The notes under the pieces were generated by a model that was given only the letters and a program-made list of their open reading frames with translations, had not been told where the DNA came from and did no database searches. A DNA stretch of 64,000 bases from NCBI GenBank assembly GCA_003252395.1, contig QKEL01000008.1:186001-250000 (forward strand), written 5' to 3'. The translations under genes and the position numbers were made by a program. Positions 1-64,000 of the stretch are shown piece after piece; the stretch's first letter is position 1, and every line of letters begins with the position of its first letter. The stretch is from Spirochaetales bacterium. Lineage in GTDB: Bacteria; Spirochaetota; Spirochaetia; Treponematales; Treponemataceae.

Positions 1-1087
1 CTACGTGCTCGGGGGCCAGGGCATGGAGATCGCCTACCGCGATTCGGACGTGGTGGAGTTCATGGACATCATCAACCAGATTACCCAGGAAAACCCGATT
101 CTGGTCGACAAATACATCGAGGGCACCGAGGCCGAAGTGGACGCGGTGTGCGACGGATCGGACATACTGATTCCGGGCATCATGGAACACGTGGAGCGCA
201 CGGGAATCCACTCGGGCGACTCGATTTCCGTTTACCCCGCGCCCAACCTCACCGCGGGCCAAAAGGCGAAAATCGCCGACTATTCGGAGCGGCTCGCCAA
301 GGAGCTCAAGGTAATCGGGCTCATCAATATCCAGTTTATCGCCAAGGGCGATGACATCTACGTAATCGAGGTGAATCCGCGCTCGAGCCGCACCGTGCCC
401 TATATCAGCAAGGTGACCGGCGTGCCGATCGTGGATATCGCCACGCGCTGCATGTTCGGGGAAAAGCTGAAGGACTTGGGCTACGGCACGGGGCTTTTCA
501 GGGAATCGCCCTACTTCGCCGTCAAGATGCCGGTATTCTCCTTCGAAAAACTCTACGGCGTGGAAACCGCGCTTGGCCCCGAGATGAAATCCACCGGAGA
601 GGCCCTGGGCATCGCCAAGAAATGGGAAGACGCGCTTTATAAGGGCTTCCGCGGGTCGGGCATCAAGATACGGTTGAATAAAGAGGGAAAGGGCACCGTC
701 GCGGTGTCGCTTCGGGAACGGGACTACGCCGAGGGCCTTCCCATCGTGCGGCGCTACGCTAAGGCCGGGTTCCGCATCGCGGCAACCGCCGGCACGGCGA
801 AATACCTCAAGGACAACGGCGTGGACGCGGACGCGATTGGAAGGCCTTCAGACCCGTCGCCGAACATCCTCGACGCGCTCCAAAAAGGAGAGCTTACCCT
901 GGTTATCAATACGCCGACGAGGGGACGCGACAAGAACCGCAACGGCTTCAGAATCCGCCGCAGCGCGGTGGAGCATAACTGCGCCTGCCTCACCTCCCTC
1001 GATACGGCGGCCGCCTTCGCCTCCTGCGTGGAACGGGGACTAAACCAGGTTTTGGAGCCTCTCGATATCGTAAAGATCTTCGCGTGA
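1..1087 (+). CDS. carB: Carbamoyl-phosphate synthase large subunit, C-terminal part (5' partial)
   Basis: This is the 3' third of carB, which makes carbamoyl phosphate from bicarbonate, ammonia and two ATP for pyrimidine and arginine synthesis in the cytoplasm. The frame is open from base 2 with the family string YVLGGQGMEI, so the gene enters from outside the window. The visible part holds the end of the second ATP-grasp domain (EVNPRSSRTVPYISK) and then the regulatory MGS-like domain from about residue 225, with AGFRIAATAGTAKYL and the TPTRGRDKNRNGFRIRR segment. It ends 21 bp before the stop of a convergent sensor kinase, with a hairpin over both 3' ends. Identity is near certain; the start lies outside the window. 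Confidence 0.97.
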   Translation, partial: YVLGGQGMEIAYRDSDVVEFMDIINQITQENPILVDKYIEGTEAEVDAVCDGSDILIPGIMEHVERTGIHSGDSISVYPAPNLTAGQKAKIADYSERLAKELKVIGLINIQFIAKGDDIYVIEVNPRSSRTVPYISKVTGVPIVDIATRCMFGEKLKDLGYGTGLFRESPYFAVKMPVFSFEKLYGVETALGPEMKSTGEALGIAKKWEDALYKGFRGSGIKIRLNKEGKGTVAVSLRERDYAEGLPIVRRYAKAGFRIAATAGTAKYLKDNGVDADAIGRPSDPSPNILDALQKGELTLVINTPTRGRDKNRNGFRIRRSAVEHNCACLTSLDTAAAFASCVERGLNQVLEPLDIVKIFA

Positions 1088-1094
1088 CCAACCT

Positions 1095-1127
1095 AAACCG
1101 GCGGCTCCTCAGTCGCCGGTTTCGTTT
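1095..1127. terminator. Hairpin shared by convergent carB and sensor kinase ends
   Basis: A perfect 9-bp stem, AAACCGGCG (1095-1103) with CGCCGGTTT (1114-1122), encloses a 10-nt loop and is followed on the plus strand by CGTTTTCC. It covers the stop codon of the minus-strand kinase. The T tract is short, so termination strength is uncertain, but the position fits a bidirectional terminator. Confidence 0.5.
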
Positions 1128-4100
1128 TCCAGGGCCCTACAGAGCGCCTCGTATTCGCTTTGCAGGAGGGCGAGCCCTTCGGGCAGTATCTCGATCCTGC
1201 CCTCGCGGATCGCCTTTTCCATTTCCAGCGCGACTTCTCTCAGGCGCAGTCCCGCGACATTCGCGCAGGCGCCCTTTATGGTATGGGCCTGCCGTTCGGC
1301 CGCCCGGTAATCGCCGCGCTCGAGCAAACCGCGCAACGTCTCGAGCTGTTCGGGCATATCGGTTTTGAACACCCCGATGACCGCGTTCATCAGGTCCGCG
1401 TCGTCCAAAAGCCTGTCCGTAAAATCCTGGCGGTCGAAGGCGGGAATGCCGCGACGAACCGTAATTCTCTTTTCCGCGCCCTTGGGTGCCCTTTTCCCCG
1501 GGGCCCATTTCTCGATGACCTGGGAAAGCTCGGCGGGAACGATCGGCTTCCCGAGATAATCGTCCATTCCCGCCTCAAGGCAGCGCTCGCGATCGCCGCT
1601 GAGCGCGTGGGCGGTCATGGCGATAACGGGGACGTGATGGTCGAGCACGCCCGATTTCTCGTCGCGAATGCGCCGCGTCGCCTCGAATCCGTCCATCTCG
1701 GGCATTTGCACGTCCATGAAAACCAGGTCATAGCGTTCTCGGCACAGTAAGTCAAGCGCGTCTTTCCCGTTGGAGGCCACGTCGGCGGTAAAGCCGAACC
1801 GAAAGAGAATGCCGAGGGCGACCCGCTGATTGGTCAGATTATCCTCTACCACCAGGAGCCGGAGCCCCGAGAGCGACCGCTTTCGTTTTCGTCGCGGCTT
1901 GAGCGAACCGAATAGGCCCGACTCCCCCCGTTCGCCCGGCTTCGCGCCCAAGACGAGCCCTACCGCTTCCGCCAAATCCCGGTGGCGAAAGGGTTTTGAT
2001 ATAGTCGCAGCGGGATTGACGCTCGGGCTTGTATCGCCCTGGCGCGAAGTGATGAGAATGACGGGAGGAAGGGGCTCTCCCGCCCCGAAGGACTTTGCGT
2101 CCGTCAGTTCCGCGCAGCAGTCCGGGACGGAACAGGCGGAGATCACCATGAAATCGAAGGCCTCGGAAGCGCCGCGCGCCAGGGCGATTTCCTTGCGGGT
2201 ATCGGCGGCCGTTTCCGCCAGCGTAACAGCGATATCCCAACTCGACAGGAGTTCCGATAGGTGGCTTCCCTCCCGGGGATTGGACGATATCACGTAGGCC
2301 CGTTTCCCCGCCGCGCGCGCGGGCCGCGGGGAAGGAGACGGACTCGACGCGGGGCCGACGCGAACGGTAAACCAAAATTCGGAGCCCTTGCCGGCCTCGC
2401 TTTCCACGCCGATCTCGCCGCCCATTTTTTCGGCGAGCTGGCGCGAAATGGCGAGTCCCAAACCGCTTCCGCCGTACCTTCGGGACACCGACGTATCCAG
2501 TTGGCTGAACTTGCTAAAGAGAAGATGCCTTTTGTCCTCGGAAATGCCGATACCCGTGTCACTCACCCGGAACCGAAGGACCGTGGCGGCGGGCACGGAC
2601 CGCTCGAGTTCCACGGAAACGTTAATTTCGCCCTTTTCCGTGAATTTTACCGCGTTTGACACGAGGTTCGTGAGGACCTGCCTGATCCTGCTCGGATCGC
2701 CGGAAACAGAGGCCGGTATCGCGGGGTCGATTCGCCACGTGAACTCGAGGTTTTTCTGGTAGGCGGAAACCGAGAGGCCGGAAGCCACGTCGCCGATTAA
2801 GTCCGCGAGATTGAAATCCACGCGGTCTATCTCGAGCTTACCCGCCTCAAGCTTGGAAAAATCCAGTATATCGTTGATCAGGCTCAAGAGCGTTACGCCG
2901 CTTGAGTGGATAGTCTCGGCGAAGTAGCGCTGTTCCGGATTGAGGGTGGTGGCGAGCAAGAGACCGGTCATGCCGATTACCCCGTTGAGGGGCGTTCTGA
3001 TCTCGTGACTCATGTTGGCGAGAAAATCGCCCTTTGCCGCGTTCGCCTGGTCGGCCTCCACGGCAAGCCGTTCCGCGTTTTCCATCGCCTCCTGGAGATT
3101 GCGGTTCATTATCTGCAGCTGGAGTGCCGTATTCTTTTGCGCGGAGATATCGAGCATGAACCCCCTGATTTTCAGGGCCTGTCCGATTTCGTCACGTTCC
3201 GTGACCAAGCCGTTATCCAATACCCAAATCTCGCTTCCGTCGCTCCGCATCAACCGGTACTCGCAGACAAAATCCTGGCTAGACGTCTGCATGACCCGGT
3301 CAATCTGGGCTTGCACGGCGCCGGCGTCGTCCGGGTGGATCCGGCTCAATACCGTATCGAGACTGTCGTCGCTGCCGTCGTCGGTCATGCCCATGAGCCG
3401 GTACCAGCCCGGGCCGTGAATCACGCGCCGCGTTTGGGTATTCCATTCCCAAATGACCAGCTTCGTGCCCTCGATTATCTGTCGCAGCCGTTGTTCGTTT
3501 TCCGCGATGGCGCGCTGGCTCTCTTCCAGGGATCGGGCAGCGGCGTTTCTTTCGGTCTCGTCCTCCACGAAAATCATGCCGCCGGAAACCTTTCCCGCGC
3601 CGTCGGTGATGGGATTGAAAAGGGTATGCAAATAACGCGGCTTTGATACGCCTTCCTGGTAAAAATACCCGTCGAACGAGGCCTTCTTGCCCGCGAGCAC
3701 CAGGCGAGCCGAATCGGCAAGGCGCGAGTCTGCCAGCTCATAGACGGTACCGGACAACGCCGCGGTACGCGAAAGACTGAACGAATAGAGGAACCGGTCA
3801 TTGCAGGACAAAAGGCGCCCGGACGTATCGAACTGGCAAATCCCGACGGGGGCGTCATTGAAAACCGATCGGTACATGGCTTCCCGGGCCAGAAGGGCGT
3901 CTTGGGCCTGGCGTCGGGCGGTTATGTCCTGATGGGTGCCAAACATGATCAGGGGTTTTCCGTCTTCGGTCCATTTCGAAACGCGGCCCCGATCGACTAT
4001 CCAAACCCATGAGCCATTCCGGTGCTTAATCCGGGCCTCGCACTCGTAATAGGGGGTTTCCCCCCGGAAATGCCTGTCCAGCTGTTCCTGGGTATACGCG

Positions 4101-5050
4101 AGATCGTCGGGGTGAACGAGGGACGTCCACGTCTCAACGGTAGTCGGTTCAAGCTCCGCCAGGGAGTAGCCGATCATGGAAGCCCACCGCTCATTGAAAG
4201 TGGTTTTTCCGGTCTGGATGTTCCACTCCCAGGTTCCCGCGTTAGTGCCCCGGATAATCTCGGTAAGCCGTTCTCGCTCGCCCTCCAGGATTCGTTCCGT
4301 CTCGAAAAGCCGGGTTTCGTCGAATAAATAGCCGTGAATCTCGCGGATCGCGCCGTCGGAATCCCGAATCAGGCGGCTAAAATCCGAGAACCAGCGGTAC
4401 TCGCCGTCTTTTCGCCTGAGGCGGTACGATTGCGTGAAGGTTTCAACGCCGGAGGCAAGCGCGGCTGCCACCTCGGTTTCAACCCGATCCAAGTCCTCGC
4501 CATGGATAAGCGAGGCGTACGGCAGCGGGGCAGTGGTTAGCTCAAGGGGCGTATACCCAAGTATTTCCCCGGCGTTTCCCGAAATGTACTTGACCGGCCA
4601 GCCCCGCTGGGTATCCCACACGATGACACAAACCGGGCCCGAGGAGAAAAGCTCACGCTCGGCGAATAGTTTTCCCAAGAGGGATTGATAGCGCTCACGG
4701 GTGATGGGTAGCTCGTCGTGCCCTATCGCGACGGTCTGAACGTAATCCGCCCCCTCGTAACGCAAACCGGTAAAAAAAAGCGACGCGTACACGGTGGTGC
4801 CGTCCGACTGGGTATACCGGCCCATGACGTTTCTCGTGGCTCCCGGAACGAGGGCCCGAAGGTCCGTCTTCGCGATTACCCCCGCGAAGAGCGTCAGAAA
4901 ATCGGTACCCTTTAGCCGGGTTATGGGCATGCCGTAAAACGTTTCGGCGGCGACGTTCGCGTCTACGACCTTAGCGGAAGCGGGATCGAGAAGAAGCATG
5001 GGGGGCGTGCCAGCAACGCCGGCTACGGGCTGGGATTCATAAAAGCGCAT
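1109..5050 (-). CDS. Multi-PAS hybrid sensor histidine kinase with REC and Hpt domains
   Basis: A 1313-aa phosphorelay sensor. Five PAS-type segments are visible at roughly residues 18-125, 135-250, 265-385, 390-505 and 525-640. A HisKA domain follows with SHEIRTP (phospho-acceptor His682), then an ATPase domain ([27 protein letters not shown]). The first receiver (about 915-1035) looks degenerate, because the usual acidic acceptor is replaced (FMVISACS). The second receiver (1063-1182) is intact with Asp1113 in [11 protein letters not shown]. The C-terminal Hpt domain has His1256 in AHTIKG. There is no signal peptide and no membrane span, so sensing is probably cytoplasmic. The ATG at 5050 has GAGG about ten bases upstream. 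There is no cognate regulator beside it, so the relay output lies elsewhere; the signal is unknown. Confidence 0.93.
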
Positions 5051-5176
5051 TGGGGAAGCACCTCATCGCTGGGATTCTGCTAAAAAGTATACTACCTCGC
5101 CCGAATCAATGCTTGCCCGCGGCGAGAAAAGGAGGGGGCGCCGCGCCCCTTGCATGGGAAGAAGGCCGGGGATACA

Positions 5177-5794
5177 ATGTCCCCTATGGATACGCTTTCC
5201 CGCATTTGGTCCTCGGCCCTCATTCTTCTGTTCGTTCTTGATCCCTTCGGCAATATACCCATGCTCCTCGCGATCCTTAAGGATTTCAACGCCGATAAGC
5301 AACGGAAAATCATCATACGCGAAGTGCTTGTCGCCCTGGTAGTCATGGTGGTTTTTCTATTCTTCGGCAGGGGCATACTCGCGGTCTTCGGCTTGGAAAG
5401 CGGCGTGATCAGAATCGCGGGCGGAACGGTCCTGTTCGTCATCGGCCTCCGGATGGTCTTTCCCGACGACAAGGGATCCCTCTACCAAAGCAGGGGAGAA
5501 CCCTTTATCGTCCCCATAGCCATACCCCTCATCGCGGGCCCCTCGGCGCTCGCGACCCTCATCCTCATGAGCGAAAGCCACAGCATATCGTCGCTCATCT
5601 CCTTTGGGGCCTTAATGGTCGCCTGGTTCATCACCGCGGCGTTGCTCATCTTGGCGCCCGCCATATATCGAATACTGGGCGAGCGGGGCCTTGCCGCCAT
5701 GGAGCGGCTTATGGGAATGCTGCTGTTGATGCTTTCCGTGCAAATGTTCATTGACGGTCTGCGGGCCCTGGGCGTAGTGCCGGCGCTCGGATAA
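5177..5794 (+). CDS. MarC family integral membrane protein
   Basis: A 205-aa protein of the MarC/UPF0056 family, whose transport role is unproven. It has about six hydrophobic helices, an N-terminal LDPFGNIPM segment and a central PLIAGPSALATLILM segment; both are family landmarks. I chose the ATG at 5177 (MSPMDTLS) because a GGAAGAAGG stretch lies about ten bases upstream; the ATG at 5186 is also possible. It diverges from the sensor kinase with about 125 bp between them. Length is normal for the family. No partner gene suggests a substrate. Confidence 0.85.
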   Translation: MSPMDTLSRIWSSALILLFVLDPFGNIPMLLAILKDFNADKQRKIIIREVLVALVVMVVFLFFGRGILAVFGLESGVIRIAGGTVLFVIGLRMVFPDDKGSLYQSRGEPFIVPIAIPLIAGPSALATLILMSESHSISSLISFGALMVAWFITAALLILAPAIYRILGERGLAAMERLMGMLLLMLSVQMFIDGLRALGVVPALG

Positions 5795-6044
5795 AAAAAG
5801 TAGACGAAGCGCAATTCTCGAAATCAGAAAGGTAGAGGCTCATTTTAGGTCCGATTTTTGTCTCTTTGCGATCACATTCAGGAAAAACGTTCTCGCACAC
5901 GGTAAAAAATCCATTAACTCCATAGCATCCACCGATTTTCACATTTTTTACCGATTCTTCCTTGACGCCTAAAAAAAGGTAATGGTACTGTACTGATAAC
6001 CAAATCAAAAAGTGCAAAAAAATACTACCTTAAGGATATCAGCT
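5795..6044 (+). promoter_or_regulatory. Intergenic region with sigma70-type promoter for the acyltransferase-MCP unit
   Basis: This gap of 250 bp is AT-rich compared with its surroundings and holds no convincing gene. A promoter candidate is TTGACG (5962-5967), an 18-bp spacer and TACTGT (5986-5991), giving a leader of about 45 nt. A good ribosome site, AAGGA at 6032-6036, lies 8 nt before the ATG at 6045 and decides the start of the next gene. Confidence 0.45.
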
Positions 6045-7061
6045 ATGGTTTTTGCACCGACCGGCAACATTGTTGAGTACAAGGGCTACGATGATGATGG
6101 GAAGGATCCGATCAAGCCTTGGTTTCAGGCATCGATTGACCTGGGCGACCATATAGGTATCCGTTTCGGCCACATTCTTCCCGATTCGGAAGAACCCCGA
6201 TGGATATATCTATCCCACGCCGATTACGACGGCATTGGCGGATTTGCGGACATATTGCGGGAGCGGGGATTCGACGTAGGGCCCCTTCCTACCATTCCGC
6301 ACCGCGCTCCCCGTTCGTGGTGGCCCTTCCTCCGAAGCATGCCCCTCTTCCTTTCCCCCCGCGAACGGGTAACCTGGAAAAAGCGTTTCGGGCAAAGCGC
6401 CCCCCCCCGCCACGATAAAGCGCCGAAATCGGTTGCTTGGCACGTATTCGACCGCGAAACCACGGATAAAATCGTCGCCGCCTGTAAGGATAAGCAATAC
6501 ACGGTCAATTCCTACTTGCTCTCCCACCTGGGCGAAGCGGTATATCCCGATACTGCGGACGATACGCGTTCCATGGGCTGGATGGTACCGGTCAATCTGC
6601 GCGGCAAGGTCAACCGAAGGCGGGACAGCGAAAACCACGTCAGCTTCGTCAGGGTACCCCTGGAACGAAAGGACAGCCCCGACCGCATTCACCGGAAGAT
6701 ATACCGGGAATTGGAGCGGGGCGAGCACTGGGCGAACTGGAATGCTTACACGGCCACGCGCATCCTTCCGCTGGGAATGAAGCGAGCCATGGTGAAGGCG
6801 GACCGGGCGACCAGCAGATACACGGTAGGCGTGTTTTCGAATATCGGGGTATGGAACGGCGACGGGAAGATAGACCTCGAGGGTGACTGGCTTTTCGCCC
6901 CCCCCGCCATGAGGTTTTTCATGATAGCCGCGGGGTGCGTCACCTGGAACGGCCGCCTCAGCCTATGCCTCCACATTCATCCGGAAATTTCCGCCGATCC
7001 CGCCGATTCCCGCGAGTGGGTCACGGCGTGGGTGGCGAGCATCACATCGGACATCGAATAA
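6045..7061 (+). CDS. Condensation-fold (CoA-dependent acyltransferase-like) protein
   Basis: A 338-aa protein that looks like a stand-alone member of the condensation/chloramphenicol-acetyltransferase/WS-DGAT fold. The key evidence is HADYDG (His58-x3-Asp62-Gly63), which matches the catalytic HxxxDG motif, and a later [19 protein letters not shown] stretch like the second subdomain of this fold. The substrate cannot be read from sequence: acyl-CoA with an alcohol or amine acceptor is the family expectation. There is no carrier-protein, adenylation or ketosynthase gene nearby. I use the ATG at 6045 because AAGGA precedes it; an upstream GTG at 6012 lacks a ribosome site. A run of nine C residues (6410-6418) lies inside the frame. 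The next gene, an MCP, begins 10 bp after the stop, so both are probably cotranscribed. Confidence 0.65.
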
Positions 7062-7071
7062 GGTTGCCAGA

Positions 7072-8925
7072 ATGAATTCTAACGCTCAATTCGGAAACAC
7101 GCGCGCGCTTCGAAGGGACCTCTTTATCGTCGGCTTGGGAATAGCCTTTTTTCCCCTGGCGCTGTTGGCGCCTTTCGCGTATCTGACGGGGTTCTTCACC
7201 ATACAGGAGCTAATTCGCACCCTCACCCTGCCCCTGGCGTACCTTATCCTTGCCCTGGTTTTGGGCGCCAATTTAGCGGCAACCCGCGTCCTGCTCGGCA
7301 GGCTGGAAAAGGAGCGCGACGAGAAGGCGGTCCGAATGGTATTCGCGCGGTTGTTCGGCGTGGAAATCCTTTCCGTTTTTTTTGAAATCGCCGCGTGCCT
7401 GATTATTGTCGTGGGTTTCGTCCGCGTCGAATTCAGCCGGCCCCTACCGATTACGGCGGGGTTCGTGCTCGCGTTCGAGACGATGATCATGATACCCTTC
7501 GTCGCCTCCCTCATCGATAGCATGGAACGTTACCTCACCGCCCGCTTTCCCGAGGGCGGAACGTGGATCCCCTTAAAGGCGAAGCTATGGTTTTACGTAG
7601 GCGGCATTTTTTCGGGAACCTCGCTCTTCCTTTTCATGACCAATATAACCGCGTATTACGCGCCCGAATCGGGTCATGGGCTCGCCATCGGCATCGTTTA
7701 CCTCAACCTCATCGCCTGCGCCGTGGCCTTCGCCGAGGTGATCGTGCTGATAACCCAACTCACCAAATACATAATCCGCCCGATTTCCGGCCTGGTAAAG
7801 ACCTTTGAAACGGGCTCCTCGGGAGATCTTCGGATTCGCACTCGTCCCGAGACCACCGATGAAATTGGCAGCGCCATGAAGGCGTCCGACGGTTTTTTCA
7901 CCCGATTGCGGGCGAATATGACCGACCTGCAATCCTTATTGGAAGGGTTAATGGAGCTCAAGGAAAGCCTCACCGCCGAGGTCAACGAAACCGTTACCGC
8001 AATCGGCCAAATATCGTCAAATACCGTCAGGATGAAGGAGCGAATCGGGGAACAAGGCGTTAACGTGACGGAGACGGCGGCCTCCATCGAGCAATTGGCC
8101 CGAAATATCGATTCCCTGGGAAACCAAATTCAAAGGCAGAGCGAGGAAGTGGAACATTCCCGGAATGCGATAGACGAGCTTTTACGGGTTAACCGGGAAA
8201 TCCTCGGCGCGACCGAGGCGAATTCGCGAAACGCGGAAAGCCTGGTAACCATGGTCGAAAAAAGCCAGAGCGCGCTCCGCACGATGATCGAGGAAATCGG
8301 CGTTATCAGCAATAGCTCAGAACACCTTGCCGAGGCGAACGAATTGATCGCGAACGTCTCGAGCCAAACCAATCTTCTGGCCATGAACGCGGCGATAGAA
8401 GCGGCGCACGCGGGAGACGCAGGCCGCGGGTTCAGCGTGGTAGCCGACGAAATACGCAAGCTTGCGGAAATGTCCGCGGAACAATCGAAAACCATTCGTG
8501 AGAATCAGGCACGAACGCTCAAATCCATTGCCCTCATCGCGAAGGATTCCAATAGCGTTGAGCGTTCCTTCGCGGATATCCAAAAAGCGGTTCAACAGGC
8601 AGACGAATTGAACCGTAAGATGAAGGAATGTACCGCCAGGTCAGACGATAACGGAAGTCGGGTATCCACCGCACTCGAAAGCATTTGGGAAATTACGGCC
8701 TCAGTTCGCTCCAGTTCCGAGGAAATGCGCCAAGGAAACGAGGAGATGCTTCAGGCGGTAACGCAGCTCCGGAGAATCAGCGTTGATATCGACGGCGCCA
8801 TGACTGAATTGCACGCGGGCATCCATACCGTTACCGAGGCGAGCGGAAACTTATCCAACGCCAATGAGCATACCGATGACGCCACGGCTCAGTTAGGTAC
8901 CATTATTGCCCATTATCAAGTATAG
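7072..8925 (+). CDS. Methyl-accepting chemotaxis-type protein with six-TM sensor module
   Basis: A 617-aa receptor. The N-terminal half has six hydrophobic segments (about residues 17-40, 52-74, 96-117, 126-147, 172-192 and 204-228) and no large periplasmic domain. A HAMP region (229-281) follows, then a coiled-coil signalling domain with the highly conserved tip [20 protein letters not shown] at about 424-443. The tip contacts CheA and CheW in known receptors. No CheW-binding or methyltransferase gene is nearby. It follows the acyltransferase-like gene by 10 bp. The multi-helix membrane sensor could detect a membrane, lipid or redox signal, but that is inference only. The ligand is unknown. 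Confidence 0.92.
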
Positions 8926-8980
8926 TACCGTAAATTCATACTTTTTATGCGCTAAAACTGTATAAATATGCAAACTCCGC

Positions 8981-9009
8981 TTGATTATATCCGGTAATTC
9001 AGGTATTTT
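8981..9009 (+). promoter_or_regulatory. Candidate asnB promoter
   Basis: TTGATT (8981-8986), a 17-bp spacer and TATTTT (9004-9009) form a plausible sigma70-type promoter in the 190-bp gap between the MCP gene and asnB. It would give a leader of about 100 nt. No riboswitch fold was recognised in that leader. Confidence 0.4.
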
Positions 9010-9115
9010 TTTCAAACCGAGAATGCAGGAGTTCAATGCCAAGGCAGGGAATTCCGTTTTTTTTTGCCCGTTGGGCCCAGACTTAATAAAACGCGTAATT
9101 GAGGAGGAATGAGCA

Positions 9116-10789
9116 ATGTGTGGAATCGTCGGCGCCTTTGACATCAAACAAAATACGGAGCCATTCCGTAATCAAATCCTGAGAATGGCAAAAACCCTCA
9201 GGCATCGCGGACCGGATTGGTCTGGCATTTATTCCGGGGAAAAAGCGGTTTTAGCCCATGAGCGACTCGCCATAGTCGACCCCCTGTCGGGTAATCAGCC
9301 CCTTTTCAGCAAGGACGGGAAACTCGCCCTTGCGGTGAACGGCGAGATATACAATCACATGGAAATTCGTGCCCGGTACAAAGATACCTACGAATTCCTT
9401 ACCATGAGCGATTGTGAGGTAATCCTCGCGCTCTATCGCGATAAGGGCCCGGCCCTCCTCGAGGAATTGAACGGCATATTCGCCTTCGCCCTCTACGACA
9501 TCGAAAAGGACCAGTACCTGGTCGGCCGCGACCACATCGGAATTATTCCCCTGTATCAAGGCTGGGACACGGAAGGCCGCTACTATGTCGCCTCGGAGAT
9601 GAAGGCGCTCGAGGGAACCTGCACGGAGATCCGTGAATTCCTTCCGGGCACCTACTATTGGAGCGGAACCGGCACGACCGAGACCTGGTACAAACGCGAC
9701 TGGATGGAATTCGACGCTGTTAAGGACCGCGTGACCGACTTGAAGGCCCTGCGTGAGGGGCTTGAGGCGGCGGTGAAACGGCAGCTCATGAGCGACGTAC
9801 CCTACGGCGTGCTCCTTTCCGGAGGACTCGATTCGTCCGTAATCGCCGCGATCACCCAGAAATACGCGAAAAAACGCATTGAAAGCAACGATACCCAGGA
9901 AGCGTGGTGGCCCCGACTACACTCTTTCGCGGTGGGACTCAAGGGGTCACCCGACCTTATCGCCGCCCAGAAAGCCGCTGACTACATCGGAACCGTGCAT
10001 CACGAAATCCACTTTACCGTTCAGGAAGGCCTCGACGCGATCCGCGACGTGATCTACCATATCGAGACCTACGATATCACCACGATCCGGGCATCGACGC
10101 CCATGTATCTCCTTTCCCGGGCGATCAAGTCCATGGGGATTAAGATGGTCCTTTCCGGTGAGGGTTCGGACGAGCTTTTCGGCGGGTACCTCTATTTCCA
10201 TAAGGCCCCGGACGAGAAAGAACTTCATGAAGAGACGGTTCGAAAGCTTTCAAAGCTTCACCTGTATGACTGTCTCCGCGCGAATAAATCCTTGGCGGCG
10301 TGGGGAGTCGAAGGCAGAGTCCCCTTCCTGGACAAGGAGTTTATCGACGTGGCCATGCGCATGAACCCGAAGGAAAAGCTCTCGGGAAAGGCCGGAAACG
10401 GCAGAATCGAGAAATGGGCCCTCCGAGAGGCCTTTAAGGACATGCTTCCCGACGAGATCGTTTGGCGGCAAAAAGAGCAATTCTCCGACGGCGTGGGCTA
10501 TAGCTGGATCGATTCGCTGAAAAAGCTCTGCGAGGAGAAAGTTTCGGACGAACAATTCGCCCGTGCCGCAGACCGATATCCCGTCAATCCGCCCATGACG
10601 AAAGAACAGTACTATTATCGGACGATCTTTGAGGAGTTTTTCCCCTCCGCCAGCGCGGCAAAGACCGTCGCTTATGAGGCGAGCGTCGCGTGCAGTACGG
10701 CAAAAGCCCTTGAATGGGATGCCGCATGGAAGAATATGAACGATCCTTCCGGACGCGCGGTTTCTGGCGTACACGACAAGGCATATTAA
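9116..10789 (+). CDS. asnB: Asparagine synthase (glutamine-hydrolysing)
   Basis: A 557-aa AsnB, which amidates aspartate using glutamine and ATP. The protein starts MCGIVGAFD, so Cys2 becomes the N-terminal nucleophile of the class II glutaminase domain after Met removal. RHRGPDWSG and NGEIYNH are glutaminase landmarks. The synthetase domain carries the PP-loop LLSGGLDSS at about 233-241 and SGEGSDELFGGY. A strong ribosome site, GAGGAGG, lies just before the ATG. Size matches enterobacterial AsnB. It stands alone: a 9-bp terminator hairpin follows within 20 bp, and the next gene has its own promoter. Confidence 0.97.
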   Translation: MCGIVGAFDIKQNTEPFRNQILRMAKTLRHRGPDWSGIYSGEKAVLAHERLAIVDPLSGNQPLFSKDGKLALAVNGEIYNHMEIRARYKDTYEFLTMSDCEVILALYRDKGPALLEELNGIFAFALYDIEKDQYLVGRDHIGIIPLYQGWDTEGRYYVASEMKALEGTCTEIREFLPGTYYWSGTGTTETWYKRDWMEFDAVKDRVTDLKALREGLEAAVKRQLMSDVPYGVLLSGGLDSSVIAAITQKYAKKRIESNDTQEAWWPRLHSFAVGLKGSPDLIAAQKAADYIGTVHHEIHFTVQEGLDAIRDVIYHIETYDITTIRASTPMYLLSRAIKSMGIKMVLSGEGSDELFGGYLYFHKAPDEKELHEETVRKLSKLHLYDCLRANKSLAAWGVEGRVPFLDKEFIDVAMRMNPKEKLSGKAGNGRIEKWALREAFKDMLPDEIVWRQKEQFSDGVGYSWIDSLKKLCEEKVSDEQFARAADRYPVNPPMTKEQYYYRTIFEEFFPSASAAKTVAYEASVACSTAKALEWDAAWKNMNDPSGRAVSGVHDKAY

Positions 10790-10804
10790 GCATTCAATAC
10801 GGTC

Positions 10805-10840
10805 AAGAAGCGGGCAATAAGTCCGCTTCTTGTATTTTTT
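10805..10840 (+). terminator. Rho-independent terminator after asnB
   Basis: A perfect 9-bp stem, AAGAAGCGG (10805-10813) with CCGCTTCTT (10823-10831), a 9-nt loop and a following GTATTTTTTA tract. It lies 16 bp after the asnB stop codon. Confidence 0.9.
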
Positions 10841-10849
10841 ATATCATAG

Positions 10850-10908
10850 ACCTACCGACCGGTAGGTAAAATATAGGAATATTTCAATTATTTTACCGAC
10901 CGGTAGGT
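10850..10908. promoter_or_regulatory. Two TetR-type operators upstream of tetR
   Basis: Site 1 (10850-10867) reads ACCTACCGACCGGTAGGT, an 18-bp palindrome imperfect only at the central two bases. Site 2 (10891-10908) reads TTTTACCGACCGGTAGGT. They are 41 bp apart, about four helical turns, and site 2 ends 7 bp before the -35 box of tetR. The same core recurs upstream of the downstream glucosidase gene, so the neighbouring TetR protein is the obvious ligand. Confidence 0.8.
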
Positions 10909-10915
10909 AAATTAA

Positions 10916-10944
10916 TTGACAGACCACCAATCACTTGATATATA
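10916..10944 (+). promoter_or_regulatory. tetR promoter, apparently giving a leaderless mRNA
   Basis: A perfect -35 box TTGACA (10916-10921), a 17-bp spacer and TATATA (10939-10944). Transcription should start about 7 nt further on, at or next to the ATG at 10953. No Shine-Dalgarno sequence lies between. Confidence 0.75.
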
Positions 10945-10952
10945 CTTACTTC

Positions 10953-11531
10953 ATGAATGAGAGGACAGATACAAAAACCGCGATTCTCGAAACGGCCCTT
11001 GACCTCTTCGCCCTTAGGGGTTTTGAATCGGTCGGCACGCAGGAAATCGTCGATAAGGCAGGGGTTAGTAAGCCAATGCTATATCACTATTTCAATCACA
11101 AGAGAGGGTTGCTTGACGCTATTATTGCCGAATACGGCGGGAAGTTCTTTCATACAATCAGTCAAGCCGCTGAGTATAACCACGACATCGTATTCACCTT
11201 GAATGCGATCACCCGAGAATCCGTCCGCTTTGCCCTAGCGAATCAGGCTTTTTTCCGTTTGAAAATGACGCTTTCTGTCTCCGCACCCGAAAGCGAAACC
11301 TATGCCGCGTATCGTCCGCTCCGTGAAGGGATGAACCAATGCTTCGAAACGCTCTTTATTGCCGCGTCACAGGATCACGGTAACATGAAGGGTCGCGAAA
11401 AATCCTATAGTGAATCCTTTCAGGGCATGCTTGGGGTTTGGTCTCTACTTTTTCTAAATAAGGAACTTGAATTGTCTGATGAAACGCTAAAGAGAGCGGT
11501 TCATCAATTTATGCACGGAATATTCTCATAG
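10953..11531 (+). CDS. TetR/AcrR family transcriptional regulator
   Basis: A 192-aa regulator with the N-terminal TetR helix-turn-helix at about residues 28-47 (GTQEIVDKAGVSKPMLYHYF), followed by an all-helical ligand-binding region that I cannot assign to an effector. I chose the ATG at 10953 (MNERTD); the earlier TTG at 10935 lies within the promoter itself. The message seems leaderless. Palindromes matching a TetR operator sit on both sides of the gene, so it probably controls itself and the GH13 enzyme downstream. A maltodextrin-related effector is only a guess from the neighbour. Confidence 0.9.
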   Translation: MNERTDTKTAILETALDLFALRGFESVGTQEIVDKAGVSKPMLYHYFNHKRGLLDAIIAEYGGKFFHTISQAAEYNHDIVFTLNAITRESVRFALANQAFFRLKMTLSVSAPESETYAAYRPLREGMNQCFETLFIAASQDHGNMKGREKSYSESFQGMLGVWSLLFLNKELELSDETLKRAVHQFMHGIFS

Positions 11532-11607
11532 AAGCTATACGGCCTCATTCGTTTCTGATGAGAATTCATCACGGTATGATAGAAAGGGATAACTGAATAC
11601 AGGTTTG

Positions 11608-11783
11608 ATCTACCGACCGGTAGGTAAGATTTTATTCTTAACCTACTTACTAGTCGGTAAGTACTTACTAAATGACAGTAGTTCTGAGTGTTCTGATTTA
11701 CCTACCGGTAGGTAGGTTTATACCAAAGACCTACCTACCGGTAGGTAGGTTTATACTACAAACCTACCTACCGGTAGGTAACA
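11608..11783. promoter_or_regulatory. Operator array upstream of the GH13 gene, three copies at 33-bp period
   Basis: The 276-bp gap before the GH13 gene holds five more copies of the tetR-type palindrome. Site 3 (11608-11625) matches the type upstream of tetR. Site 4 (11645-11662) is degenerate (14 of 18 against the symmetric consensus). Sites 5, 6 and 7 are the tighter type built on CCTACCGGTAGG, with CCGG centres at 11706.5, 11739.5 and 11772.5, so the spacing is exactly 33 bp twice. Site 6 (11729-11750) is a perfect 22-bp palindrome. A TATACT box (11752-11757) lies between sites 6 and 7 but lacks a good -35, so bound regulator would overlap any promoter here. Confidence 0.8.
11700..11783. 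repeat. Tandem 33-bp repeat carrying the palindromes
   Basis: Three units of about 33 bp share ACCTACCGGTAGGTAGG plus a TTTATAC linker in the first two units. The third unit is diverged after the palindrome. The pattern suggests duplication of an operator unit and would place bound dimers on one face of the helix, near three turns apart. Confidence 0.75.
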
Positions 11784-11807
11784 TACACCATCAACTAAGG
11801 AGAAAAT

Positions 11808-13178
11808 ATGCGATCACCGATGAAACATGACGTTTTTTACCACATCTACCCTCTCGGCGCGTGCGGGGCGCCAGAAAGAAACGACTTCCAATCCCCGGCT
11901 GGCGAGGGAATCAAAACGCTCGGTAGGGCGATACCCCGCTTAAAGAAATTGGGAATCACGTCCCTCTACATCGGCCCCCTGTTTGAATCTACCGCTCATG
12001 GCTATGACACGCTCGATTATTTCTGGGTTGACCGAAGACTCGGTACCAATGACGACTTACGCTCCTTCGTATCCTCCTGCCACGATAACGGCATTAAGGT
12101 CATCTTGGACGCGGTATTGAACCATACGGGAAGGCATTTCTTTGCCTTCAAGGATCTCCAGGAGCGAGCGGGCGCCTCCCCTTACGCGAGTTGGTTCAAG
12201 GGGGTCGATTTCTCGCGTAAAAGCCCGCTCGGAGACCCGTTCGCGTATGAGGGATGGAGCGGCCACTACGATCTCGCGAAGCTCAATACCGAAAACGAGG
12301 CGGTCCGCGACCACCTATTCAAGGCGGTACGGCATTGGATTGAGAGCTTCAATATCGACGGTCTCCGGCTGGACGCTGCCGATGTCCTTTCGCCTTCGTT
12401 TATGGATTCTCTTTCCTTGTTCGCCAAAACGTTGAAGCCGGAATTTTGGCTTATGGGCGAGGTGGTCCATGGTGATTATCGCGATTGGGCCCGGGAAGGA
12501 CGGCTCGACTCGGTCACTAATTTCGAGATGTACAAAGGCCTGTGGTCCAGCTTCAACGACCGAAACTTCTTCGAGATCGCCTGGACCCTGAATCGGCAGT
12601 TTGGCGAAGACGGGCTCTACCGGAACCTGGATCTCTATAACTTCGCCGATAATCACGACGTTGACCGAGTCGCGAGTACCTTACATTCGAAATCGCACCT
12701 ATTTCCCTTATACGGCCTCCTTTTCACGGTTCCGGGGATACCGTCCCTGTATTACGGCAGCGAGTGGGCAAAAGAGGGGAAACGCACCGCCACGAGCGAC
12801 CGCGCGCTCCGCCCCGCCATCGATCTTACGGCAAGCCCGCGCGAGGGAAGCATGGACTCGGACCTGGAAAGGGCCATAGCCCGATTCATCGAGATTAGAA
12901 GGGAGACGCCGGCCTTGAGGGAAGGCAGATACCGGCAATTACACGTCGAGTCAGAGCAGTTTGCGTTCATGCGGGAAATCGACGGCGTTCACGTCGGCGG
13001 ATCGAGGGCAATCGTCGCGGTTAACGCCTCGGAACGGGATCAAACGATTTTAGTGAGGGGAATTCCGGAGGGAACATGGCTTGACGCGCTGGACGGAGAT
13101 AAGCCATTCATGGCCAGAAACGGCGCGATGGATATTCCCCTTACCCCGTCCTGGCTCAGGATCCTCATCAAGCAATGA
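11808..13178 (+). CDS. Cytoplasmic GH13 alpha-amylase-family enzyme (maltodextrin glucosidase-like)
   Basis: A 456-aa GH13 enzyme that should cleave alpha-1,4-glucosidic bonds of short malto-oligosaccharides. The four family regions are clear: DAVLNH (101-106), GLRLDAADV with nucleophile Asp189, GEVVHG with acid/base Glu218, and FADNHDVDR with Asp284. A C-terminal beta domain ends the protein. There is no signal peptide, so it acts in the cytoplasm. TAAGGAG precedes the ATG at 11808 with good spacing. The upstream operator array implies tight control by the adjacent TetR protein. Exact specificity (cyclomaltodextrinase, maltodextrin glucosidase or amylase) cannot be fixed by eye. Confidence 0.9.
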   Translation: MRSPMKHDVFYHIYPLGACGAPERNDFQSPAGEGIKTLGRAIPRLKKLGITSLYIGPLFESTAHGYDTLDYFWVDRRLGTNDDLRSFVSSCHDNGIKVILDAVLNHTGRHFFAFKDLQERAGASPYASWFKGVDFSRKSPLGDPFAYEGWSGHYDLAKLNTENEAVRDHLFKAVRHWIESFNIDGLRLDAADVLSPSFMDSLSLFAKTLKPEFWLMGEVVHGDYRDWAREGRLDSVTNFEMYKGLWSSFNDRNFFEIAWTLNRQFGEDGLYRNLDLYNFADNHDVDRVASTLHSKSHLFPLYGLLFTVPGIPSLYYGSEWAKEGKRTATSDRALRPAIDLTASPREGSMDSDLERAIARFIEIRRETPALREGRYRQLHVESEQFAFMREIDGVHVGGSRAIVAVNASERDQTILVRGIPEGTWLDALDGDKPFMARNGAMDIPLTPSWLRILIKQ

Positions 13179-13202
13179 AGTCAACGCGGCGGCCAACGGT
13201 CA

Positions 13203-14231
13203 TCAACTCGTGATTCCCGAGAAGAAGGATGCCTTGGCCGATTCCTGTGCCCTGATTACGTTATCGCAAAACGAGTCAAAATCGGGATCGGGCACTTGAG
13301 AGGCGGGAGTCTCGAGAAGATGGCGCACGCAACGACGGGCGCCCTCGTCGAAACGGATAGTGGCGGTAAAGTCAGGCACGAGGCGTTTGATTTTCGAATT
13401 GTCGAATACTACGGTATTTGCCTTATCTCCGCCGAGCGTTCCCGCGTATTCAGGATCGCACGAGGCGAGAAAATCGGTAGTGACGTGGTATTTCACGACG
13501 GGCTCGCCGAGCGCGCCGCCGATTCTGTCGTATATTTGGTCCCAGGTGAGGGATTCGTCCGAGGTTATCTGGAAGGTTTCGCCGATCGCCGCGGGATTCC
13601 CCATAACGCCGCAAAAGGCCTTCGCGAAGTCGTCGGAATGGGTCAGGGTCCACAGGGAAGAGCCGTCGCCGTGGATTATGACCGGACGCTTGCGAAGAAT
13701 GCGGTCCACTACCTGCCAAGGACCTTTTTTGCCGTGAACGGCCACGGGCAAATGGCAATCGTCATAAGTATGGCTTGGCCGAACGATGGTCACCGGAAAA
13801 CCGTTCGCGCGGTATTTTTTCATCAGGAATTCCTCGCAGGCGATTTTGTTGCGGGAATATTCCCACAGCGGATTGGCCAGCGGGGTGGATTCGTTGATTC
13901 GGTAATAGCCCAGCGGCTTTTGATACGCCGAGGCCGAACTGATAAAGATGAATTGCCGGGTTTTTCGCGAAAAGAGGCGGACGTCGCGCTCTAGCTGCCC
14001 GGGTACGAAGGCGATAAAATCCACGACCACGTCGAAGTTGAGCCCTTCGATCAATTGAGCGATCTTGCCCTCGTCCGCGTTTATGTCCCCGTAAAGCGCG
14101 TTCACGCCCCGCGGGACGCTCTCCTTCCTGGTACCGCGATTGAGAAGCCAAATATCCCAGCCAAGGCTCAGGGCTCTCCGCGTTATGCCGCCGCTGATCG
14201 TACCGGTTCCGCCGATAAAGAGTGCCTTCAT
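13203..14231 (-). CDS. NAD-dependent epimerase/dehydratase (extended SDR)
   Basis: A 342-aa Rossmann-fold enzyme. The N-terminal ALFIGGTGTISGGI gives the glycine-rich nucleotide site; YSRNKIACEEF supplies the YxxxK catalytic pair, and FISSASAY is the usual serine segment. Substrate could be a nucleotide sugar or a sugar derivative; RNA-binding-protein-like epimerases of this general type also exist. I chose the ATG at 14231 because GGGAGG lies 8 nt upstream; an in-frame TTG at 14237 sits between them and is unlikely. The gene converges on the GH13 gene with 24 bp between the stops, and it has its own strong promoter. Confidence 0.85.
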   Translation of the reverse strand: MKALFIGGTGTISGGITRRALSLGWDIWLLNRGTRKESVPRGVNALYGDINADEGKIAQLIEGLNFDVVVDFIAFVPGQLERDVRLFSRKTRQFIFISSASAYQKPLGYYRINESTPLANPLWEYSRNKIACEEFLMKKYRANGFPVTIVRPSHTYDDCHLPVAVHGKKGPWQVVDRILRKRPVIIHGDGSSLWTLTHSDDFAKAFCGVMGNPAAIGETFQITSDESLTWDQIYDRIGGALGEPVVKYHVTTDFLASCDPEYAGTLGGDKANTVVFDNSKIKRLVPDFTATIRFDEGARRCVRHLLETPASQVPDPDFDSFCDNVIRAQESAKASFFSGITS

Positions 14232-14257
14232 CTTCAAATCCTCCCTGACCGGCTTTC

Positions 14258-14285
14258 ATTATAAACCCGAATGAAGGCCTGTCAA
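14258..14285 (-). promoter_or_regulatory. Promoter of the epimerase gene
   Basis: On the minus strand, TTGACA (14285-14280), a 16-bp spacer and TATAAT (14263-14258): both boxes are perfect. Start of transcription would be near 14251, giving a 20-nt leader that contains the GGGAGG ribosome site. Confidence 0.85.
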
Positions 14286-14378
14286 TCCGGCCGTCGGGAA
14301 GCGCTTCGTTTTCAGGCAAGGTTACTGTCGTCGGCGATAATACCCGCATGCCATTTCCACCCTTGGGGAGATACGCGA

Positions 14379-15215
14379 ATGACGGACACGATCGGAAGCG
14401 GCTTGGCCATCATTCTCATGGCGACGGCCTTGGTTTTCAACGCGTGCGACCTCGTCGACAACCTCGGCGACGGTTGCGTCGAATGCATGATAGTGCCGCC
14501 GGAAACGCACCCGGGGCTAGCGGCCCTCTCGGGGGATACCGGAATATCTTGGACGGCGCGCTGGTATGACGAGAAGGGAACGATTCGAGAAGAACGGGGA
14601 CTGAGTAAGCCTTCAGTCATACGGCTGCCAGGCACGGGCGTCACGCCGGTACTGCTTTTCGAGGAAACGGCGTTGCCCGGCTTCACCCAAGCCCTGATAC
14701 CCTGCGCAGGGGCGTTATTCCCGCTTCAGGCGACTGAGGGAAACCGGTATCGCGAGCTGCGGCCGACTCGACGGCACGGTCAGGCGGCGCGTTCCGCCGA
14801 GCGGGTCATACTCGGCGCACGGGGAGGAACCCGTGCAGGCCTGAGCGTCGTTGCCGCTTTCGATTGGTTGCGCCTCATGAGCCTCATAGAATCGCTCCAT
14901 TGTCCGGAATCGACCGACATCCGCGAAATAGCCTCGAAAATGCTCGACGGCTCCTTTTCGAGTCGGTACGTCCGCGAGCTTACGGCGATTTCGGCGTCGC
15001 TCTCCGTCGCCCCCTGGATCGCCCCGGGAGACGTATTATATCCCGCGAATCCCGAATTCGCGCCCGTCGTATCGAGGGAAGACGGGTCTGCGGAGGTCAT
15101 GCTCAGAGAGGGGCTAAACCGCTTCTTTGGTTCCGGGGGATACCTGGATCTTCAGTTCGGCTCGGGTCAAATCGTCTGTACTTTTTTCCGCTCCTATGCT
15201 TCAATGGAACAATGA
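14379..15215 (+). CDS. Hypothetical lipoprotein, first gene of an envelope operon
   Basis: A 278-aa protein of unknown function. The N-terminus is a hydrophobic signal (IGSGLAIILMATALVFNAC) with a likely lipidated Cys23; the loose FNAC lipobox is acceptable in spirochaetes. The rest has no motif I recognise; it is mixed alpha/beta with few charged clusters. I place the start at the ATG at 14379 since GGGGAG lies 8 nt upstream; the frame extends back to 14271, but that extension would bury the signal peptide. Its stop overlaps the next start by 4 bp (ATGA), so the two are translationally coupled. Confidence 0.75.
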   Translation: MTDTIGSGLAIILMATALVFNACDLVDNLGDGCVECMIVPPETHPGLAALSGDTGISWTARWYDEKGTIREERGLSKPSVIRLPGTGVTPVLLFEETALPGFTQALIPCAGALFPLQATEGNRYRELRPTRRHGQAARSAERVILGARGGTRAGLSVVAAFDWLRLMSLIESLHCPESTDIREIASKMLDGSFSSRYVRELTAISASLSVAPWIAPGDVLYPANPEFAPVVSREDGSAEVMLREGLNRFFGSGGYLDLQFGSGQIVCTFFRSYASMEQ

Positions 15216-16306
15216 GACGCCTTCTGCCCTTCATACTTGCCCTGACCGTCATCGCGACCGGTTGTTCCCGCAAACCCGCCGAATCGCTCGCCGTCCCGAC
15301 CCCGGAACCCGAATCTTCCCCGCAGAAACAGACGGGAACCTCTTGGTACTGGTTTTCCGATACCGGTATCCATTGGGCCGCCTCGCCATCCGAAATACCC
15401 GGAAAGGCATTCACGCCCTGGACGGAAGCGGTCCGAGTCGCCGACGCGGCGATCGTGGAAGGCATTCCCTCGCTTCTCATTAACCGCTTAGGGGTGCTCT
15501 CTCCGGGAACGTCCGGGACGGGGCTCCATACCGATCCTGACCGTTTCGCAAGCCATACTGCCGCCGGGTTTTACCGCACGGAAGCGGGTACCGCGGTGCG
15601 GCTCTACAGGAACAGCATTTTCGCGGGCGACACGAAAAGCGGCATCGCCCTCGCGGGTTACGATCCGGTATCGGGCTCGTTCACCGACCTCTATTTCGCC
15701 GCCGATCTCGGCGTTCCCGCCCAGGCCCAATGCGTCTCCCTGGACCGTGTGGGTTCCATGTGGTACGCCGCCTTTAAAAACGACAAGGCGGGAAAGGTGG
15801 AGTTTTCCTACCTCGAATTCCCGGCCTTTCCGGCGCGAAACCGCGAAACCGGGGCGTATGACCTTTCCGATTTCAGAAACCTGGACACCACCGGATACCA
15901 GGAATCCGTCGCGCCCTTTGCCTGGTCTTCGGCGCCGGAACAATTGAGAAGCCTCTTATCCGCGATTCCGGACGACACGCCGATCTCCGTTCGGGTCCAT
16001 ACCCGTTCCGCCCGCTCGCCCCAAACCTACGTTCGGGAAGGGCCCGGGGAACCCCTGGCGTGTCGCGCGTGGGTTTCCGACGAGGCCACCTCGGCCTTAT
16101 TCGCCGACGGAACCTTTTATTTCCGGGCGGACAATTCTACCGAAACCGTGAAATCCATACGCTTACCCGCGCTTACCCGGGGGTATGTTTACGGGGAATA
16201 CGTGATCGTCGGGAAAAAACTGGTGACCGCATGGGAAGAACAGCGCTTTTATGAAACCGGAAGGGCCGGATTGCTGGAAATCCCGCTTCCCGACGCGCTA
16301 TATTGA
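15212..16306 (+). CDS. Hypothetical lipoprotein
   Basis: A 364-aa predicted lipoprotein with a short signal (MRRLLPFILALTVIATGC; lipid attachment at Cys18) followed by a Pro/Ser/Glu-rich linker. The mature part resembles no family I can name; repeated short beta-like stretches hint at a beta-rich, possibly propeller-like fold, which is only an impression. The start is fixed by the ATGA overlap with the upstream lipoprotein gene. A third envelope gene begins 19 bp after the stop, so the three probably form one operon. Confidence 0.78.
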   Translation: MRRLLPFILALTVIATGCSRKPAESLAVPTPEPESSPQKQTGTSWYWFSDTGIHWAASPSEIPGKAFTPWTEAVRVADAAIVEGIPSLLINRLGVLSPGTSGTGLHTDPDRFASHTAAGFYRTEAGTAVRLYRNSIFAGDTKSGIALAGYDPVSGSFTDLYFAADLGVPAQAQCVSLDRVGSMWYAAFKNDKAGKVEFSYLEFPAFPARNRETGAYDLSDFRNLDTTGYQESVAPFAWSSAPEQLRSLLSAIPDDTPISVRVHTRSARSPQTYVREGPGEPLACRAWVSDEATSALFADGTFYFRADNSTETVKSIRLPALTRGYVYGEYVIVGKKLVTAWEEQRFYETGRAGLLEIPLPDALY

Positions 16307-16325
16307 TGGGTAAAGGATACGCGCC

Positions 16326-17120
16326 ATGAATACCCGCCGTCTCGCGACAGTCCTTATCCTCGTTTTTCTGGCGACCCAGGCCTGGGCTGAGTATTCGCCC
16401 TGGACCCTTTTCGGCGGGCTGAACCTGATCTGGAATTCCGACGGCGAAGGGGTCACGGTCATACCCGGCATGTCGGCCGACGGAAATCCCGGCGGACTCT
16501 CGAGCGCGCCCAGTCCCCTCGCCGTCTTTTTCGGCGGCGAGTACCGCCGGCCCCTGCCCCAGTGGGGCGTAAGCCTCGCGCCTTCCCTCTCGATCTATTC
16601 CGCCCAGTATCTATGGGCGAACGATCGCCCGCTTCCGGCGGAAATCGAAAACAGGACGGCATACGTTCCGTCCCTGCTCCTTGACGTTCCCGTATTGTGG
16701 ACCCGCGAATCGGGCCGCTTCCTGTTTTCAGCGGGCGCGGGGCCGGGCTTTCTCGCCCGATACGGCTTTCTCGATTCCGGCGTCGGCGCGGACGAGATCA
16801 ATCCGGGCGACGATTACGCGGCGGGAGAACAGGTAAAGCTCATCAATGAGTATTTTTGGTCATCCGGCCGCTGGTTCTATCCCGGCATCCAATTGGGCGT
16901 TCGGTACCAGCTGGATACCGGTTGGGGCGGCGGGTTTTCGCTCCGCGTCGCCTACCCTCTGGCTAACCTATGGTCCTCGCCTTCGGTACCGGGCGAAGAT
17001 TCCATAATGTATCTTCTGGCCGTTACCATCACCCCCCCGGTCAAGATCGTCCTTCCGAGCGATCCGACCGAGGGCGAAACGGTTATAGCTCCACCGCCCG
17101 ACTCGACACCTTCTCCCTGA
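16326..17120 (+). CDS. Predicted outer-membrane or periplasmic beta-rich protein
   Basis: A 264-aa exported protein with a cleavable signal peptide (cut after ATQAWA, near residue 21). The mature region shows alternating hydrophobic strands and many Gly, Tyr and Trp residues ([51 protein letters not shown]), typical of a small beta-barrel, and ends in a Pro/Ser-rich tail. It has no known domain I can identify. It is the third gene of the lipoprotein operon. Its 3' end overlaps the 3' end of the convergent thrS by 38 bp. Confidence 0.72.
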
Positions 17121-18840
17121 TATACGCGGAGAACGCCTCGACACCCATCTTTTCCTGCCTACCGTCGCGGAAACGAACCGCGACGGCCTCTTCCTGCATT
17201 TCCTTCTCGCCGACTACCAACTGATAGGGAACCTTAAAGCCCTGATGCTTGCGAATCTTCGCGTTCATCCGGTCGTTGTCGATATCAGCCTTGGCGCGGA
17301 TGCCTTCCGAGCGGAGCCGTAACGCGACTTTTTCGGCGTATTCGTCGAAGCCGGGCGCGACGGGTACCACCACGACCTGGCGCGGGCTCAGCCAGGCGGG
17401 AAGCGCTCCGGCGTAATGCTCGATCAGGATGCCCAAGAACCGCTCCAGCGAGCCAAGCGCCGCGCGGTGCAACATGACCGGGTGGTGGCGGGCATTGTCG
17501 TCCCCGATGAATTCCGCGTTGAGCCTTTCCTTTGACGGCAATTGGTAATCCACCTGGATCGTGCCGCACTGCCAGCCCCGTCCCAGTGCGTCAACCAGGG
17601 TAAACTCAAGCTTCGGTCCGTAGAAGGCTCCCTCACCGGGCGCGATTTCGTATTCGAGGCCCGCTACCTTACAGGCGTCCGCGAGGGCGGCTTCAGCGCG
17701 GTCCCAGGTCGCGTCGTCACCGACGCGCTTCTCGGGCCGGGTCGAGAATTTGACGAGGATACCGTCGGGATCAAAGCCGAAATCCCGATACATGGACTTC
17801 AGGAGCTCGCAGAATTTCGCGACCTCCGAGGGAATCTGTTCCTCGGTGCAAAAGATATGCCCATCGTCCTGAACGAAACCGCGAACCCGCATGATACCGT
17901 GCAGGGACCCCGAGGGCTCGTTGCGGGTGCAGGAACCGAATTCCGCCATGCGAAGGGGCAAGTCGCGATAACTCTTTATGCCTTGCTTGAATATCTCGAT
18001 GTGGCCGGGGCAATTCATGGGCTTCAGGGCGAAAAGACGCTTTTCGCTTTCCGTGATAAACATATTCTCCCGGTACTTCGCCCAGTGACCGGAACGTTCC
18101 CACAGGCTTTGGGGCATCACGAAGGGGGTCTTCACCTCAACGTAGCCGTCTTCACGAATCCGTTCTCGCGCGTAATCCTCGATGAGCCGATAGACGGTCC
18201 ACCCGTCGGGATGCCAGAAGATCTGGCCCGGGTTCTCGTCGTCTATGTGGAGAAAGTCCAAATCCTTGACTATCTTGCGGTGGTCGCGCTTTTCGGCCTC
18301 GGCCAACATCTCAAGATACGCCTTGAGGTCGTTGGGCTTTTCCCAGGAGGTAGCGTAGATACGGGTAAGCATGGGCCGGTTTTCGTCGCCGCGCCAATAG
18401 GCGCCCGCGACCTTCATAAGCTTGAAGGCTTGTGCGTTGATTTCCCTCGTGTTGGCCACGTGTGGGCCCCGGCACAGATCGATAAAGTCGCCGGACTGGT
18501 AGACCGAAATCGTTTCTCCCTCTGGAAGGTCGTTAATGAGCTCGGTTTTATACGGCTCGTCCTTGAAAAGGGCCAAGGCCTCGGCTTTGGAAACCTCGCG
18601 GCGCACGAAATCCACGTTGGACGAGAGAATTCTGCGCATCTCCTTCTCGATTTCGGCCAAATCGTCGGGATTAATCGCCTGAGGCAGGTCAAAATCGTAA
18701 TAGAAACCGTTATCTATCGCGGGGCCGATGGCGACCTTCGTACCGGGATACCGTTTTACGACGGCTGCGGCCATGATATGCGCGGTACTATGGCGCAAAA
18801 GGCCTAATCGTTCGGATTTTTGGGGGATGGAGACGCTCAT
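17083..18840 (-). CDS. thrS: Threonyl-tRNA synthetase, TGS-less form
   Basis: A 585-aa class II synthetase that charges tRNA-Thr. It begins directly in the editing domain (RHSTAH, His17 and His21; CRGPHV) and then has the catalytic core ([10 protein letters not shown] with the zinc Cys, [33 protein letters not shown]) and the anticodon-binding domain. The N-terminal TGS domain of the roughly 640-aa enterobacterial enzyme is absent. I chose the ATG at 18840 because AAAGGAG lies 8 nt upstream. The frame stays open to 19209, but that stretch is the T-box leader and has no protein homology I can see. Expression is probably controlled at translation by uncharged tRNA-Thr. Confidence 0.95.
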
Positions 18841-19205
18841 GGGCGGCACTCCTTTCGTCACGGATTCCGACAATACCAACCAGGGGCTGTCGGTTTTGCG
18901 GGGACGAAACCCTCCATGCCCGTCTGGGCCGGATTTGGGCTCCGCGGTTCCACCCCGCTTCGTTTCCCCGTGACGGGGAGCGCACTCATCGCCGTTAACG
19001 TACGGATGACGGCCGAGGCTAGTAACGGTTTGATACACCGCGTTCACGCCGGCAGCTCGGGAGTGGTTTTCGGTCCGTCGAACGCCGCGATATTCCAGCC
19101 CGCGAAATCGCGTACCGCCCCTCGTAGGGATTCGGCGGCGTTTCTTCCGTATCGCTTCTCTGGTGGCGCCCGATGGGGACGTACTCGTCTCCGTCAATGC
19201 TGTTA
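18841..19205 (-). ncRNA. T-box riboswitch leader of thrS, translational type
   Basis: Stem I: CGGAG (19193-19189) pairs with CTCCCG (19063-19058, one bulge); AGTA (19185-19182) faces specifier codon ACC (19067-19065, threonine); GTCC/GGAC closes above the loop. AGAGA (19161-19157) and GCTG (19099-19096) match the conserved distal elements. The T-box bulge TGGAACC is at 18952-18946. Antisequestrator: GCGGGG (18958-18953) with CCCCGC (18903-18898), and GCG (18945-18943) with CGT (18906-18904). Sequestrator: TTTCGTC (18909-18903) with GACGAAA (18859-18853), which abuts the AAAGGAG ribosome site, and CCGACA/TGTCGG inside it. The two states share 18906-18903, so they exclude each other. No T tract follows, so control is likely at translation. 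Bulge base A predicts discriminator U73 on tRNA-Thr. Confidence 0.88.
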
Positions 19206-19211
19206 CCAAAG

Positions 19212-19240
19212 AGCTTACCCATGGTTTATATACCTGTCAA
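19212..19240 (-). promoter_or_regulatory. thrS promoter
   Basis: On the minus strand, a perfect TTGACA (19240-19235), a 17-bp spacer and TAAGCT (19217-19212). Transcription would begin near 19205, about ten nucleotides before T-box stem I, which is the usual arrangement. Confidence 0.65.
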
Positions 19241-19319
19241 GACGCCCGAAGAGGACAAGGAGACCGCGAGCGGCAAACCCTTGCCGTTTTCGGGATTATA
19301 ACCGATACTGATACAATAT

Positions 19320-20735
19320 ATGGAAGAATCCCAGACTTTCAACGATTTACTGTTCCAGGCAATCATGGAACGCCAACGTATGTTCGACTCTTTTTATCTT
19401 CCGAAACTCCAGGAAGAGTATCGAATTTCGCAAAGCGCGGCAAAAACGATCAGGACCGTACTCATAAAAAAAGGGATCGTCCACGACGATCCCTACAAGT
19501 ACGACAGCAAGATCACGGAAATTCAGATACCGCCGGAAGATCATTTCACCGATACGGAAAAGGCCATGGTAATCGGCGGGCGCCTCGCGCAGTACGAAGC
19601 AATGCTCGACTACATGAATAACTACTATACCTTTACCTGCGACTTTCTCACGACAGATCGAATCGGGAAACTGGTCAACTTGAATAGGGCCTTCAGTTGG
19701 GAATCCTTTTCCACCACTTCCACCCGGGTGAATACCAAGGGCCTGGCGGATCTCGTGTATGCCCTCCGGGCGGGCAACGATCCCCTTTCCAGCAGTATCG
19801 TCAACGACGCGCTGTCGCAGCTGAGCAAATCGAGCGCCTCCATTAACAAGATACTCAAGAGTCTCACGGACTTTCACCGCGAACGGTATAAGGTGGCGGT
19901 ACGAAAGCTCGTACTCCCCGGGGCTATCATAAACCCCGCCACGTTGACTACCAATACGAGGGAAGCCGTCGCCGAGATCAAGCGCTCTTTCGCGATCAAT
20001 ATGAAGGGACAGCCCTTCTACAACGAGTTAATCGAGGAAATCCTCAAGGAAGACTACTCTCCGGACCACGCGGTTTTGCAGCAGGAACTGCTCGGGAGGC
20101 TTGCGGTAACCCAACCAGATACCGCCAAGAACGTAAAAAACGAGTCACTAAAACCGGTTCTGCTCGACGGAATCAGGATTCTCGGCGCCGTTTCGCCCCA
20201 ACTAGACGAACTCGCGGCGAAAGTGGCCGATAACCACCACATTATCGTCACGGCGGACCGAGGCTTCTTCGATAAGCTCGCGGCCATGCTCAGGAAAGCC
20301 TTCAACATCGCGGAAAAGAACCAGGATATACAGATAACCACCGTCGATCCCGTAACGCAAACGGGAAAGAGGGAAACTATCGACGTGCCATCCTTCGTGG
20401 AGGATATCCGGCACCGTTCCCGGCTGTATACCGGCTTTGCCCTAAAATCTTCGCCCGCGTACCAGAAGATCGAGGCTACCGATGAACCGGCGATTCTCGA
20501 TTTATTGACCCGGCACATCGCGGAACTGAACGTCCTTCTCAAACAATGCGCCGGGCTCGACAATTATTTCAAACAAACGGTTTCTGCCATGGACCGGGAG
20601 CGTATACGGGGCATTAAGGTGGAAATCTCGGCGCTTCGCAACAACCTGGTAAAGGCCAATCAATGCCGCGCCGAATACGCGGCCCAACTCGAGGAACAGC
20701 AACAGCTCAAGAAGCTGGGGATAACGAATGTCTAA
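19320..20735 (+). CDS. Conserved-looking hypothetical protein, 471 aa
   Basis: I do not recognise this protein. It is soluble, with no signal peptide or membrane span. The N-terminal 50 residues (YRISQSAAKTIRTVLIKKGIV) could be a winged-helix-like DNA-binding segment; the rest is largely helical, ending in a probable coiled coil (ALRNNLVKANQCRAEYAAQL, then Glu/Gln/Lys-rich). The ATG at 19320 has no ribosome site; TTGCCG (19281-19286), 17 bp and GATACT (19304-19309) would give a leaderless message. Internal ATGs at 19365 and 19380 are alternative starts. The last 8 bp overlap the start of an OppA-type binding protein gene, so the two are coupled. Confidence 0.72.
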   Translation: MEESQTFNDLLFQAIMERQRMFDSFYLPKLQEEYRISQSAAKTIRTVLIKKGIVHDDPYKYDSKITEIQIPPEDHFTDTEKAMVIGGRLAQYEAMLDYMNNYYTFTCDFLTTDRIGKLVNLNRAFSWESFSTTSTRVNTKGLADLVYALRAGNDPLSSSIVNDALSQLSKSSASINKILKSLTDFHRERYKVAVRKLVLPGAIINPATLTTNTREAVAEIKRSFAINMKGQPFYNELIEEILKEDYSPDHAVLQQELLGRLAVTQPDTAKNVKNESLKPVLLDGIRILGAVSPQLDELAAKVADNHHIIVTADRGFFDKLAAMLRKAFNIAEKNQDIQITTVDPVTQTGKRETIDVPSFVEDIRHRSRLYTGFALKSSPAYQKIEATDEPAILDLLTRHIAELNVLLKQCAGLDNYFKQTVSAMDRERIRGIKVEISALRNNLVKANQCRAEYAAQLEEQQQLKKLGITNV

Positions 20736-22347
20736 ACCCACACGCAAAATCGTACTCTTGGTAACCGCGGCGGCATGCCTTGCCGCGTGGCCCGTTTTCG
20801 CCGCGCAATCAACCTACCCTCAGGGGGAATTCGTCGCGAGCATCGCCTCTTCCCTTCCCGATTGGAGGCCCCACCGGGCGTATAACGCGGACGAGGCCCA
20901 GATTCTCACCGCGTTATACGAGGGTTTGTTCGCCTATGACCCTTACAACCTAGACCCCTTGCCCGCCCTGGCGGAGTCTTGGACGGTAAGCAAGGATGGG
21001 CTTCTGTGGACCTTCAAAATCCGCGAGAACGCCCGGTTCTCCGACGGCTCGCCCATTACGGCCGAGACCTTTCGCGCTTCCTGGCTAAACCTGCTCGATC
21101 CAGCCATAAACGCGCCCTACGCGTCCCTTTTGGACTATATAGTCGGCGCCAAGGCCTTCCGCTCGGGGAAGACTACGGATGCCGCGAGCGTGGGCATACG
21201 GGCGGTCGACGATCTCACCCTTACCGTCTCGTTGGTCGCCCCCGCCCAACATCTCCCGAAAATTCTTTGCCACCACGCCTTCAGCGCCGTGGCCCCGGTC
21301 GATTTGGCGAGGGCGCGGGAAGCCCGCGTTTCGCCGGAGTGGATTCCCCTTTCCAGCGGCCCCTTCACCGTCCAGTCCATGGACGACACGGTTATCCGGC
21401 TCGTTAAGAACCCCAACTATTGGGACGCCGAAAAGGTTGCCCTTCCCTCAGTTAAACTGGTACTGGACAAAGACGCGAAGACCCTCACGGACCGGTTCAA
21501 TACCGGCGAGATACACTGGCTTGCGGGAGCCATGTCGATCGACAAGGTGCTTGATCCACAATCCATCCACCTTACCCCCATGTTCTCCACGGAATACTTC
21601 TTTTTCCGCAGCACCTGGGGTCCCTGGCACGATCCGAGAATCCGGAACGCCTTGCTCGACGCCGTGCCCTGGGACGAGTTTCGCTCGGACTACCTCATCA
21701 AGGCGACCACCCTCGTATTTCCCATCGCGGGGTACCCGGAAATCGCCGGCATAAACGAACAGGATACCGAGGGGGCAAAGAAGCTTCTGGAGGAAGCGGG
21801 CTATGCCGACATGGCGACCATGCCTCCGTTGGTCATTCGCATTCCGGAATCGGAAACCTACAATAAACTCGCCGGCATTTTGAAGGCGGCATGGGAAAAA
21901 ATCGGGTTCACCGTGGAAATATCGGCCGAAGACTATGGCGATTATTATAACTCGCTCCGTACCGACGATTATTCGCTCGGGGTCACGTCTTGGATCGGCG
22001 ACTTCGCCGACCCCCTGACCTTTCTTGAGCTCTTCCGTCCCCATTCCAGCCTGAACGATTCAGGCTGGGACAATCCCGATTACGAAAAAATTCTGGAAGA
22101 CGCCGCGGCGATCAAGACCGTGAAGGACCGCTACGCGAAACTCGCCGAGGCGGAGAAAATACTCCTGAAAGAAGGCGTAATCCTTCCCCTCTCGCACAAT
22201 CCGGCCCTCAACGTTATCGATACCGACGGCATCGGCGGATGGTATCCGAATGCCCTAGACATCCATCCCTTTAAGTTCATTCGGTTCACGCCGAAAAAGG
22301 CCTTGCCGGGAGTGGCCATGGCCGTTTCGTCCGCCGGCGACCTTTGA
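20728..22347 (+). CDS. Oligopeptide ABC transporter substrate-binding protein (SBP_bac_5)
   Basis: A 539-aa extracytoplasmic solute-binding protein of the OppA/DppA type, which delivers peptides or similar ligands to an ABC permease. Family landmarks include LYEGLFAYDP, LAESWTVSKDGLLWTFKIRE and ARFSDGSPITAE in the N-terminal lobe and late motifs such as WIGDFADP. The N-terminus (MSKPTRKIVLLVTAAACLAAWPVFAA, split here as MSKPTRK, IVLLVTAAAC, LAAWPVFAA) can be read either as a type I signal cut after VFA or as a lipoprotein signal with Cys17. No permease or ATPase gene is adjacent, so it is an orphan component. Its start overlaps the end of the upstream unknown gene by 8 bp. Confidence 0.88.
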   Translation: MSKPTRKIVLLVTAAACLAAWPVFAAQSTYPQGEFVASIASSLPDWRPHRAYNADEAQILTALYEGLFAYDPYNLDPLPALAESWTVSKDGLLWTFKIRENARFSDGSPITAETFRASWLNLLDPAINAPYASLLDYIVGAKAFRSGKTTDAASVGIRAVDDLTLTVSLVAPAQHLPKILCHHAFSAVAPVDLARAREARVSPEWIPLSSGPFTVQSMDDTVIRLVKNPNYWDAEKVALPSVKLVLDKDAKTLTDRFNTGEIHWLAGAMSIDKVLDPQSIHLTPMFSTEYFFFRSTWGPWHDPRIRNALLDAVPWDEFRSDYLIKATTLVFPIAGYPEIAGINEQDTEGAKKLLEEAGYADMATMPPLVIRIPESETYNKLAGILKAAWEKIGFTVEISAEDYGDYYNSLRTDDYSLGVTSWIGDFADPLTFLELFRPHSSLNDSGWDNPDYEKILEDAAAIKTVKDRYAKLAEAEKILLKEGVILPLSHNPALNVIDTDGIGGWYPNALDIHPFKFIRFTPKKALPGVAMAVSSAGDL

Positions 22348-22373
22348 CCATGAACCTTAAATTATGATATAAT
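22344..22373 (+). promoter_or_regulatory. carD promoter, apparently giving a leaderless mRNA
   Basis: TTGACC (22344-22349), overlapping the stop of the OppA-type gene, an 18-bp spacer and a perfect TATAAT (22368-22373). The ATG of carD begins 10 nt after the -10 box, so transcription should start within about 3 nt of it. GTGAGGG lies too close to the ATG to work as a normal ribosome site. Confidence 0.8.
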
Positions 22374-22382
22374 GTGAGGGTT

Positions 22383-23006
22383 ATGACTCAGGAAACCACC
22401 TTTTCGGTTAATCAAAAGATCGTCTACCCCAGCCAGGGCGTGGGCCGCATTATGGAAATCAAGGAAAAACAGTTCAAGAACGAACCGGTGATGTATTACG
22501 TCATCTACCTTGACGTGTCCGACATGACGGTCATGGTGCCCGTGGCGAAGGCGGAAGATCTCGGCATTCGCGCCATCGTTTCCCGCGAGGAAGCGCAACG
22601 AGCCCTCGAACTGATCTCGGAGGATTTTGAGCCCATTCCTTCCGACTGGAAGCTCCGCTACCAGATCAACCTGGACCTTTTAAAGAAAGGCAGCGTGATC
22701 GATATCGCGACCATCGTTCGGTCGCTCTATCACCGCAGTAAGGTTAAGGAGTTGCCCATCCTCGAGCGCAAGCTGTACGATTCTGCCCGAAAGCTCCTGG
22801 AAGACGAAATTACCTACGCCCTCGAACTGCCCCGCGAGGAAGTTGAGGCCCTGATTCATACCCATCTCGAGCCTTTCGGAGTCCCTGAGCCCAGGGCCGG
22901 CAAGGAATCCAGAGTGTCTTCGGACGACGATGAAGACGAGTTTATGGACGAAGACCTTTCCGCCGATTCCGAAGCCGACGACGGGGACGACGAAGGCGAC
23001 GACTGA
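22383..23006 (+). CDS. CarD/CdnL-family RNA polymerase-binding regulator
   Basis: A 207-aa regulator. The N-terminal Tudor-like RNA polymerase-interacting domain is clear (FSVNQKIVYPSQGVGRIMEI at about 7-26, then YYVIYLDVSDMTVMVPV). The helical C-terminal DNA-binding domain follows (about 80-165). Family members bind the RNAP beta subunit and stabilise open complexes at promoters. Unusually, the protein ends in about 30 very acidic residues (from SSDDDEDEF on), which is not needed for the core fold. It is the first gene of a carD-ispD-ispF unit, the typical arrangement in spirochaetes and several other phyla. Confidence 0.93.
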   Translation: MTQETTFSVNQKIVYPSQGVGRIMEIKEKQFKNEPVMYYVIYLDVSDMTVMVPVAKAEDLGIRAIVSREEAQRALELISEDFEPIPSDWKLRYQINLDLLKKGSVIDIATIVRSLYHRSKVKELPILERKLYDSARKLLEDEITYALELPREEVEALIHTHLEPFGVPEPRAGKESRVSSDDDEDEFMDEDLSADSEADDGDDEGDD

Positions 23007-23010
23007 TCCG

Positions 23011-23730
23011 ATGGGTCACGCGCTGATCCTTACCGCCGCCGGAAGCTCTACGCGTATGGGCGGCCCCGTCAAAAAAGAATACCTGCCCTTCGGCGGCGAG
23101 AAGGGCGTAACCGTCCTTTCAGCGTCCCTTCACGCCTTTCTTTCCACCTCGATTTTTTCGCTTACCGTCATTACCGTTCCGGAAAACGGCGAATCTGAAG
23201 CCAGATCCGTGCTCGCCCGGGATTCGCGCCTCGCGCCGCTTATCGAAGGCGCCCGGAGCAAAAGCCGTCTGCTCTTCGTTCCCGGGGGAAAAACCCGCCA
23301 GGCATCCATCCTTCAGGGTTTGGAAGCGATATATCGCTTTGCCCGCGAGGGGGAAATTGAGATGCCCGAAGACGTGCTCGTTCACGACGCGGCGCGCCCG
23401 TGGATTACCCGAGCCGTGATTGACCGCGTAATCGAGACGGTAGCGGCCCATGGGGCTGCCGTTCCCGGAATCGTGCCGACGGACACCCAAAAAGAAGTTG
23501 ACGGAAACGGCCGCATCGTGCGCCATCTCGCGCGCTCGAGCCTTTCAGCGGTACAGACGCCCCAGGGGTTCAAGTTCGAGCAATTGCTCGAAGCCCACCG
23601 GTCCGCCGCTTACGACGGCAACGAATACACCGATGACACGGAAATTTGGGGCCGTTACGTCGGCGAAGCGTACGTGTGCCCGGGAGACCCGGCAAACCGA
23701 AAGATTACCTATAAGGAAGACCTGCGATGA
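23011..23730 (+). CDS. ispD: 2-C-methyl-D-erythritol 4-phosphate cytidylyltransferase
   Basis: A 239-aa MEP-pathway enzyme that couples CTP to methylerythritol phosphate on the way to isoprenoids. The CTP-binding loop LTAAGSSTRMGGPVKKEYLP (residues 7-26) contains the expected Arg and Lys. VLVHDAARPWIT and TDTQKEV are family landmarks. I chose the ATG at 23011, 5 bp after the carD stop; no strong ribosome site precedes it, so translation may be coupled to carD. The frame runs upstream to 22930, but only through antiphase carD sequence. Its stop overlaps ispF by 4 bp. Confidence 0.94.
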   Translation: MGHALILTAAGSSTRMGGPVKKEYLPFGGEKGVTVLSASLHAFLSTSIFSLTVITVPENGESEARSVLARDSRLAPLIEGARSKSRLLFVPGGKTRQASILQGLEAIYRFAREGEIEMPEDVLVHDAARPWITRAVIDRVIETVAAHGAAVPGIVPTDTQKEVDGNGRIVRHLARSSLSAVQTPQGFKFEQLLEAHRSAAYDGNEYTDDTEIWGRYVGEAYVCPGDPANRKITYKEDLR

Positions 23731-24203
23731 TCCGCGTCGGCCTCGGCTACGACCTTCATAGACTCGTGGAAGGGCGCCCGTTGGTGCTCGGGGGAGTGAC
23801 CATCCCCTTTGATCGGGGAGAGGACGGCCATTCCGACGGCGACGCGCTTCTCCATGCCATTACCGACGCGCTGCTCGGCGCTTCCGGGCTTGGGGACATA
23901 GGCGAGTTTTTTCCGCCGTCCGACGAGAAATGGAAGGGAGCCGATTCGCGCGCGCTGCTTCAGGCCGCCTGGTCCGAAGCCCGGGACGCGGGGTGGCGAA
24001 TAGAAAACCTCGATGCGGTGATTGCCCTGCAAGCCCCGAAATTCCTGCCCTGGAGACAGGCGGTGCGCGATTCGATAGCCGGCGTACTCGAGATTGATGG
24101 CGAACGGGTCTTCGTTAAGGCCAAAACAGGCGAAGGGCTCGGGCCCGTGGGGAAAAGCGAGGCGGTGGAAGCGTGGGCGACGTGCCTTCTTTCGAGGGAA
24201 TGA
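23727..24203 (+). CDS. ispF: 2-C-methyl-D-erythritol 2,4-cyclodiphosphate synthase
   Basis: A 158-aa enzyme of the MEP pathway that cyclises CDP-methylerythritol 2-phosphate, releasing CMP. Zinc ligands Asp9 and His11 (GYDLHRL) and His43 (SDGDALLHAITDALLGA) are present, as is the C-terminal KAKTGEGLGPVGKSEA motif. The length is normal. It overlaps ispD by 4 bp (ATGA). The pair is separate here, unlike the fused IspDF of some proteobacteria. Convergent with the SpiroCoCo gene, with only 16 bp between stops. Confidence 0.96.
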   Translation: MIRVGLGYDLHRLVEGRPLVLGGVTIPFDRGEDGHSDGDALLHAITDALLGASGLGDIGEFFPPSDEKWKGADSRALLQAAWSEARDAGWRIENLDAVIALQAPKFLPWRQAVRDSIAGVLEIDGERVFVKAKTGEGLGPVGKSEAVEAWATCLLSRE

Positions 24204-24219
24204 CGGTCCACCGTTCGGT

Positions 24220-27200
24220 CTATTTTTGCGGCAGTTCCAGGATCAATTCCACTTCGCCCCGGCTCAACTGGAAAACCCGGGCAATTTCGTCCACTTTCCA
24301 CCCTTGATGCGCCAGTTTAATCACGTTCTCCCTGATGCCGAGGGCGGGGGCGCCCTTTGATTTCGTAGCGGGACCGCCCTCTTTCATGATCGCGCCGAGG
24401 AGTTTCAATTGATCCTGAGACTGTTTCGATATTTCCTCAAGCCTCGTCTCGGTACGGGCAAGCCATTCCCGGGCGGTCTGCATTTTTTCCGTACGGGTTT
24501 CCACGTCTGACAGCACGTCGTCGAGCGCCGTTAGCTTCTCGAGCAGGGATTCGGTCTTATCGCGGTGAGCGAGGAGGATATCCATGTTTTTCTTCGCCGA
24601 TTCAAGCTCAGCGGGAATCGCGGACATTTCCTTTCGGTAGGTCGCGAGGGCGGATTCGAGCCCCTTGAGGCTGTCGAAGGCCTTGTCCACGCCGCTGACG
24701 GTTTGGTCAAGCACCGCCGATTTTTTCTCGAGCCGGTCATAACGCCCGTTTACCTCGGTCACGGTTTCCTCGAACCGGCGGAGCTGTACCTGCCACTGCT
24801 GCAGGTCGTCGTCGGTGCTCGTGAATTCCGAAAGCTTGCGGTCGATGGAGTCGGAAAGGCCCAAAAGCTTCGTAAAGTCGGTCTCGAGAATGTCGATTCG
24901 CTTTTTTTCCGCCAGGAAACGAGCGAGCTTTTGGCTGGATTCCTCTTCCATTTTGCGTACTTTCTGATACTGCTGTTCCAGGGTCGACATGGTTTCCCGG
25001 TATACGTCGAGCCGGGAAAGCTCGCCCTTGAGGCTCTCGATGCCGTTTTCCAGCGTCGCGCGCAATTCCTCCGCCCGGTCGAATACCCGGGTTTGGGCAA
25101 TGAACGCTTTTTGCTTTTTATCGATCTCTTCGAGGGTTTGCGCCAGGGATCCGGTTTCGGACTGCAACTTTTGCATGAGCCGTTCGCGGGTTTGCTCGAC
25201 CTGTTCCCGTATTTCCTGGACGGAGCCGGTAATGCGGCGGATCTGCTCGTCGGTCTCCGCGCCCGTTTCCCGGATGCGCTTGGAGGTCTCGGCGGTCATG
25301 GCCTCGTAAGATCGAGAGAATCCGGCGAGGGCGTCCTTTGAACGACGCTCGAGTTCACCCGAGGCCTCGGAAATCGCCTGATCGAGCGAAGCCAACCGCT
25401 CGGCGACCCGCTGGCTCTCCGTATCCGCCTTCGTAAGGTATTCGCGGAATTTTGTCTGCCATACGGTATCCACGTCGGCGATGGAAGCGTCGGCGGAATT
25501 CCGCAGCTCGTCCACGCGTTCCTCGAGAGAAGCCTGCGCCTCTTCCAGACGCTGGGCGTTTTTCTGCTGCCATGCGGCGAATTCGCCCCGAATCGATGCG
25601 ACCTGCGATTCCGCGTCGTTCTTGGACGCCTCGATGGACTCGGCGAATTCGCGGGTACGGCTCTCGATTTCCTGTTCCTGGCGCCGAAGCAGTTCCTGAA
25701 CGGAAAGCCGATGGGCCTGAAATTCGTTTTGCGCGCCGGCGTCGGCCGCTTTTCGGGCTTCCTCGAAGTCCGAACGAAGCTGATTGGAGAAGTCCAGTAT
25801 GGACTGATCGCTGGCCGTAATGCGATTGCGGAGCGTCGTTTCCACGGCGACGATCTGTTCTTCCAACCTCGTCGTTTGGGTGCGGTACTGCTCGGTAATG
25901 GCGGCGAGCCGCTCCTTTACCTCCGCGCCGGATTCGTTGGCGAGGCTGTCCAGGCGGCCATCCACGTCTTCTTTCCACCGTTCCAGGGCGGCGCCGATTT
26001 CCTCGTTCCGCTTGGCCAGATCGGCGAAGAAATCGTCCTCGAATATCTTAAGCCGCTCCGATACGTTGTCGTAGGCGCGCGCCTTCAGTTCGTTCAATCC
26101 GCTTTCGAGTTCCTGCATGCGTCCAGCGAGGGTATCGGAAGCCGCGTTGAGGCGTCGAGAGAACTCTTCCTGGCGGGCTTCTTGGGATACGGCGTACTCG
26201 TCGAAGGCGCCGGTAACCTTGCGTTCCGTGGCTTCCAAGGCCGATCGGAGGGCGGTATCGAGCCGTTCCGCGTCGCCGATAAGCCCGTCGAAGCGGCCGA
26301 GGCGCACTTCGGTTTCCCGGGCGAACACGTCGAGCCGCCCGTCAATGCGCGCGATCACTTCGTCGGAACGGGAACGAGCCCCGTTAAGGCCCTCGGCGAG
26401 CGTTTCAGAGAGGGCGCCCAGGCGTTCCGAGATTTCCCGGGCGCTTTCCTCGGCGGAGCGGGCGAGTTCCGCTACGGAACGCTCGGTGCCAGACTTGAGC
26501 TCAGCGAGGGTTTTATGGCTTTCGGCGGCGGCGGCCTCCAGCGATGCGCCCGATTTCGCGATTAGCTCGTCAACGCGCGCGGTAAGCTCCGACTCAACCC
26601 CGGTAAGGCGCATTTCGAATTCCGCCTCGATCCGGGAAGCCTCTTCCGCGGCGGCGGCGGCGGCGGCGGCAAGCGCGCCGTCGACCTTTCGGCCGATCTC
26701 CCCGAGGGACTGTCCGGACCTGCCGTCAAGTTCGGCGATCTTCGAATCAAGGTCTGAGGCAAGTTCCTTGACCGAGGAAACGGAAGCGCTTTCGGTTTCG
26801 CGCAGGCGCCGCTCCAGGTTACGCGACAGTTCCTCCAGGGATTCCAGGGAACGGGCGTCGATTGCGCCGATCCGCTCTTCCAGGGAAGCGTTCAGATCGG
26901 AGAAAGAATTTTCGAGGGACTGCTGCAGTCCGCGATACGCCGAATCGAGCTCGTCGGACCGGCTTTCGGCCAGGCTCCGCATGGACGAGACGCGCTCCTC
27001 GGCGGCGGCGATTCCGTCTCGGGTATGGGCGTCGAGATTCCGCATTTCCGCCCTGGTCGCCTCGAGAAATTCCTGGGCTTCGGACCGCCACTGAGACTGA
27101 AAGGTTTTTATCTCCTGCTGTACCGTCGCGATGCGTTCCTTGAGGCTCTCGTGGAGCTGGACGGACTTTTCTTCCGCCGCCTGTTTGTACTTCGCGAGCC

Positions 27201-27936
27201 GCTCGTTCGCCTGTTCCCTGAGCTTCGCGAAAGCCGCGTCTTCCAGGGCGTCGGCCTTCTTCGCCGCCTCGTGCAGGGCCTTTTGATACAGGTCCTTGAG
27301 CTGTTCCGAAGCCTTCGCGAGGTGGGCCTCTCCCTCGGCGTGGGCGCGGTTAACCCGTGCTTCCATGGCCGATACCGAGGCGCCCGTGGCCGCGAGCACG
27401 TCATCGTGTATCTTTGAAAGGCTCTCCCGGTTCGCCTCCGCGAAACGCGATTCCAAAGCCGGTATGGCCGCTTCGATCTCCTCGAGCTGTCGCCGGGACG
27501 CCATGAGTTTTTTTGCCAATCCGTCGGCGAAATCGGACTCGCCTCGGATACGGGATAGATTCGTTTCGACGAGGGTCGTCATTTCGATGAGCTGCTTAAC
27601 GGTAGCGTCGTACCGCTCGACCTGCTTTCCGAAGGATTCCACCGCCTTGGTACGCTCGAGCAGTTCGGTTTCCCGGCGGTCAAGGTCCTCGCGGATCGTT
27701 TCCAGGCGTTTCACCGCGGCAACGGCCTTCGTTTGCTGCACTTCAAGGGAAATCGACTTTTCCTCTAGGACCGCGGCGCGTTCCTTCACGAAGGCGTCCA
27801 GCTCATCCTTGAGACGATCCCCGAATTTTTTGACCTTCTCGAGAGAGCGGTTATTCTTGTCCAACTGCCGGAAGAGCAGGACCATCACGAAACAGATCGC
27901 GACGGTTAAAATATTTCCGGGAGTAAAAAAATCCAT
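24220..27936 (-). CDS. Giant membrane-anchored coiled-coil protein (SpiroCoCo-type)
   Basis: A 1238-aa protein that is almost entirely coiled coil. One N-terminal membrane span (about residues 8-23, ILTVAICFVMVLLF) should anchor it with the long rod in the cytoplasm. The rod runs from about 25 to 1180 in imperfect heptads rich in Glu, Arg, Ala and Leu, with an Ala8 tract coded by a GGC repeat at 26648-26670. The C-terminal 45 residues (GIRENVIKLAHQGWKVDEIA, then RVFQLSRGEVELIL) look like a small helix-turn-helix. Spirochaetes carry giant coiled-coil proteins of this kind; a cytoskeletal or cell-shape role is plausible but inferred. It is the last gene of the TPR-OMP-ExbB-ExbD-TonB-HAD run. 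Confidence 0.8.
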   Translation of the reverse strand: MDFFTPGNILTVAICFVMVLLFRQLDKNNRSLEKVKKFGDRLKDELDAFVKERAAVLEEKSISLEVQQTKAVAAVKRLETIREDLDRRETELLERTKAVESFGKQVERYDATVKQLIEMTTLVETNLSRIRGESDFADGLAKKLMASRRQLEEIEAAIPALESRFAEANRESLSKIHDDVLAATGASVSAMEARVNRAHAEGEAHLAKASEQLKDLYQKALHEAAKKADALEDAAFAKLREQANERLAKYKQAAEEKSVQLHESLKERIATVQQEIKTFQSQWRSEAQEFLEATRAEMRNLDAHTRDGIAAAEERVSSMRSLAESRSDELDSAYRGLQQSLENSFSDLNASLEERIGAIDARSLESLEELSRNLERRLRETESASVSSVKELASDLDSKIAELDGRSGQSLGEIGRKVDGALAAAAAAAAEEASRIEAEFEMRLTGVESELTARVDELIAKSGASLEAAAAESHKTLAELKSGTERSVAELARSAEESAREISERLGALSETLAEGLNGARSRSDEVIARIDGRLDVFARETEVRLGRFDGLIGDAERLDTALRSALEATERKVTGAFDEYAVSQEARQEEFSRRLNAASDTLAGRMQELESGLNELKARAYDNVSERLKIFEDDFFADLAKRNEEIGAALERWKEDVDGRLDSLANESGAEVKERLAAITEQYRTQTTRLEEQIVAVETTLRNRITASDQSILDFSNQLRSDFEEARKAADAGAQNEFQAHRLSVQELLRRQEQEIESRTREFAESIEASKNDAESQVASIRGEFAAWQQKNAQRLEEAQASLEERVDELRNSADASIADVDTVWQTKFREYLTKADTESQRVAERLASLDQAISEASGELERRSKDALAGFSRSYEAMTAETSKRIRETGAETDEQIRRITGSVQEIREQVEQTRERLMQKLQSETGSLAQTLEEIDKKQKAFIAQTRVFDRAEELRATLENGIESLKGELSRLDVYRETMSTLEQQYQKVRKMEEESSQKLARFLAEKKRIDILETDFTKLLGLSDSIDRKLSEFTSTDDDLQQWQVQLRRFEETVTEVNGRYDRLEKKSAVLDQTVSGVDKAFDSLKGLESALATYRKEMSAIPAELESAKKNMDILLAHRDKTESLLEKLTALDDVLSDVETRTEKMQTAREWLARTETRLEEISKQSQDQLKLLGAIMKEGGPATKSKGAPALGIRENVIKLAHQGWKVDEIARVFQLSRGEVELILELPQK

Positions 27937-27968
27937 GCCGTGCCGTCCCTCATTTTAGCAATATGGGG

Positions 27969-28658
27969 TTATTTTAGCACAATCCCCCGCAGTTGGCGAT
28001 AGGAGTGAAAGGAAATATCCGCCCCGGGCGCCTTCCGGCCCAAAAGCGCGGCGACGCGCCCGATGACGCAGGCGGTTTTCATACCCGCGGCGGAAGCCCC
28101 TCGTACGTCGGACGATACGCTGTTTCCCACGTAAAGGACGCGGGCCGGCGGTACGCCCAGGGATTCGGCCAGGGAGAGGAAGGGAATCGGGGACGGCTTA
28201 AGGGCGCCGGTTTCCTCGGAGCCGAGCACGACGTCGCACTTCGGCGCGAGACCCCACACGTCGCCCTTTTGGCTCGGCAAGAAATCAGAGAGAAGGCCGA
28301 GCTTCAGGCCGGATTCCCGGAAGGCGTCGAAGGTTTCATGGAGGTACGGGAAGGGTTTGACCCGCTCAAAGACCGGTCGCCAGCCGTCATAAATGAGGGT
28401 TTTCAGGAGTGCCGCCGCGCGATCGGGTGTTTCGCCGATCTTGGACGAGAGAAGGAACGCCTGGTAGGAAAAAAAATCGGCATTGATTTCGCCGGGATGC
28501 GCGGCTTGCCAGTCGCGGATTTCGTCGCGCACCCTGCCGAAGTTGACCATGAGATTGAGATGGCGCAGCGTAAAGGGCAAAAGCCGCGCGAATAACGAGA
28601 AGTCGGGATAGAGGGTGCCGTCGATATCGAAGGCGACGGCGTCCAGTTCTGCTCTCAT
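27969..28658 (-). CDS. HAD-superfamily phosphatase
   Basis: A 229-aa haloacid-dehalogenase-like hydrolase. Motif I is FDIDGTL with nucleophile Asp11 and Asp13; motif II is LLSDF; motif III Lys is in ALKPSP; motif IV is YVGNSVSSDVRGA. A helical cap lies between motifs I and II, as in subfamily I. Substrate is unknown; phosphosugars or phosphoglycolate are common for such enzymes. Its start overlaps the TonB-like gene stop by 4 bp, so it is part of that operon. Confidence 0.88.
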   Translation of the reverse strand: MRAELDAVAFDIDGTLYPDFSLFARLLPFTLRHLNLMVNFGRVRDEIRDWQAAHPGEINADFFSYQAFLLSSKIGETPDRAAALLKTLIYDGWRPVFERVKPFPYLHETFDAFRESGLKLGLLSDFLPSQKGDVWGLAPKCDVVLGSEETGALKPSPIPFLSLAESLGVPPARVLYVGNSVSSDVRGASAAGMKTACVIGRVAALLGRKAPGADISFHSYRQLRGIVLK

Positions 28659-29731
28659 TCCAGTTTTATACTATACGAAAAGCGTGCCTGTCCATCCTGA
28701 TCGCCGGCTTCGAACCGCCAGCGAGCGAATTCCGCCCGTAAATAATCCCTGATTTCCGCCGGTAGCGAGGCAAGCGGCGTAAAGGTTACGAGGGTTCCCG
28801 GCACGGAACCGTCCTTTCGGACGATAAACTGTACGGTCACCGTGCGGTTCGAATCGACGAGCCTGGCCAAGCGGTCAGGCAGGGTGATTCGCGGATCGTC
28901 GGGGTAAATCAGGGTTCGCGGCTGCCCGTCGAAGGAAAGGCCCGCCACCGAGGAAACTCGGCCGGCCGAGGTAGTGGCGGTGTCCGCGTAGGCGGAAGCG
29001 GCACCGCTTGCGCCGCTCGAGCCGGCGGAGCCCGAAGGAGACAAAGCCGAGGCCGCGGCGCCTTCAACTCCCTTGAGGGCGTCGGTCGTGGCGGAGGAAG
29101 CGGCACCCGATTGAGCCGATGCGGCGGCCTTGGAGCTGACGGTGGCGCCGGAAGTCTTCCCGGTGGCCGCCGTGGCGGCGTTTCCTTCCAATTCCGAGCG
29201 CGGGTTGCCTCCAGGGGGCAGGCTGGAAGAAACGGGGTTTTGGGTTTGGCGCGCGCTTGAAAAGTCCAGGAATTCCGATTCTCCGGACGACTTATTCGAC
29301 GAGGTTACCGGAACGTCGAAATCAGGAATGCCAAGCCCGCCTGAGGGCGACGCAGGGGCGCTTTTCGCAATCGGAGCGCTTTTAGAGGCCGGGGCGCTTT
29401 TCGCCGCAGAGGTCTTATCGGGCGCCGCGGCTTTTGCCGCCGGGGCGGCCTTGGTTTTCGCGGGTTCGGTTCGCGCCGGCGCGCCGTTTGCGGGCGCATC
29501 CCGCGTCGGCGCGATTTCCTCCGTCGGGGCGATCTGCCGTACCGGCGACGGTGCGGTAACCGGACTCGTTAGGGTCAGGCTAACCGGCGGGTAATCCGGC
29601 TCGGGAAACGCGGCTTTGGTAACCGGAACGAACGCCACCGCGACCAGGGTCAGCGCCCAAAAGGCAATGCCCAGGCCCGAGCTTCTGGCGAGTCGCTTTC
29701 GTTCCGAAGGTTCCAGGTCGTTTAGCGTCAT
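28655..29731 (-). CDS. TonB-family energy transducer
   Basis: A 358-aa protein with the TonB layout. One membrane span near the N-terminus (about 20-40, GLGIAFWALTLVAVAFVPVT) is followed by a long low-complexity Ala/Ser/Pro/Lys linker (about 55-265) able to cross the periplasm, and a C-terminal TonB-like domain (VTVQFIVRKDGSVPGTLVTF, with ARWRFEAG). Family members link ExbB-ExbD proton flow to outer-membrane receptors. It overlaps exbD by 4 bp. The linker is longer than in enterobacterial TonB and poorer in Pro-Lys/Pro-Glu repeats. Confidence 0.82.
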   Translation of the reverse strand: MTLNDLEPSERKRLARSSGLGIAFWALTLVAVAFVPVTKAAFPEPDYPPVSLTLTSPVTAPSPVRQIAPTEEIAPTRDAPANGAPARTEPAKTKAAPAAKAAAPDKTSAAKSAPASKSAPIAKSAPASPSGGLGIPDFDVPVTSSNKSSGESEFLDFSSARQTQNPVSSSLPPGGNPRSELEGNAATAATGKTSGATVSSKAAASAQSGAASSATTDALKGVEGAAASALSPSGSAGSSGASGAASAYADTATTSAGRVSSVAGLSFDGQPRTLIYPDDPRITLPDRLARLVDSNRTVTVQFIVRKDGSVPGTLVTFTPLASLPAEIRDYLRAEFARWRFEAGDQDGQARFSYSIKLE

Positions 29732-30132
29732 TTGTCCTTGGTCCTCAGGTTTACCCCGGTAAAGCCCGTTCGCCGCAAGGAATCGAGAATCGAGACCACC
29801 GTGCCGTTGGGCACCTTCGAATCGGCCTCCAGACTGACCGGGACCTTGTCGCGCGGGGTATCGGTGGCCAGGGCAAGAAGGGCGGAATCGAGGTCATCGA
29901 TGGTCACGGCCTCGGAATTGACGAATAGACTGCCCTCCACCGTCGCCGTAATCGTTATGCCGTTCGTCCTCGTCCCCTCCGCCGTGGAAGATTGGGGCAG
30001 GTCCAAATTGATGCCGGGAAGGACCGCGAAAGTCGTCGATACCAGGAAAAACAGGATCAGCTGGAAGACGACGTCGATCATCGGCACGAGGTCGACCACC
30101 GCCCGCGTTTCCAGTTTTCGTTTAAACTTCAT
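29728..30132 (-). CDS. exbD: ExbD/TolR-family biopolymer transport protein
   Basis: A 134-aa protein with a short cytoplasmic tail (KFKRKLE), one N-terminal membrane helix (DLVPMIDVVFQLILFFLVST) carrying the Asp residue that the family uses in proton transfer (PMIDVVFQL), and a periplasmic alpha/beta domain ending VNLRTKD. It sits between ExbB and a TonB-like gene, overlapping ExbB by 11 bp and TonB by 4 bp. Confidence 0.92.
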   Translation of the reverse strand: MKFKRKLETRAVVDLVPMIDVVFQLILFFLVSTTFAVLPGINLDLPQSSTAEGTRTNGITITATVEGSLFVNSEAVTIDDLDSALLALATDTPRDKVPVSLEADSKVPNGTVVSILDSLRRTGFTGVNLRTKDK

Positions 30133-30745
30133 GTTTTTTCTTCTCCGCGACCAGAAGGAGCACGAGATCGCTTACGGACGCTTCCATCTGGGTGACCATC
30201 CGGTTTACCTCGGCGATAAAATAATTATAGAAAATGATCGCGGGAATGGAAACGATAAGGCCCGAGGCGGTGGTGACCAGGGCTTGGGCGATGGCTCCGG
30301 CGAGCACGGCCGGGTTACCCATGGTGCCCATGTCCCCGAGCACGCCGAAGGCCTGTATATTGCCCGTGACCGTGCCCAACAACCCCAAGAGGGTCGAGAT
30401 ATTCGCGATGGTTCCCAGGGTGGAAAGATACCGCTCAAGGCGGGGTATTTCCCGGTTTGCCTGGTTCATGACCGCTTCTTTGATAGACGCTTCGGAATAC
30501 TCGCGGTAGGCGATGCCGGTTTTCATGAGCCGCGAGACCGGGCCTTCCACGGTATCGCAAATCGCGGCGGCCTCGTCGTAGTGGCCCTTGTCGATGCTCG
30601 CGCGGATACGGGGCAGCAGGTCTTTCTCCCCTTTTTTTATCGCTCCGTAAAAGCCGATGCGCTCGAAAATGATGATGGTCGCGATGACGGCGCAGAGCGC
30701 GATGGGGATCATTACCGGGCCGCCGGATACCAGAATCGAAATCAT
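30122..30745 (-). CDS. exbB: ExbB/TolQ/MotA-family proton channel
   Basis: A 207-aa inner-membrane protein with three hydrophobic segments and the family region ISTLLGLLGTVTGNIQAF...GAIAQALVTTASGLIVSIPAI at about 125-180. With ExbD it forms the proton-driven motor that powers TonB. AAGAGGAG lies before the ATG at 30745. The outer-membrane-protein gene ends only 12 bp upstream, so the motor is cotranscribed with its probable client. Confidence 0.93.
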   Translation of the reverse strand: MISILVSGGPVMIPIALCAVIATIIIFERIGFYGAIKKGEKDLLPRIRASIDKGHYDEAAAICDTVEGPVSRLMKTGIAYREYSEASIKEAVMNQANREIPRLERYLSTLGTIANISTLLGLLGTVTGNIQAFGVLGDMGTMGNPAVLAGAIAQALVTTASGLIVSIPAIIFYNYFIAEVNRMVTQMEASVSDLVLLLVAEKKKHEV

Positions 30746-30757
30746 AAACTACTCCTC

Positions 30758-32452
30758 TTAAAAATCGATACGGCCGGAGAGGGTCAAAACGCCGCTCCGG
30801 TCCGCATATACCGCGTTACGCGCGCGGGGCTCTCCCGCGGCAAGGGGCACGATGTCGGTGAATGCCAGGGTCAGCGTGAAAGCCCGGGCGGGGCGAAGGG
30901 AAGCCGAGAGATTCAAGTACGGAAGCTCCATTCCCACGCTCGATTCGGTCAGGGGCAGGTCGAAAGAGGCCTCGGTTTCCCAGAGCCGCCGTTCCCCGGA
31001 ATCGAAGAGGGAAAGGCGCGCGGAAAGCCGTTGGGAAGCCTCGGATGAAGCGGAATCGAGCCATTCGGCGTTCCAACCCGCGGTAAGTTTAGCCGAGGAG
31101 GAGGCGGCCGATAGGCCCAATTCGGTGGCGAGGCTTTGGCGTTCCCGCTCTTCCACCGGGACTAAGCCAGCCGACGCTCCCGCGTCGGGAACGGCAAGGG
31201 CACCCTTGTCGAGTAGACCGAAGGCGAACGCGGTATCGCGCCACGCGGCCCGCCCGTTCAGGCCCGTGGCGGCGCCCTTTAGGCTAGGACCGGCAAGGTC
31301 GAGGGCAAGGAGGGCGAACCAGTCGGCGGCGGTACGGGAAAGGAGGTTCCTCGATACGAAGGGGTCTTTCTCAGCCAGGGTTTCGACGCCGCTCCGATAG
31401 GCGTCGAGACCGCCCGAGACGGAAAGGAGCCGGACGGCGCCCCGGTCGTCTTTCCATTCGGCCGAGAGCCCGAAGGGAAACGCGGTACCGCTATTACCGT
31501 CCAGCGCGACGCCGGCGCGGGAGGCCAGCGTGAGGCGGCCAAAGTCGCCCGCGGCGGAAAGGCCGATTTTTCCCGTATTCACTTCACCCGATCGGGCGGA
31601 ACCGGTTCCGACCAGGGTTTCGTACCCGTAGGCGCCCTCCACGGCGAAATGCCCACGGCCCCGATCAAGCGTTAGGGCGAGCGAGGGTTCGAGCCGATAG
31701 CCTCCCGTTTCCACGATGGGTTCTCCCACGGTGGGAGCGCTGGGGGAAACGGCCGACAAGGCCGTGCCCGGTCGGTCGGCGAAGGAGGTATAGACCGCGC
31801 CGGTTATGCCGAAAACCGCGAAAAGATCGACCTTCGATGAGACGGGCACGTCAACGCCCGCGTTCCACCGAACGTCGCGAGCGGTCAGGCTATACAGGTC
31901 GGCATTCATGCCCTGAAGGCCGTCGGTACGCTCGGAAAGGCTGATTTCCGCGTTCCAACGTTCCGCGGAGGCCTTCGTTCCCAGAGAAATAGAGCGATCG
32001 AAATAGCCCTCTCCCGTATTCTCGCCGCCGAATCCGTCGGCCGCGTCATAGGAAAAGCGCAATGCCAATCGCGGCAGGGTTCCGCCCGCGCGGTTCACCG
32101 CGAGGTCGCCGGACAGGGTACCGGGGCTTCCGGCACCGAGGGACACCCAGCCGCTCAGGCTTCCTTCCGGCGCCTTCTCCCCATCGGTCGATTCAGGGAC
32201 AAGGGGCATTTCGGGTTCCGGCGAAGGAACGACGGACGAAGCCTCGGGAGTGGCCGATACGGCGGTTTCGACGGTCGGTATGGGCGTCGGCAGGGGATTC
32301 GGAAGTTCCGGCAAGGCGGTGGCGGGCACTTCGCCGCCGGAGTTCCGTATGCGCGTTTCCAGGTCCGGCACTTCGATGCCCGCTCCGAAAAGCGATCCGC
32401 CCGCGAGACAGAGCGTCAGGATAGCCGCTAGTGTATAATACGTTCGTTTCAT
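30758..32452 (-). CDS. Predicted outer-membrane beta-barrel protein linked to the TonB system
   Basis: A 564-aa exported protein of unknown function. A signal peptide (cut near residue 28, after GGSLFGA) and a Pro/Thr/Ser/Glu-rich periplasmic segment (about 35-95) precede a long region of alternating amphipathic strands (for example LRFSYDAADGFGGENTGEGY, RWNAEISLSERTDGL). The last residues, TLSGRIDF, end in Phe, a hallmark of BAM-assembled barrels. No classical plug or TonB-dependent receptor signature was recognised. I chose the ATG at 32452 (MKRTYY) since AGGA lies 8 nt upstream; a second ATG at 32467 is possible. It lies between a TPR gene and exbB. Confidence 0.7.
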   Translation of the reverse strand: MKRTYYTLAAILTLCLAGGSLFGAGIEVPDLETRIRNSGGEVPATALPELPNPLPTPIPTVETAVSATPEASSVVPSPEPEMPLVPESTDGEKAPEGSLSGWVSLGAGSPGTLSGDLAVNRAGGTLPRLALRFSYDAADGFGGENTGEGYFDRSISLGTKASAERWNAEISLSERTDGLQGMNADLYSLTARDVRWNAGVDVPVSSKVDLFAVFGITGAVYTSFADRPGTALSAVSPSAPTVGEPIVETGGYRLEPSLALTLDRGRGHFAVEGAYGYETLVGTGSARSGEVNTGKIGLSAAGDFGRLTLASRAGVALDGNSGTAFPFGLSAEWKDDRGAVRLLSVSGGLDAYRSGVETLAEKDPFVSRNLLSRTAADWFALLALDLAGPSLKGAATGLNGRAAWRDTAFAFGLLDKGALAVPDAGASAGLVPVEERERQSLATELGLSAASSSAKLTAGWNAEWLDSASSEASQRLSARLSLFDSGERRLWETEASFDLPLTESSVGMELPYLNLSASLRPARAFTLTLAFTDIVPLAAGEPRARNAVYADRSGVLTLSGRIDF

Positions 32453-32480
32453 CGGTATGGTCCTCATATATTTCACCGAA

Positions 32481-34430
32481 TCAGTCCCTGGCAACGGCAA
32501 CGAGGGCTCGCCTGGTCCAAACGGAGTCCGGCCAGGCTTTCTGCATGGTTTCCAGGGTCGTCCGGGCGTCGGACAGCGCACCCTTAAGCAGGAAGGAATC
32601 CACCGCGCCGTACAGGGCTTCAGCCGCCTTTTCCGGGTCCACCGCGGCATACCAGGCGCCCGAGGAAAGGAACAGGGACGCTGCGCCGCCGTAGGAGCCG
32701 TCTTCCCTGAGCAGAGCCGCCAAAAGGGTCATGGACTCGGCCCGCGCCCTCCGGTCGGAGGCGCCCTGGCCGTCGGGCGATTTCGGCGCCTTTTCGGTCA
32801 GTTCCACCAGAAGGGTTCGGGCGTTCTCACGGCGGTTCCAGTCCAACAGGTAATCCTTCGCGAGCGATAGCCCAATGGCGCGGCCGGCGGCGGTTCCCGC
32901 CTTCCCGGCCTTCGCGTACGCGGCGATTTTCGCCGCCGTATCGCCCGAATTGCCCGAATTCAGGCTGGTTAATTCCTCAATTTCGGCATCCATCCCGTCA
33001 AGGGCGGCCTCTTTCGGGAACCGTTCGCGGTAGGTCTTCGCCACGCGAAGGGCGGCCGCCCAGTCCTTTCTCGCCCGATAGGCGGCGGATAAATCCCGCA
33101 TGGTACCCGGAACGGACGATCCGTTCGGGAATTTTTTCAAGAGGTCTTCCCACCAGAGAATGGCTAAATCTACGGAGCCGGCGCGGAACCAGGCCTCGCC
33201 CCCCTCCCGCAACGCCTCGGAAAGAAACCGGCCGTTCGGCCAGGTAAGGCGGTAACGAGAAAGGGAATCCCCGGCGGCTTTCCAGTCACCTTCGATGTAA
33301 CGGGCGTCGCCGATGCGGTAGAGCGCTTCCTCGGCCAGGGGATCGGCGGGAAATACCTCCACGAGACGCTGCCAACGCTGCGTCGCGAGATCGAAATCAT
33401 TGCCCCGGAAGGCTATTTCAGCGAGCAGGAATTGGGCGCGACTCGCGGAAGGCGTGAGGCCGCTCGTGAGCGAGCCGTCGGCAATGCCAGGCAGGTCGCG
33501 GGCCGCGGCGGTAAAGTCGCCCCGATCTATGAGCAAGGTCGAGCGCAACAGCATGGAATCGGCGCGATCGGAGCGGGTGGGAGCGCGGGTGATGGCGATA
33601 TCGGCGAGGGCCACGGGATCTGATCCGGCGGAGGGATTCTGGCTCGCGGCGAGGGCCGCGGCGGTGGCCGCCTGCCAGGCGCGTTCGTGGGTGGGCCACT
33701 GGTTCAGGTATTTTTTAAAGGCGCTTAAGGCCTCCGCGCCGCGCCCGCTGCGATTCAGGCTCCAAGCGGCGTAAAAGGCGGCCCAGGGGGCAAGCTCGGG
33801 ATATTTGCCGGCGCGAACCGATTCAAAGCGCGAGAACGATACGGCCGCGAAAGACCATTCGCCCGAACGCACGCCGCAAATGCCGGCAAGGTATCGGGAC
33901 AGTACGTAGGTATCGGGCGCCGTTAGCTTCAATAGGGGGAAGGCCGCGTCAAGGGACGCAGAACCGCTTTCGGCCCCGGAATCGGCGGTCCGAAAAAACG
34001 CGAGCCACAGGAGGGGTTCCGAGCAGGAACCGCTGTCGATTCTCTTTCGGTACACGCGGGAGGCGCCGGAGCGGTCCCCGGTGTTTTCCAGGGCGAGTCC
34101 GTACCACCAGCTCGCGGTATCGGCGAGTTCCGCCGGTACGCCGGCGGCCATGGAACGCTCTCCCCAGCGTTTCGCGGCCAGCCAATCACCCGCCAGGCCG
34201 TTCAGCCGGGTAAGCTCGGCCAAGTACCACGGAGTCAGGCTTTGGGCCTGGTCCAAGCCCCGTTCAAGGGTTTTAGCCGCGCCCGCCGGATCCTTTTCGC
34301 CCGAGGCACGGGCGGCTTCCAGGAGCGCGCGGGGCTCTTGGGGAGGCGAGGAGGCCCCGAGGACGGCGATACAACCCAACAGGCAAACATATATCGCGAA
34401 CCCGCGAAGGCGCTGGGCAATAGGAATCAT
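32481..34430 (-). CDS. Exported TPR-repeat protein
   Basis: A 649-aa protein with an N-terminal export signal and repeated helix-turn-helix TPR units through most of its length (for example LLAEIAFRGNDFDLATQRWQ and EALYRIGDARYIEGDWKAAG). The signal contains a perfect lipobox-like LLGC (Cys20), so lipidation is possible; a type I cut after VLGA is the alternative. GAGGAGAG precedes the ATG at 34430. It heads the operon TPR-OMP-ExbB-ExbD-TonB-HAD-SpiroCoCo. A role as periplasmic assembly scaffold for the barrel protein is inferred from position only. Confidence 0.82.
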   Translation of the reverse strand: MIPIAQRLRGFAIYVCLLGCIAVLGASSPPQEPRALLEAARASGEKDPAGAAKTLERGLDQAQSLTPWYLAELTRLNGLAGDWLAAKRWGERSMAAGVPAELADTASWWYGLALENTGDRSGASRVYRKRIDSGSCSEPLLWLAFFRTADSGAESGSASLDAAFPLLKLTAPDTYVLSRYLAGICGVRSGEWSFAAVSFSRFESVRAGKYPELAPWAAFYAAWSLNRSGRGAEALSAFKKYLNQWPTHERAWQAATAAALAASQNPSAGSDPVALADIAITRAPTRSDRADSMLLRSTLLIDRGDFTAAARDLPGIADGSLTSGLTPSASRAQFLLAEIAFRGNDFDLATQRWQRLVEVFPADPLAEEALYRIGDARYIEGDWKAAGDSLSRYRLTWPNGRFLSEALREGGEAWFRAGSVDLAILWWEDLLKKFPNGSSVPGTMRDLSAAYRARKDWAAALRVAKTYRERFPKEAALDGMDAEIEELTSLNSGNSGDTAAKIAAYAKAGKAGTAAGRAIGLSLAKDYLLDWNRRENARTLLVELTEKAPKSPDGQGASDRRARAESMTLLAALLREDGSYGGAASLFLSSGAWYAAVDPEKAAEALYGAVDSFLLKGALSDARTTLETMQKAWPDSVWTRRALVAVARD

Positions 34431-34486
34431 AAAGCACTCTCCTCATGCGTTAAACCCGGGGAAACCGCCGGTAGTAACAAAAAAAT

Positions 34487-35830
34487 TTACGGCGCGAATC
34501 GCCCAGGGGCGCTCATATCGACCCGGGTCAGAAAGACCCAGGCATCCCGGTTCCTTTCCACGAAGGTTTCCACCGGGGTTTCCGCGGCGCTTTCGAAGAC
34601 GGCTACACGTAATTGACCCTTCTCGTCGAACCACGGAAAGAACGCCGCCGCATGATGATAATAGCGCAAAAAGGGATTGGCGGCATTACCCCGCTCGCCC
34701 CGCTCGCGGCTGAGCGCCCCGAGATACCAGTGCCCGCCCTCGTTCGCCGCCAACCAGTACAGCATGGGAAGCAGTTCCTTCACCTGATACCCCACGTCGG
34801 TCTCGAACCCCAGCGCGCCTGAAAAGGGCTCAACCTTCACGTCGATTCCGGCCGCGTCGGGGAACACGGTATGCCCCGCGTCAAGGCTCACCACCGCAGA
34901 GGCGAGGTTCCTGGTCCAATCAAGGGCGAAAAAAACGTCCCGACTCTCGCGGTACCGCTCGGTAAAGCCCGTCTCCGGGGCGGAACTCCAGCGTTTCAGG
35001 GAATTTATAAAGGTACCCGAACCGGCGGTGGGGCGAATGATGCCGTCCACGATCCACTTCACGAAGCCGGAACAGTTGACCCCGCCCCGGATTATTGAAA
35101 TATCGCGTCCGTCCGCCGCCTCGGCGAGTACGGCTTTGGGATCTTGGGGACTTTCGCTCTCTATAAACACGGGCTTTCCCGTATCGTCAAAGGCGCCGTC
35201 CTCAAGGTAGACCAGGGTGGGAAGCCGAGATCGAATCGTCTCGACGCCTTGCGCGATATTGCCGTAAAGGAGCGGATCGGGGTGAACGAGATTCCAGGGA
35301 ACGGTCCGCGCGGTCAACGCGGCGATGGACTCGACGGACGAGGTAAGCACCGACTGAAAGGACTTGCCGAAGGGGACGCCTTTTCGGGCGTAGAGTCCGT
35401 ATACGGAAAGGTCGAGGAGGCTTTTCGATCCGGCCCCGGGGCGAAGGGTAAGGACGATTTCGGGATTATCCATGGGATTCACGACGATGGAAACGGGTTC
35501 GCCGGTAATCTTGTCGCGATTGAGGGTCCAACGGCCCGCGATGGAGCCTTCATCCCGATCGGTCTGGATCAGGGTCACCGAAACCACGGTATCGGTTTTC
35601 GAAACGGATATTTCGAAGCCGTCGCCATAGGGATCCTCGACGATTTCCCCTTTCAGGGCCGCGACGGTATCGATAGGGGCCGAAAACCAACGGTCCTCTA
35701 TCTGGGCCCGCAGCGAATCGGATTCCGTAAATTGGAATCGGGAAATACCGCCGACATTCAGGGCAGAAAGGGGGAGTACCAGAAAGAAAAGCGCCATAAA
35801 GGCGGCACCGGATCGAATGGTCGTATTCAT
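34487..35830 (-). CDS. Secreted protein with NlpC/P60-like NCSGF motif
   Basis: A 447-aa exported protein (signal cut near residue 23, LPLSA). Its only recognisable feature is GGVNCSGFVKWIVDG (about 245-259), which resembles the catalytic Cys region of NlpC/P60 cell-wall peptidases, and a later GGHWYLGALSRE that could supply the His. The Asp usually before the Cys is Asn here. If it is a peptidase, peptidoglycan stem peptides are the likely substrate. The N-terminal 200 residues are beta-rich and unassigned. No ribosome site precedes the ATG at 35830. The downstream TPR operon starts 56 bp after its stop. Confidence 0.6.
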   Translation of the reverse strand: MNTTIRSGAAFMALFFLVLPLSALNVGGISRFQFTESDSLRAQIEDRWFSAPIDTVAALKGEIVEDPYGDGFEISVSKTDTVVSVTLIQTDRDEGSIAGRWTLNRDKITGEPVSIVVNPMDNPEIVLTLRPGAGSKSLLDLSVYGLYARKGVPFGKSFQSVLTSSVESIAALTARTVPWNLVHPDPLLYGNIAQGVETIRSRLPTLVYLEDGAFDDTGKPVFIESESPQDPKAVLAEAADGRDISIIRGGVNCSGFVKWIVDGIIRPTAGSGTFINSLKRWSSAPETGFTERYRESRDVFFALDWTRNLASAVVSLDAGHTVFPDAAGIDVKVEPFSGALGFETDVGYQVKELLPMLYWLAANEGGHWYLGALSRERGERGNAANPFLRYYHHAAAFFPWFDEKGQLRVAVFESAAETPVETFVERNRDAWVFLTRVDMSAPGRFAP

Positions 35831-36091
35831 ACGTTTTATCAGTATCGGCAGAATATATCGGCCCCTTAAAACGGGGACGGACCGCGTGAGAAACGCCGAG
35901 GGAGTTTAGTAAAAGGGCAACCGGTTACTGTACGTTTGTCAAGCGCTGAACGGCCCATTATCAAAAAAAAAGAGCAATTTAACCGGTTTTCCCTTGACGA
36001 TTGGAAATTCACGCCTTACACTCCGAATTAGGTGCTACGCAACACCTACACCAAACTGCCTCACCAGGCAGAACATCCTTGGAGGAGAGAG
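35831..36091 (+). promoter_or_regulatory. Promoter and LacI-type operators of the sugar uptake operon
   Basis: The promoter is TTGACG (35994-35999), a 17-bp spacer and TACACT (36017-36022). Two AACCGGTT palindromes, at 35919-35926 (within GCAACCGGTTAC) and 35981-35988 (within TTTAACCGGTTTT), have the central CG and 8-bp symmetry typical of LacI/GalR sites and lie 62 bp apart; the second ends 5 bp before the -35 box. A weaker dyad, GGTGCTACGCAACACC (36031-36046), sits at the expected transcription start. A LacI regulator closes the operon. Confidence 0.72.
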
Positions 36092-37375
36092 ATGAAAAAA
36101 ACGGTACAGAAAGCATTGGCCATCGCCCTTATCGCGGCCCTGATTCCGGGCGCAGCGTTTGCGGGCGGAACGAAGGACGCTAAGGCGACGAAAGGCGCCA
36201 CGGTCAACATGTTCCAGTTGAAAGTAGAGATTAAGGACGCCTTGGACGGCTACGCCGCCAAGTACACTGCGGCCCATCCCGGCGTAACGGTCTCGGTCGA
36301 GACCCTCGGCGGCGGCGCGGATTACGGCGGAGCGCTGAAGGCGAAGGCCCAGGCCGGGCAGATGCCCGATATCTTCGTGATAGAAGGAAAAGGCGGCTAC
36401 GACATTTGGAAGGACTATATCGCCGACCTGAGCGACCAACCCTGGGTGAAGGATACCGATCTTTCCTTCAAGGTTGACGGCAAGGTATACGGCTTCCCGG
36501 TCGCTATCGAGGGATACGGGCTCGCCTATAACGCCGACATTCTCGCCAAGGCGGGAATCGATCCCGCGACGCTGACCACCCGCGCCGCCTACGAGAAAGC
36601 TTTCGCGACCCTCGAGGCGAAGAAGGCGGAGTTGGGAATCGACGCGCCCGTGGCAATGGCGGCTTCCGTCGCCGGCGGCATGTGGTGGGTCGCCGCCCAG
36701 CATAACCTCGCGGCATACTGGGGCGGCGGACTTAGCTTCACCGATACCTCGGTCATCGACAAAGCCCTTAAGGGACAGCTCGACCTGCCCCGCTTTACCC
36801 AGTACGCGAAGTATCTCCAGCTCCTCTTTAAGTACGCGGACAAGAAGATACTCCTGAACGGCAGTTACGACGACCAGGTCGGCGCCTTCGCCCAGGGAAA
36901 GACCGCCTTCCTGCACCAGGGTAACTGGGTAGACCCGAACCTGAAGCAGCTCGGCGTTACCTTCAAGATTGGCTACGCGCCCCACGCCTTCCTGGACACC
37001 CCGGAAACCGGTCTGTACCTCTTCGCGCCGAGCTGGTACTGCGTGAACGCCAAGAGCCCCAACGCGCAGGCCGCCAAGGACTTCCTGACCGCCATGGCCA
37101 CCACGCCCGAAGGCGCCGACTATATGGTCAACCAGGCGGGCATGATTCCGGCGTTCAAGTCGGTGACCCTGAAGCCCGCCGGACAGCTTAGCCAAGCCCT
37201 GATGGCCGCCAACGCCAAGGGCGGAAACTACGGCGTATTCTTCGGCATGCTCCCCGACGGAGCCGGGCAGAACGTGTTCGGGCCGATCTTCGACCTGTTC
37301 GCGCAGAACCCCGACAACATCGATCAGTTCATCGCGGATATGCAAAAGGCCGTGGCCGGTCTCCCGAAAATGTAA
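36092..37375 (+). CDS. Sugar ABC transporter substrate-binding protein
   Basis: A 427-aa periplasmic binding protein of the MalE/UgpB cluster (SBP_bac_1). It has a type I signal (cut after GAAFA, about residue 24), no lipobox Cys, and the fold's landmarks DIFVIEGKGGYDIWKDY and KVYGFPVAIEGYGLAYNADI. The late AFLHQGNWVDPNL stretch is also typical. GGAGGAGA precedes the ATG at 36092; the frame extends back to 36032 but that would spoil the signal peptide. It is the first gene of the operon and is followed by a hairpin that may raise its level above the permeases. Confidence 0.93.
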   Translation: MKKTVQKALAIALIAALIPGAAFAGGTKDAKATKGATVNMFQLKVEIKDALDGYAAKYTAAHPGVTVSVETLGGGADYGGALKAKAQAGQMPDIFVIEGKGGYDIWKDYIADLSDQPWVKDTDLSFKVDGKVYGFPVAIEGYGLAYNADILAKAGIDPATLTTRAAYEKAFATLEAKKAELGIDAPVAMAASVAGGMWWVAAQHNLAAYWGGGLSFTDTSVIDKALKGQLDLPRFTQYAKYLQLLFKYADKKILLNGSYDDQVGAFAQGKTAFLHQGNWVDPNLKQLGVTFKIGYAPHAFLDTPETGLYLFAPSWYCVNAKSPNAQAAKDFLTAMATTPEGADYMVNQAGMIPAFKSVTLKPAGQLSQALMAANAKGGNYGVFFGMLPDGAGQNVFGPIFDLFAQNPDNIDQFIADMQKAVAGLPKM

Positions 37376-37390
37376 CGAAACGCGCGAGCG

Positions 37391-37423
37391 CGGGGGGCGT
37401 CATCGGGATGCCCCCCTTTTTTT
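37391..37423 (+). terminator. Intra-operon terminator/attenuator after the binding protein gene
   Basis: GGGGGGC (37392-37398) pairs with GCCCCCC, with an 11-nt loop, followed by seven T residues. It lies 16 bp after the binding protein stop and about 100 bp before the first permease gene. Partial termination here is a common way to make more binding protein than permease. Confidence 0.85.
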
Positions 37424-37525
37424 AATAGCGAGCGTCGCGGTTGCCGGGGGCCCAGCCACGGCAACCGCCGCCCGTCTAAACAAAACAGGCCGCGCGTGCG
37501 CGGCGACCAAACAGAGGTGAAAGGC

Positions 37526-38413
37526 ATGAAACAAAGCCGTATCGTCAACGCGCTCTTTATAGCGCCCTGCCTGATCGCGTTCGTCCTCGTGATCATCGTA
37601 CCCTTCTTCTTCGGCCTTTATTATTCCATGACCGATTGGAACGGCGTTCGTGACCAGGTACAATTCGTAGGATTAAGCAATTTCAAGGACCTGTTCACCC
37701 TTCCCGACTTTCTCTATTCCTTCGTGATTACCATCGCCTTCACGCTCATCAACATCGTGCTCGTCAACTTCGTGAGCTTTTCGCTCTCGCTCATCGTCAC
37801 GAGCAAGATCCGCTTCCGCAATTTCTTTCGCGCCGGCTTTTTCATCCCCTATCTGATCGGCGGAATCGTTCTGGGGTACATTTGGCAATTTATATTGAAC
37901 AGCATTCTCGTGGCCATGGGAACCAAATACGGTCTGGCCTTCCTACAGGTTTCCTACCTGAGCAGGCCCGAAACGGTCATTTGGGCCATGTCGGCGGTCA
38001 ATACCTGGCAGTATTCCGGCTATATCATGCTCATATACGTGGCGGCCATTCAGGGCATACCCGCCTCGCTGATGGAGGCGGCCGAGATCGACGGCGCGCG
38101 GTTCGTTTCCCGGGTATACCATATTCTCATGCCGATGATGGCCAACGCCTTCACCATATCGCTCTTTCTCACCCTTACCACCTCGTTCAAGCAATTCGAC
38201 ATGAACTTCACCCTCACCAACGGCGGCCCCGCCACCCGTTTCCTGGATACGCCGGTAAAGGCGAGCCAGCTTTTGGCGATGAACATCTTCAACACCGCCA
38301 CGGCCAACCGGATGGCGGAAGCGCAGGCCAAGGCGGTTATCCTCTTCGTGGTGCTGGTCGTGGTCTCCCTTATACAGGTATCCATGAGCAAGAAGAAGGA
38401 GATTGAGCTATGA
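37526..38413 (+). CDS. Sugar ABC transporter permease (MalF/UgpA type)
   Basis: A 295-aa inner-membrane permease with six hydrophobic helices and the EAA loop ASLMEAAEIDGARFVSRVYH (about 190-209) that docks the ATPase. I chose the ATG at 37526, preceded by AGAGGTGA. It overlaps the second permease gene by 4 bp (ATGA). Together with the adjacent binding protein and second permease it forms a CUT1-type sugar importer. No ATPase gene lies in the window, so a shared MsmK-like ATPase is likely. Confidence 0.94.
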   Translation: MKQSRIVNALFIAPCLIAFVLVIIVPFFFGLYYSMTDWNGVRDQVQFVGLSNFKDLFTLPDFLYSFVITIAFTLINIVLVNFVSFSLSLIVTSKIRFRNFFRAGFFIPYLIGGIVLGYIWQFILNSILVAMGTKYGLAFLQVSYLSRPETVIWAMSAVNTWQYSGYIMLIYVAAIQGIPASLMEAAEIDGARFVSRVYHILMPMMANAFTISLFLTLTTSFKQFDMNFTLTNGGPATRFLDTPVKASQLLAMNIFNTATANRMAEAQAKAVILFVVLVVVSLIQVSMSKKKEIEL

Positions 38414-39273
38414 GTCACTCCCCGCGAAAAATATGGCAGGCCCTCCTCGAGGCATTCACCGTACTCCTTTTCGTCTTATTCATGTTTCCCTTCGGCATGG
38501 TGGTTCTCAATTCCGCGAAAACCTCCAAGGAAATCATCTTTAACGCCATTGCCCTACCGAGCGATTGGGGGCAGCTTTTCGTGAACATCGGCCTGATTTT
38601 CAGCAATCCGACCGTGCATTACGTGAACGCCTTCGCGGACAGCGCGGTTATCACGGTCCTGTCCCTGGCGGTAATCGTGCTCTTTTCCTCCATGGCCGCA
38701 TGGGTACTGGAACGCAACAAAACCGCGTGGTCCACGGTGATTTTCATGGCCTTCGTTGCGGCCATGGTTATCCCCTTTCAGGTGCTCATGTATCCCCTGG
38801 TGCGGTGGATGCGTATCCTAGGCCAATTCCTTCACGTACGGCTGCTTTCGTCGATTCCGGGCATCGTTTTCGCCTACCTCGGCTTCGGTAGCCCCCTGTC
38901 GATCTTCGTTTTTCACGGCTTCATAAAGAACATTCCCTACGAGCTGGAGGAGTCCGCCACGATCGACGGCGCTTCCCGGGCGAAAACCTTCTTTCAGATC
39001 GTCTTCCCCCTTTTGCAGCCAATTATCGTTACGGTGCTCATACTCAACGGCATCTGGATTTGGAACGACTATCTGCTCCCCCTCCTGATGCTGGGAACCA
39101 ACGGCGCCGTACAGACCATTCCGATAGCCGTTACCGCCTTCGCGGGCGCCTACCTGAAACAATGGGACCTGATCCTCACGTCCACGCTCCTGGCCATGCT
39201 GCCCGTCATCGTACTGTACCTCTTCGCCCAGCGATACATTATCAAGGGCATGGTAGAGGGTTCAATAAAATAA
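38410..39273 (+). CDS. Sugar ABC transporter permease (MalG/UgpE type)
   Basis: A 287-aa second permease with six hydrophobic helices and the EAA loop PYELEESATIDGASRAKTFF (about 176-195). The conserved late GIWIWNDYLLPLLML segment is typical of MalG-type subunits. The start is set by the 4-bp overlap with the first permease. A GH4 glycosidase follows 16 bp downstream, so imported sugar is probably split by that enzyme. Confidence 0.94.
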   Translation: MSHSPRKIWQALLEAFTVLLFVLFMFPFGMVVLNSAKTSKEIIFNAIALPSDWGQLFVNIGLIFSNPTVHYVNAFADSAVITVLSLAVIVLFSSMAAWVLERNKTAWSTVIFMAFVAAMVIPFQVLMYPLVRWMRILGQFLHVRLLSSIPGIVFAYLGFGSPLSIFVFHGFIKNIPYELEESATIDGASRAKTFFQIVFPLLQPIIVTVLILNGIWIWNDYLLPLLMLGTNGAVQTIPIAVTAFAGAYLKQWDLILTSTLLAMLPVIVLYLFAQRYIIKGMVEGSIK

Positions 39274-39289
39274 CCGGAGAAAGAGTAAC

Positions 39290-40645
39290 ATGAAAATCGT
39301 ATTGGTGGGCGCCGGCAGCGCCCAATTCGGCTGCGGAATCCTGGGTGATATCTTCAACGGCAAACGGCTGGCAGGAAGCGAAATTACCCTTCACGACATC
39401 AATCCCCATACCCTGGAGAAGGTGCGGGAAACCGCGGCGGCCTTCATTACCGCCCAGGGGCTCGACTTCACGGTGAACGCCACGACGGACAGGAAAGCCG
39501 CGTTCAAGGGCGCGTCGTTTATCATTTCTTCCATTGAAGTCGGCAACCGTTTCGAGCTGTGGGACGAGGACTGGAAAATACCCCTGCAATACGGGGCAAA
39601 ACAGGTATACGGCGAGAACGGGGGGCCCGGCGGCGTGTTCCATTCCCTCAGGATCATTCCCCCCATCCTGGAGATCGTGGCCGACGCCATGGCGATCTGC
39701 CCCGACGCGTACATCTTCAATTTCTCGAACCCCATGACGGCCATCGTCACCACGGTAAAGCGCGCCTTTCCGCAGGCGCGGTTCATCGGCATTTGCCACG
39801 AGATCGGCTGGCTCACCCGCTGGCTGCCGCCGATCCTCGGGATGGACCCCCGTGAGTACCGCTTCCGCGCCGCCGGGCTCAACCATTTCAGTTGCCTGCT
39901 CGAAATCAAGGAAAAAAAGACGGGCAAGGACCTCTATCCCGAGGTGCGCCGCAAGGCGCCGGCCTTTTTCGAGCGCGAACCGGGGTACAGCGACATGCTC
40001 GACGTCTATCGCGCCACGGGCAAGCTCGAGGAGGCGGAGCGATTCGAAAAGGGAGGAAACGGCGGGAAAAGCGCCTATGAATGGGCCGACCGCAAGATTA
40101 TCAAGTTCATGCTCGAAAATTACGGGCTCCTCCCCATTACCACCGATAGCCATTTCGGCGAATACCTCGGCTGGGCCTGGGACGTGGCCGATCACCGGGG
40201 CATTCTCGATTTTTACGACCTGTACCGGATCATGCTGGGCCAAAACGCCCGCTACGAGATCAAGCTGCAAACGGCGGAGCGGGTAGTTCCCATTATCGAG
40301 GGAATTCTCGGCGACGAGGGCTTCGAGGAGGGGGCGGTGAACGTGCTCAACGACGGATTGATTCCCGACCTGCCCCCGTGGATAGCCGTGGAGGTTCCCG
40401 CCCTGATCGACGCGAACGGCGTGACCGGGATTCCCGTCAAGGACGTGCCGAAGGGGTATTTGGCCCTCCTCCGCTCCTATTGCGGGGTGTACGACTTGAC
40501 TGCCGAGGCGATTCTGGGTAAGAAAAAAGACCTCGTCATTCAGGCTATCCTGGCGAACCCGGTCATGCACCGGGCAACATCGGTCGCGCCCATGGTTGAC
40601 CGGATGATAGCCCGACAGGAAAAATGGCTGGGGTATCTTACGTAA
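39290..40645 (+). CDS. GH4 alpha-glucosidase-like glycosidase (NAD and metal dependent)
   Basis: A 451-aa family 4 glycosidase, which works by NAD-dependent oxidation at C3, elimination and re-addition, with Mn as cofactor. The N-terminal Rossmann loop is VGAGSAQFG (6-14). NFSNPM (144-149) and Cys169-His170 in CHEI plus His199 in AGLNH supply metal and substrate contacts. From what is known of GH4, the CHE(V) form goes with unphosphorylated alpha-glucosides, while CHS goes with alpha-galactosidases and CN/CD forms with phospho-sugars; this points to an alpha-glucosidase. It lies between the permeases and the LacI regulator and has no signal peptide. Confidence 0.85.
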   Translation: MKIVLVGAGSAQFGCGILGDIFNGKRLAGSEITLHDINPHTLEKVRETAAAFITAQGLDFTVNATTDRKAAFKGASFIISSIEVGNRFELWDEDWKIPLQYGAKQVYGENGGPGGVFHSLRIIPPILEIVADAMAICPDAYIFNFSNPMTAIVTTVKRAFPQARFIGICHEIGWLTRWLPPILGMDPREYRFRAAGLNHFSCLLEIKEKKTGKDLYPEVRRKAPAFFEREPGYSDMLDVYRATGKLEEAERFEKGGNGGKSAYEWADRKIIKFMLENYGLLPITTDSHFGEYLGWAWDVADHRGILDFYDLYRIMLGQNARYEIKLQTAERVVPIIEGILGDEGFEEGAVNVLNDGLIPDLPPWIAVEVPALIDANGVTGIPVKDVPKGYLALLRSYCGVYDLTAEAILGKKKDLVIQAILANPVMHRATSVAPMVDRMIARQEKWLGYLT

Positions 40646-40670
40646 GCGCGAGGGGGAGGACGACCGGAGC

Positions 40671-41696
40671 ATGGCAACCATCAAGCAAATCGCGGAAAAG
40701 GCGGGCGTGAGCCCGACGACGGTCGCCAACGTGATCCACGGGAGAACCGCCAAGGTTTCGCCGTCCACCCTCGAACGGGTACGCTCCTTCCTCGCCAGCG
40801 AAAAGTACGCGCCCAATATGGGAGCCATCATGCTCGCCCGAAGCAGTTCCCGCATCATCGGGGTGGTGATTTTCCGTGAGCCCCGGAGAAACGAGACCGT
40901 CCTCGAAGACCCCTTCTCGTCCATGATCATCGGCGCCATAGAACGGGAGATCCGTGAAGCCGGCTATTACATGATGCTCCATACCACCGATCACGAGGAA
41001 GATATTCTGAGACTGGTCGCGAAATGGAAGCTGGCGGGCTTGATACTCATCTGGGTTACCGGGGAAATGGCGGGAATTTTGCAGCGAAGCCTCGAGACCC
41101 CCGTGGTGTTCATAGACTGCATCTTCGACGACGACGGCCAGGAATACCACAACGTGGCCCTGGACGACGAGCAGGGCGGTTACGAGCTGACGAAATACCT
41201 GCTTTCCATGGGACACCGGCGCATAGCCTATTTCGCCGATTCGGGAACCTGGCCGGGCACGGCCACCATGCGGTTCGAGGGGGCCAAGCGGGCCTATGCC
41301 GAGCTCGCCCTCTCCCTACCCGACGATAGGTTCAAGATTCTCTCCAAGGATTACGACGAGCGGCAAAAAACCTACGGGCAGCTTACCGTATCTGACCCGC
41401 CCTATACGGCCCTCGCCTTCTTCTCCGATTATTACGCCGCCGAGGCGGTGATCTATTGCCAGGAACGCGGGATCGAGGTGCCCGGCCGCGTTTCCGTCAC
41501 CGGTTTCGACGACAACCTCTTCGCGCGCTTGGTCCGGCCCCGGCTTACGACGGTTTACCAGGACGCCTTCCTCCGGGGACACCAGGCGGTCACCATGCTC
41601 CTCGCCCTCATGCGGGGCGAGACGCTCGAAACCCCCAGCGTTCGCTCCCCGGTAAGCCTGAAAATCCGCGAATCGGTGGGGCGGGTACCGGAATAA
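40671..41696 (+). CDS. LacI/GalR family transcriptional regulator
   Basis: A 341-aa regulator. The N-terminal LacI helix-turn-helix (IKQIAEKAGVSPTTVANVIH, residues 4-23) is followed by a hinge and a periplasmic-binding-protein-like sugar sensor (from about 60; NVALDDEQGGYELTKYLLSM and VTGFDDNLFARL are typical). It is the last gene of the sugar operon, 25 bp after the GH4 gene. The two AACCGGTT sites in front of the operon are its probable operators. The effector is probably the imported sugar or its product. Confidence 0.94.
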   Translation: MATIKQIAEKAGVSPTTVANVIHGRTAKVSPSTLERVRSFLASEKYAPNMGAIMLARSSSRIIGVVIFREPRRNETVLEDPFSSMIIGAIEREIREAGYYMMLHTTDHEEDILRLVAKWKLAGLILIWVTGEMAGILQRSLETPVVFIDCIFDDDGQEYHNVALDDEQGGYELTKYLLSMGHRRIAYFADSGTWPGTATMRFEGAKRAYAELALSLPDDRFKILSKDYDERQKTYGQLTVSDPPYTALAFFSDYYAAEAVIYCQERGIEVPGRVSVTGFDDNLFARLVRPRLTTVYQDAFLRGHQAVTMLLALMRGETLETPSVRSPVSLKIRESVGRVPE

Positions 41697-41763
41697 GGCC
41701 GACTGCGCCGGGGGACCGGCGCGTCCATTCATTCCGCAGTACCGTACGCTCCCCCCTTTCTAC

Positions 41764-41802
41764 AAAAAAGGCCCGAAGACGGATACGTTCCGCCTTCGGG
41801 CC
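41764..41802 (-). terminator. Terminator of the activase gene
   Basis: GGCCCGAAG (41770-41778) pairs with CTTCGGGCC (41794-41802), with an extra GGA/TCC pair inside. Read on the minus strand, a run of six T residues follows the stem. It lies 36 bp after the stop of the minus-strand activase gene, and may also block transcription coming from the LacI gene. Confidence 0.85.
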
Positions 41803-41838
41803 TCGTGCTTTACGCGGGCTTACCGCCGGGATCTACCC

Positions 41839-44800
41839 TTAATGCACCGCCAGCGGGGCGCCATCAGGGGAAATTCCCGCGATTGAGGCATCCAGCGCGC
41901 GGCCTTCGGGGGTCTTGGTCTCGTCGGGGTGCGACCCATGGGGCGCGTTGGCCAGGAGAAGCTTCAGCCGGTTCAACTGGTTAACCTCGCTTGCGCCCGG
42001 ATCGTAGTCGATGGCGGCGATATTCGAGCCCGGGTACCGCCGGCGCAGCTCCTTGATCATGCCCTTGCCCGTAACGTGGTTCGGCAGGCAGGCGAAGGGC
42101 TGCACGCAGGCGATGCTCGGCACGCCGGTGTGGATCAATTCAACCATCTCGGCGGTGAGGAACCAGCCCTCGCCGGTCATATTCCCCAGCTGAACGATTC
42201 CGTCTACCCCGTCCTGCAGTTTGTAGATCGATTCGGGGGCCGTGAAGCGGCGGCTTTCCGAAAGGGACTTCTTGATCTGCGCGCGGTACCGTTCCAGGAA
42301 CCATACGAACAGGTGCGCGTTCCGCTCGGTCTTCTTCGGGAAGGCGAGCTTCCGGTGCCGGTAGACCCCGTTGATGAAGGAATAAAAGAGGAAGTCGGCC
42401 AGGTCGGGTACGACGCACTCGGCGCCCTCGCGCTCGATGGTGGTGAAAATGTCGTTATTGGCCGTGGGGTGGAATTTCACGAGAATCTCGCCCACCACGC
42501 CCACGCGCGGCTTGCGCACGTTCCGCAGGGGAAGGGCGTCGAAATCGCCGACGATGTCCTTCACGAGGCGGTTGTAGCCGCGGATCGATAGCGACTTGAT
42601 CTGGGTAACGCACCGGGCGTTGTACTTCTCGTAAAGCTCGTTCGCCGAGCCGGGCACGGCCTCGTAGGGTCGCGTCCGGTACAGCACCCGCATGAGCAGG
42701 TCGCCGAGCATTACCGCCATCATGGCGCGGTGAAGGGCCGCGGGCGTGATCACGAAGCCCGGGTTTTTTTCCAGGGACTGCGCGGAAAGCGAGATGACCG
42801 GTATATGGCTCCAGCCGATGTCCGAAAGGGCCCGGCGGATGAATCCGATATAGTTCGTCGCCCGGCAGCCGCCGCCGGTCTGGGTGATGAGGAGGGCAAC
42901 CTTGTCCAGGTCGTACTGGCCGCTTTTCAGGGCGGAGATCATTTGGCCCGCCACGATGATCGAGGGATAGCAGGCGTCGTTATTGACGTATTGCAATCCG
43001 TAGTCCACCGCCTTTTTGTCCACGTCGGGGAGGATCACGAAGTTGAAGCCCGAATACTCGAAGGCGTGCTGCAGGATCCTGAAGTGGATGGGGGACATTT
43101 GGGGCGCGAGGATGGTAAACCGCTTGGCCTTCATTTCCTTGGTGAAAATGGCCCGGTGATGGGATGCGGTCTTGATCTTCGTCTGGTTTTCGTTGCGTTC
43201 CCGCTCCTTGATGGCGGCGATGAGGCTCCGCATGCGGATGCGCACGGCTCCCAGGTTCGAGCCCTCGTCGATCTTCACGAGGGTATACATCTTTCCCCGC
43301 GCTTCCAGGATTTCCTGCACCTGATCGGAGGTGACCGCGTCGAGCCCGCAGCCGAAGCTGGTGAGCTGCACGAGTTCCAGGTCCTTCCGCGACGAAACGA
43401 ACTGGGCGGCGCGGTAGAGTCGGTTATGGTAGGTCCACTGGTCCACGATGCGCAAGGGACGCTCCACCTCGCCCAAATGGGCCACCGAATCCTCGGTAAG
43501 CACCGCGAGGCCCAGGCCGGTAAGCAGTTCGGGAATGCCGTGGTGGATTTCCGGATCGACGTGGTAGGGCCTTCCGGCGAGCACGACGCCCTTTAAGCCG
43601 CGATCCGCGATTTCCTGGAGGGTTTTTTCGCCCATCTCCGCGGTTTCCGCGCGGAACGAATCCTGTTCCACCCACGCGGTCCGCACGGCCGCGCGAATTT
43701 CCTCGGGCGTTACGCCGAACGGCTCGCCCAGCTCCTCATGCAGCCGCTGGCTCAGCCGATGCTCGTCGTCCAGGGGGAGGAAGGGGTCCATATAGCGCAC
43801 GGAGGAATCCTGGCGCAGGGCGTCCACGTTATTCTTGAGCACCTCGGGATAGCTCGTGACGATGGGGCAGTTGTAATGGTTGCCCGCGCCGGCGTCTTCC
43901 ACCCGCTCGTATGGCGCGCAGGGGTAGAAGATAAACTTCACGCCCGCCTTCAGCAGGGATTCCACGTGACCGTGGGCGATTTTGCCCGGGTAGCACACGG
44001 ATTCCGAGGGAATCGTTTCCAGGCCGGCCTCGTATACGTCGCGGCTCGAACGGGGGGAAACGCGCACGCGAAAGCCCAACTCCGTGAAAAAGGTAAACCA
44101 AAACGGGTAATTCTCGTACATGTTGAGCACCCGCGGGATTCCCACGTCGCCCCGGGGAGCCTTATCGGCCGCCAGCGGCTTGTAGCGGAACAGCCGCCGG
44201 TACTTCCAGTCGAAGAGGTTCGGTACGGGGATCTTTTCAGGCTTCGCGCCCCCGCCGATTTCGGCCTTCCGGTCGGTTGCCCCGCCGGCGGCCTTGTCGT
44301 CCAGGTCGATTTCAAGGCCCCGCTCGCACCGGTTGCCCGTGATAAAGCGCCGGGGAGGGGCGACCATCTGCTCAACGGGACCGGAGGTTACCACGCCCGC
44401 GGTGAAGGTATTAATGGTCAGGAGGCAGTTGTTCGAGCACTTGCCGCAGCGGCGGCTTTCAAGCTGGACCGCGAAGCGCTCGAGCTGTTCGGGCGTGGCA
44501 AGCCCGGTCCGGGCGTCGGAGGGACAGCCCGCGTCTTCCCACTGGTCCCGGGCGATGAGGGCCGCGCCGTACGCGCCCATCAGGCCCGCCACGTCGGGCC
44601 GAAACACGTTGCGGCCGGAGATTTTCTCGAAGGCCCGGAGCACCGCGTCGTTATTGAACGTTCCGCCCTGCACCACCACCTTCTCGCCGATCGCCGAGGC
44701 GTCGCGGAGCTTGATGACCTTGTAGAGGGCGTTCTTGATGACCGAATAGGAAAGGCCCGCGGAGATATCCCCCACGGAAGCGCCTTCCTTTTGGGCCTGC

Positions 44801-46434
44801 TTCACGCGGCTATTCATGAAGACCGTGCAGCGGCTTCCCAGGTCCACGGGCTTATCCGCCATGAGGGCCTTATTGGAGAAGGAATTGATGTCCAGGCCCA
44901 GGGAGCGGGCGAAATTGTCCAGGAAGCTGCCGCAGCCCGAGGAACAGGCCTCGTTCAGCTGGATGGTGGTGATGGCGCCGTCCTTCATGCGGAGGCACTT
45001 CATGTCCTGGCCGCCGATATCGAGAAGGAATTCCACGCCGGGAACGAAGAAATCGGCGGCGCGGTAGTGCGCGATGGTTTCGACTTCCCCGGCGTCGACG
45101 CCGAGGGCGGCCTGAAAGAGGGCCTCTCCGTAACCGGTGGAGCAGGAACGCACGATGCGTACCTGCGACGGCAGCCGGCGGTACAGGTCCTTGAGGACGC
45201 GGACGGCGAGGTCTACGGGGTTACCGCCGTTAACGTCGTAAAAACGCCACAGGATGCGGCCCTGATCGTCGATCAATACCGCCTTGGTGGTGGTGGAACC
45301 GGCATCCAGGCCCAGGAATACCGGGCCCTTCGCCGTGTCCAAATCCGCGGAGGCGGCCATTTCCGCGGCGTGCCGCACGCGGAATTCCTCCAGTTCCCGT
45401 TCGTTGGCGAAGAGGGGGTCAAGGCGTTGAACCTCGTGCATTTCCGCGCCCACGAGATTCTTGAGTCCCGCGCGAAGATCCTTCACGCCCACGAGCACCG
45501 TGCCGGGACCAGATTCCGACTGGGTACCGGTAGCGGGGCCGTTCGGGGCCAAGGCCGGAGAGACCCGGCACGAGGCGCCCGGCTCCGCGATGGAATCCAT
45601 TCTACGGAAGGAAATATTGTCGGAGTCGAGGGTCGTTTCCGCGGAGAAGGCGGCGCCAGCCGCCACGAAAAGCTGCGATTCCTCGGGAACGATGATCGCG
45701 TCGCCCGTTAATTTGAGTGTCTCGATAAAGCGGCGGCGCAACTGGTCCATGAAATGGAGGGGGCCGCCGAGGAAAGCGACGTTCCCCCGAATGGGCTTTC
45801 CGCAGGCCAGGCCGGAAATGGTCTGGCTGACGACGGCCTGGTAGATGCTCGCCGCGATATCCTCCCGCCGCGCGCCCTCGTTAATCAGGGGTTGAATATC
45901 GGTTTTCGCGAACACGCCGCAGCGGGCCGCGATGGGATATATGGTAGAGGCGCCCTTGGCGAGCTCGTTCAGGCCGTCGGCGTCGGTTTCGAGCAGGGCG
46001 GCCATCTGATCGATGAACGCGCCCGTGCCGCCGGCGCAGGTACCGTTCATGCGCTGCTCTATACCGTCGGTGAAGTAGGTGATTTTGGCGTCTTCGCCGC
46101 CGAGCTCAATCGCCACGTCGGCGCGGGGAATGAGCTTTTTGACCGCCGCGGTGGAGGCGACCACTTCCTGGATGAAAGGGACGGAAAGCCAGTGAGATAC
46201 CGCCAATCCGCCCGAACCGGTAACCTTAACGCTCAGCCGGGTTTCCTCTCCGGGAAAGGCGACTTCCACCGCGTCCAAGGCCTTTTCGACTACCGCGATA
46301 ATAGTAGAGCGTATATCTGCACGATGCCGTTCATATTTACTGAATACGAACGTATCGCTCCGATCAAGGACTACGACCTTGACGGTCGTGGAACCCACAT
46401 CGATACCCATCCGCAAGACGTTGTTATCATTCAT
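41839..46434 (-). CDS. Giant 2-hydroxyacyl-CoA dehydratase activase/dehydratase-like fusion
   Basis: A 1531-aa protein from the ATG at 46434. Two BadF/BcrA-type ATPase modules come first (GIDVGSTTVKVVVLD near the start and FLGLDAGSTTTKAVLIDD about 380 residues later), each with a Cys that binds an iron-sulfur cluster in known activators (NGTCAGGTGAFID and EACSSGCGSFLD). A DUF2229 module and an HgdB-like dehydratase region follow (about 790-1420). Stand-alone activators pass an electron to 2-hydroxyacyl-CoA dehydratases; the function of the fused form is not settled. No dehydratase operon adjoins it. Nineteen upstream codons to 46491 run through a dyad and lack a ribosome site, so I exclude them. 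Confidence 0.88.
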   Translation of the reverse strand: MNDNNVLRMGIDVGSTTVKVVVLDRSDTFVFSKYERHRADIRSTIIAVVEKALDAVEVAFPGEETRLSVKVTGSGGLAVSHWLSVPFIQEVVASTAAVKKLIPRADVAIELGGEDAKITYFTDGIEQRMNGTCAGGTGAFIDQMAALLETDADGLNELAKGASTIYPIAARCGVFAKTDIQPLINEGARREDIAASIYQAVVSQTISGLACGKPIRGNVAFLGGPLHFMDQLRRRFIETLKLTGDAIIVPEESQLFVAAGAAFSAETTLDSDNISFRRMDSIAEPGASCRVSPALAPNGPATGTQSESGPGTVLVGVKDLRAGLKNLVGAEMHEVQRLDPLFANERELEEFRVRHAAEMAASADLDTAKGPVFLGLDAGSTTTKAVLIDDQGRILWRFYDVNGGNPVDLAVRVLKDLYRRLPSQVRIVRSCSTGYGEALFQAALGVDAGEVETIAHYRAADFFVPGVEFLLDIGGQDMKCLRMKDGAITTIQLNEACSSGCGSFLDNFARSLGLDINSFSNKALMADKPVDLGSRCTVFMNSRVKQAQKEGASVGDISAGLSYSVIKNALYKVIKLRDASAIGEKVVVQGGTFNNDAVLRAFEKISGRNVFRPDVAGLMGAYGAALIARDQWEDAGCPSDARTGLATPEQLERFAVQLESRRCGKCSNNCLLTINTFTAGVVTSGPVEQMVAPPRRFITGNRCERGLEIDLDDKAAGGATDRKAEIGGGAKPEKIPVPNLFDWKYRRLFRYKPLAADKAPRGDVGIPRVLNMYENYPFWFTFFTELGFRVRVSPRSSRDVYEAGLETIPSESVCYPGKIAHGHVESLLKAGVKFIFYPCAPYERVEDAGAGNHYNCPIVTSYPEVLKNNVDALRQDSSVRYMDPFLPLDDEHRLSQRLHEELGEPFGVTPEEIRAAVRTAWVEQDSFRAETAEMGEKTLQEIADRGLKGVVLAGRPYHVDPEIHHGIPELLTGLGLAVLTEDSVAHLGEVERPLRIVDQWTYHNRLYRAAQFVSSRKDLELVQLTSFGCGLDAVTSDQVQEILEARGKMYTLVKIDEGSNLGAVRIRMRSLIAAIKERERNENQTKIKTASHHRAIFTKEMKAKRFTILAPQMSPIHFRILQHAFEYSGFNFVILPDVDKKAVDYGLQYVNNDACYPSIIVAGQMISALKSGQYDLDKVALLITQTGGGCRATNYIGFIRRALSDIGWSHIPVISLSAQSLEKNPGFVITPAALHRAMMAVMLGDLLMRVLYRTRPYEAVPGSANELYEKYNARCVTQIKSLSIRGYNRLVKDIVGDFDALPLRNVRKPRVGVVGEILVKFHPTANNDIFTTIEREGAECVVPDLADFLFYSFINGVYRHRKLAFPKKTERNAHLFVWFLERYRAQIKKSLSESRRFTAPESIYKLQDGVDGIVQLGNMTGEGWFLTAEMVELIHTGVPSIACVQPFACLPNHVTGKGMIKELRRRYPGSNIAAIDYDPGASEVNQLNRLKLLLANAPHGSHPDETKTPEGRALDASIAGISPDGAPLAVH

Positions 46435-46481
46435 AGAAGCGATGATGACACAGTTTTGCATCAGATTCAAGCCGACCGCAC

Positions 46482-46515
46482 GAAATGTCACCTATTTACA
46501 GGTTTTTGACATTTC
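46482..46515. promoter_or_regulatory. 34-bp dyad between the activase gene and murJ
   Basis: GAAATGTCA (46482-46490) and TGACATTTC (46507-46515) are exact 9-bp inverted repeats. An inner CCT/AGG pair (46491-46493 with 46500-46502) extends the symmetry. It lies in the divergent 129-bp gap and could be an operator for either gene. The sequence matches no regulator site I know. Confidence 0.6.
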
Positions 46516-46563
46516 ACGCGTTTTGAAAGGAACGGCTTCGATACCGTTTTTTGAGGAACGCAT

Positions 46564-48159
46564 ATGCAAAAGTCCGGCCGATATGCTAGCTTAACGCTCA
46601 TGGGAAAATCACTTCTTAAAAGCGGAACGCGCCTTTCCGCCCTTACCTTCCTTTCGCGCATTCTCGGCTTGGTTCGGGAAATGACCAAGGCCGCCTTTTT
46701 GGGAACCTCAGCGCTTTCCGACGCCTTTTCCGTCGCCTTCATGATTCCGAACCTCCTCAGACGGCTTTTCGCGGAGGGCAGTATCTCGGTCGCCTTCATA
46801 CCGACCTTTCGCCGGTATTTGGAAACGGAGTCGGCGGAGACCACCAAGGCATTCCTTTCCGCGACCTTTACGCTCATTAGCCTTTTGACCACGGTTACCG
46901 TCGGAATCGGAATCCTCGCGACGCCCCTGATCGTGCCCATATTCGGCACCGGAACCTCGGAAACCGTGCTCCTCACCCGAATCATGTTCCCCTACCTCGC
47001 CATTATCTCGCTCTCGGCCTTTTTTCAGGGCATTCTCAACGGCGTAAAGGTCTTCTCGCCCTCTGGCTTCACCCCCATTCTCTTTAACCTGATCGTGATC
47101 GGAACCACCTGGCTCCTCGCGCCGGCCATGGATAACGCGGCCCGGGCCATGGCGGTGGGCGTGCTGCTCGGCGGCGCCGTTCAGGCGTTTTTTCAGCTCC
47201 CCTACGTGCTGAAGGAGGGGTTTCGCTTTTCCTTTACCACGGTAAAGAAGGCCTTCGCGAATCCCGGCACCCGCAAGGTCCTCGCGCTGGTCGGTCCGAC
47301 CGTCATCGGCATGGCGGCCTACCAGTTCAACGATCTGGTTTCGACCGCCCTCGCGGGACACGCGGGCAAGGGCGTGGTTTCGAGCCTGCAATACTCCCTG
47401 AGGCTGCAGGAACTGATTCTGGGCATTTTCGCGGTCTCCATCGGCACGGTCATATTACCCGACCTCTCGGGATTTTCCGCCCGAAAGGAATGGGGAGCCT
47501 TTAACGACCTGCTCGCGCGGGCCATGAAAATCATCGCCCTGATCACCATACCGGTAACCTTCTTTTCCCTGCTGACCGGGCGGCATATCATCACGCTATT
47601 GTTCGGAAGCGCCGTTTTCGACGAAAAATCGGTGGAACTCACCCTGAACGCCTTCACCTGGCATGTCGCCGGCCTCTTTTTCATCGCGCTCAACCGAATC
47701 ATTTCGCCGGCCTTTTACGCCCAAAGCGACACGAAATCGCCGACCCTGGCGGGCATTCTATCCTTCGTGGTCAACGTCGTTTTGGCCGTCGCCCTCGTAA
47801 CTCCCATGAAGGGAGGCGGCATCGCCTTGGCCCTTTCCCTGGCCAGCGCGTCGAATACCGTACTGCTCTTCGTATTTTTGCGGAAAAATCCCTCGGTAGA
47901 CGTGATCAAGGTGGTCCGGTCCACGGCTCTATACGCGGCGCGGATGGTCGTATTGTCGCTTATCGCCGCGGCTCCGGTCTATTTCCTGCTGCCGCGGGTA
48001 CACGCGGCCTTTGCCGGCCATGGTAAACTCGTCGGCGAGGGCGTTCCCCTCATGGCCGCATTGGGCGTCTTCGCCGCCTCGGGCATCGGCCTTTTGGCGT
48101 TAACCCGCGACCCTATCGCGCGGGAAGGTCTTGCCATGGTGAGAAAACGGGGAAAGTAG
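46564..48159 (+). CDS. murJ: Lipid II flippase MurJ (MviN family)
   Basis: A 531-aa membrane protein with about 14 hydrophobic helices. The N-terminal SRILGLVREMTKAAFLGTSA (about residues 29-48) and IPNLLRRLFAEGSISVAFIP (about 60-79) motifs are diagnostic of MurJ, which flips lipid II across the inner membrane for peptidoglycan synthesis. I chose the ATG at 46564, since GAGG lies 7 nt upstream. An ATG at 46600 aligns better with short MurJ N-termini and follows a TATGCT box, but has no ribosome site. It stands alone and converges with a transporter gene. Confidence 0.94.
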   Translation: MQKSGRYASLTLMGKSLLKSGTRLSALTFLSRILGLVREMTKAAFLGTSALSDAFSVAFMIPNLLRRLFAEGSISVAFIPTFRRYLETESAETTKAFLSATFTLISLLTTVTVGIGILATPLIVPIFGTGTSETVLLTRIMFPYLAIISLSAFFQGILNGVKVFSPSGFTPILFNLIVIGTTWLLAPAMDNAARAMAVGVLLGGAVQAFFQLPYVLKEGFRFSFTTVKKAFANPGTRKVLALVGPTVIGMAAYQFNDLVSTALAGHAGKGVVSSLQYSLRLQELILGIFAVSIGTVILPDLSGFSARKEWGAFNDLLARAMKIIALITIPVTFFSLLTGRHIITLLFGSAVFDEKSVELTLNAFTWHVAGLFFIALNRIISPAFYAQSDTKSPTLAGILSFVVNVVLAVALVTPMKGGGIALALSLASASNTVLLFVFLRKNPSVDVIKVVRSTALYAARMVVLSLIAAAPVYFLLPRVHAAFAGHGKLVGEGVPLMAALGVFAASGIGLLALTRDPIAREGLAMVRKRGK

Positions 48160-48211
48160 TAGGGGGAGACGCTGACCGTAATCGCGAGGTCCACGCTGTC
48201 CGGAGGGAATC

Positions 48212-48234
48212 CCCGAGGGAATCTTTCCCGCGGG
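48212..48234. terminator. Possible hairpin between murJ and the transporter
   Basis: CCCGAGGGAA pairs with TTCCCGCGGG, one A-G mismatch and a 3-nt loop, in the 80-bp gap between convergent stops. No T tract follows on either strand, so this is only a weak terminator candidate. Confidence 0.3.
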
Positions 48235-48239
48235 AGCGG

Positions 48240-49586
48240 TTATTCAAAAAGGACGCTGACTTCCTTCTCGCGGTACGCCGTTACGGAGAATAAACCTATC
48301 AGCGCGAAGGCCGCGGCCAGGATCAGCGTTATGCGCAACCCCAGCGCGCTCGGCGATGAGCCGGACACGAAGAGGGGAAAGAGCAGGATGACGGCCATTT
48401 GGGAGACCCGCACCACCACGGCATGCAACCCGAAGTACATACCCCCGCGCAAAACGCCCGTTTTCCGTTCGCAGGCCACCGCCAAATCGCCGATCAGGGC
48501 GTAGGGCACTACGGAAAAAACCGTGAGGGGGAAGGCGAAAAGCAGGGCGAGGATCCAGCCCTGGACCGAGGCGGGCAAGGGATAGCTGCCGGCGGGGACG
48601 AGCAGGGCGATATCCACCAGCAAGGCCAAAAAGGCGCCGGTTAAAAGCCTTTTTTTCCCGTACGTGGCCGCCACGAGGTAGACCGGATAGTAGAGCACGA
48701 CATTCACGGCGAAAATCATCAGCAGAAAATAATCGGATCGACCGGAAGGCAGGCCGAGAAGGACCGTCACGTAATAGAGAAAGCCGGTTATGACGATCGC
48801 GGAGGCGAGCCGATACATAAAGTCGGCGATCAGGTAGGGACGAAGCAGCCGGTCGGAAAGGACCGCGCCCACCGCGCGGGAGGGAGGCTCGGAAGCGGGC
48901 TTAGAATGCGGGGGAATGGAGTCGGAAAGGGTCAGTGCGGGCAGGAGCAAAAAACCGCAGGAAACCAGGGCATAGCCGGCGATGACCAAACGGAAGGACG
49001 CGAGGGGACTGAGTCCCGTCATTCGGGAAACCGTGTCCATGAAGGCCAATTCGCGGTTTCCCGCCAGGGACGCGAAAGCCGTGGCGAAGGCCATAAGGGT
49101 AGAAAGCTGAATCCGGTCACGGGCGCGTACCCCCAGCTCGGAGATGAGGGCGAGATACGGGATAGCGTACAGGGAATAGGCAAAAAAGAAGGCTATGGTA
49201 CACAGGCAGATTATTACGGTATTGAGCGCCATGTTGCTGGCCGAGGGGGGAAAGAACACCAGGGCGGAGAAAAGGGCCAAGGGGACGGCAGCTGCGCGCA
49301 TCATGGCGGTGCGTCGGCCGGTTCTCAGGGCGCCCCGATCGGACACCCAGGCGGCGACGACGCCCGCCACGGTATCGGCAAGGCGGCTCAACGCCACGAT
49401 CAGCCCCGCCGCGGTAAAGAAACCGAAAAGGTCATTCTGGTAAATATAATCGGGAAAGAGGCGGACTCCCGAAACGCCCCGGGCGACGAAGAACGAAGAA
49501 AAGAGCCTGATAATCCCGTAACCGCACAAAACCAACCCGAATTGACCGGACGCGTAGACCAGTTTATTTCTTAAACGTGAATTCAC
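48240..49586 (-). CDS. GPH/MFS-type sugar or cation symporter
   Basis: A membrane carrier of about 448 aa with 11-12 hydrophobic helices. The N-terminal NKLVYASGQFG and the loop AWVSDRGALRTGRRTAMM (D-R-x-x-x-R-T-G-R-R type) are like those of glycoside-pentoside-hexuronide symporters. The substrate is unknown, though sugars are typical. I favour the GTG at 49586 since GGGGGA lies 8 nt upstream; an ATG at 49604 and a TTG at 49622 in the same frame lack as good a site. It converges with murJ and diverges from the M24 peptidase. Confidence 0.8.
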   Translation of the reverse strand: MNSRLRNKLVYASGQFGLVLCGYGIIRLFSSFFVARGVSGVRLFPDYIYQNDLFGFFTAAGLIVALSRLADTVAGVVAAWVSDRGALRTGRRTAMMRAAAVPLALFSALVFFPPSASNMALNTVIICLCTIAFFFAYSLYAIPYLALISELGVRARDRIQLSTLMAFATAFASLAGNRELAFMDTVSRMTGLSPLASFRLVIAGYALVSCGFLLLPALTLSDSIPPHSKPASEPPSRAVGAVLSDRLLRPYLIADFMYRLASAIVITGFLYYVTVLLGLPSGRSDYFLLMIFAVNVVLYYPVYLVAATYGKKRLLTGAFLALLVDIALLVPAGSYPLPASVQGWILALLFAFPLTVFSVVPYALIGDLAVACERKTGVLRGGMYFGLHAVVVRVSQMAVILLFPLFVSGSSPSALGLRITLILAAAFALIGLFSVTAYREKEVSVLFE

Positions 49587-49637
49587 CTGACGTTCCCCCG
49601 GCATTCCGCGATTTTCCGGCAATCATAGCCGATTTGC

Positions 49638-49667
49638 TTTACCCTGTCAAAGAAAACGGGGTATATT
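49638..49667 (+). promoter_or_regulatory. Promoter of the M24 peptidase, apparently giving a leaderless mRNA
   Basis: TTTACC (49638-49643), an 18-bp spacer and TATATT (49662-49667). The ATG at 49676 follows the -10 box by 8 nt and has no ribosome site. The -35 box is weak. Confidence 0.5.
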
Positions 49668-49675
49668 GACTTCAT

Positions 49676-50992
49676 ATGGAAGCTTACTTAAAACGACGGG
49701 CCGAATTGTACACCTGGATGGCCCGCAACAGCGTTTCAGTGGTCGTCCTGGAAGATACCGAAGGCCGCCGGGACCCCGGAATCAGATATTTCACCGGACA
49801 TCCATCGGATGCCCTCCTGGTAATGACCATTACCGGCCATGCCGTTTTATGTCCGTGGGACGAATTGATGGCCCACAAGATGGCAAACGTCGACGTGATC
49901 GTTCCCTATACCGATTTCGGGAGAAATCCCGTCGCGGCGGTACGGGGTATAGCGGAACGCATAGGGGTACCGACGCGCTCCCGGATCGAAATTCCCGGCG
50001 TGACGCCCTACCCCCTCTTTCTCCGGTACGTGGAAGCCCTGCTTGAATACGACGTGATTTGCCGCGAGGGCGGCGCGGGCCGAGAAATCGAGCGGATGCG
50101 GTCGATCAAGGACGCCGCGGAGATCGAAACCATCGAGAAGGCGTGCTCGATTACCGACGCCATCATCAACCTGATCGAAAAGCAATTGAAGGGCGGCAAA
50201 ATTAAAACCGAATCCGACGTGGCGCTCCTGATCGAGCGGGAAGCACGGGCGGCCGGGGCCGAGGGGACCGGTTTCGAAACCCTCGCGGCCGGGCCGGAAC
50301 GCAGCTTCGGCATACACGCCTTCCCGCCCTATACCGCCTCGGCCTTTCCCGGGTCCGGCCTTTCCATCCTGGATTTCGGCATTAAGTACCGGGGCTATAC
50401 CAGCGACGTGACCCTCACCGTGGTTTCGGGCGACGTGACTCCGGCCCAGGAAAAGCAGCTTGCCCTCGTTGAAAAGGCCTACCAGGCGGCGCTGGAGCTC
50501 TATAAACCCGGCGTGCCCACGAGGGCCGCTCCCATTAAGGTCGACGAAATTTTCCGCAAGGCCAAGCGGACCATGCCCCACGCGCTGGGCCACGGTATCG
50601 GTTTGGAAGCCCACGAGGGCCCGGCGGTCAGAAACCGGGAAGACAATGATTGGGTATACGAGCCGGGAATGGTCGTGACCCTGGAACCGGGGCTCTACCA
50701 CCCGGAACACGGGGGCTGCAGGCTGGAAAACGACGTGCTGATCACGGAAAACGGCTATAGGCTCCTTACCAATTCCCGGATTATCAGGCTCGGCGCCGCG
50801 GCGGCGGTCTCGCCCGACGCGGGAGAGCCGGCCGAAGCGGCGAAAACGCCCAAGAGCGCGAAAACGGAAAGAAAGCGGGGCACTGCCACGGACTCGCCGG
50901 TCGCCAAGTCGCCATCGGGAAAAACGGGAAAGGCGAAAGCGGCCGGTTCCGGGAAAAAGGCGCCGAGCGCGGACAATACCGATTTCTTTTAA
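49676..50992 (+). CDS. M24-family Xaa-Pro aminopeptidase-like protein
   Basis: A 438-aa cytoplasmic metallopeptidase of the creatinase/aminopeptidase P fold. An N-terminal creatinase-type domain precedes the pita-bread domain, whose five metal ligands are all visible: Asp233 (ILDFG), Asp244 (YTSDVTL), His306 (HALGHGIG), Glu337 (TLEPGLY) and Glu351 (RLENDV). It would remove N-terminal residues before proline. A Lys/Ala/Ser/Pro-rich tail of about 65 residues (from 375) is unusual for the family. The stop codon shares the palindrome TTAA with the stop of the convergent DUF1667 gene. Confidence 0.93.
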   Translation: MEAYLKRRAELYTWMARNSVSVVVLEDTEGRRDPGIRYFTGHPSDALLVMTITGHAVLCPWDELMAHKMANVDVIVPYTDFGRNPVAAVRGIAERIGVPTRSRIEIPGVTPYPLFLRYVEALLEYDVICREGGAGREIERMRSIKDAAEIETIEKACSITDAIINLIEKQLKGGKIKTESDVALLIEREARAAGAEGTGFETLAAGPERSFGIHAFPPYTASAFPGSGLSILDFGIKYRGYTSDVTLTVVSGDVTPAQEKQLALVEKAYQAALELYKPGVPTRAAPIKVDEIFRKAKRTMPHALGHGIGLEAHEGPAVRNREDNDWVYEPGMVVTLEPGLYHPEHGGCRLENDVLITENGYRLLTNSRIIRLGAAAAVSPDAGEPAEAAKTPKSAKTERKRGTATDSPVAKSPSGKTGKAKAAGSGKKAPSADNTDFF

Positions 50993-51387
50993 GCTTCCGG
51001 ATTAGGAGGGTCGTACCCGATGTCCCGGGTCGCCACCACGGCGATACCGGTGCCGTCCCAGTCGGGGACGATGCAATCGCCCGCGCGGACGGGGAGCGGC
51101 ACGGTCAGCGCCGAAAGATACGCCGCCAATTCCCGCACCCGGTCCTTCGGCACGCCACACACGGTCCGGACGGGCACACGGCGCGGAAGGTCCCCGCGCG
51201 GCATTGAGATTTCGCCCGACAAGCCTGCGGCGCACGTGGCGGTAACGATCCGCGCCGGCGCAACGGCTTCGCTCCTGCCATACACCCTTCCCCGATCGCA
51301 CCCGTTCCCGCTTACGGGGAACTCGGGCCCCTCGCCCACCGAAAGCCGGCACCCCCGCGGGCATACGATACACACCAACTCCATCAT
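50989..51387 (-). CDS. DUF1667 protein of the GlpA/GlpB-like cluster
   Basis: A 132-aa small protein with conserved cysteines (CIVCPRGC, GNGCDRG, RTVCGVPK) that could bind a metal or iron-sulfur cluster. In many anaerobes DUF1667 follows a GlpA-like and a GlpB-like oxidoreductase, as it does here. The start ATG at 51387 overlaps the stop of the upstream gene by 4 bp; the frame extends to 51495, but only through that gene. Its exact role is unknown; an electron-transfer or stability role is inferred from context. Confidence 0.88.
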   Translation of the reverse strand: MMELVCIVCPRGCRLSVGEGPEFPVSGNGCDRGRVYGRSEAVAPARIVTATCAAGLSGEISMPRGDLPRRVPVRTVCGVPKDRVRELAAYLSALTVPLPVRAGDCIVPDWDGTGIAVVATRDIGYDPPNPEA

Positions 51388-52673
51388 GCTTCGCCGTTCC
51401 CGTTTTCGAGGCTGACCGTGCAGGCTCCGGCCTGGGCGCGTATACCCGACCGAACGTCCACGTCCACGCGGACCATCTCCCCCGGGCGTACCCAAGCGAG
51501 CCTTTTCGCGAAAAGGAGCGAACCGTCCTGACGAATGGTGAGGGTCGCGCTATCCAGGGGCACCATACTGCGCAAGAGCACGGGAGTCGGTTCCGGGGAA
51601 AGGGACGACGGCACGGTATAGCGCACGTTCCGGCCAGCGATCAGCGGTACCTCTTTGGCGGTTTCCGGCCGTCCCGGAGCCGCTTCGTACGCGTCCAGCC
51701 AATCGGCGCAGGCAGTTCCGGCCCGTTCGGCCTCTTCCGCGACCCGATCCGCCAAATCGTGAACGTGCAGCACGTTTCCCGCCGCGAAAACGCCGGGAAC
51801 GTCGGTCATAAGGCGCGAGTCCACGATCGGTCCGTTGGTGACGGGATTGAGCGAGACTCCGGTTCGCGCCGAAAGCTCGTTTTCGGGCACCAGCCCCACG
51901 GAGAGCAGTACCGTATCGCAGGGAATAATCCTCGCCCGCTCCGTCCGTACCGCGCCGTCCTCGATGGGGGCGATCTCGACGGCCTCGACGCGGTTCCTGC
52001 CGATAATCCGGGTCGTGGCGTGGGATAAATAGAGGGGAATGGAAAAATCCTCGAGGCATTGCGTCACGTTTCGCGCGAGCCCCGAAGGATAGGGCATGAG
52101 TTCCACCGCGGCCTCCACCGTAACCCCCGAAAGGGTGAGGCGGCGGGCCATGATAAGGCCAATATCCCCCGAACCGACGATTACGGCGCGGGAACCGGGC
52201 ACGTAGCCCTCGATATTGATGAGCCGCTGAACGAGACCGGCGGTAAAAACGCCGGCGGGCCGGTCTCCCGGTATGCGCACGTTGCCCCGATTCCGCTCCC
52301 GGCTTCCCATGGCCAATACCACCGAACGCGCGAGAAATTCCTCAATCCCGCGGGCCGAGGACACGAGAAGCCGAAACCGGCGCTCATCCGGGGAAGGCGG
52401 GGCGATGGACAGCACGGTAGCGTTCGGGAAAAAGGGAATACCCGCGGAGCGGACGTCTTTTTCCAGCCGGGCCGCGAATTCGGGGCCGGTCAGCTCTTCG
52501 CCGTAGCGGTGAAGCCCGAACCCGTTATGGACGCATTGCAGGAGAATGCCCCCCATATCGCCCTCGCGGTCAACCAGGGCGACGGAGCGCCCCCGAGCGG
52601 ACAGGGTCGCCGCCGCGGCCATGCCCGCGGCGCCCGCGCCGATCACGACCGCGTCATAGCCGCTGCGTTTCAT
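51384..52673 (-). CDS. FAD-dependent NAD(P)-disulfide-type oxidoreductase (GlpB-like partner)
   Basis: A 429-aa flavoprotein. The FAD-binding loop VIGAGAAGMAAAATL (10-24) and an internal NAD-type loop VIVGSGDIGLIMARR (about 164-178) are seen, then VFAAGNVLHVHDL as the second FAD contact. In operons of this type it works with the preceding GlpA-like enzyme and DUF1667. It overlaps the upstream gene by 20 bp and the downstream gene by 4 bp, so the three are tightly coupled. Anaerobic glycerol-3-phosphate oxidation is the best guess for the set. Confidence 0.88.
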   Translation of the reverse strand: MKRSGYDAVVIGAGAAGMAAAATLSARGRSVALVDREGDMGGILLQCVHNGFGLHRYGEELTGPEFAARLEKDVRSAGIPFFPNATVLSIAPPSPDERRFRLLVSSARGIEEFLARSVVLAMGSRERNRGNVRIPGDRPAGVFTAGLVQRLINIEGYVPGSRAVIVGSGDIGLIMARRLTLSGVTVEAAVELMPYPSGLARNVTQCLEDFSIPLYLSHATTRIIGRNRVEAVEIAPIEDGAVRTERARIIPCDTVLLSVGLVPENELSARTGVSLNPVTNGPIVDSRLMTDVPGVFAAGNVLHVHDLADRVAEEAERAGTACADWLDAYEAAPGRPETAKEVPLIAGRNVRYTVPSSLSPEPTPVLLRSMVPLDSATLTIRQDGSLLFAKRLAWVRPGEMVRVDVDVRSGIRAQAGACTVSLENGNGEA

Positions 52674-54144
52674 GGCCTTCAGCCCCCAATTCCGACGCGA
52701 TGACCCGGCTCCCCTTTCCGCGCTTGGTTATCTCGTCAAAGGACATGCCGGTTTCCCGCATCAGTATTCTGAGTATCCGATAGGTGCAGAATCCGCCCTG
52801 ACAGCGCCCCATCTGCGCGCGGGTATAGAATTTTATGCCGTCAAGGGTTACGTGGCCGTGCCGTATTGCTTCCACGATTTCGGCTTCCGAAACCTCCTCG
52901 CACCGGCACACGATATGGCCGTGCGCGGGATTCGCGGCGACGAGGGCCGCGCGTTCTTCCGGCGATAGGTTTCTCGGACGGACCGGGGCGTCGACCCGGG
53001 GGTTCCAGTCGGACTTTTCCGTCAGGTCCAGGCCCAATCCCGCGAGAAGGTCCCGCACGTACTCCGCGATCGCGGGGCTCGCGGTAAGGCCCGGTGACTG
53101 TACCCCCGCCACCTGAACGAAGGCATCCGCGATATCCGACGGCGCGACGTAAAAATCCTCGCCCAGTACCGGCCGAAGGCCCGCGAAGCTCGTAATTGCG
53201 TCTTTCTCGGAAACCGACGGCACCAGGGTTTTCGCCGACTCCACGATCCGGGACAGCCGAGCCTGGGTAGTGGCCACGTCGGCCTTATCGTCCACGGGGT
53301 CGGCGGTCGGCCCGATGAGCGTCGTGCCTTCCACGGTGGGAATGACGAGCATGCCCTTGGAAACCGCGTTGGGAACCGGGAAAACCACCCGGCCGGGGTG
53401 GCCTTCCGCCAGGCGGTCCAGGAGAAAATATTCGCCCTTCCGCGGCCGTATCTCATAGCGCTCGGCGCCGAAGGCGGCGGATACCGCGTCGGCGAAAAGG
53501 CCCGCGGCGTTCACGGCGAAGCGGGCGCGGACCGTTCGGCCATCCGACGAGCGAATGGTCCACAGGGGGAGCTTCGCTTCGCCGTCCGCGATCCGTTCCG
53601 CGGCGCAAGCCTCGAATTCCGTGAGCAATTCAACCCCGTTCGCCTTGGCGTTTTCCACCAGGGCGAATACGTATCGGTACGGCTCCACGATCCCGCCGTC
53701 GGGGGCGTAGAGCCCGCCGCACACTTCGGGGGAAAGCTTCGGCTCCAGTTCGAGCATCCGCTGACGGGAACATATTTCGAGGTTTTTTACGCCGTTGGCC
53801 TCGCCCTGGGCGCGCAGGTGCTCGATGGCCGGCATATCGTCGGGATGGGAGGCGGCGACCAAAATGCCGCAGCGCGCGAAGGGGAAACCGAGTTCTTCCC
53901 GTAACCGATCGAAGCGGGCGGCGCCGGCGACCTCCAGTCGCGTTTTCAGGAAATGGGCGGCGTGGTGGAACCCCCCGTGCACGATACCGGAGTTCGCCTT
54001 GGAAGTGCCGAAGGAAACGTCCGCCTCACGCTCCAGGAGCGCGACGCGCAACCGGTAGCGGGACAACAGTCGGGCAATGGCCGCGCCGCACACTCCCGCC
54101 CCCACGATCGCTACGTCGTAGGGCGCGCCGTTACGAGTCGGCAT
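52654..54144 (-). CDS. FAD-dependent glycerol-3-phosphate dehydrogenase-like enzyme (GlpA/LhgO type)
   Basis: A 496-aa flavoenzyme. The N-terminal FAD loop VAIVGAGVCGAAIARLL and the DAO fold (SGIVHGGFHHAAHF, VNAAGLFAD, GLRPVLGEDF) fit GlpA or L-2-hydroxyglutarate oxidase relatives. The C-terminal 80 residues carry CRC (HIVCRCEEVSEAEI) and CQGGFC, the four Cys of a BFD-like [2Fe-2S] domain, as in anaerobic GlpA. I chose the ATG at 54144, which has GGGAG 7 nt upstream; it overlaps the end of the TPR gene by 14 bp. No glpK or glpF is in the window, so glycerol-3-phosphate as substrate is likely but not shown. Confidence 0.88.
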   Translation of the reverse strand: MPTRNGAPYDVAIVGAGVCGAAIARLLSRYRLRVALLEREADVSFGTSKANSGIVHGGFHHAAHFLKTRLEVAGAARFDRLREELGFPFARCGILVAASHPDDMPAIEHLRAQGEANGVKNLEICSRQRMLELEPKLSPEVCGGLYAPDGGIVEPYRYVFALVENAKANGVELLTEFEACAAERIADGEAKLPLWTIRSSDGRTVRARFAVNAAGLFADAVSAAFGAERYEIRPRKGEYFLLDRLAEGHPGRVVFPVPNAVSKGMLVIPTVEGTTLIGPTADPVDDKADVATTQARLSRIVESAKTLVPSVSEKDAITSFAGLRPVLGEDFYVAPSDIADAFVQVAGVQSPGLTASPAIAEYVRDLLAGLGLDLTEKSDWNPRVDAPVRPRNLSPEERAALVAANPAHGHIVCRCEEVSEAEIVEAIRHGHVTLDGIKFYTRAQMGRCQGGFCTYRILRILMRETGMSFDEITKRGKGSRVIASELGAEGHETQRL

Positions 54145-57061
54145 CCACCTGCTCCCTGATCTTCTCCAGGCGGTTCCTGAGGGCGACGGCGAAACCGGGA
54201 TCGGGCAATCCGCCCACCAATCCTTCCAGGAACTCAATCGTCTGCGCCAAGCCCTCGTGGGCCGTTTTCGCGCCGCCCTCTCGCCTGCGAATTGCTTCCA
54301 GGCGCCGGTCGGCGTGCAATCCGGGCTTTCCGGACAGCCGGTCTATGACGTATTCCATCTTTATCCGTTCGTCGCTCAAAAGATAATCGGTGAGGTATCG
54401 CTCGGGAAGGGAAAGGGTCGCGTCCTTGAAATAGGAGAAGAGGCCGATGATGGACGAGCCCTCCATCCCCGAAAGGACCTTCTCGTACTCCGCTTCCGGC
54501 AGAATGCGTGAAGCTCGGGTAGGTTCGATTGCCTCCTCGGGAACGGTTTCCGCCACGGGGTTCTCCTCCGCCGCTTCCGCTTCGCTTTCGGGCGAGAGAT
54601 CGAGCTCAGCACCGAACGCTTCAGCGTCGGTGGCGCCGAACGCTTCGGCCTCGTCGCTCTCGTCGAACGTCACTGACTCATCGACCTCGTCGCCCTCATC
54701 GAACGTTTCTGACCCATCGACCTCTTCCGGCGCAAGGGCCGCTTCCTCGGCGGCGTCCGCTTCCGTAAGCTCGTCCTGGGAGAGCCGCAAGTCGTCGGTC
54801 AAATCGTCCGCGCTTCCCGTTTCGGCTTCGGACTCGGGTACCTCGACCTCAGGCGGAACCGGATTCGGCGTTTTATCCACGAGCTTGGAAATGGCGTCGG
54901 CCAGCTTATCGGCGAGGCGGTTCGCGGAATTATCGGCGAGTTGATCGGCGAGCGGGGCGGGAGGAGCGCCGGGCTCTGAAGCGGGCGGATATTCCCGCGG
55001 ACGTTCCGGGAAGTCGGGATACTTCGGGTATTCGGGATAGGATTGGGGTTCCCGCTGGCGTTGGGGCTCCGGAAAGCCGTCCTCGCCCCGTCGGGCAGGG
55101 GCTTCGTTCGGCAGAGGCCCCTCAAGGTCCTCGCTTTCCTCGTCCAGGCGAAGCTCTCCGTCGTCGGGAGAAGCCCCGACGGAGCCAAGATCGATATCCT
55201 CGTCTTCCGCCCCCGGATACCCCGCGTCGGGACCCGGCCCGGGAAGGCCGCTGCCGGCCGATTCCAGGGGTTCCTCGAAGCTTACCAAATCGTCGAGGCC
55301 CGGTTCTTCATCGGCCGGTTCCTCTTCCCCGTCGGAAGAAAAAATCTCGTCGAAGGGCATCTCTCCCTCAAACACGTTTTCTTCGTCTTCAAGCAACGAC
55401 AGGGAGTCGGTTTCTTCGTCCACGGGAACGAAACCGTCCTCCGGGGCCAGGGCCTCGGGGGGCAGGGCTTCCACGGGTCGGTCTTCCTCGGTAATGAGCC
55501 GGGACCGGAGCAGCTCCAGGTTACGGCCCATCACCCCGGGGTTCTTGGAGCCATAGCTCGTAACGGCCTGCTCGTATAGGTTCAGGGAATGGTTCAAGTT
55601 GGTCAAATCGTCGTCGGAGCCGCGCTTGCCCTGCATATTCACGATCTCGTCGGCGAACCGCACCGCGTCGGTGTTTCGGCCGGTTCGCTGGTACAGTTGG
55701 GACAGGGCCTCGCGCACCCCGAGGTTTTCGGGGTCGCTGGCAAGCACCTCATTGTAAACCGCGAGCGCCCGGTCGGGATCTTCCATGTTCTCGTAGAGCT
55801 GTCCCAGGGAAATTTTCACGATAAAGTCGCGGGGGCGTTCCTTGAGGTATTCCAAGAGCTGCTCTTCCGCCTCCGAAAACTTTCCGGACTGCAGGAGCAG
55901 GTCGGCCAAATCGACCCTGAAATCTATTTCGGACGGGTCGATGGTGAGAATTTTCGTAAAGCATTCCCGCGCCTGATCGCTTTCCCCCGTCTGGGTATAC
56001 ATGCGGCCCTGCAATCGGAGCGCGGCCACGTTGTTGGGGTCCAGGGCGTTCACCCGGGAAAAGAGGGATCTCGCGTTGGGGTAGTCCTGGAATTTGACGT
56101 AGTAGCGGGCGAGGTGCACGAGAATGTCCACCGATTCGGGATGCTCGCGTTCCAGCCGCTTGAGCTCCTGCAGGGCGCCTTCGGTATCGCCGCGGCGCTC
56201 GTGGACCTGCACCAGGGACAGTACGCCCTGCACGTTGGACGGCTCCGCCTCGACTGCCTTATGGAACCAGGACTGGGCTTCCTCGACGCGCTCGGCCTTC
56301 AGGGCGATCTGCCCCATATCGATGAGCGTCGGAACGTCTTTCGGATTCACCGCGAGTATGCGGCGCAAGGTAGCCGTCATGCCCCCCGGATCGCCTTTGC
56401 GGGCGTACAGTTGGGAAAGGTCGCGCAGGGCCTCTATCCAGCCCGGCTTGGTCTTGAGCGCGGCCTGGTACTCGGTGACCGCCTCGTCCGGGCGCGATAG
56501 GGCCTCGTAGCTATGGGCCATATTGAAATGGATATACGGGTGGTTCGGGTCGATCTGCAAGCCCCGCCGGTACGCCTGCAGGGCCAGATCGTGGCGCCCG
56601 CTGAGGGCGTGAATGCTTCCCAGGTGGTTGTAGGCGAGCACGTCGTCGGGTTTTTTCTCGATTACGTCGGAGAAGCACAGGGCCGCCTCGGGATACTTCC
56701 CCATCTGCTTCCAGGTATTGCCCAGGTTATAGAGGACGGTCTCGAAATCCTTCCCCGTTTCCTTGGCGGCGGTGAGGATCTTGATGGATTCCTCGAACAT
56801 GCCGAGACGCCGGTAAATGACGCCGAGATTGTTCATCACTTCCACGTCGTCCGGCGCGGTCTCAAAGATCCGCTTGAATACCGAGAGGGCCTTCTCGTAC
56901 TGGTCGGACCGCAGGTAGAGCGAGCCCAGCAGGTCGAGGGCCTCACGGCCGCCCGTTTCCTGCTTCGCGAGATTCAGGAGCAATTTTTCCGCGTACACGA
57001 AATCGCGAGACACGAGCGCATCGCGAGCCCGCTCAAGTATCACCGTTGATTGATCAGCCAT
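54131..57061 (-). CDS. Large TPR-repeat protein with acidic central region
   Basis: A 976-aa soluble protein. Residues 1 to about 520 are consecutive TPR units (such as VMNNLGVIYRRLGMFEESIK and AYNHLGSIHALSGRHDLALQ). The centre (about 540-860) is low complexity, rich in Glu, Asp and Pro, with near-repeats such as DESVTFDESDEAEAFGATD. The C-terminal 110 residues look folded and helical (EYEKVLSGMEGSSIIGLFSY). No signal peptide or membrane span. It follows the LamG gene by 17 bp and overlaps the GlpA-like gene. Spirochaetes often hold such TPR scaffolds; the partner is unknown. Confidence 0.85.
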   Translation of the reverse strand: MADQSTVILERARDALVSRDFVYAEKLLLNLAKQETGGREALDLLGSLYLRSDQYEKALSVFKRIFETAPDDVEVMNNLGVIYRRLGMFEESIKILTAAKETGKDFETVLYNLGNTWKQMGKYPEAALCFSDVIEKKPDDVLAYNHLGSIHALSGRHDLALQAYRRGLQIDPNHPYIHFNMAHSYEALSRPDEAVTEYQAALKTKPGWIEALRDLSQLYARKGDPGGMTATLRRILAVNPKDVPTLIDMGQIALKAERVEEAQSWFHKAVEAEPSNVQGVLSLVQVHERRGDTEGALQELKRLEREHPESVDILVHLARYYVKFQDYPNARSLFSRVNALDPNNVAALRLQGRMYTQTGESDQARECFTKILTIDPSEIDFRVDLADLLLQSGKFSEAEEQLLEYLKERPRDFIVKISLGQLYENMEDPDRALAVYNEVLASDPENLGVREALSQLYQRTGRNTDAVRFADEIVNMQGKRGSDDDLTNLNHSLNLYEQAVTSYGSKNPGVMGRNLELLRSRLITEEDRPVEALPPEALAPEDGFVPVDEETDSLSLLEDEENVFEGEMPFDEIFSSDGEEEPADEEPGLDDLVSFEEPLESAGSGLPGPGPDAGYPGAEDEDIDLGSVGASPDDGELRLDEESEDLEGPLPNEAPARRGEDGFPEPQRQREPQSYPEYPKYPDFPERPREYPPASEPGAPPAPLADQLADNSANRLADKLADAISKLVDKTPNPVPPEVEVPESEAETGSADDLTDDLRLSQDELTEADAAEEAALAPEEVDGSETFDEGDEVDESVTFDESDEAEAFGATDAEAFGAELDLSPESEAEAAEENPVAETVPEEAIEPTRASRILPEAEYEKVLSGMEGSSIIGLFSYFKDATLSLPERYLTDYLLSDERIKMEYVIDRLSGKPGLHADRRLEAIRRREGGAKTAHEGLAQTIEFLEGLVGGLPDPGFAVALRNRLEKIREQVDADS

Positions 57062-57078
57062 TGAGTCTCCAGTCCATA

Positions 57079-58602
57079 TTACGGTTTCGCTCGGGGCCGG
57101 GCCGCGGCTTCCGCCGAAAGGGGGCCGGGAGCCGAGGGTCCTGCCGCGTCGTAGGCAGCCACGCTGAAATAGTACACCCGCCCGTTAACCAGGCCTTGGA
57201 CTTCGGCGCCGAGCGCCTTGCCCGCGTCTATCGGGGAGCCTTCGCACAGATATTCCCCGGGGCGTTCCCCATAGTATAGCAGATATCCGGCGGTATCGCC
57301 GTCGGGGGAGGGTTTCCAGCTCACGGAGGCCGAACCGTTGCCGGGATCGGCGAAAATCCGAACCGGGGGCCACGGCGGCGCGTCCTTCTCGTAGGTCAGG
57401 GAAACCTCGGTAACCGTCGGGGTGGCCGAGGCGCGGCCGTCGGGGTACAACTCCCCCGCGATCTGGAAAAAGCGGCCCGTAAGGACGGGAACCGCCTGCC
57501 CGGGGGCGACGGGAACCCAGGGAGGATCGGATTCCGTCCAGTTCCACATCACGTCGCCCGATCGAAGGAAGTACGCCGTTCCCGAATCAGCGGGCACCGA
57601 CTCGTCCACGCTAAAGGATACAACCCGGGATTTCGCTCCCCCGGTATCGATGATTTCGGAGACGAAACGGCCCTCCCGGCCGGGGAATCGGTCCGTCACC
57701 CGATGATAGTCGTCCATGGAGACCGGTTCACTGGCGTAGCGGAGCACGGCGAGCTCGTCAATCAAGCCCGCGAAACCGTCCGCGATCCGCACCGGCGCCG
57801 CGCGGCCGAAACGGGAGGGAAATACCGATCCGGTTTCCGTGCCGCTTTCGGTGAGATAGCGAATCGACTCCAGCTTCCCGTTCATCCGGTATGAAAGGGC
57901 GCCGGTATCCGCGTCGTAGGCGATGCTATGATGGGACCATACGCCGGGAATGAGGTTGGTCATGCCCCGGAGGACCACGTTGGGCAGGCCGGAGCCGTTA
58001 TGGGACCAAATGTTCGAGAAGGTCCACTCCATGCGGTTGGCCGCGATTCCCGAGCGGATATACTGGAACCGGGAAGCGCCCGCTTCGGTGATCGACGATT
58101 GCCAGCTGAAAAGCTCCGAACCGTTTTCCGCCGTCGCCGGACGCATCCAAAAGCGTACGGTAAACGAGCCCGTCGCGTTTTCGCCGCCGAACAGGGTTCC
58201 CGCCTTGCCGGTCAGTTCCAGGCCCTTTCGCCCCGCGACGGCCGCGGCGGCGCCGTTGCCCCGGTACGCGGAGGAGGAACCCGCGAGCCGCAATTCGCCG
58301 CCGACGATCCGGTAATTGCCCGTATCGTCCGTCGTTCCGGCGGAAAGGATGCCCGAATCGAAGCGCAAGAGCAGGTCTGCCGCTCCGGGCGCGGTAGCGG
58401 CGGCGGGAACGGAGGCTGAATCGAGGATGAGCGCCGTCTTGCCCAGCCTTCCCGGGGCGGTAGCCAGCCCGGAAAGGGACTCAAGGCGGTTCCAGCCCGC
58501 GGAGCCGCCTAAGGTAAGGGTTACTTCCCGGGAATCGGCGCGCAGGCCCGACGAGAGGAGGAGGAATACGGCGGTTACGGTGAAAAGGATACGGTGCGTC
58601 AT
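57079..58602 (-). CDS. Secreted LamG-like and fibronectin type III protein
   Basis: A 507-aa exported protein with a signal peptide cut near residue 22 (GLRA). A LamG/concanavalin-like domain spans about 140-270 (GSFTVRFWMRPA, WSHHSIAYDADTGALSYRMN, GLIDELAVLRYASEPVSMDDY). A C-terminal fibronectin type III module begins near 420 (PPWPPVRIFADPGNGSASVS, YYFSVAAYDAAGPSAPG). It may bind glycans or surface partners. The ATG at 58602 lies in a compact 41-bp divergent region shared with uvrC and lacks a clear ribosome site. Upstream in-frame sequence to 58788 is inside uvrC and is excluded. Confidence 0.8.
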   Translation of the reverse strand: MTHRILFTVTAVFLLLSSGLRADSREVTLTLGGSAGWNRLESLSGLATAPGRLGKTALILDSASVPAAATAPGAADLLLRFDSGILSAGTTDDTGNYRIVGGELRLAGSSSAYRGNGAAAAVAGRKGLELTGKAGTLFGGENATGSFTVRFWMRPATAENGSELFSWQSSITEAGASRFQYIRSGIAANRMEWTFSNIWSHNGSGLPNVVLRGMTNLIPGVWSHHSIAYDADTGALSYRMNGKLESIRYLTESGTETGSVFPSRFGRAAPVRIADGFAGLIDELAVLRYASEPVSMDDYHRVTDRFPGREGRFVSEIIDTGGAKSRVVSFSVDESVPADSGTAYFLRSGDVMWNWTESDPPWVPVAPGQAVPVLTGRFFQIAGELYPDGRASATPTVTEVSLTYEKDAPPWPPVRIFADPGNGSASVSWKPSPDGDTAGYLLYYGERPGEYLCEGSPIDAGKALGAEVQGLVNGRVYYFSVAAYDAAGPSAPGPLSAEAAARPRAKP

Positions 58603-58607
58603 GATAC

Positions 58608-58636
58608 TTATCAGAATATCGGCACAATGGTATGAT
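58608..58636 (+). promoter_or_regulatory. uvrC promoter, apparently giving a leaderless mRNA
   Basis: TTATCA (58608-58613), a 17-bp spacer and TATGAT (58631-58636). The ATG at 58644 begins 8 nt after the -10 box, with no ribosome site. An in-frame ATG at 58632 lies inside the -10 box and is unlikely to be used. Confidence 0.6.
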
Positions 58637-58643
58637 AAATCCA

Positions 58644-60704
58644 ATGAAAGAGCAGTCTGAGACCCGTAAACGGCTTCACGCGACCGCCTTGGACGCGCCG
58701 AAATCGAGCGGGGTATATCTGTGGAAAGACGAATCCGGGCAGGTAATCTACGTCGGCAAGGCGAAAAACCTAAAAAACCGCCTGTCATCCTACTTTACCT
58801 CCAATCGCGACCTGAAAACCCGCATACTCGTGTCCCGCGCCCATACCATAGAATATATCACGACGGACAACGAATACGAGGCCCTGCTTCTCGAAAACAC
58901 GCTCATCAAGCAATACGGGCCCCGTTATAACATAAACCTCAAAGACGGGAAAACCTATCCCCTCATAAAAATCACCAACGAGGAATTTCCCCGGGTATTC
59001 AGGACCCGAAGGCTGCAGAACGACGGGGCCCGCTATTTCGGGCCCTTTCCCAACGTACCCGCCATTGACGCCTTTTTGGAATTCGTGAAGCGAAATTACC
59101 GGCTCCGCCAGTGCAAGGTACTGAAAAAACGGAAAACGCCCTGCCTGTACTACCATATCGGCCTCAGCTCGGCCCCCTGCTGCGGCAAGATCGACGCCGA
59201 ACGCTACGCGGCCTCGGTGAACGAGATAGCCCTCCTGCTCGAGGGGGACACCGCGGAATCCATCGCCCGGCTCGAGGGCGTCATGAAGGAGGCCGCGAAA
59301 TCGCTGATGTTCGAGCGGGCCGCCCGGCTCCGCGACGGCATAGCCGCGATTCGCGAGCTTCGCGAGCAGAACGCCGTGGTTGACCTGGACCCGGAAGCCC
59401 GCGATTACATAGCCTGGGCGGCAGAGGGCACGATGGTTACCTTCGCGGTCCTGCGGATGCGGGGAGGCCGGCTTACCGGCCGCGATCTGTACCGGGTCCG
59501 CAGTCTCAAGGACGAGGAGGAAATCCTCCCCGAGTTTCTCATGGCCTTCTATACCGATCCCGCCGACGTTCCCCCGCGCGTCTTCGTGCCCAACGAGAGC
59601 GGCCTTGCCCTGGCGGAACGCTGGTTCGCCGAAGGGCTCGGCGCGCGGACCCGGATCGAGGCCATCGCCCCGGACGCGCCCCGGCCGGAACGGTCTGCGC
59701 CCGGGGACGAAACCCGCAGGCACGCGGCGGCGATCGCCATGGCCCGGTTCAACGCGAAGGAAGACGCGGAGCGAAGGCTTCGGGAACACGGGGACTTCCC
59801 CGCCCTGGAAGAACTGAAAACGCTATTGGGGCTACCCGCCCTGCCCTCCCGGATCGAGGGCTTCGATATCGCCCATATCGGCGGCCGGCTTCCCGTGGCG
59901 AGCCTGATCGCTTTCAAGGACGGAAACCCCGACCGGAAGAACTACCGCATGTTCAGGCTCCGGACCACCGACGGCGTAATCGACGATTTCGCCTCGATGC
60001 GCGAGGTTACGAGCAGGCGCTATTCGCGGCTCATGAACGAGGGGGCGGATTTGCCGGACCTGTTGTTGATAGACGGCGGTATCGGCCAAGTGAACGCGGT
60101 GAAGGGGGTGCTCGAGGCCCTCGGCGCGGACATACCCATAGTCGGCCTCGCCAAACGGGACGAGGAGCTCTATTTGCCGGGTAACTCGACGCCCGTCACC
60201 CTGCCGCGCCGCTCCGACGCGCTGAGGCTCCTGCAGCGGGTGCGCGACGAAACCCACCGCTTCGCCACCACGAGGAACCAGCGGCTGCGCACCAAGGAAA
60301 ACACGACCTTAATATTCGAAAGCCTTCCCGGCGTCGGGCCGAAAAAGGCGGTGAAACTGCTGGGGCGGTACGGGTCTCTCGAGGGGTTGGCCGACGCCCT
60401 CTCGGACGGGGGCCTCGCGGAGGTCGCCAAGCTCGCGGGCCTCTCCGATTCCGCCTCCCGCGACCTGGCCGCCGCGGTACCGGCACTCCTCGAGGAGCGG
60501 AAAGCCGAGCGGGCCAAGCGCTCCGATTCGGGAAGGCCCGGCGCGGGGAACCTCGACGGCGAAACCGCCGCGCGTCTCGCGGAACTAGCGGAACTCGCGG
60601 GCAACGCGGGCTTTCAGGATGACGGGGAAGGCATGGCAGCGGAAAAGGCCGGCCCGTACGGCGAACAAGGAGAGGGGAAGGGCGGCGCGGCCCGGAAGGA
60701 ATAG
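58644..60704 (+). CDS. uvrC: UvrABC excinuclease subunit C
   Basis: A 686-aa nucleotide-excision-repair endonuclease that cuts both sides of a lesion bound by UvrB. The N-terminal GIY-YIG domain is clear (SGVYLW, VIYVGKAKNLKNRL, with NEYEALLLENTLIKQYGP). A UVR motif at about 205-240, the RNase H-like domain (LLLIDGGIGQVNAVKGVL) and a C-terminal HhH pair (LPGVGPKKAVKLLGRYGSLE) follow. The last 70 residues are an extra Glu/Gly/Ala-rich tail. Its stop codon abuts the stop codon of the convergent holA with no gap. Confidence 0.96.
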   Translation: MKEQSETRKRLHATALDAPKSSGVYLWKDESGQVIYVGKAKNLKNRLSSYFTSNRDLKTRILVSRAHTIEYITTDNEYEALLLENTLIKQYGPRYNINLKDGKTYPLIKITNEEFPRVFRTRRLQNDGARYFGPFPNVPAIDAFLEFVKRNYRLRQCKVLKKRKTPCLYYHIGLSSAPCCGKIDAERYAASVNEIALLLEGDTAESIARLEGVMKEAAKSLMFERAARLRDGIAAIRELREQNAVVDLDPEARDYIAWAAEGTMVTFAVLRMRGGRLTGRDLYRVRSLKDEEEILPEFLMAFYTDPADVPPRVFVPNESGLALAERWFAEGLGARTRIEAIAPDAPRPERSAPGDETRRHAAAIAMARFNAKEDAERRLREHGDFPALEELKTLLGLPALPSRIEGFDIAHIGGRLPVASLIAFKDGNPDRKNYRMFRLRTTDGVIDDFASMREVTSRRYSRLMNEGADLPDLLLIDGGIGQVNAVKGVLEALGADIPIVGLAKRDEELYLPGNSTPVTLPRRSDALRLLQRVRDETHRFATTRNQRLRTKENTTLIFESLPGVGPKKAVKLLGRYGSLEGLADALSDGGLAEVAKLAGLSDSASRDLAAAVPALLEERKAERAKRSDSGRPGAGNLDGETAARLAELAELAGNAGFQDDGEGMAAEKAGPYGEQGEGKGGAARKE

Positions 60705-61709
60705 TCAGTCCCAGGCCGCGACGGCCGGGGCACGGCCTTCAAGGCGCATGGCGGCGTAGATGAACATTTCGGTTTGCACGCCCTGCAGGGCGGAGCCGGC
60801 GGAACGCATGGCGAGATCGGTATCGGCGATGAGGCCCAAAACCCGGTCGGTAGATTCCGCGTTCCAACGCCGCGCCGCCTGCCGGTATTGGTCTATCGCC
60901 CGCTTCCCCGAAAAACCCGCCTTTTTCAGCGAGAAATCGTCGGTCTGGCCGCTGGCGGCCAATCGGTGCCAATCGGAAAGCTTGCGGAAGCAATAGGTCA
61001 GTCCGGCCATGAGCTGGATGGGGGAAGATTCCTTGGAAAGGGAAAGCTTGTTCCATATGCCCAAGGCGGTCTCGAAATTCCCCGAAGCCATGGCATCGAA
61101 GAGGGAGAAGGCGCTCTCCTCCCGGTTATGCTCCAAAATCGCCAGCGCGTCCGCTTCGGTAACCCGGTAGCCCTTATCGAAAAAGAGGGGAAAGCGCGAA
61201 CAGGCGGTTTTCAACGCCTCGGTATTGTTCTCCACCAGCTCGAGAATCGCGGAAACCGCGTCGCCTTCCACCGATAGGCCTTCCCTTCGGAAAAAATCGA
61301 CGATCCACTGTTCCTTGCGGTTCTCGAACATCTCCCAAAAGATTTTCTTATTTTGCTTGGGTACCAAAGCCTCGATTTTTTTGTCCACCCCGATTTCCTC
61401 GGACACCAACACGAGGTAGGAACCGCCGTCCTGGTCGGCGGCCCCGGCCCAGGAGGCAATGAGCTCGATTTCCTCTTTTTTCTTTATGAGTTCCGCGTTC
61501 CGGAGCACTACGAAGCGGGCATCCGCGAACAGCGAGCCGTTTAAAAGAAGGGAAACGGCGTCGGCGACGGGCGTTTCCTGAACGTAGAGGGAATGGCAGT
61601 CGAGGTTCCCCGATTTTCGGGCCGCCGCGGCCCGCACCTGCTCGATCGCGGCGTTACGCTCGCCGATTTCGGGTCCGGTAAAAAGCCACAGGGGCGCGTT
61701 TTCGCTCAT
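60705..61709 (-). CDS. holA: DNA polymerase III subunit delta
   Basis: A 334-aa clamp-loader delta subunit, which opens the beta clamp. The fold's landmarks are LWLFTGPEIGERNAAIEQV at the N-terminus, VVLRNAELIKKKEEIE, EGDAVSAILELVENNTEALK and the terminal helical domain (QLMAGLTYCFRKL and EMFIYAAMRL). I chose the ATG at 61709 with GAGG 9 nt upstream; the frame extends to 61886 with no homology. It is 79 bp after the HAMP membrane-protein gene. Confidence 0.9.
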   Translation of the reverse strand: MSENAPLWLFTGPEIGERNAAIEQVRAAAARKSGNLDCHSLYVQETPVADAVSLLLNGSLFADARFVVLRNAELIKKKEEIELIASWAGAADQDGGSYLVLVSEEIGVDKKIEALVPKQNKKIFWEMFENRKEQWIVDFFRREGLSVEGDAVSAILELVENNTEALKTACSRFPLFFDKGYRVTEADALAILEHNREESAFSLFDAMASGNFETALGIWNKLSLSKESSPIQLMAGLTYCFRKLSDWHRLAASGQTDDFSLKKAGFSGKRAIDQYRQAARRWNAESTDRVLGLIADTDLAMRSAGSALQGVQTEMFIYAAMRLEGRAPAVAAWD

Positions 61710-61788
61710 GCACGTATCCTCGCTCGTATCTCGAATGGTATTGCAGGTTGTCATAAAAAACCCGCTTGCGCAACCGCCCGGTCGCCCG

Positions 61789-62943
61789 CTATTTGAGCTT
61801 GAGGGTTGCCCGCTTGGGATCCTTCCGCGCCGGTTCCGCCGGTTCCGCGCCGCCTCCGCCGCCTGAGCGGTCGAGCCGTTCGGCAAGGGCGTTCACCGCG
61901 GCGCCCGCGGCACCCAGTTCGTCCTTCGACGTAAGAACGAGCCGAACGCCCGTTTCGCCGGCCGCCAGCGAGGCGAGCGCGGAGGCATGGGAACGAACGC
62001 GGGCGGAAAGCCGGCAGGAGTATCGCCAGGCCAAGATGAGGGTCATGCCCAGTGACGGAAGCAGGAACAGGGCGAAAATCCAGATGCCGAGGAAGGGAAA
62101 GTAGGGTTTGAGCGTGTCGATCACCCGCGCCCGCTCCCATGCCGAACGGACCGAGTCGAGCTTATCGTTGAAGGTTCCCGGAATCGCCGATGTATACACG
62201 CACAGGTACACGCTGTTTCCGTACCGAACCTTCTCGCCCCAGCGCAAGAAGGGCTCGCCCTCGGCCAGCGAGAAGAGTCCGGCGGTAACCGAGTCTAGCC
62301 GGTCTTTCGTCACGAAGGAGAGGGAATCGCCCGACTCCATAACCGGGCTCCGGGATATTTCCCCGTTTACCCCGGTTTCCAGATACACCTGACAGGCCAC
62401 GGCGTGCCGGTCTATGGAACGGATCGCGGTCATCCATTCGGAGGGACGATTTTTCCAGGTCGAAATGGCGAGTCCGCTCAGGTACTTTTCCGAGACGGCA
62501 TGGATATCGGTAACGCGCTCTTCCATGTACAGGTCGGCCATCTCGGCCGCCACGTTCATGGTTTCGGGAATCGACCGGTCAAACCAGCTCCCGAGGGCCT
62601 CTGACGCGAACTTGCCGACGATAACCGATTCGGGTACCGCGACGCTGGCGAGCAAGAGGCAAAAGGAGAGGAATACGTTGCGCCTGAGGGGACTGGGGCC
62701 TTCGGCGTGAAGCGAATCCGATACCGCCCCGACGAACAGAAAGCCGGTGAGGACAAGGAGTCCCAGGGGGGCGGCGACCAAAAAGAAAAGGCCCTCGGGA
62801 GAACTGAAGAGCGCCGAGGAGAATACGCCGCCAAAACTGCGGTCCGCCACCGCGTACGCGGCGGCGACCACCAGGGCGTATACCAGCGCCAGAAAGGGGA
62901 ACGAAAAAAGGCCTCTAAAGGGCCCGTTCGCGGGTTCTTTCAA
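61789..62943 (-). CDS. HAMP-containing membrane protein without a kinase domain
   Basis: A 384-aa protein that looks like the sensory half of an NtrY-like kinase. Three N-terminal membrane helices (about 13-33, 51-74, 89-110) precede an extracytoplasmic region of about 170 residues, a fourth helix (about 283-308) and a HAMP domain (about 309-360, YSCRLSARVRSHASALASLA). Nothing follows but a Gly/Pro/Lys tail, so there is no kinase, cyclase or MCP output domain. The start overlaps the HPr stop by 4 bp. Truncated kinase or a regulator acting through its HAMP domain are both possible. Confidence 0.75.
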   Translation of the reverse strand: MKEPANGPFRGLFSFPFLALVYALVVAAAYAVADRSFGGVFSSALFSSPEGLFFLVAAPLGLLVLTGFLFVGAVSDSLHAEGPSPLRRNVFLSFCLLLASVAVPESVIVGKFASEALGSWFDRSIPETMNVAAEMADLYMEERVTDIHAVSEKYLSGLAISTWKNRPSEWMTAIRSIDRHAVACQVYLETGVNGEISRSPVMESGDSLSFVTKDRLDSVTAGLFSLAEGEPFLRWGEKVRYGNSVYLCVYTSAIPGTFNDKLDSVRSAWERARVIDTLKPYFPFLGIWIFALFLLPSLGMTLILAWRYSCRLSARVRSHASALASLAAGETGVRLVLTSKDELGAAGAAVNALAERLDRSGGGGGAEPAEPARKDPKRATLKLK

Positions 62944-63206
62944 TCTTCCTCGAATTTGTTCTCGAACAGGGCGTTAATGGCCTCAACGGCCTCTTTTTCG
63001 TCCGCCCCGTCGGCGACCAGGGTAAGCTCGGTGTTATAGCTTGCCGCCATGGTGATGATACCCATGATCGACTTGGCGTTGATCCGGGTGTCCTCCCGCT
63101 CTATCAGAATTTCAGAGGCGAAGCGATTTGCGGTTTGCGCGATAAGCGCGGCGGGACGCGCGTGAATTCCGGCCCGATTCTTGATGGTAACGTTCTTCGT
63201 GGTCAT
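62940..63206 (-). CDS. ptsH: HPr phosphocarrier protein
   Basis: An 88-aa HPr. The PTS site His15 lies in GIHARPAA, and Ser46 lies in AKSIMGI, the site used by HPr kinase. I chose the ATG at 63206 with GAAGGA before it; the frame extends to 63284 inside hprK. It sits 10 bp after hprK, the usual pairing. With no EI or EII gene in view, it may act in regulation more than in sugar uptake. Confidence 0.95.
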   Translation of the reverse strand: MTTKNVTIKNRAGIHARPAALIAQTANRFASEILIEREDTRINAKSIMGIITMAASYNTELTLVADGADEKEAVEAINALFENKFEED

Positions 63207-63216
63207 TTCGGTTCCT

Positions 63217-64000
63217 TCAATATGAGTCATCGACGCCGTAGTACGGCGCGCGGGCAGCGTCGGTCTCGATCCACTTGAGGACATTCTGGTTGAATTCCTT
63301 CGCGGAAAAGTAGCCCATGCTTTTGAGCCGCTCGTTCATGGCGGCGGTCTCGAGGATGATGGGGATATTTCGCCCCGGTTTCACGGGAATCTCGAGTTTC
63401 GGAATGCGAACCCCGAGAATCTCCATGGTCAATTCGTTGGTGCCGAGCCGGTCGTATACCTTGTTCGCGTCCCACTCCTCGAGTTTGGCGACGAACTGCA
63501 CTTCCTTGCGCTCGCGGATGGAGCCCACGCCGTAAAGCTGGGTGATATTGATAATGCCCAAGCCGCGGATTTCCATGTGGTGCCCGATAATCTTGTTCGC
63601 GCCCTGGCCCACCAGGCTGTTCCCGTTGACGCAGGAAATTTCCACCACGTCGTCGGCCACGAGCCGGTGCCCGCGCTCGATGAGCTCCAGGGCGGTCTCG
63701 CTCTTCCCGACCCCGGAATCGCCCAGGATAAGGATGCCCAAACCGTATACTTCCACGAGCACGCCGTGGATCGAAACCTTGGGCGCGAAAATATTGGAAA
63801 GGATGCGGAGTATCCGGGCGGAGAATTCGCTCGAATCCAGGCCGGTAACGAGGACCGGGCACCCCGCTTCCTCCGCGATATTCACGAAGGCCTCGGGGGG
63901 CTCAAGGTTATGGGTAAAAATACAGCAGGGTATGGGATAGGAAAAGAGTTGCCGCAGCGATTCAAGCTTGTCTTCGCCGACTATCTTGCCCAGATAGGCC
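63217..64000 (-). CDS. hprK: HPr kinase/phosphorylase (5' partial)
   Basis: The C-terminal part of HPr kinase/phosphorylase, which phosphorylates and dephosphorylates HPr on Ser46. The Walker A loop GDSGVGKS, the catalytic-region GHRLVADDVVEI, and the signature MEIRGLGIINI are all present. The frame stays open to the window edge with YLGKIVGEDKLESLRQLFSY and VNIAEEAGCPVLVT-like N-terminal-domain sequence; so the start is outside. It is the upstream gene of ptsH. Confidence 0.96.
   Translation of the reverse strand, partial: AYLGKIVGEDKLESLRQLFSYPIPCCIFTHNLEPPEAFVNIAEEAGCPVLVTGLDSSEFSARILRILSNIFAPKVSIHGVLVEVYGLGILILGDSGVGKSETALELIERGHRLVADDVVEISCVNGNSLVGQGANKIIGHHMEIRGLGIINITQLYGVGSIRERKEVQFVAKLEEWDANKVYDRLGTNELTMEILGVRIPKLEIPVKPGRNIPIILETAAMNERLKSMGYFSAKEFNQNVLKWIETDAARAPYYGVDDSY

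Follow-up and report, generated by a model that had tools for sequence, protein, structure and literature searches.

Most known T-boxes come from Gram-positive bacteria, and a thrS gene of a Spirochaetales bacterium raises the question whether its leader is such a riboswitch and by which output it acts. The window, i.e., the whole stretch of 64,000 nucleotides that was analysed, contains on the minus strand of positions 18841 to 19240 a leader of approximately 365 nt between a promoter-like element and thrS. Its features are collected in Table 1, and the class I T-boxes of Firmicutes, e.g., that of Bacillus thrS (RF00230), serve herein for comparison. The reading proposed is that of a T-box with a long Stem I that would sense uncharged tRNA-Thr(GGU) and whose Stem III would sequester the ribosome-binding site (RBS), such that translation of thrS is controlled; its probability is put at roughly 0.6.

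Table 1. Features of the thrS locus, with positions in the window and the basis of each assignment
Feature	Position	Strand	Basis or remark
Sigma-70-like promoter TTGACA-17-TAAGCT	19212..19240	-	directly 5' of the leader; sequence
Promoter hexamers TTGACA and TAAGCT	19240-19235 and 19217-19212, spacer 17 nt	-	sequence
T-box riboswitch, RF00230 model 1-219 of 219	18922..19206	-	63.1 bits, E 4.1e-13
Stem I 5' strand: GGAG and specifier-loop side with AGTA	19182..19192	-	RF00230 alignment, sequence, helix conservation
AGTA	19185-19182	-	sequence
AGAGA, distal Stem I element	19157..19161	-	Rfam alignment, coordinates
GGGCUGGAAU, which we take to be the distal Stem I GCUG element (GCUG 19099-19096)	19092..19101	-	sequence
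Specifier codon ACC (Thr)	19065..19067	-	in GAAA-ACC-A; Rfam alignment, coordinates
Stem III (GCGCUCCCCGUCACGGGGAAAC)	18962..18983	-	contains the two 5' strands of the proposed sequestrator as well; core paired in 5/5 aligned leaders
Helix A1 5' strand GCGGGG	18953..18958	-	sequence, helix conservation
T-box bulge UGGAACC	18946..18952	-	UGGA complements U73-CCA of tRNA-Thr(GGU)
Helix A2 and A1 3' strand (antisequestrator)	18898..18945	-	A1 3' CCCCGC 18903-18898; folding, alignment
UUUCGUC	18909-18903	-	sequence
Accessory hairpin CCGACA..UGUCGG	18867..18893	-	between antisequestrator and SD; folding
Predicted sequestrator helix H2, 3' strand UCCGUGACG	18856..18864	-	pairs CGUCACGGG 18975-18967 of Stem III; folding
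GACGAAA	18859-18853	-	sequence
Shine-Dalgarno (SD) AAGGAG	18849..18854	-	sequence
Predicted sequestrator helix H1, 3' strand GGAGUGC	18846..18852	-	pairs GCGCUCC 18983-18977 of Stem III; folding
AUG of thrS	18840	-	sequence
thrS, threonine--tRNA ligase, 585 aa	17083..18840	-	TIGR00418, 690 bits, E 2.3e-207

The TTGACA hexamer is invariant in all 12 aligned leaders of f1, the family including the window, and the T-box core is likewise common to them. Among the matches kept, the nearest named relatives of the window ThrS are found in Treponema and other Spirochaetales assemblies, with 63–68% identity. Both this enzyme and its paralogue on contig C7 of the same genome seem to start at the editing domain, and presumably the N-terminal TGS domain would thus be absent.

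That the leader is a genuine T-box riboswitch is as good as certain. RF00230 matches over its full length with 63.1 bits and an E value of 4.1e-13 in a scan of 1.1 kb (3.0e-13 in a search of the whole genome), and the gene that follows belongs to TIGR00418, which bears out the earlier note in placing a T-box before thrS in a spirochaete. The Infernal search on the minus strand proposed there thus gives a significant match, though below the Rfam gathering threshold of 93 bits, and because of this a default cmscan of the window lists nothing. This threshold is a curator's cut-off and no biological feature, and it is a strict one: only two of the five control genomes that match at E 0.001 pass it, and 25 of 392 genomes of the phylum exceed it. 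The AGTA, AGAGA, and GCUG elements, the ACC specifier, the UGGAACC bulge, and the A1 helix GCGGGG/CCCCGC, all named beforehand, are present in the minus-strand sequence. The distal Stem I exceeds the model with 59 sequence positions versus 11 in RF00230, and Stem II is aligned by the model. By its parts, the leader appears to be a complete T-box, one with a long Stem I.

Covariation in related leaders had been suggested as a further check, and throughout the phylum, pairing is maintained in both A1 and the Stem I helix. Herein, the GGAG/CUCC helix below the specifier loop has standard pairs in 258 of 260 cells, counted in the 65 of 75 thrS leaders that were parsed (maximum of 500 shuffles, 247), and A1 has them in 359 of 375 (maximum of 500 shuffles, 340), with shuffles that ignore relatedness and leaders that are not independent of each other. 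Changes that preserve the Stem I helix include GGAG/CUCC to GAAG/CUUC, and columns 59–62 of A2 are altered on both sides in some of five aligned leaders. At the position of the accessory hairpin, a hairpin of differing sequence is predicted in the five related leaders that were folded.

The ligand is very probably tRNA-Thr(GGU). The specifier ACC matches the amino acid of the downstream gene and occurs in all 65 parsed thrS leaders of the phylum, with 10 of the 75 unparsed by the pattern. For 30 tRNA loci out of 44 tRNA matches in the genome, ARAGORN gives one tRNA-Thr(GGU) in addition to CGU and UGU isoacceptors, and a pattern search of the whole genome also yields a single tRNA-Thr(GGU) gene. 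The four tRNA-Thr genes read carry U73, assigned by eye and for GGU also by script. Hence, the UGGA bulge fits tRNA-Thr(GGU), since U73 pairs with its A; the earlier note had itself staked its reading on this base.

Across the phylum, base 73 of tRNA-Thr(GGU) is U in all 67 genomes in which a thrS leader and this tRNA were found. The bulge reads UGGA in 28, UGGU in 32, UGGG in seven, and UGGC in one of the 68 leaders compared, the tRNA being found for all but seven of the 75. The fourth bulge base and U73 hence form A–U in 28 leaders, G–U in seven, and a mismatch in 33, the last being the 32 UGGU leaders and the one UGGC leader. A covariation of this base with base 73 was considered and is not found, as base 73 is always U and the bulge base varies. 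A passage of PMC7583486 describes a purine after the specifier as conserved in T-boxes. This rule fails in the spirochaete thrS leaders, where the base following ACC is A in 37, G in one, C in 26, and U in one of the 65 parsed, i.e., C or U in 27.

Between the bulge and the start codon of the window leader, neither of two terminator rules finds an intrinsic terminator, in agreement with what had been noted before. Because of this lack, translational control is likely. Of the earlier claim that uncharged tRNA-Thr(GGU) switches translation, ACC, U73, and the missing terminator all stand; translation is the most likely level of output, but one that we infer, as we do the dependence of the leader on tRNA. 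Among the 15 thrS leaders of f1, seven have a terminator by rule (L001, L003, L005, L007, L009, L093, and L097) and eight have none, i.e., six with a UGGA bulge (L002, which is the window leader, L004, L006, L008, L010, and L094) and two with UGGU (L092 and L096). All 75 thrS leaders divide into 47 with and 28 without a terminator by a rule that is imperfect, since by eye at least six of the 28 (L135, L137, L141, L166, L175, and L189) have hairpins with broken T runs. An earlier rule gave a false match in L004, and the terminator classes as well as the helix definitions were set after inspection of the data.

The genome contains a second T-box (L001; G000:C7:169697-169972, positions 1501-1776 of the locus) in front of the ThrS paralogue (L212), which shows 52% identity. 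It likewise has an ACC specifier, a UGGA bulge, and thrS downstream. Unlike the window leader, it has an intrinsic terminator (CCUUCGGGC/GCCCGAAGG-U8) and shows no pairing of Stem III with the SD in the model. Contig C7 is probably part of the genome, since it bears the only tRNA-Thr(CGU) and the only tRNA-Cys among the 30 tRNA loci scanned (44 tRNA matches). With and without terminators, the leaders of one genus form a natural series in which a transition from one output to the other may be followed. As a side observation, two thrS genes of related genomes (L208 of G007 and L209 of G005) are mosaic: their residues ~180–480 are 70–98% identical to the window ThrS and 37–57% to the C7 copy, while their ends are nearer the C7 copy (60–87%) and their leaders are of the C7 type. 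Judged by sequence, it looks like the catalytic core was recombined between the thrS paralogues.

In the proposed mechanism, Stem I would read the anticodon of the tRNA via ACC, and the UGGA bulge in the antisequestrator would read the free U-CCA end. Without an uncharged tRNA to stabilise the alternative, both strands of Stem III would pair with the RBS by helices H1 (GCGCUCC/GGAGUGC) and H2 (CGUCACGGG/UCCGUGACG), and the SD would be hidden. Docking of uncharged tRNA-Thr would lock the discriminator, consisting of Stem III, A1, A2, and the 3' end of the tRNA. Stem III would then fold on itself, the RBS would be released, and thrS would be translated. Charged tRNA could not lock the discriminator, and Stem III would close the SD. 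In the sections of PMC7583486 dealing with known T-boxes, the discriminator is described as Stem III, A1, and A2, Stem III as strictly required to hold the tRNA end, and the off-state as being formed from the 3' strands of A1/A2. If the mechanism is true, Stem III, a part of the charging sensor, would act as anti-SD, which would be a new coupling of tRNA sensing to translation. The expression platform of the window T-box is probably a new variant.

A role of Stem III as the switching strand, and with it the predicted off-state, is regarded as moderately probable. The idea arose from folding the window leader itself, whose unconstrained full-length fold has Stem III paired to the RBS. The Stem III–RBS duplex amounts to -34.0 kcal/mol, and none of 1000 shuffles is as good. 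Among the other terminator-less UGGA leaders, the shuffle p is 0.006 for L004, 0.008 for L006, 0.006 for L094, 0.275 for L008, and 0.53 for L010; herein, flanks are permuted by single letters such that dinucleotides are not preserved, and the related leaders are not independent. When the six Stem IIIs and the six RBSs are swapped, 15 of 720 pairings do at least as well as the true one, which is itself counted; the corresponding figures out of 720 are 54 for six terminator leaders of f1 and 354 for six leaders of f3. For all 75 thrS leaders, a probability P of pairing between the SD core and Stem III was computed, and it is highest in L002, L004, L006, L094 (1.0 each), and L008 (0.91). Genera g1 and g3 have six terminator-less UGGA leaders, of which these are five, with ensemble gains of 12.2, 10.6, 12.0, 14.3, and 6.5 kcal/mol, respectively.

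Folds of the whole leaders give the same picture for L002, with P 1.00 whether 12 or 60 nt of coding sequence are included, and L004, L006, and L094 agree. L008 has 0.91, or 0.37 with 60 nt of coding sequence, and L010, the sixth terminator-less UGGA leader, has 0 and thus no Stem III–SD pairing. Six of the seven f1 terminator leaders served as controls and show P 0–0.06; L097 (P 0.71) was left out of this set. In the whole-leader folds of L002, L004, L006, and L094, A1 stays formed. Hence, two states of Stem III compete, the hairpin and the anti-SD strand. The relatives contain their own versions of the helices: GUGCGCUCC/GGAGUGCGU and GGAAUCGAA/UUCGAUUUC in L004, GUGCGCUCC/GGAGCGCAC in L094, GCUCC/GGAGC and GGGAAUC/GAUUCCC in L006, and GCUCC/GGAGC and UGUCGCGG/CCGUGACG in L008. 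The Stem III of the terminator leaders L001, L003, L005, L007, and L009 reads GCGGCCGC where the window has GCGCUCCC. The register of H2 differs between species, and RNAalifold does not recover the Stem III–SD helix from an alignment of five of the six leaders, in which the SD of L094 is misaligned. In four or five of the clade's six leaders, a switch by Stem III is predicted with good support.

The terminator-less f1 leaders of other genera, L092 and L096 with their UGGU bulges, have P 0.00. Among the 47 terminator leaders, four have a shuffle p below 0.05 (L171, 0.005; L097, 0.015; L093, 0.018; L147, 0.039), and four have P above 0.5 (L182, L097, L142, and L177) with gains of 1.1–2.4 kcal/mol, except for L097, whose 6.5 kcal/mol equals that of L008. 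Before its AUG, L097 (G024) carries a stretch that is similar to a part of its Stem III (CUGUCAGGGG), and its bulge and AUG are 315 nt apart. The median shuffle p is higher in the 28 terminator-less leaders (0.56) than in the 47 others (0.25), so the Stem III–SD effect is not general. As a rule for the whole phylum, Stem III pairing is ruled out by the shuffle tests and the pairing probabilities over the 75 leaders. When the Stem III–RBS pairing is penalised, the GGAG of L002 still pairs, now with a CUCC inside the gene (SD core free, 0.08), and tRNA binding would need to make up for the gap of 12 kcal/mol. A first model of the off-state, in which the A1 5' arm and the bulge were barred from pairing, was abandoned: it changed access to the SD little and also barred real partners.

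The sequestrator of the earlier note was another one, namely UUUCGUC from the 3' strand of A1/A2 pairing with GACGAAA beside the SD and thereby preventing the antisequestrator from forming, in the way of the terminators of known T-boxes. This switch obeys the canonical T-box logic, the perfect 7-bp helix exists in the window sequence, several terminator leaders of f1 have GUGACG or AUGACG close to where the 3' arm of the terminator starts, and in a short construct (bulge to AUG+30) forcing the helix costs only 3.6 kcal/mol (-54.1 versus -57.7). Its -8.2 kcal/mol are, however, matched by 23.5% of random spacers (p 0.235), the 7-bp helix is not kept in the five other terminator-less UGGA leaders (p 0.38–0.61), and in the full leader its formation costs ~16 kcal/mol (-144.4 versus -160.3) and breaks A1 and most of A2. 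Hence, it was rejected as the main switch, being no better than chance and unconserved in related leaders, and such a role is improbable. The argument that four shared bases make the two states exclusive is likewise unsupported; the better supported off-state leaves A1 formed. Alternatively, the A1 5' arm and the bulge (GGGUGG..CC) could pair with the spacer between SD and AUG (GG..CCGCCC), which would turn the tRNA-binding bulge into the anti-SD. This complementarity has p 0.037 in L002, 0.000 in L008, and 0.036 in L010, and it is higher in terminator-less leaders (Mann-Whitney p 0.0014 by leader, 0.012 by genus); the random spacers of both tests were drawn from local composition, which does not preserve dinucleotides. 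It is, however, absent in L004, L006, and L094 (p 0.38–0.48), the terminator leaders L001 (0.031) and L007 (0.033) score as well, the full ensemble pairs the SD with Stem III instead, and forcing it in the full leader costs 12.9 kcal/mol. It is given as little credit as the helix of the earlier note.

An output without SD sequestration was also considered, in which the T-box would gate termination, by Rho or otherwise, or the processing and decay of the RNA. Rho needs no intrinsic terminator, and terminators are present in nearly half (7/15) of the thrS T-box leaders of f1, but a transcriptional output would leave the complementarity of SD and Stem III unexplained and is considered unlikely, if somewhat less so than either of the other sequestrators. 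The score under the Rfam cut-off might finally suggest a decayed T-box without a working switch. Against this, the functional motifs are intact and common to members of the genus with ThrS 79–93% identical, which makes decay highly improbable. The preferred reading thus remains the T-box with Stem III as the putative sequestrator.

Compared with known systems, the window leader resembles the class I T-boxes of Firmicutes in its long Stem I with AGAGA/GCUG, AGTA, the specifier, Stem III, UGGN, A1/A2, and the synthetase gene downstream. It differs from them by the spirochaete host, by the terminator that was not found, and by an off-state predicted to form via Stem III and not via the 3' strands of A1/A2. 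With the translational (class II) T-boxes of actinobacterial ileS, it shares the lack of a terminator and, as predicted for the window leader, an SD that is sequestered in the off-state, whereas its gene is thrS, its Stem I is long, and its sequestering strand is probably another one. Instead of the short or ultrashort Stem I of actinobacterial class II, it has the AGAGA and GCUG elements. Most translational T-boxes are without the elbow-binding part of Stem I according to a section of PMC7583486, and the translational class in TBDB was, by its description in part of PMC7778990, sought in Actinobacteria and among class I matches with truncated Stem I.

The window T-box is not a single case, since 72 of 392 genomes in the phylum sample match (E 1e-5) and 75 of 91 T-box loci precede thrS. 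Matches occur in nine of 12 genomes of the genus of the window genome (E 0.001) and in 16 of 274 of the family (E 1e-5). The 91 loci were assembled from the genus, family, and phylum searches, and the 75 thrS loci (71 by blastp and four more by tblastn) come from 74 genomes. A T-box core lies no more than 700 nt upstream of thrS in two of eleven spirochaete loci taken from named contigs; the other nine lack one in this range. The literature search found no report of spirochaete T-boxes, while TBDB or the Rfam hit list may hold some. PMC10319736, on Borrelia, contains the word T-box a single time, among its references, and the single mention in PMC8632094 concerns Listeria. The survey PMC2494555, in the part concerned, covers six spirochaete genomes and gives T-boxes in none, and the phyla named in the corresponding part of PMC3766115 are only Firmicutes, Actinobacteria, Chloroflexi, and Deinococcus-Thermus, plus Geobacter. 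Spirochaete T-boxes hence bear on the open question whether T-boxes are ancestral or were spread by transfer. The remaining 16 of the 91 (L091, L095, L128-L132, L136, L157-L159, L173, L176, L192, L194, and L196) precede other genes. From a reading of some of the proteins, without a family search, these look like serS, threonine dehydratase, a sodium symporter, AMP-ligases, a tryptophanase-like lyase, trpB, and an aminotransferase.

Leaders with a UGGU bulge show a feature of their own. A GUAC lies within 16 nt before AUG in 19 of 32 UGGU thrS leaders (15 of 24 genera), e.g., L146, L154, L184, and L199, and in none of the 43 other thrS leaders (15 genera). In the background, it occurs at three of 156 other gene starts from seven of the same genomes. 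UGGU T-boxes also precede other genes in 16 cases, and none of the 13 whose gene start was found has GUAC. The GGUACC of the UGGU bulge can pair with the GUAC next to the SD, which fits a UGGU bulge that doubles as anti-SD. The fourth base of UGGUACC mismatches U73 of tRNA-Thr despite this pairing. The energies of the GUAC–bulge pairing in single leaders are mostly not significant, and seven of the 19 GUAC leaders are classed as terminator-bearing. GUAC was dismissed as a rule for all terminator-less leaders, as it is absent from the window clade and from f7. Moreover, L016, a Treponema thrS for which 700 nt were searched and no T-box core was found, has GGUAC as well.

Tentatively, and with somewhat less than even odds, the spirochaete thrS T-boxes may be taken as what would be a radiation in which the output changed several times, by terminators, by Stem III as anti-SD, and, in other families, by the pairing of UGGUACC with GUAC, with two outputs in one genome. 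As part of this tentative picture, one genome might switch one of its two thrS genes at transcription and the other at translation, both by the same tRNA.
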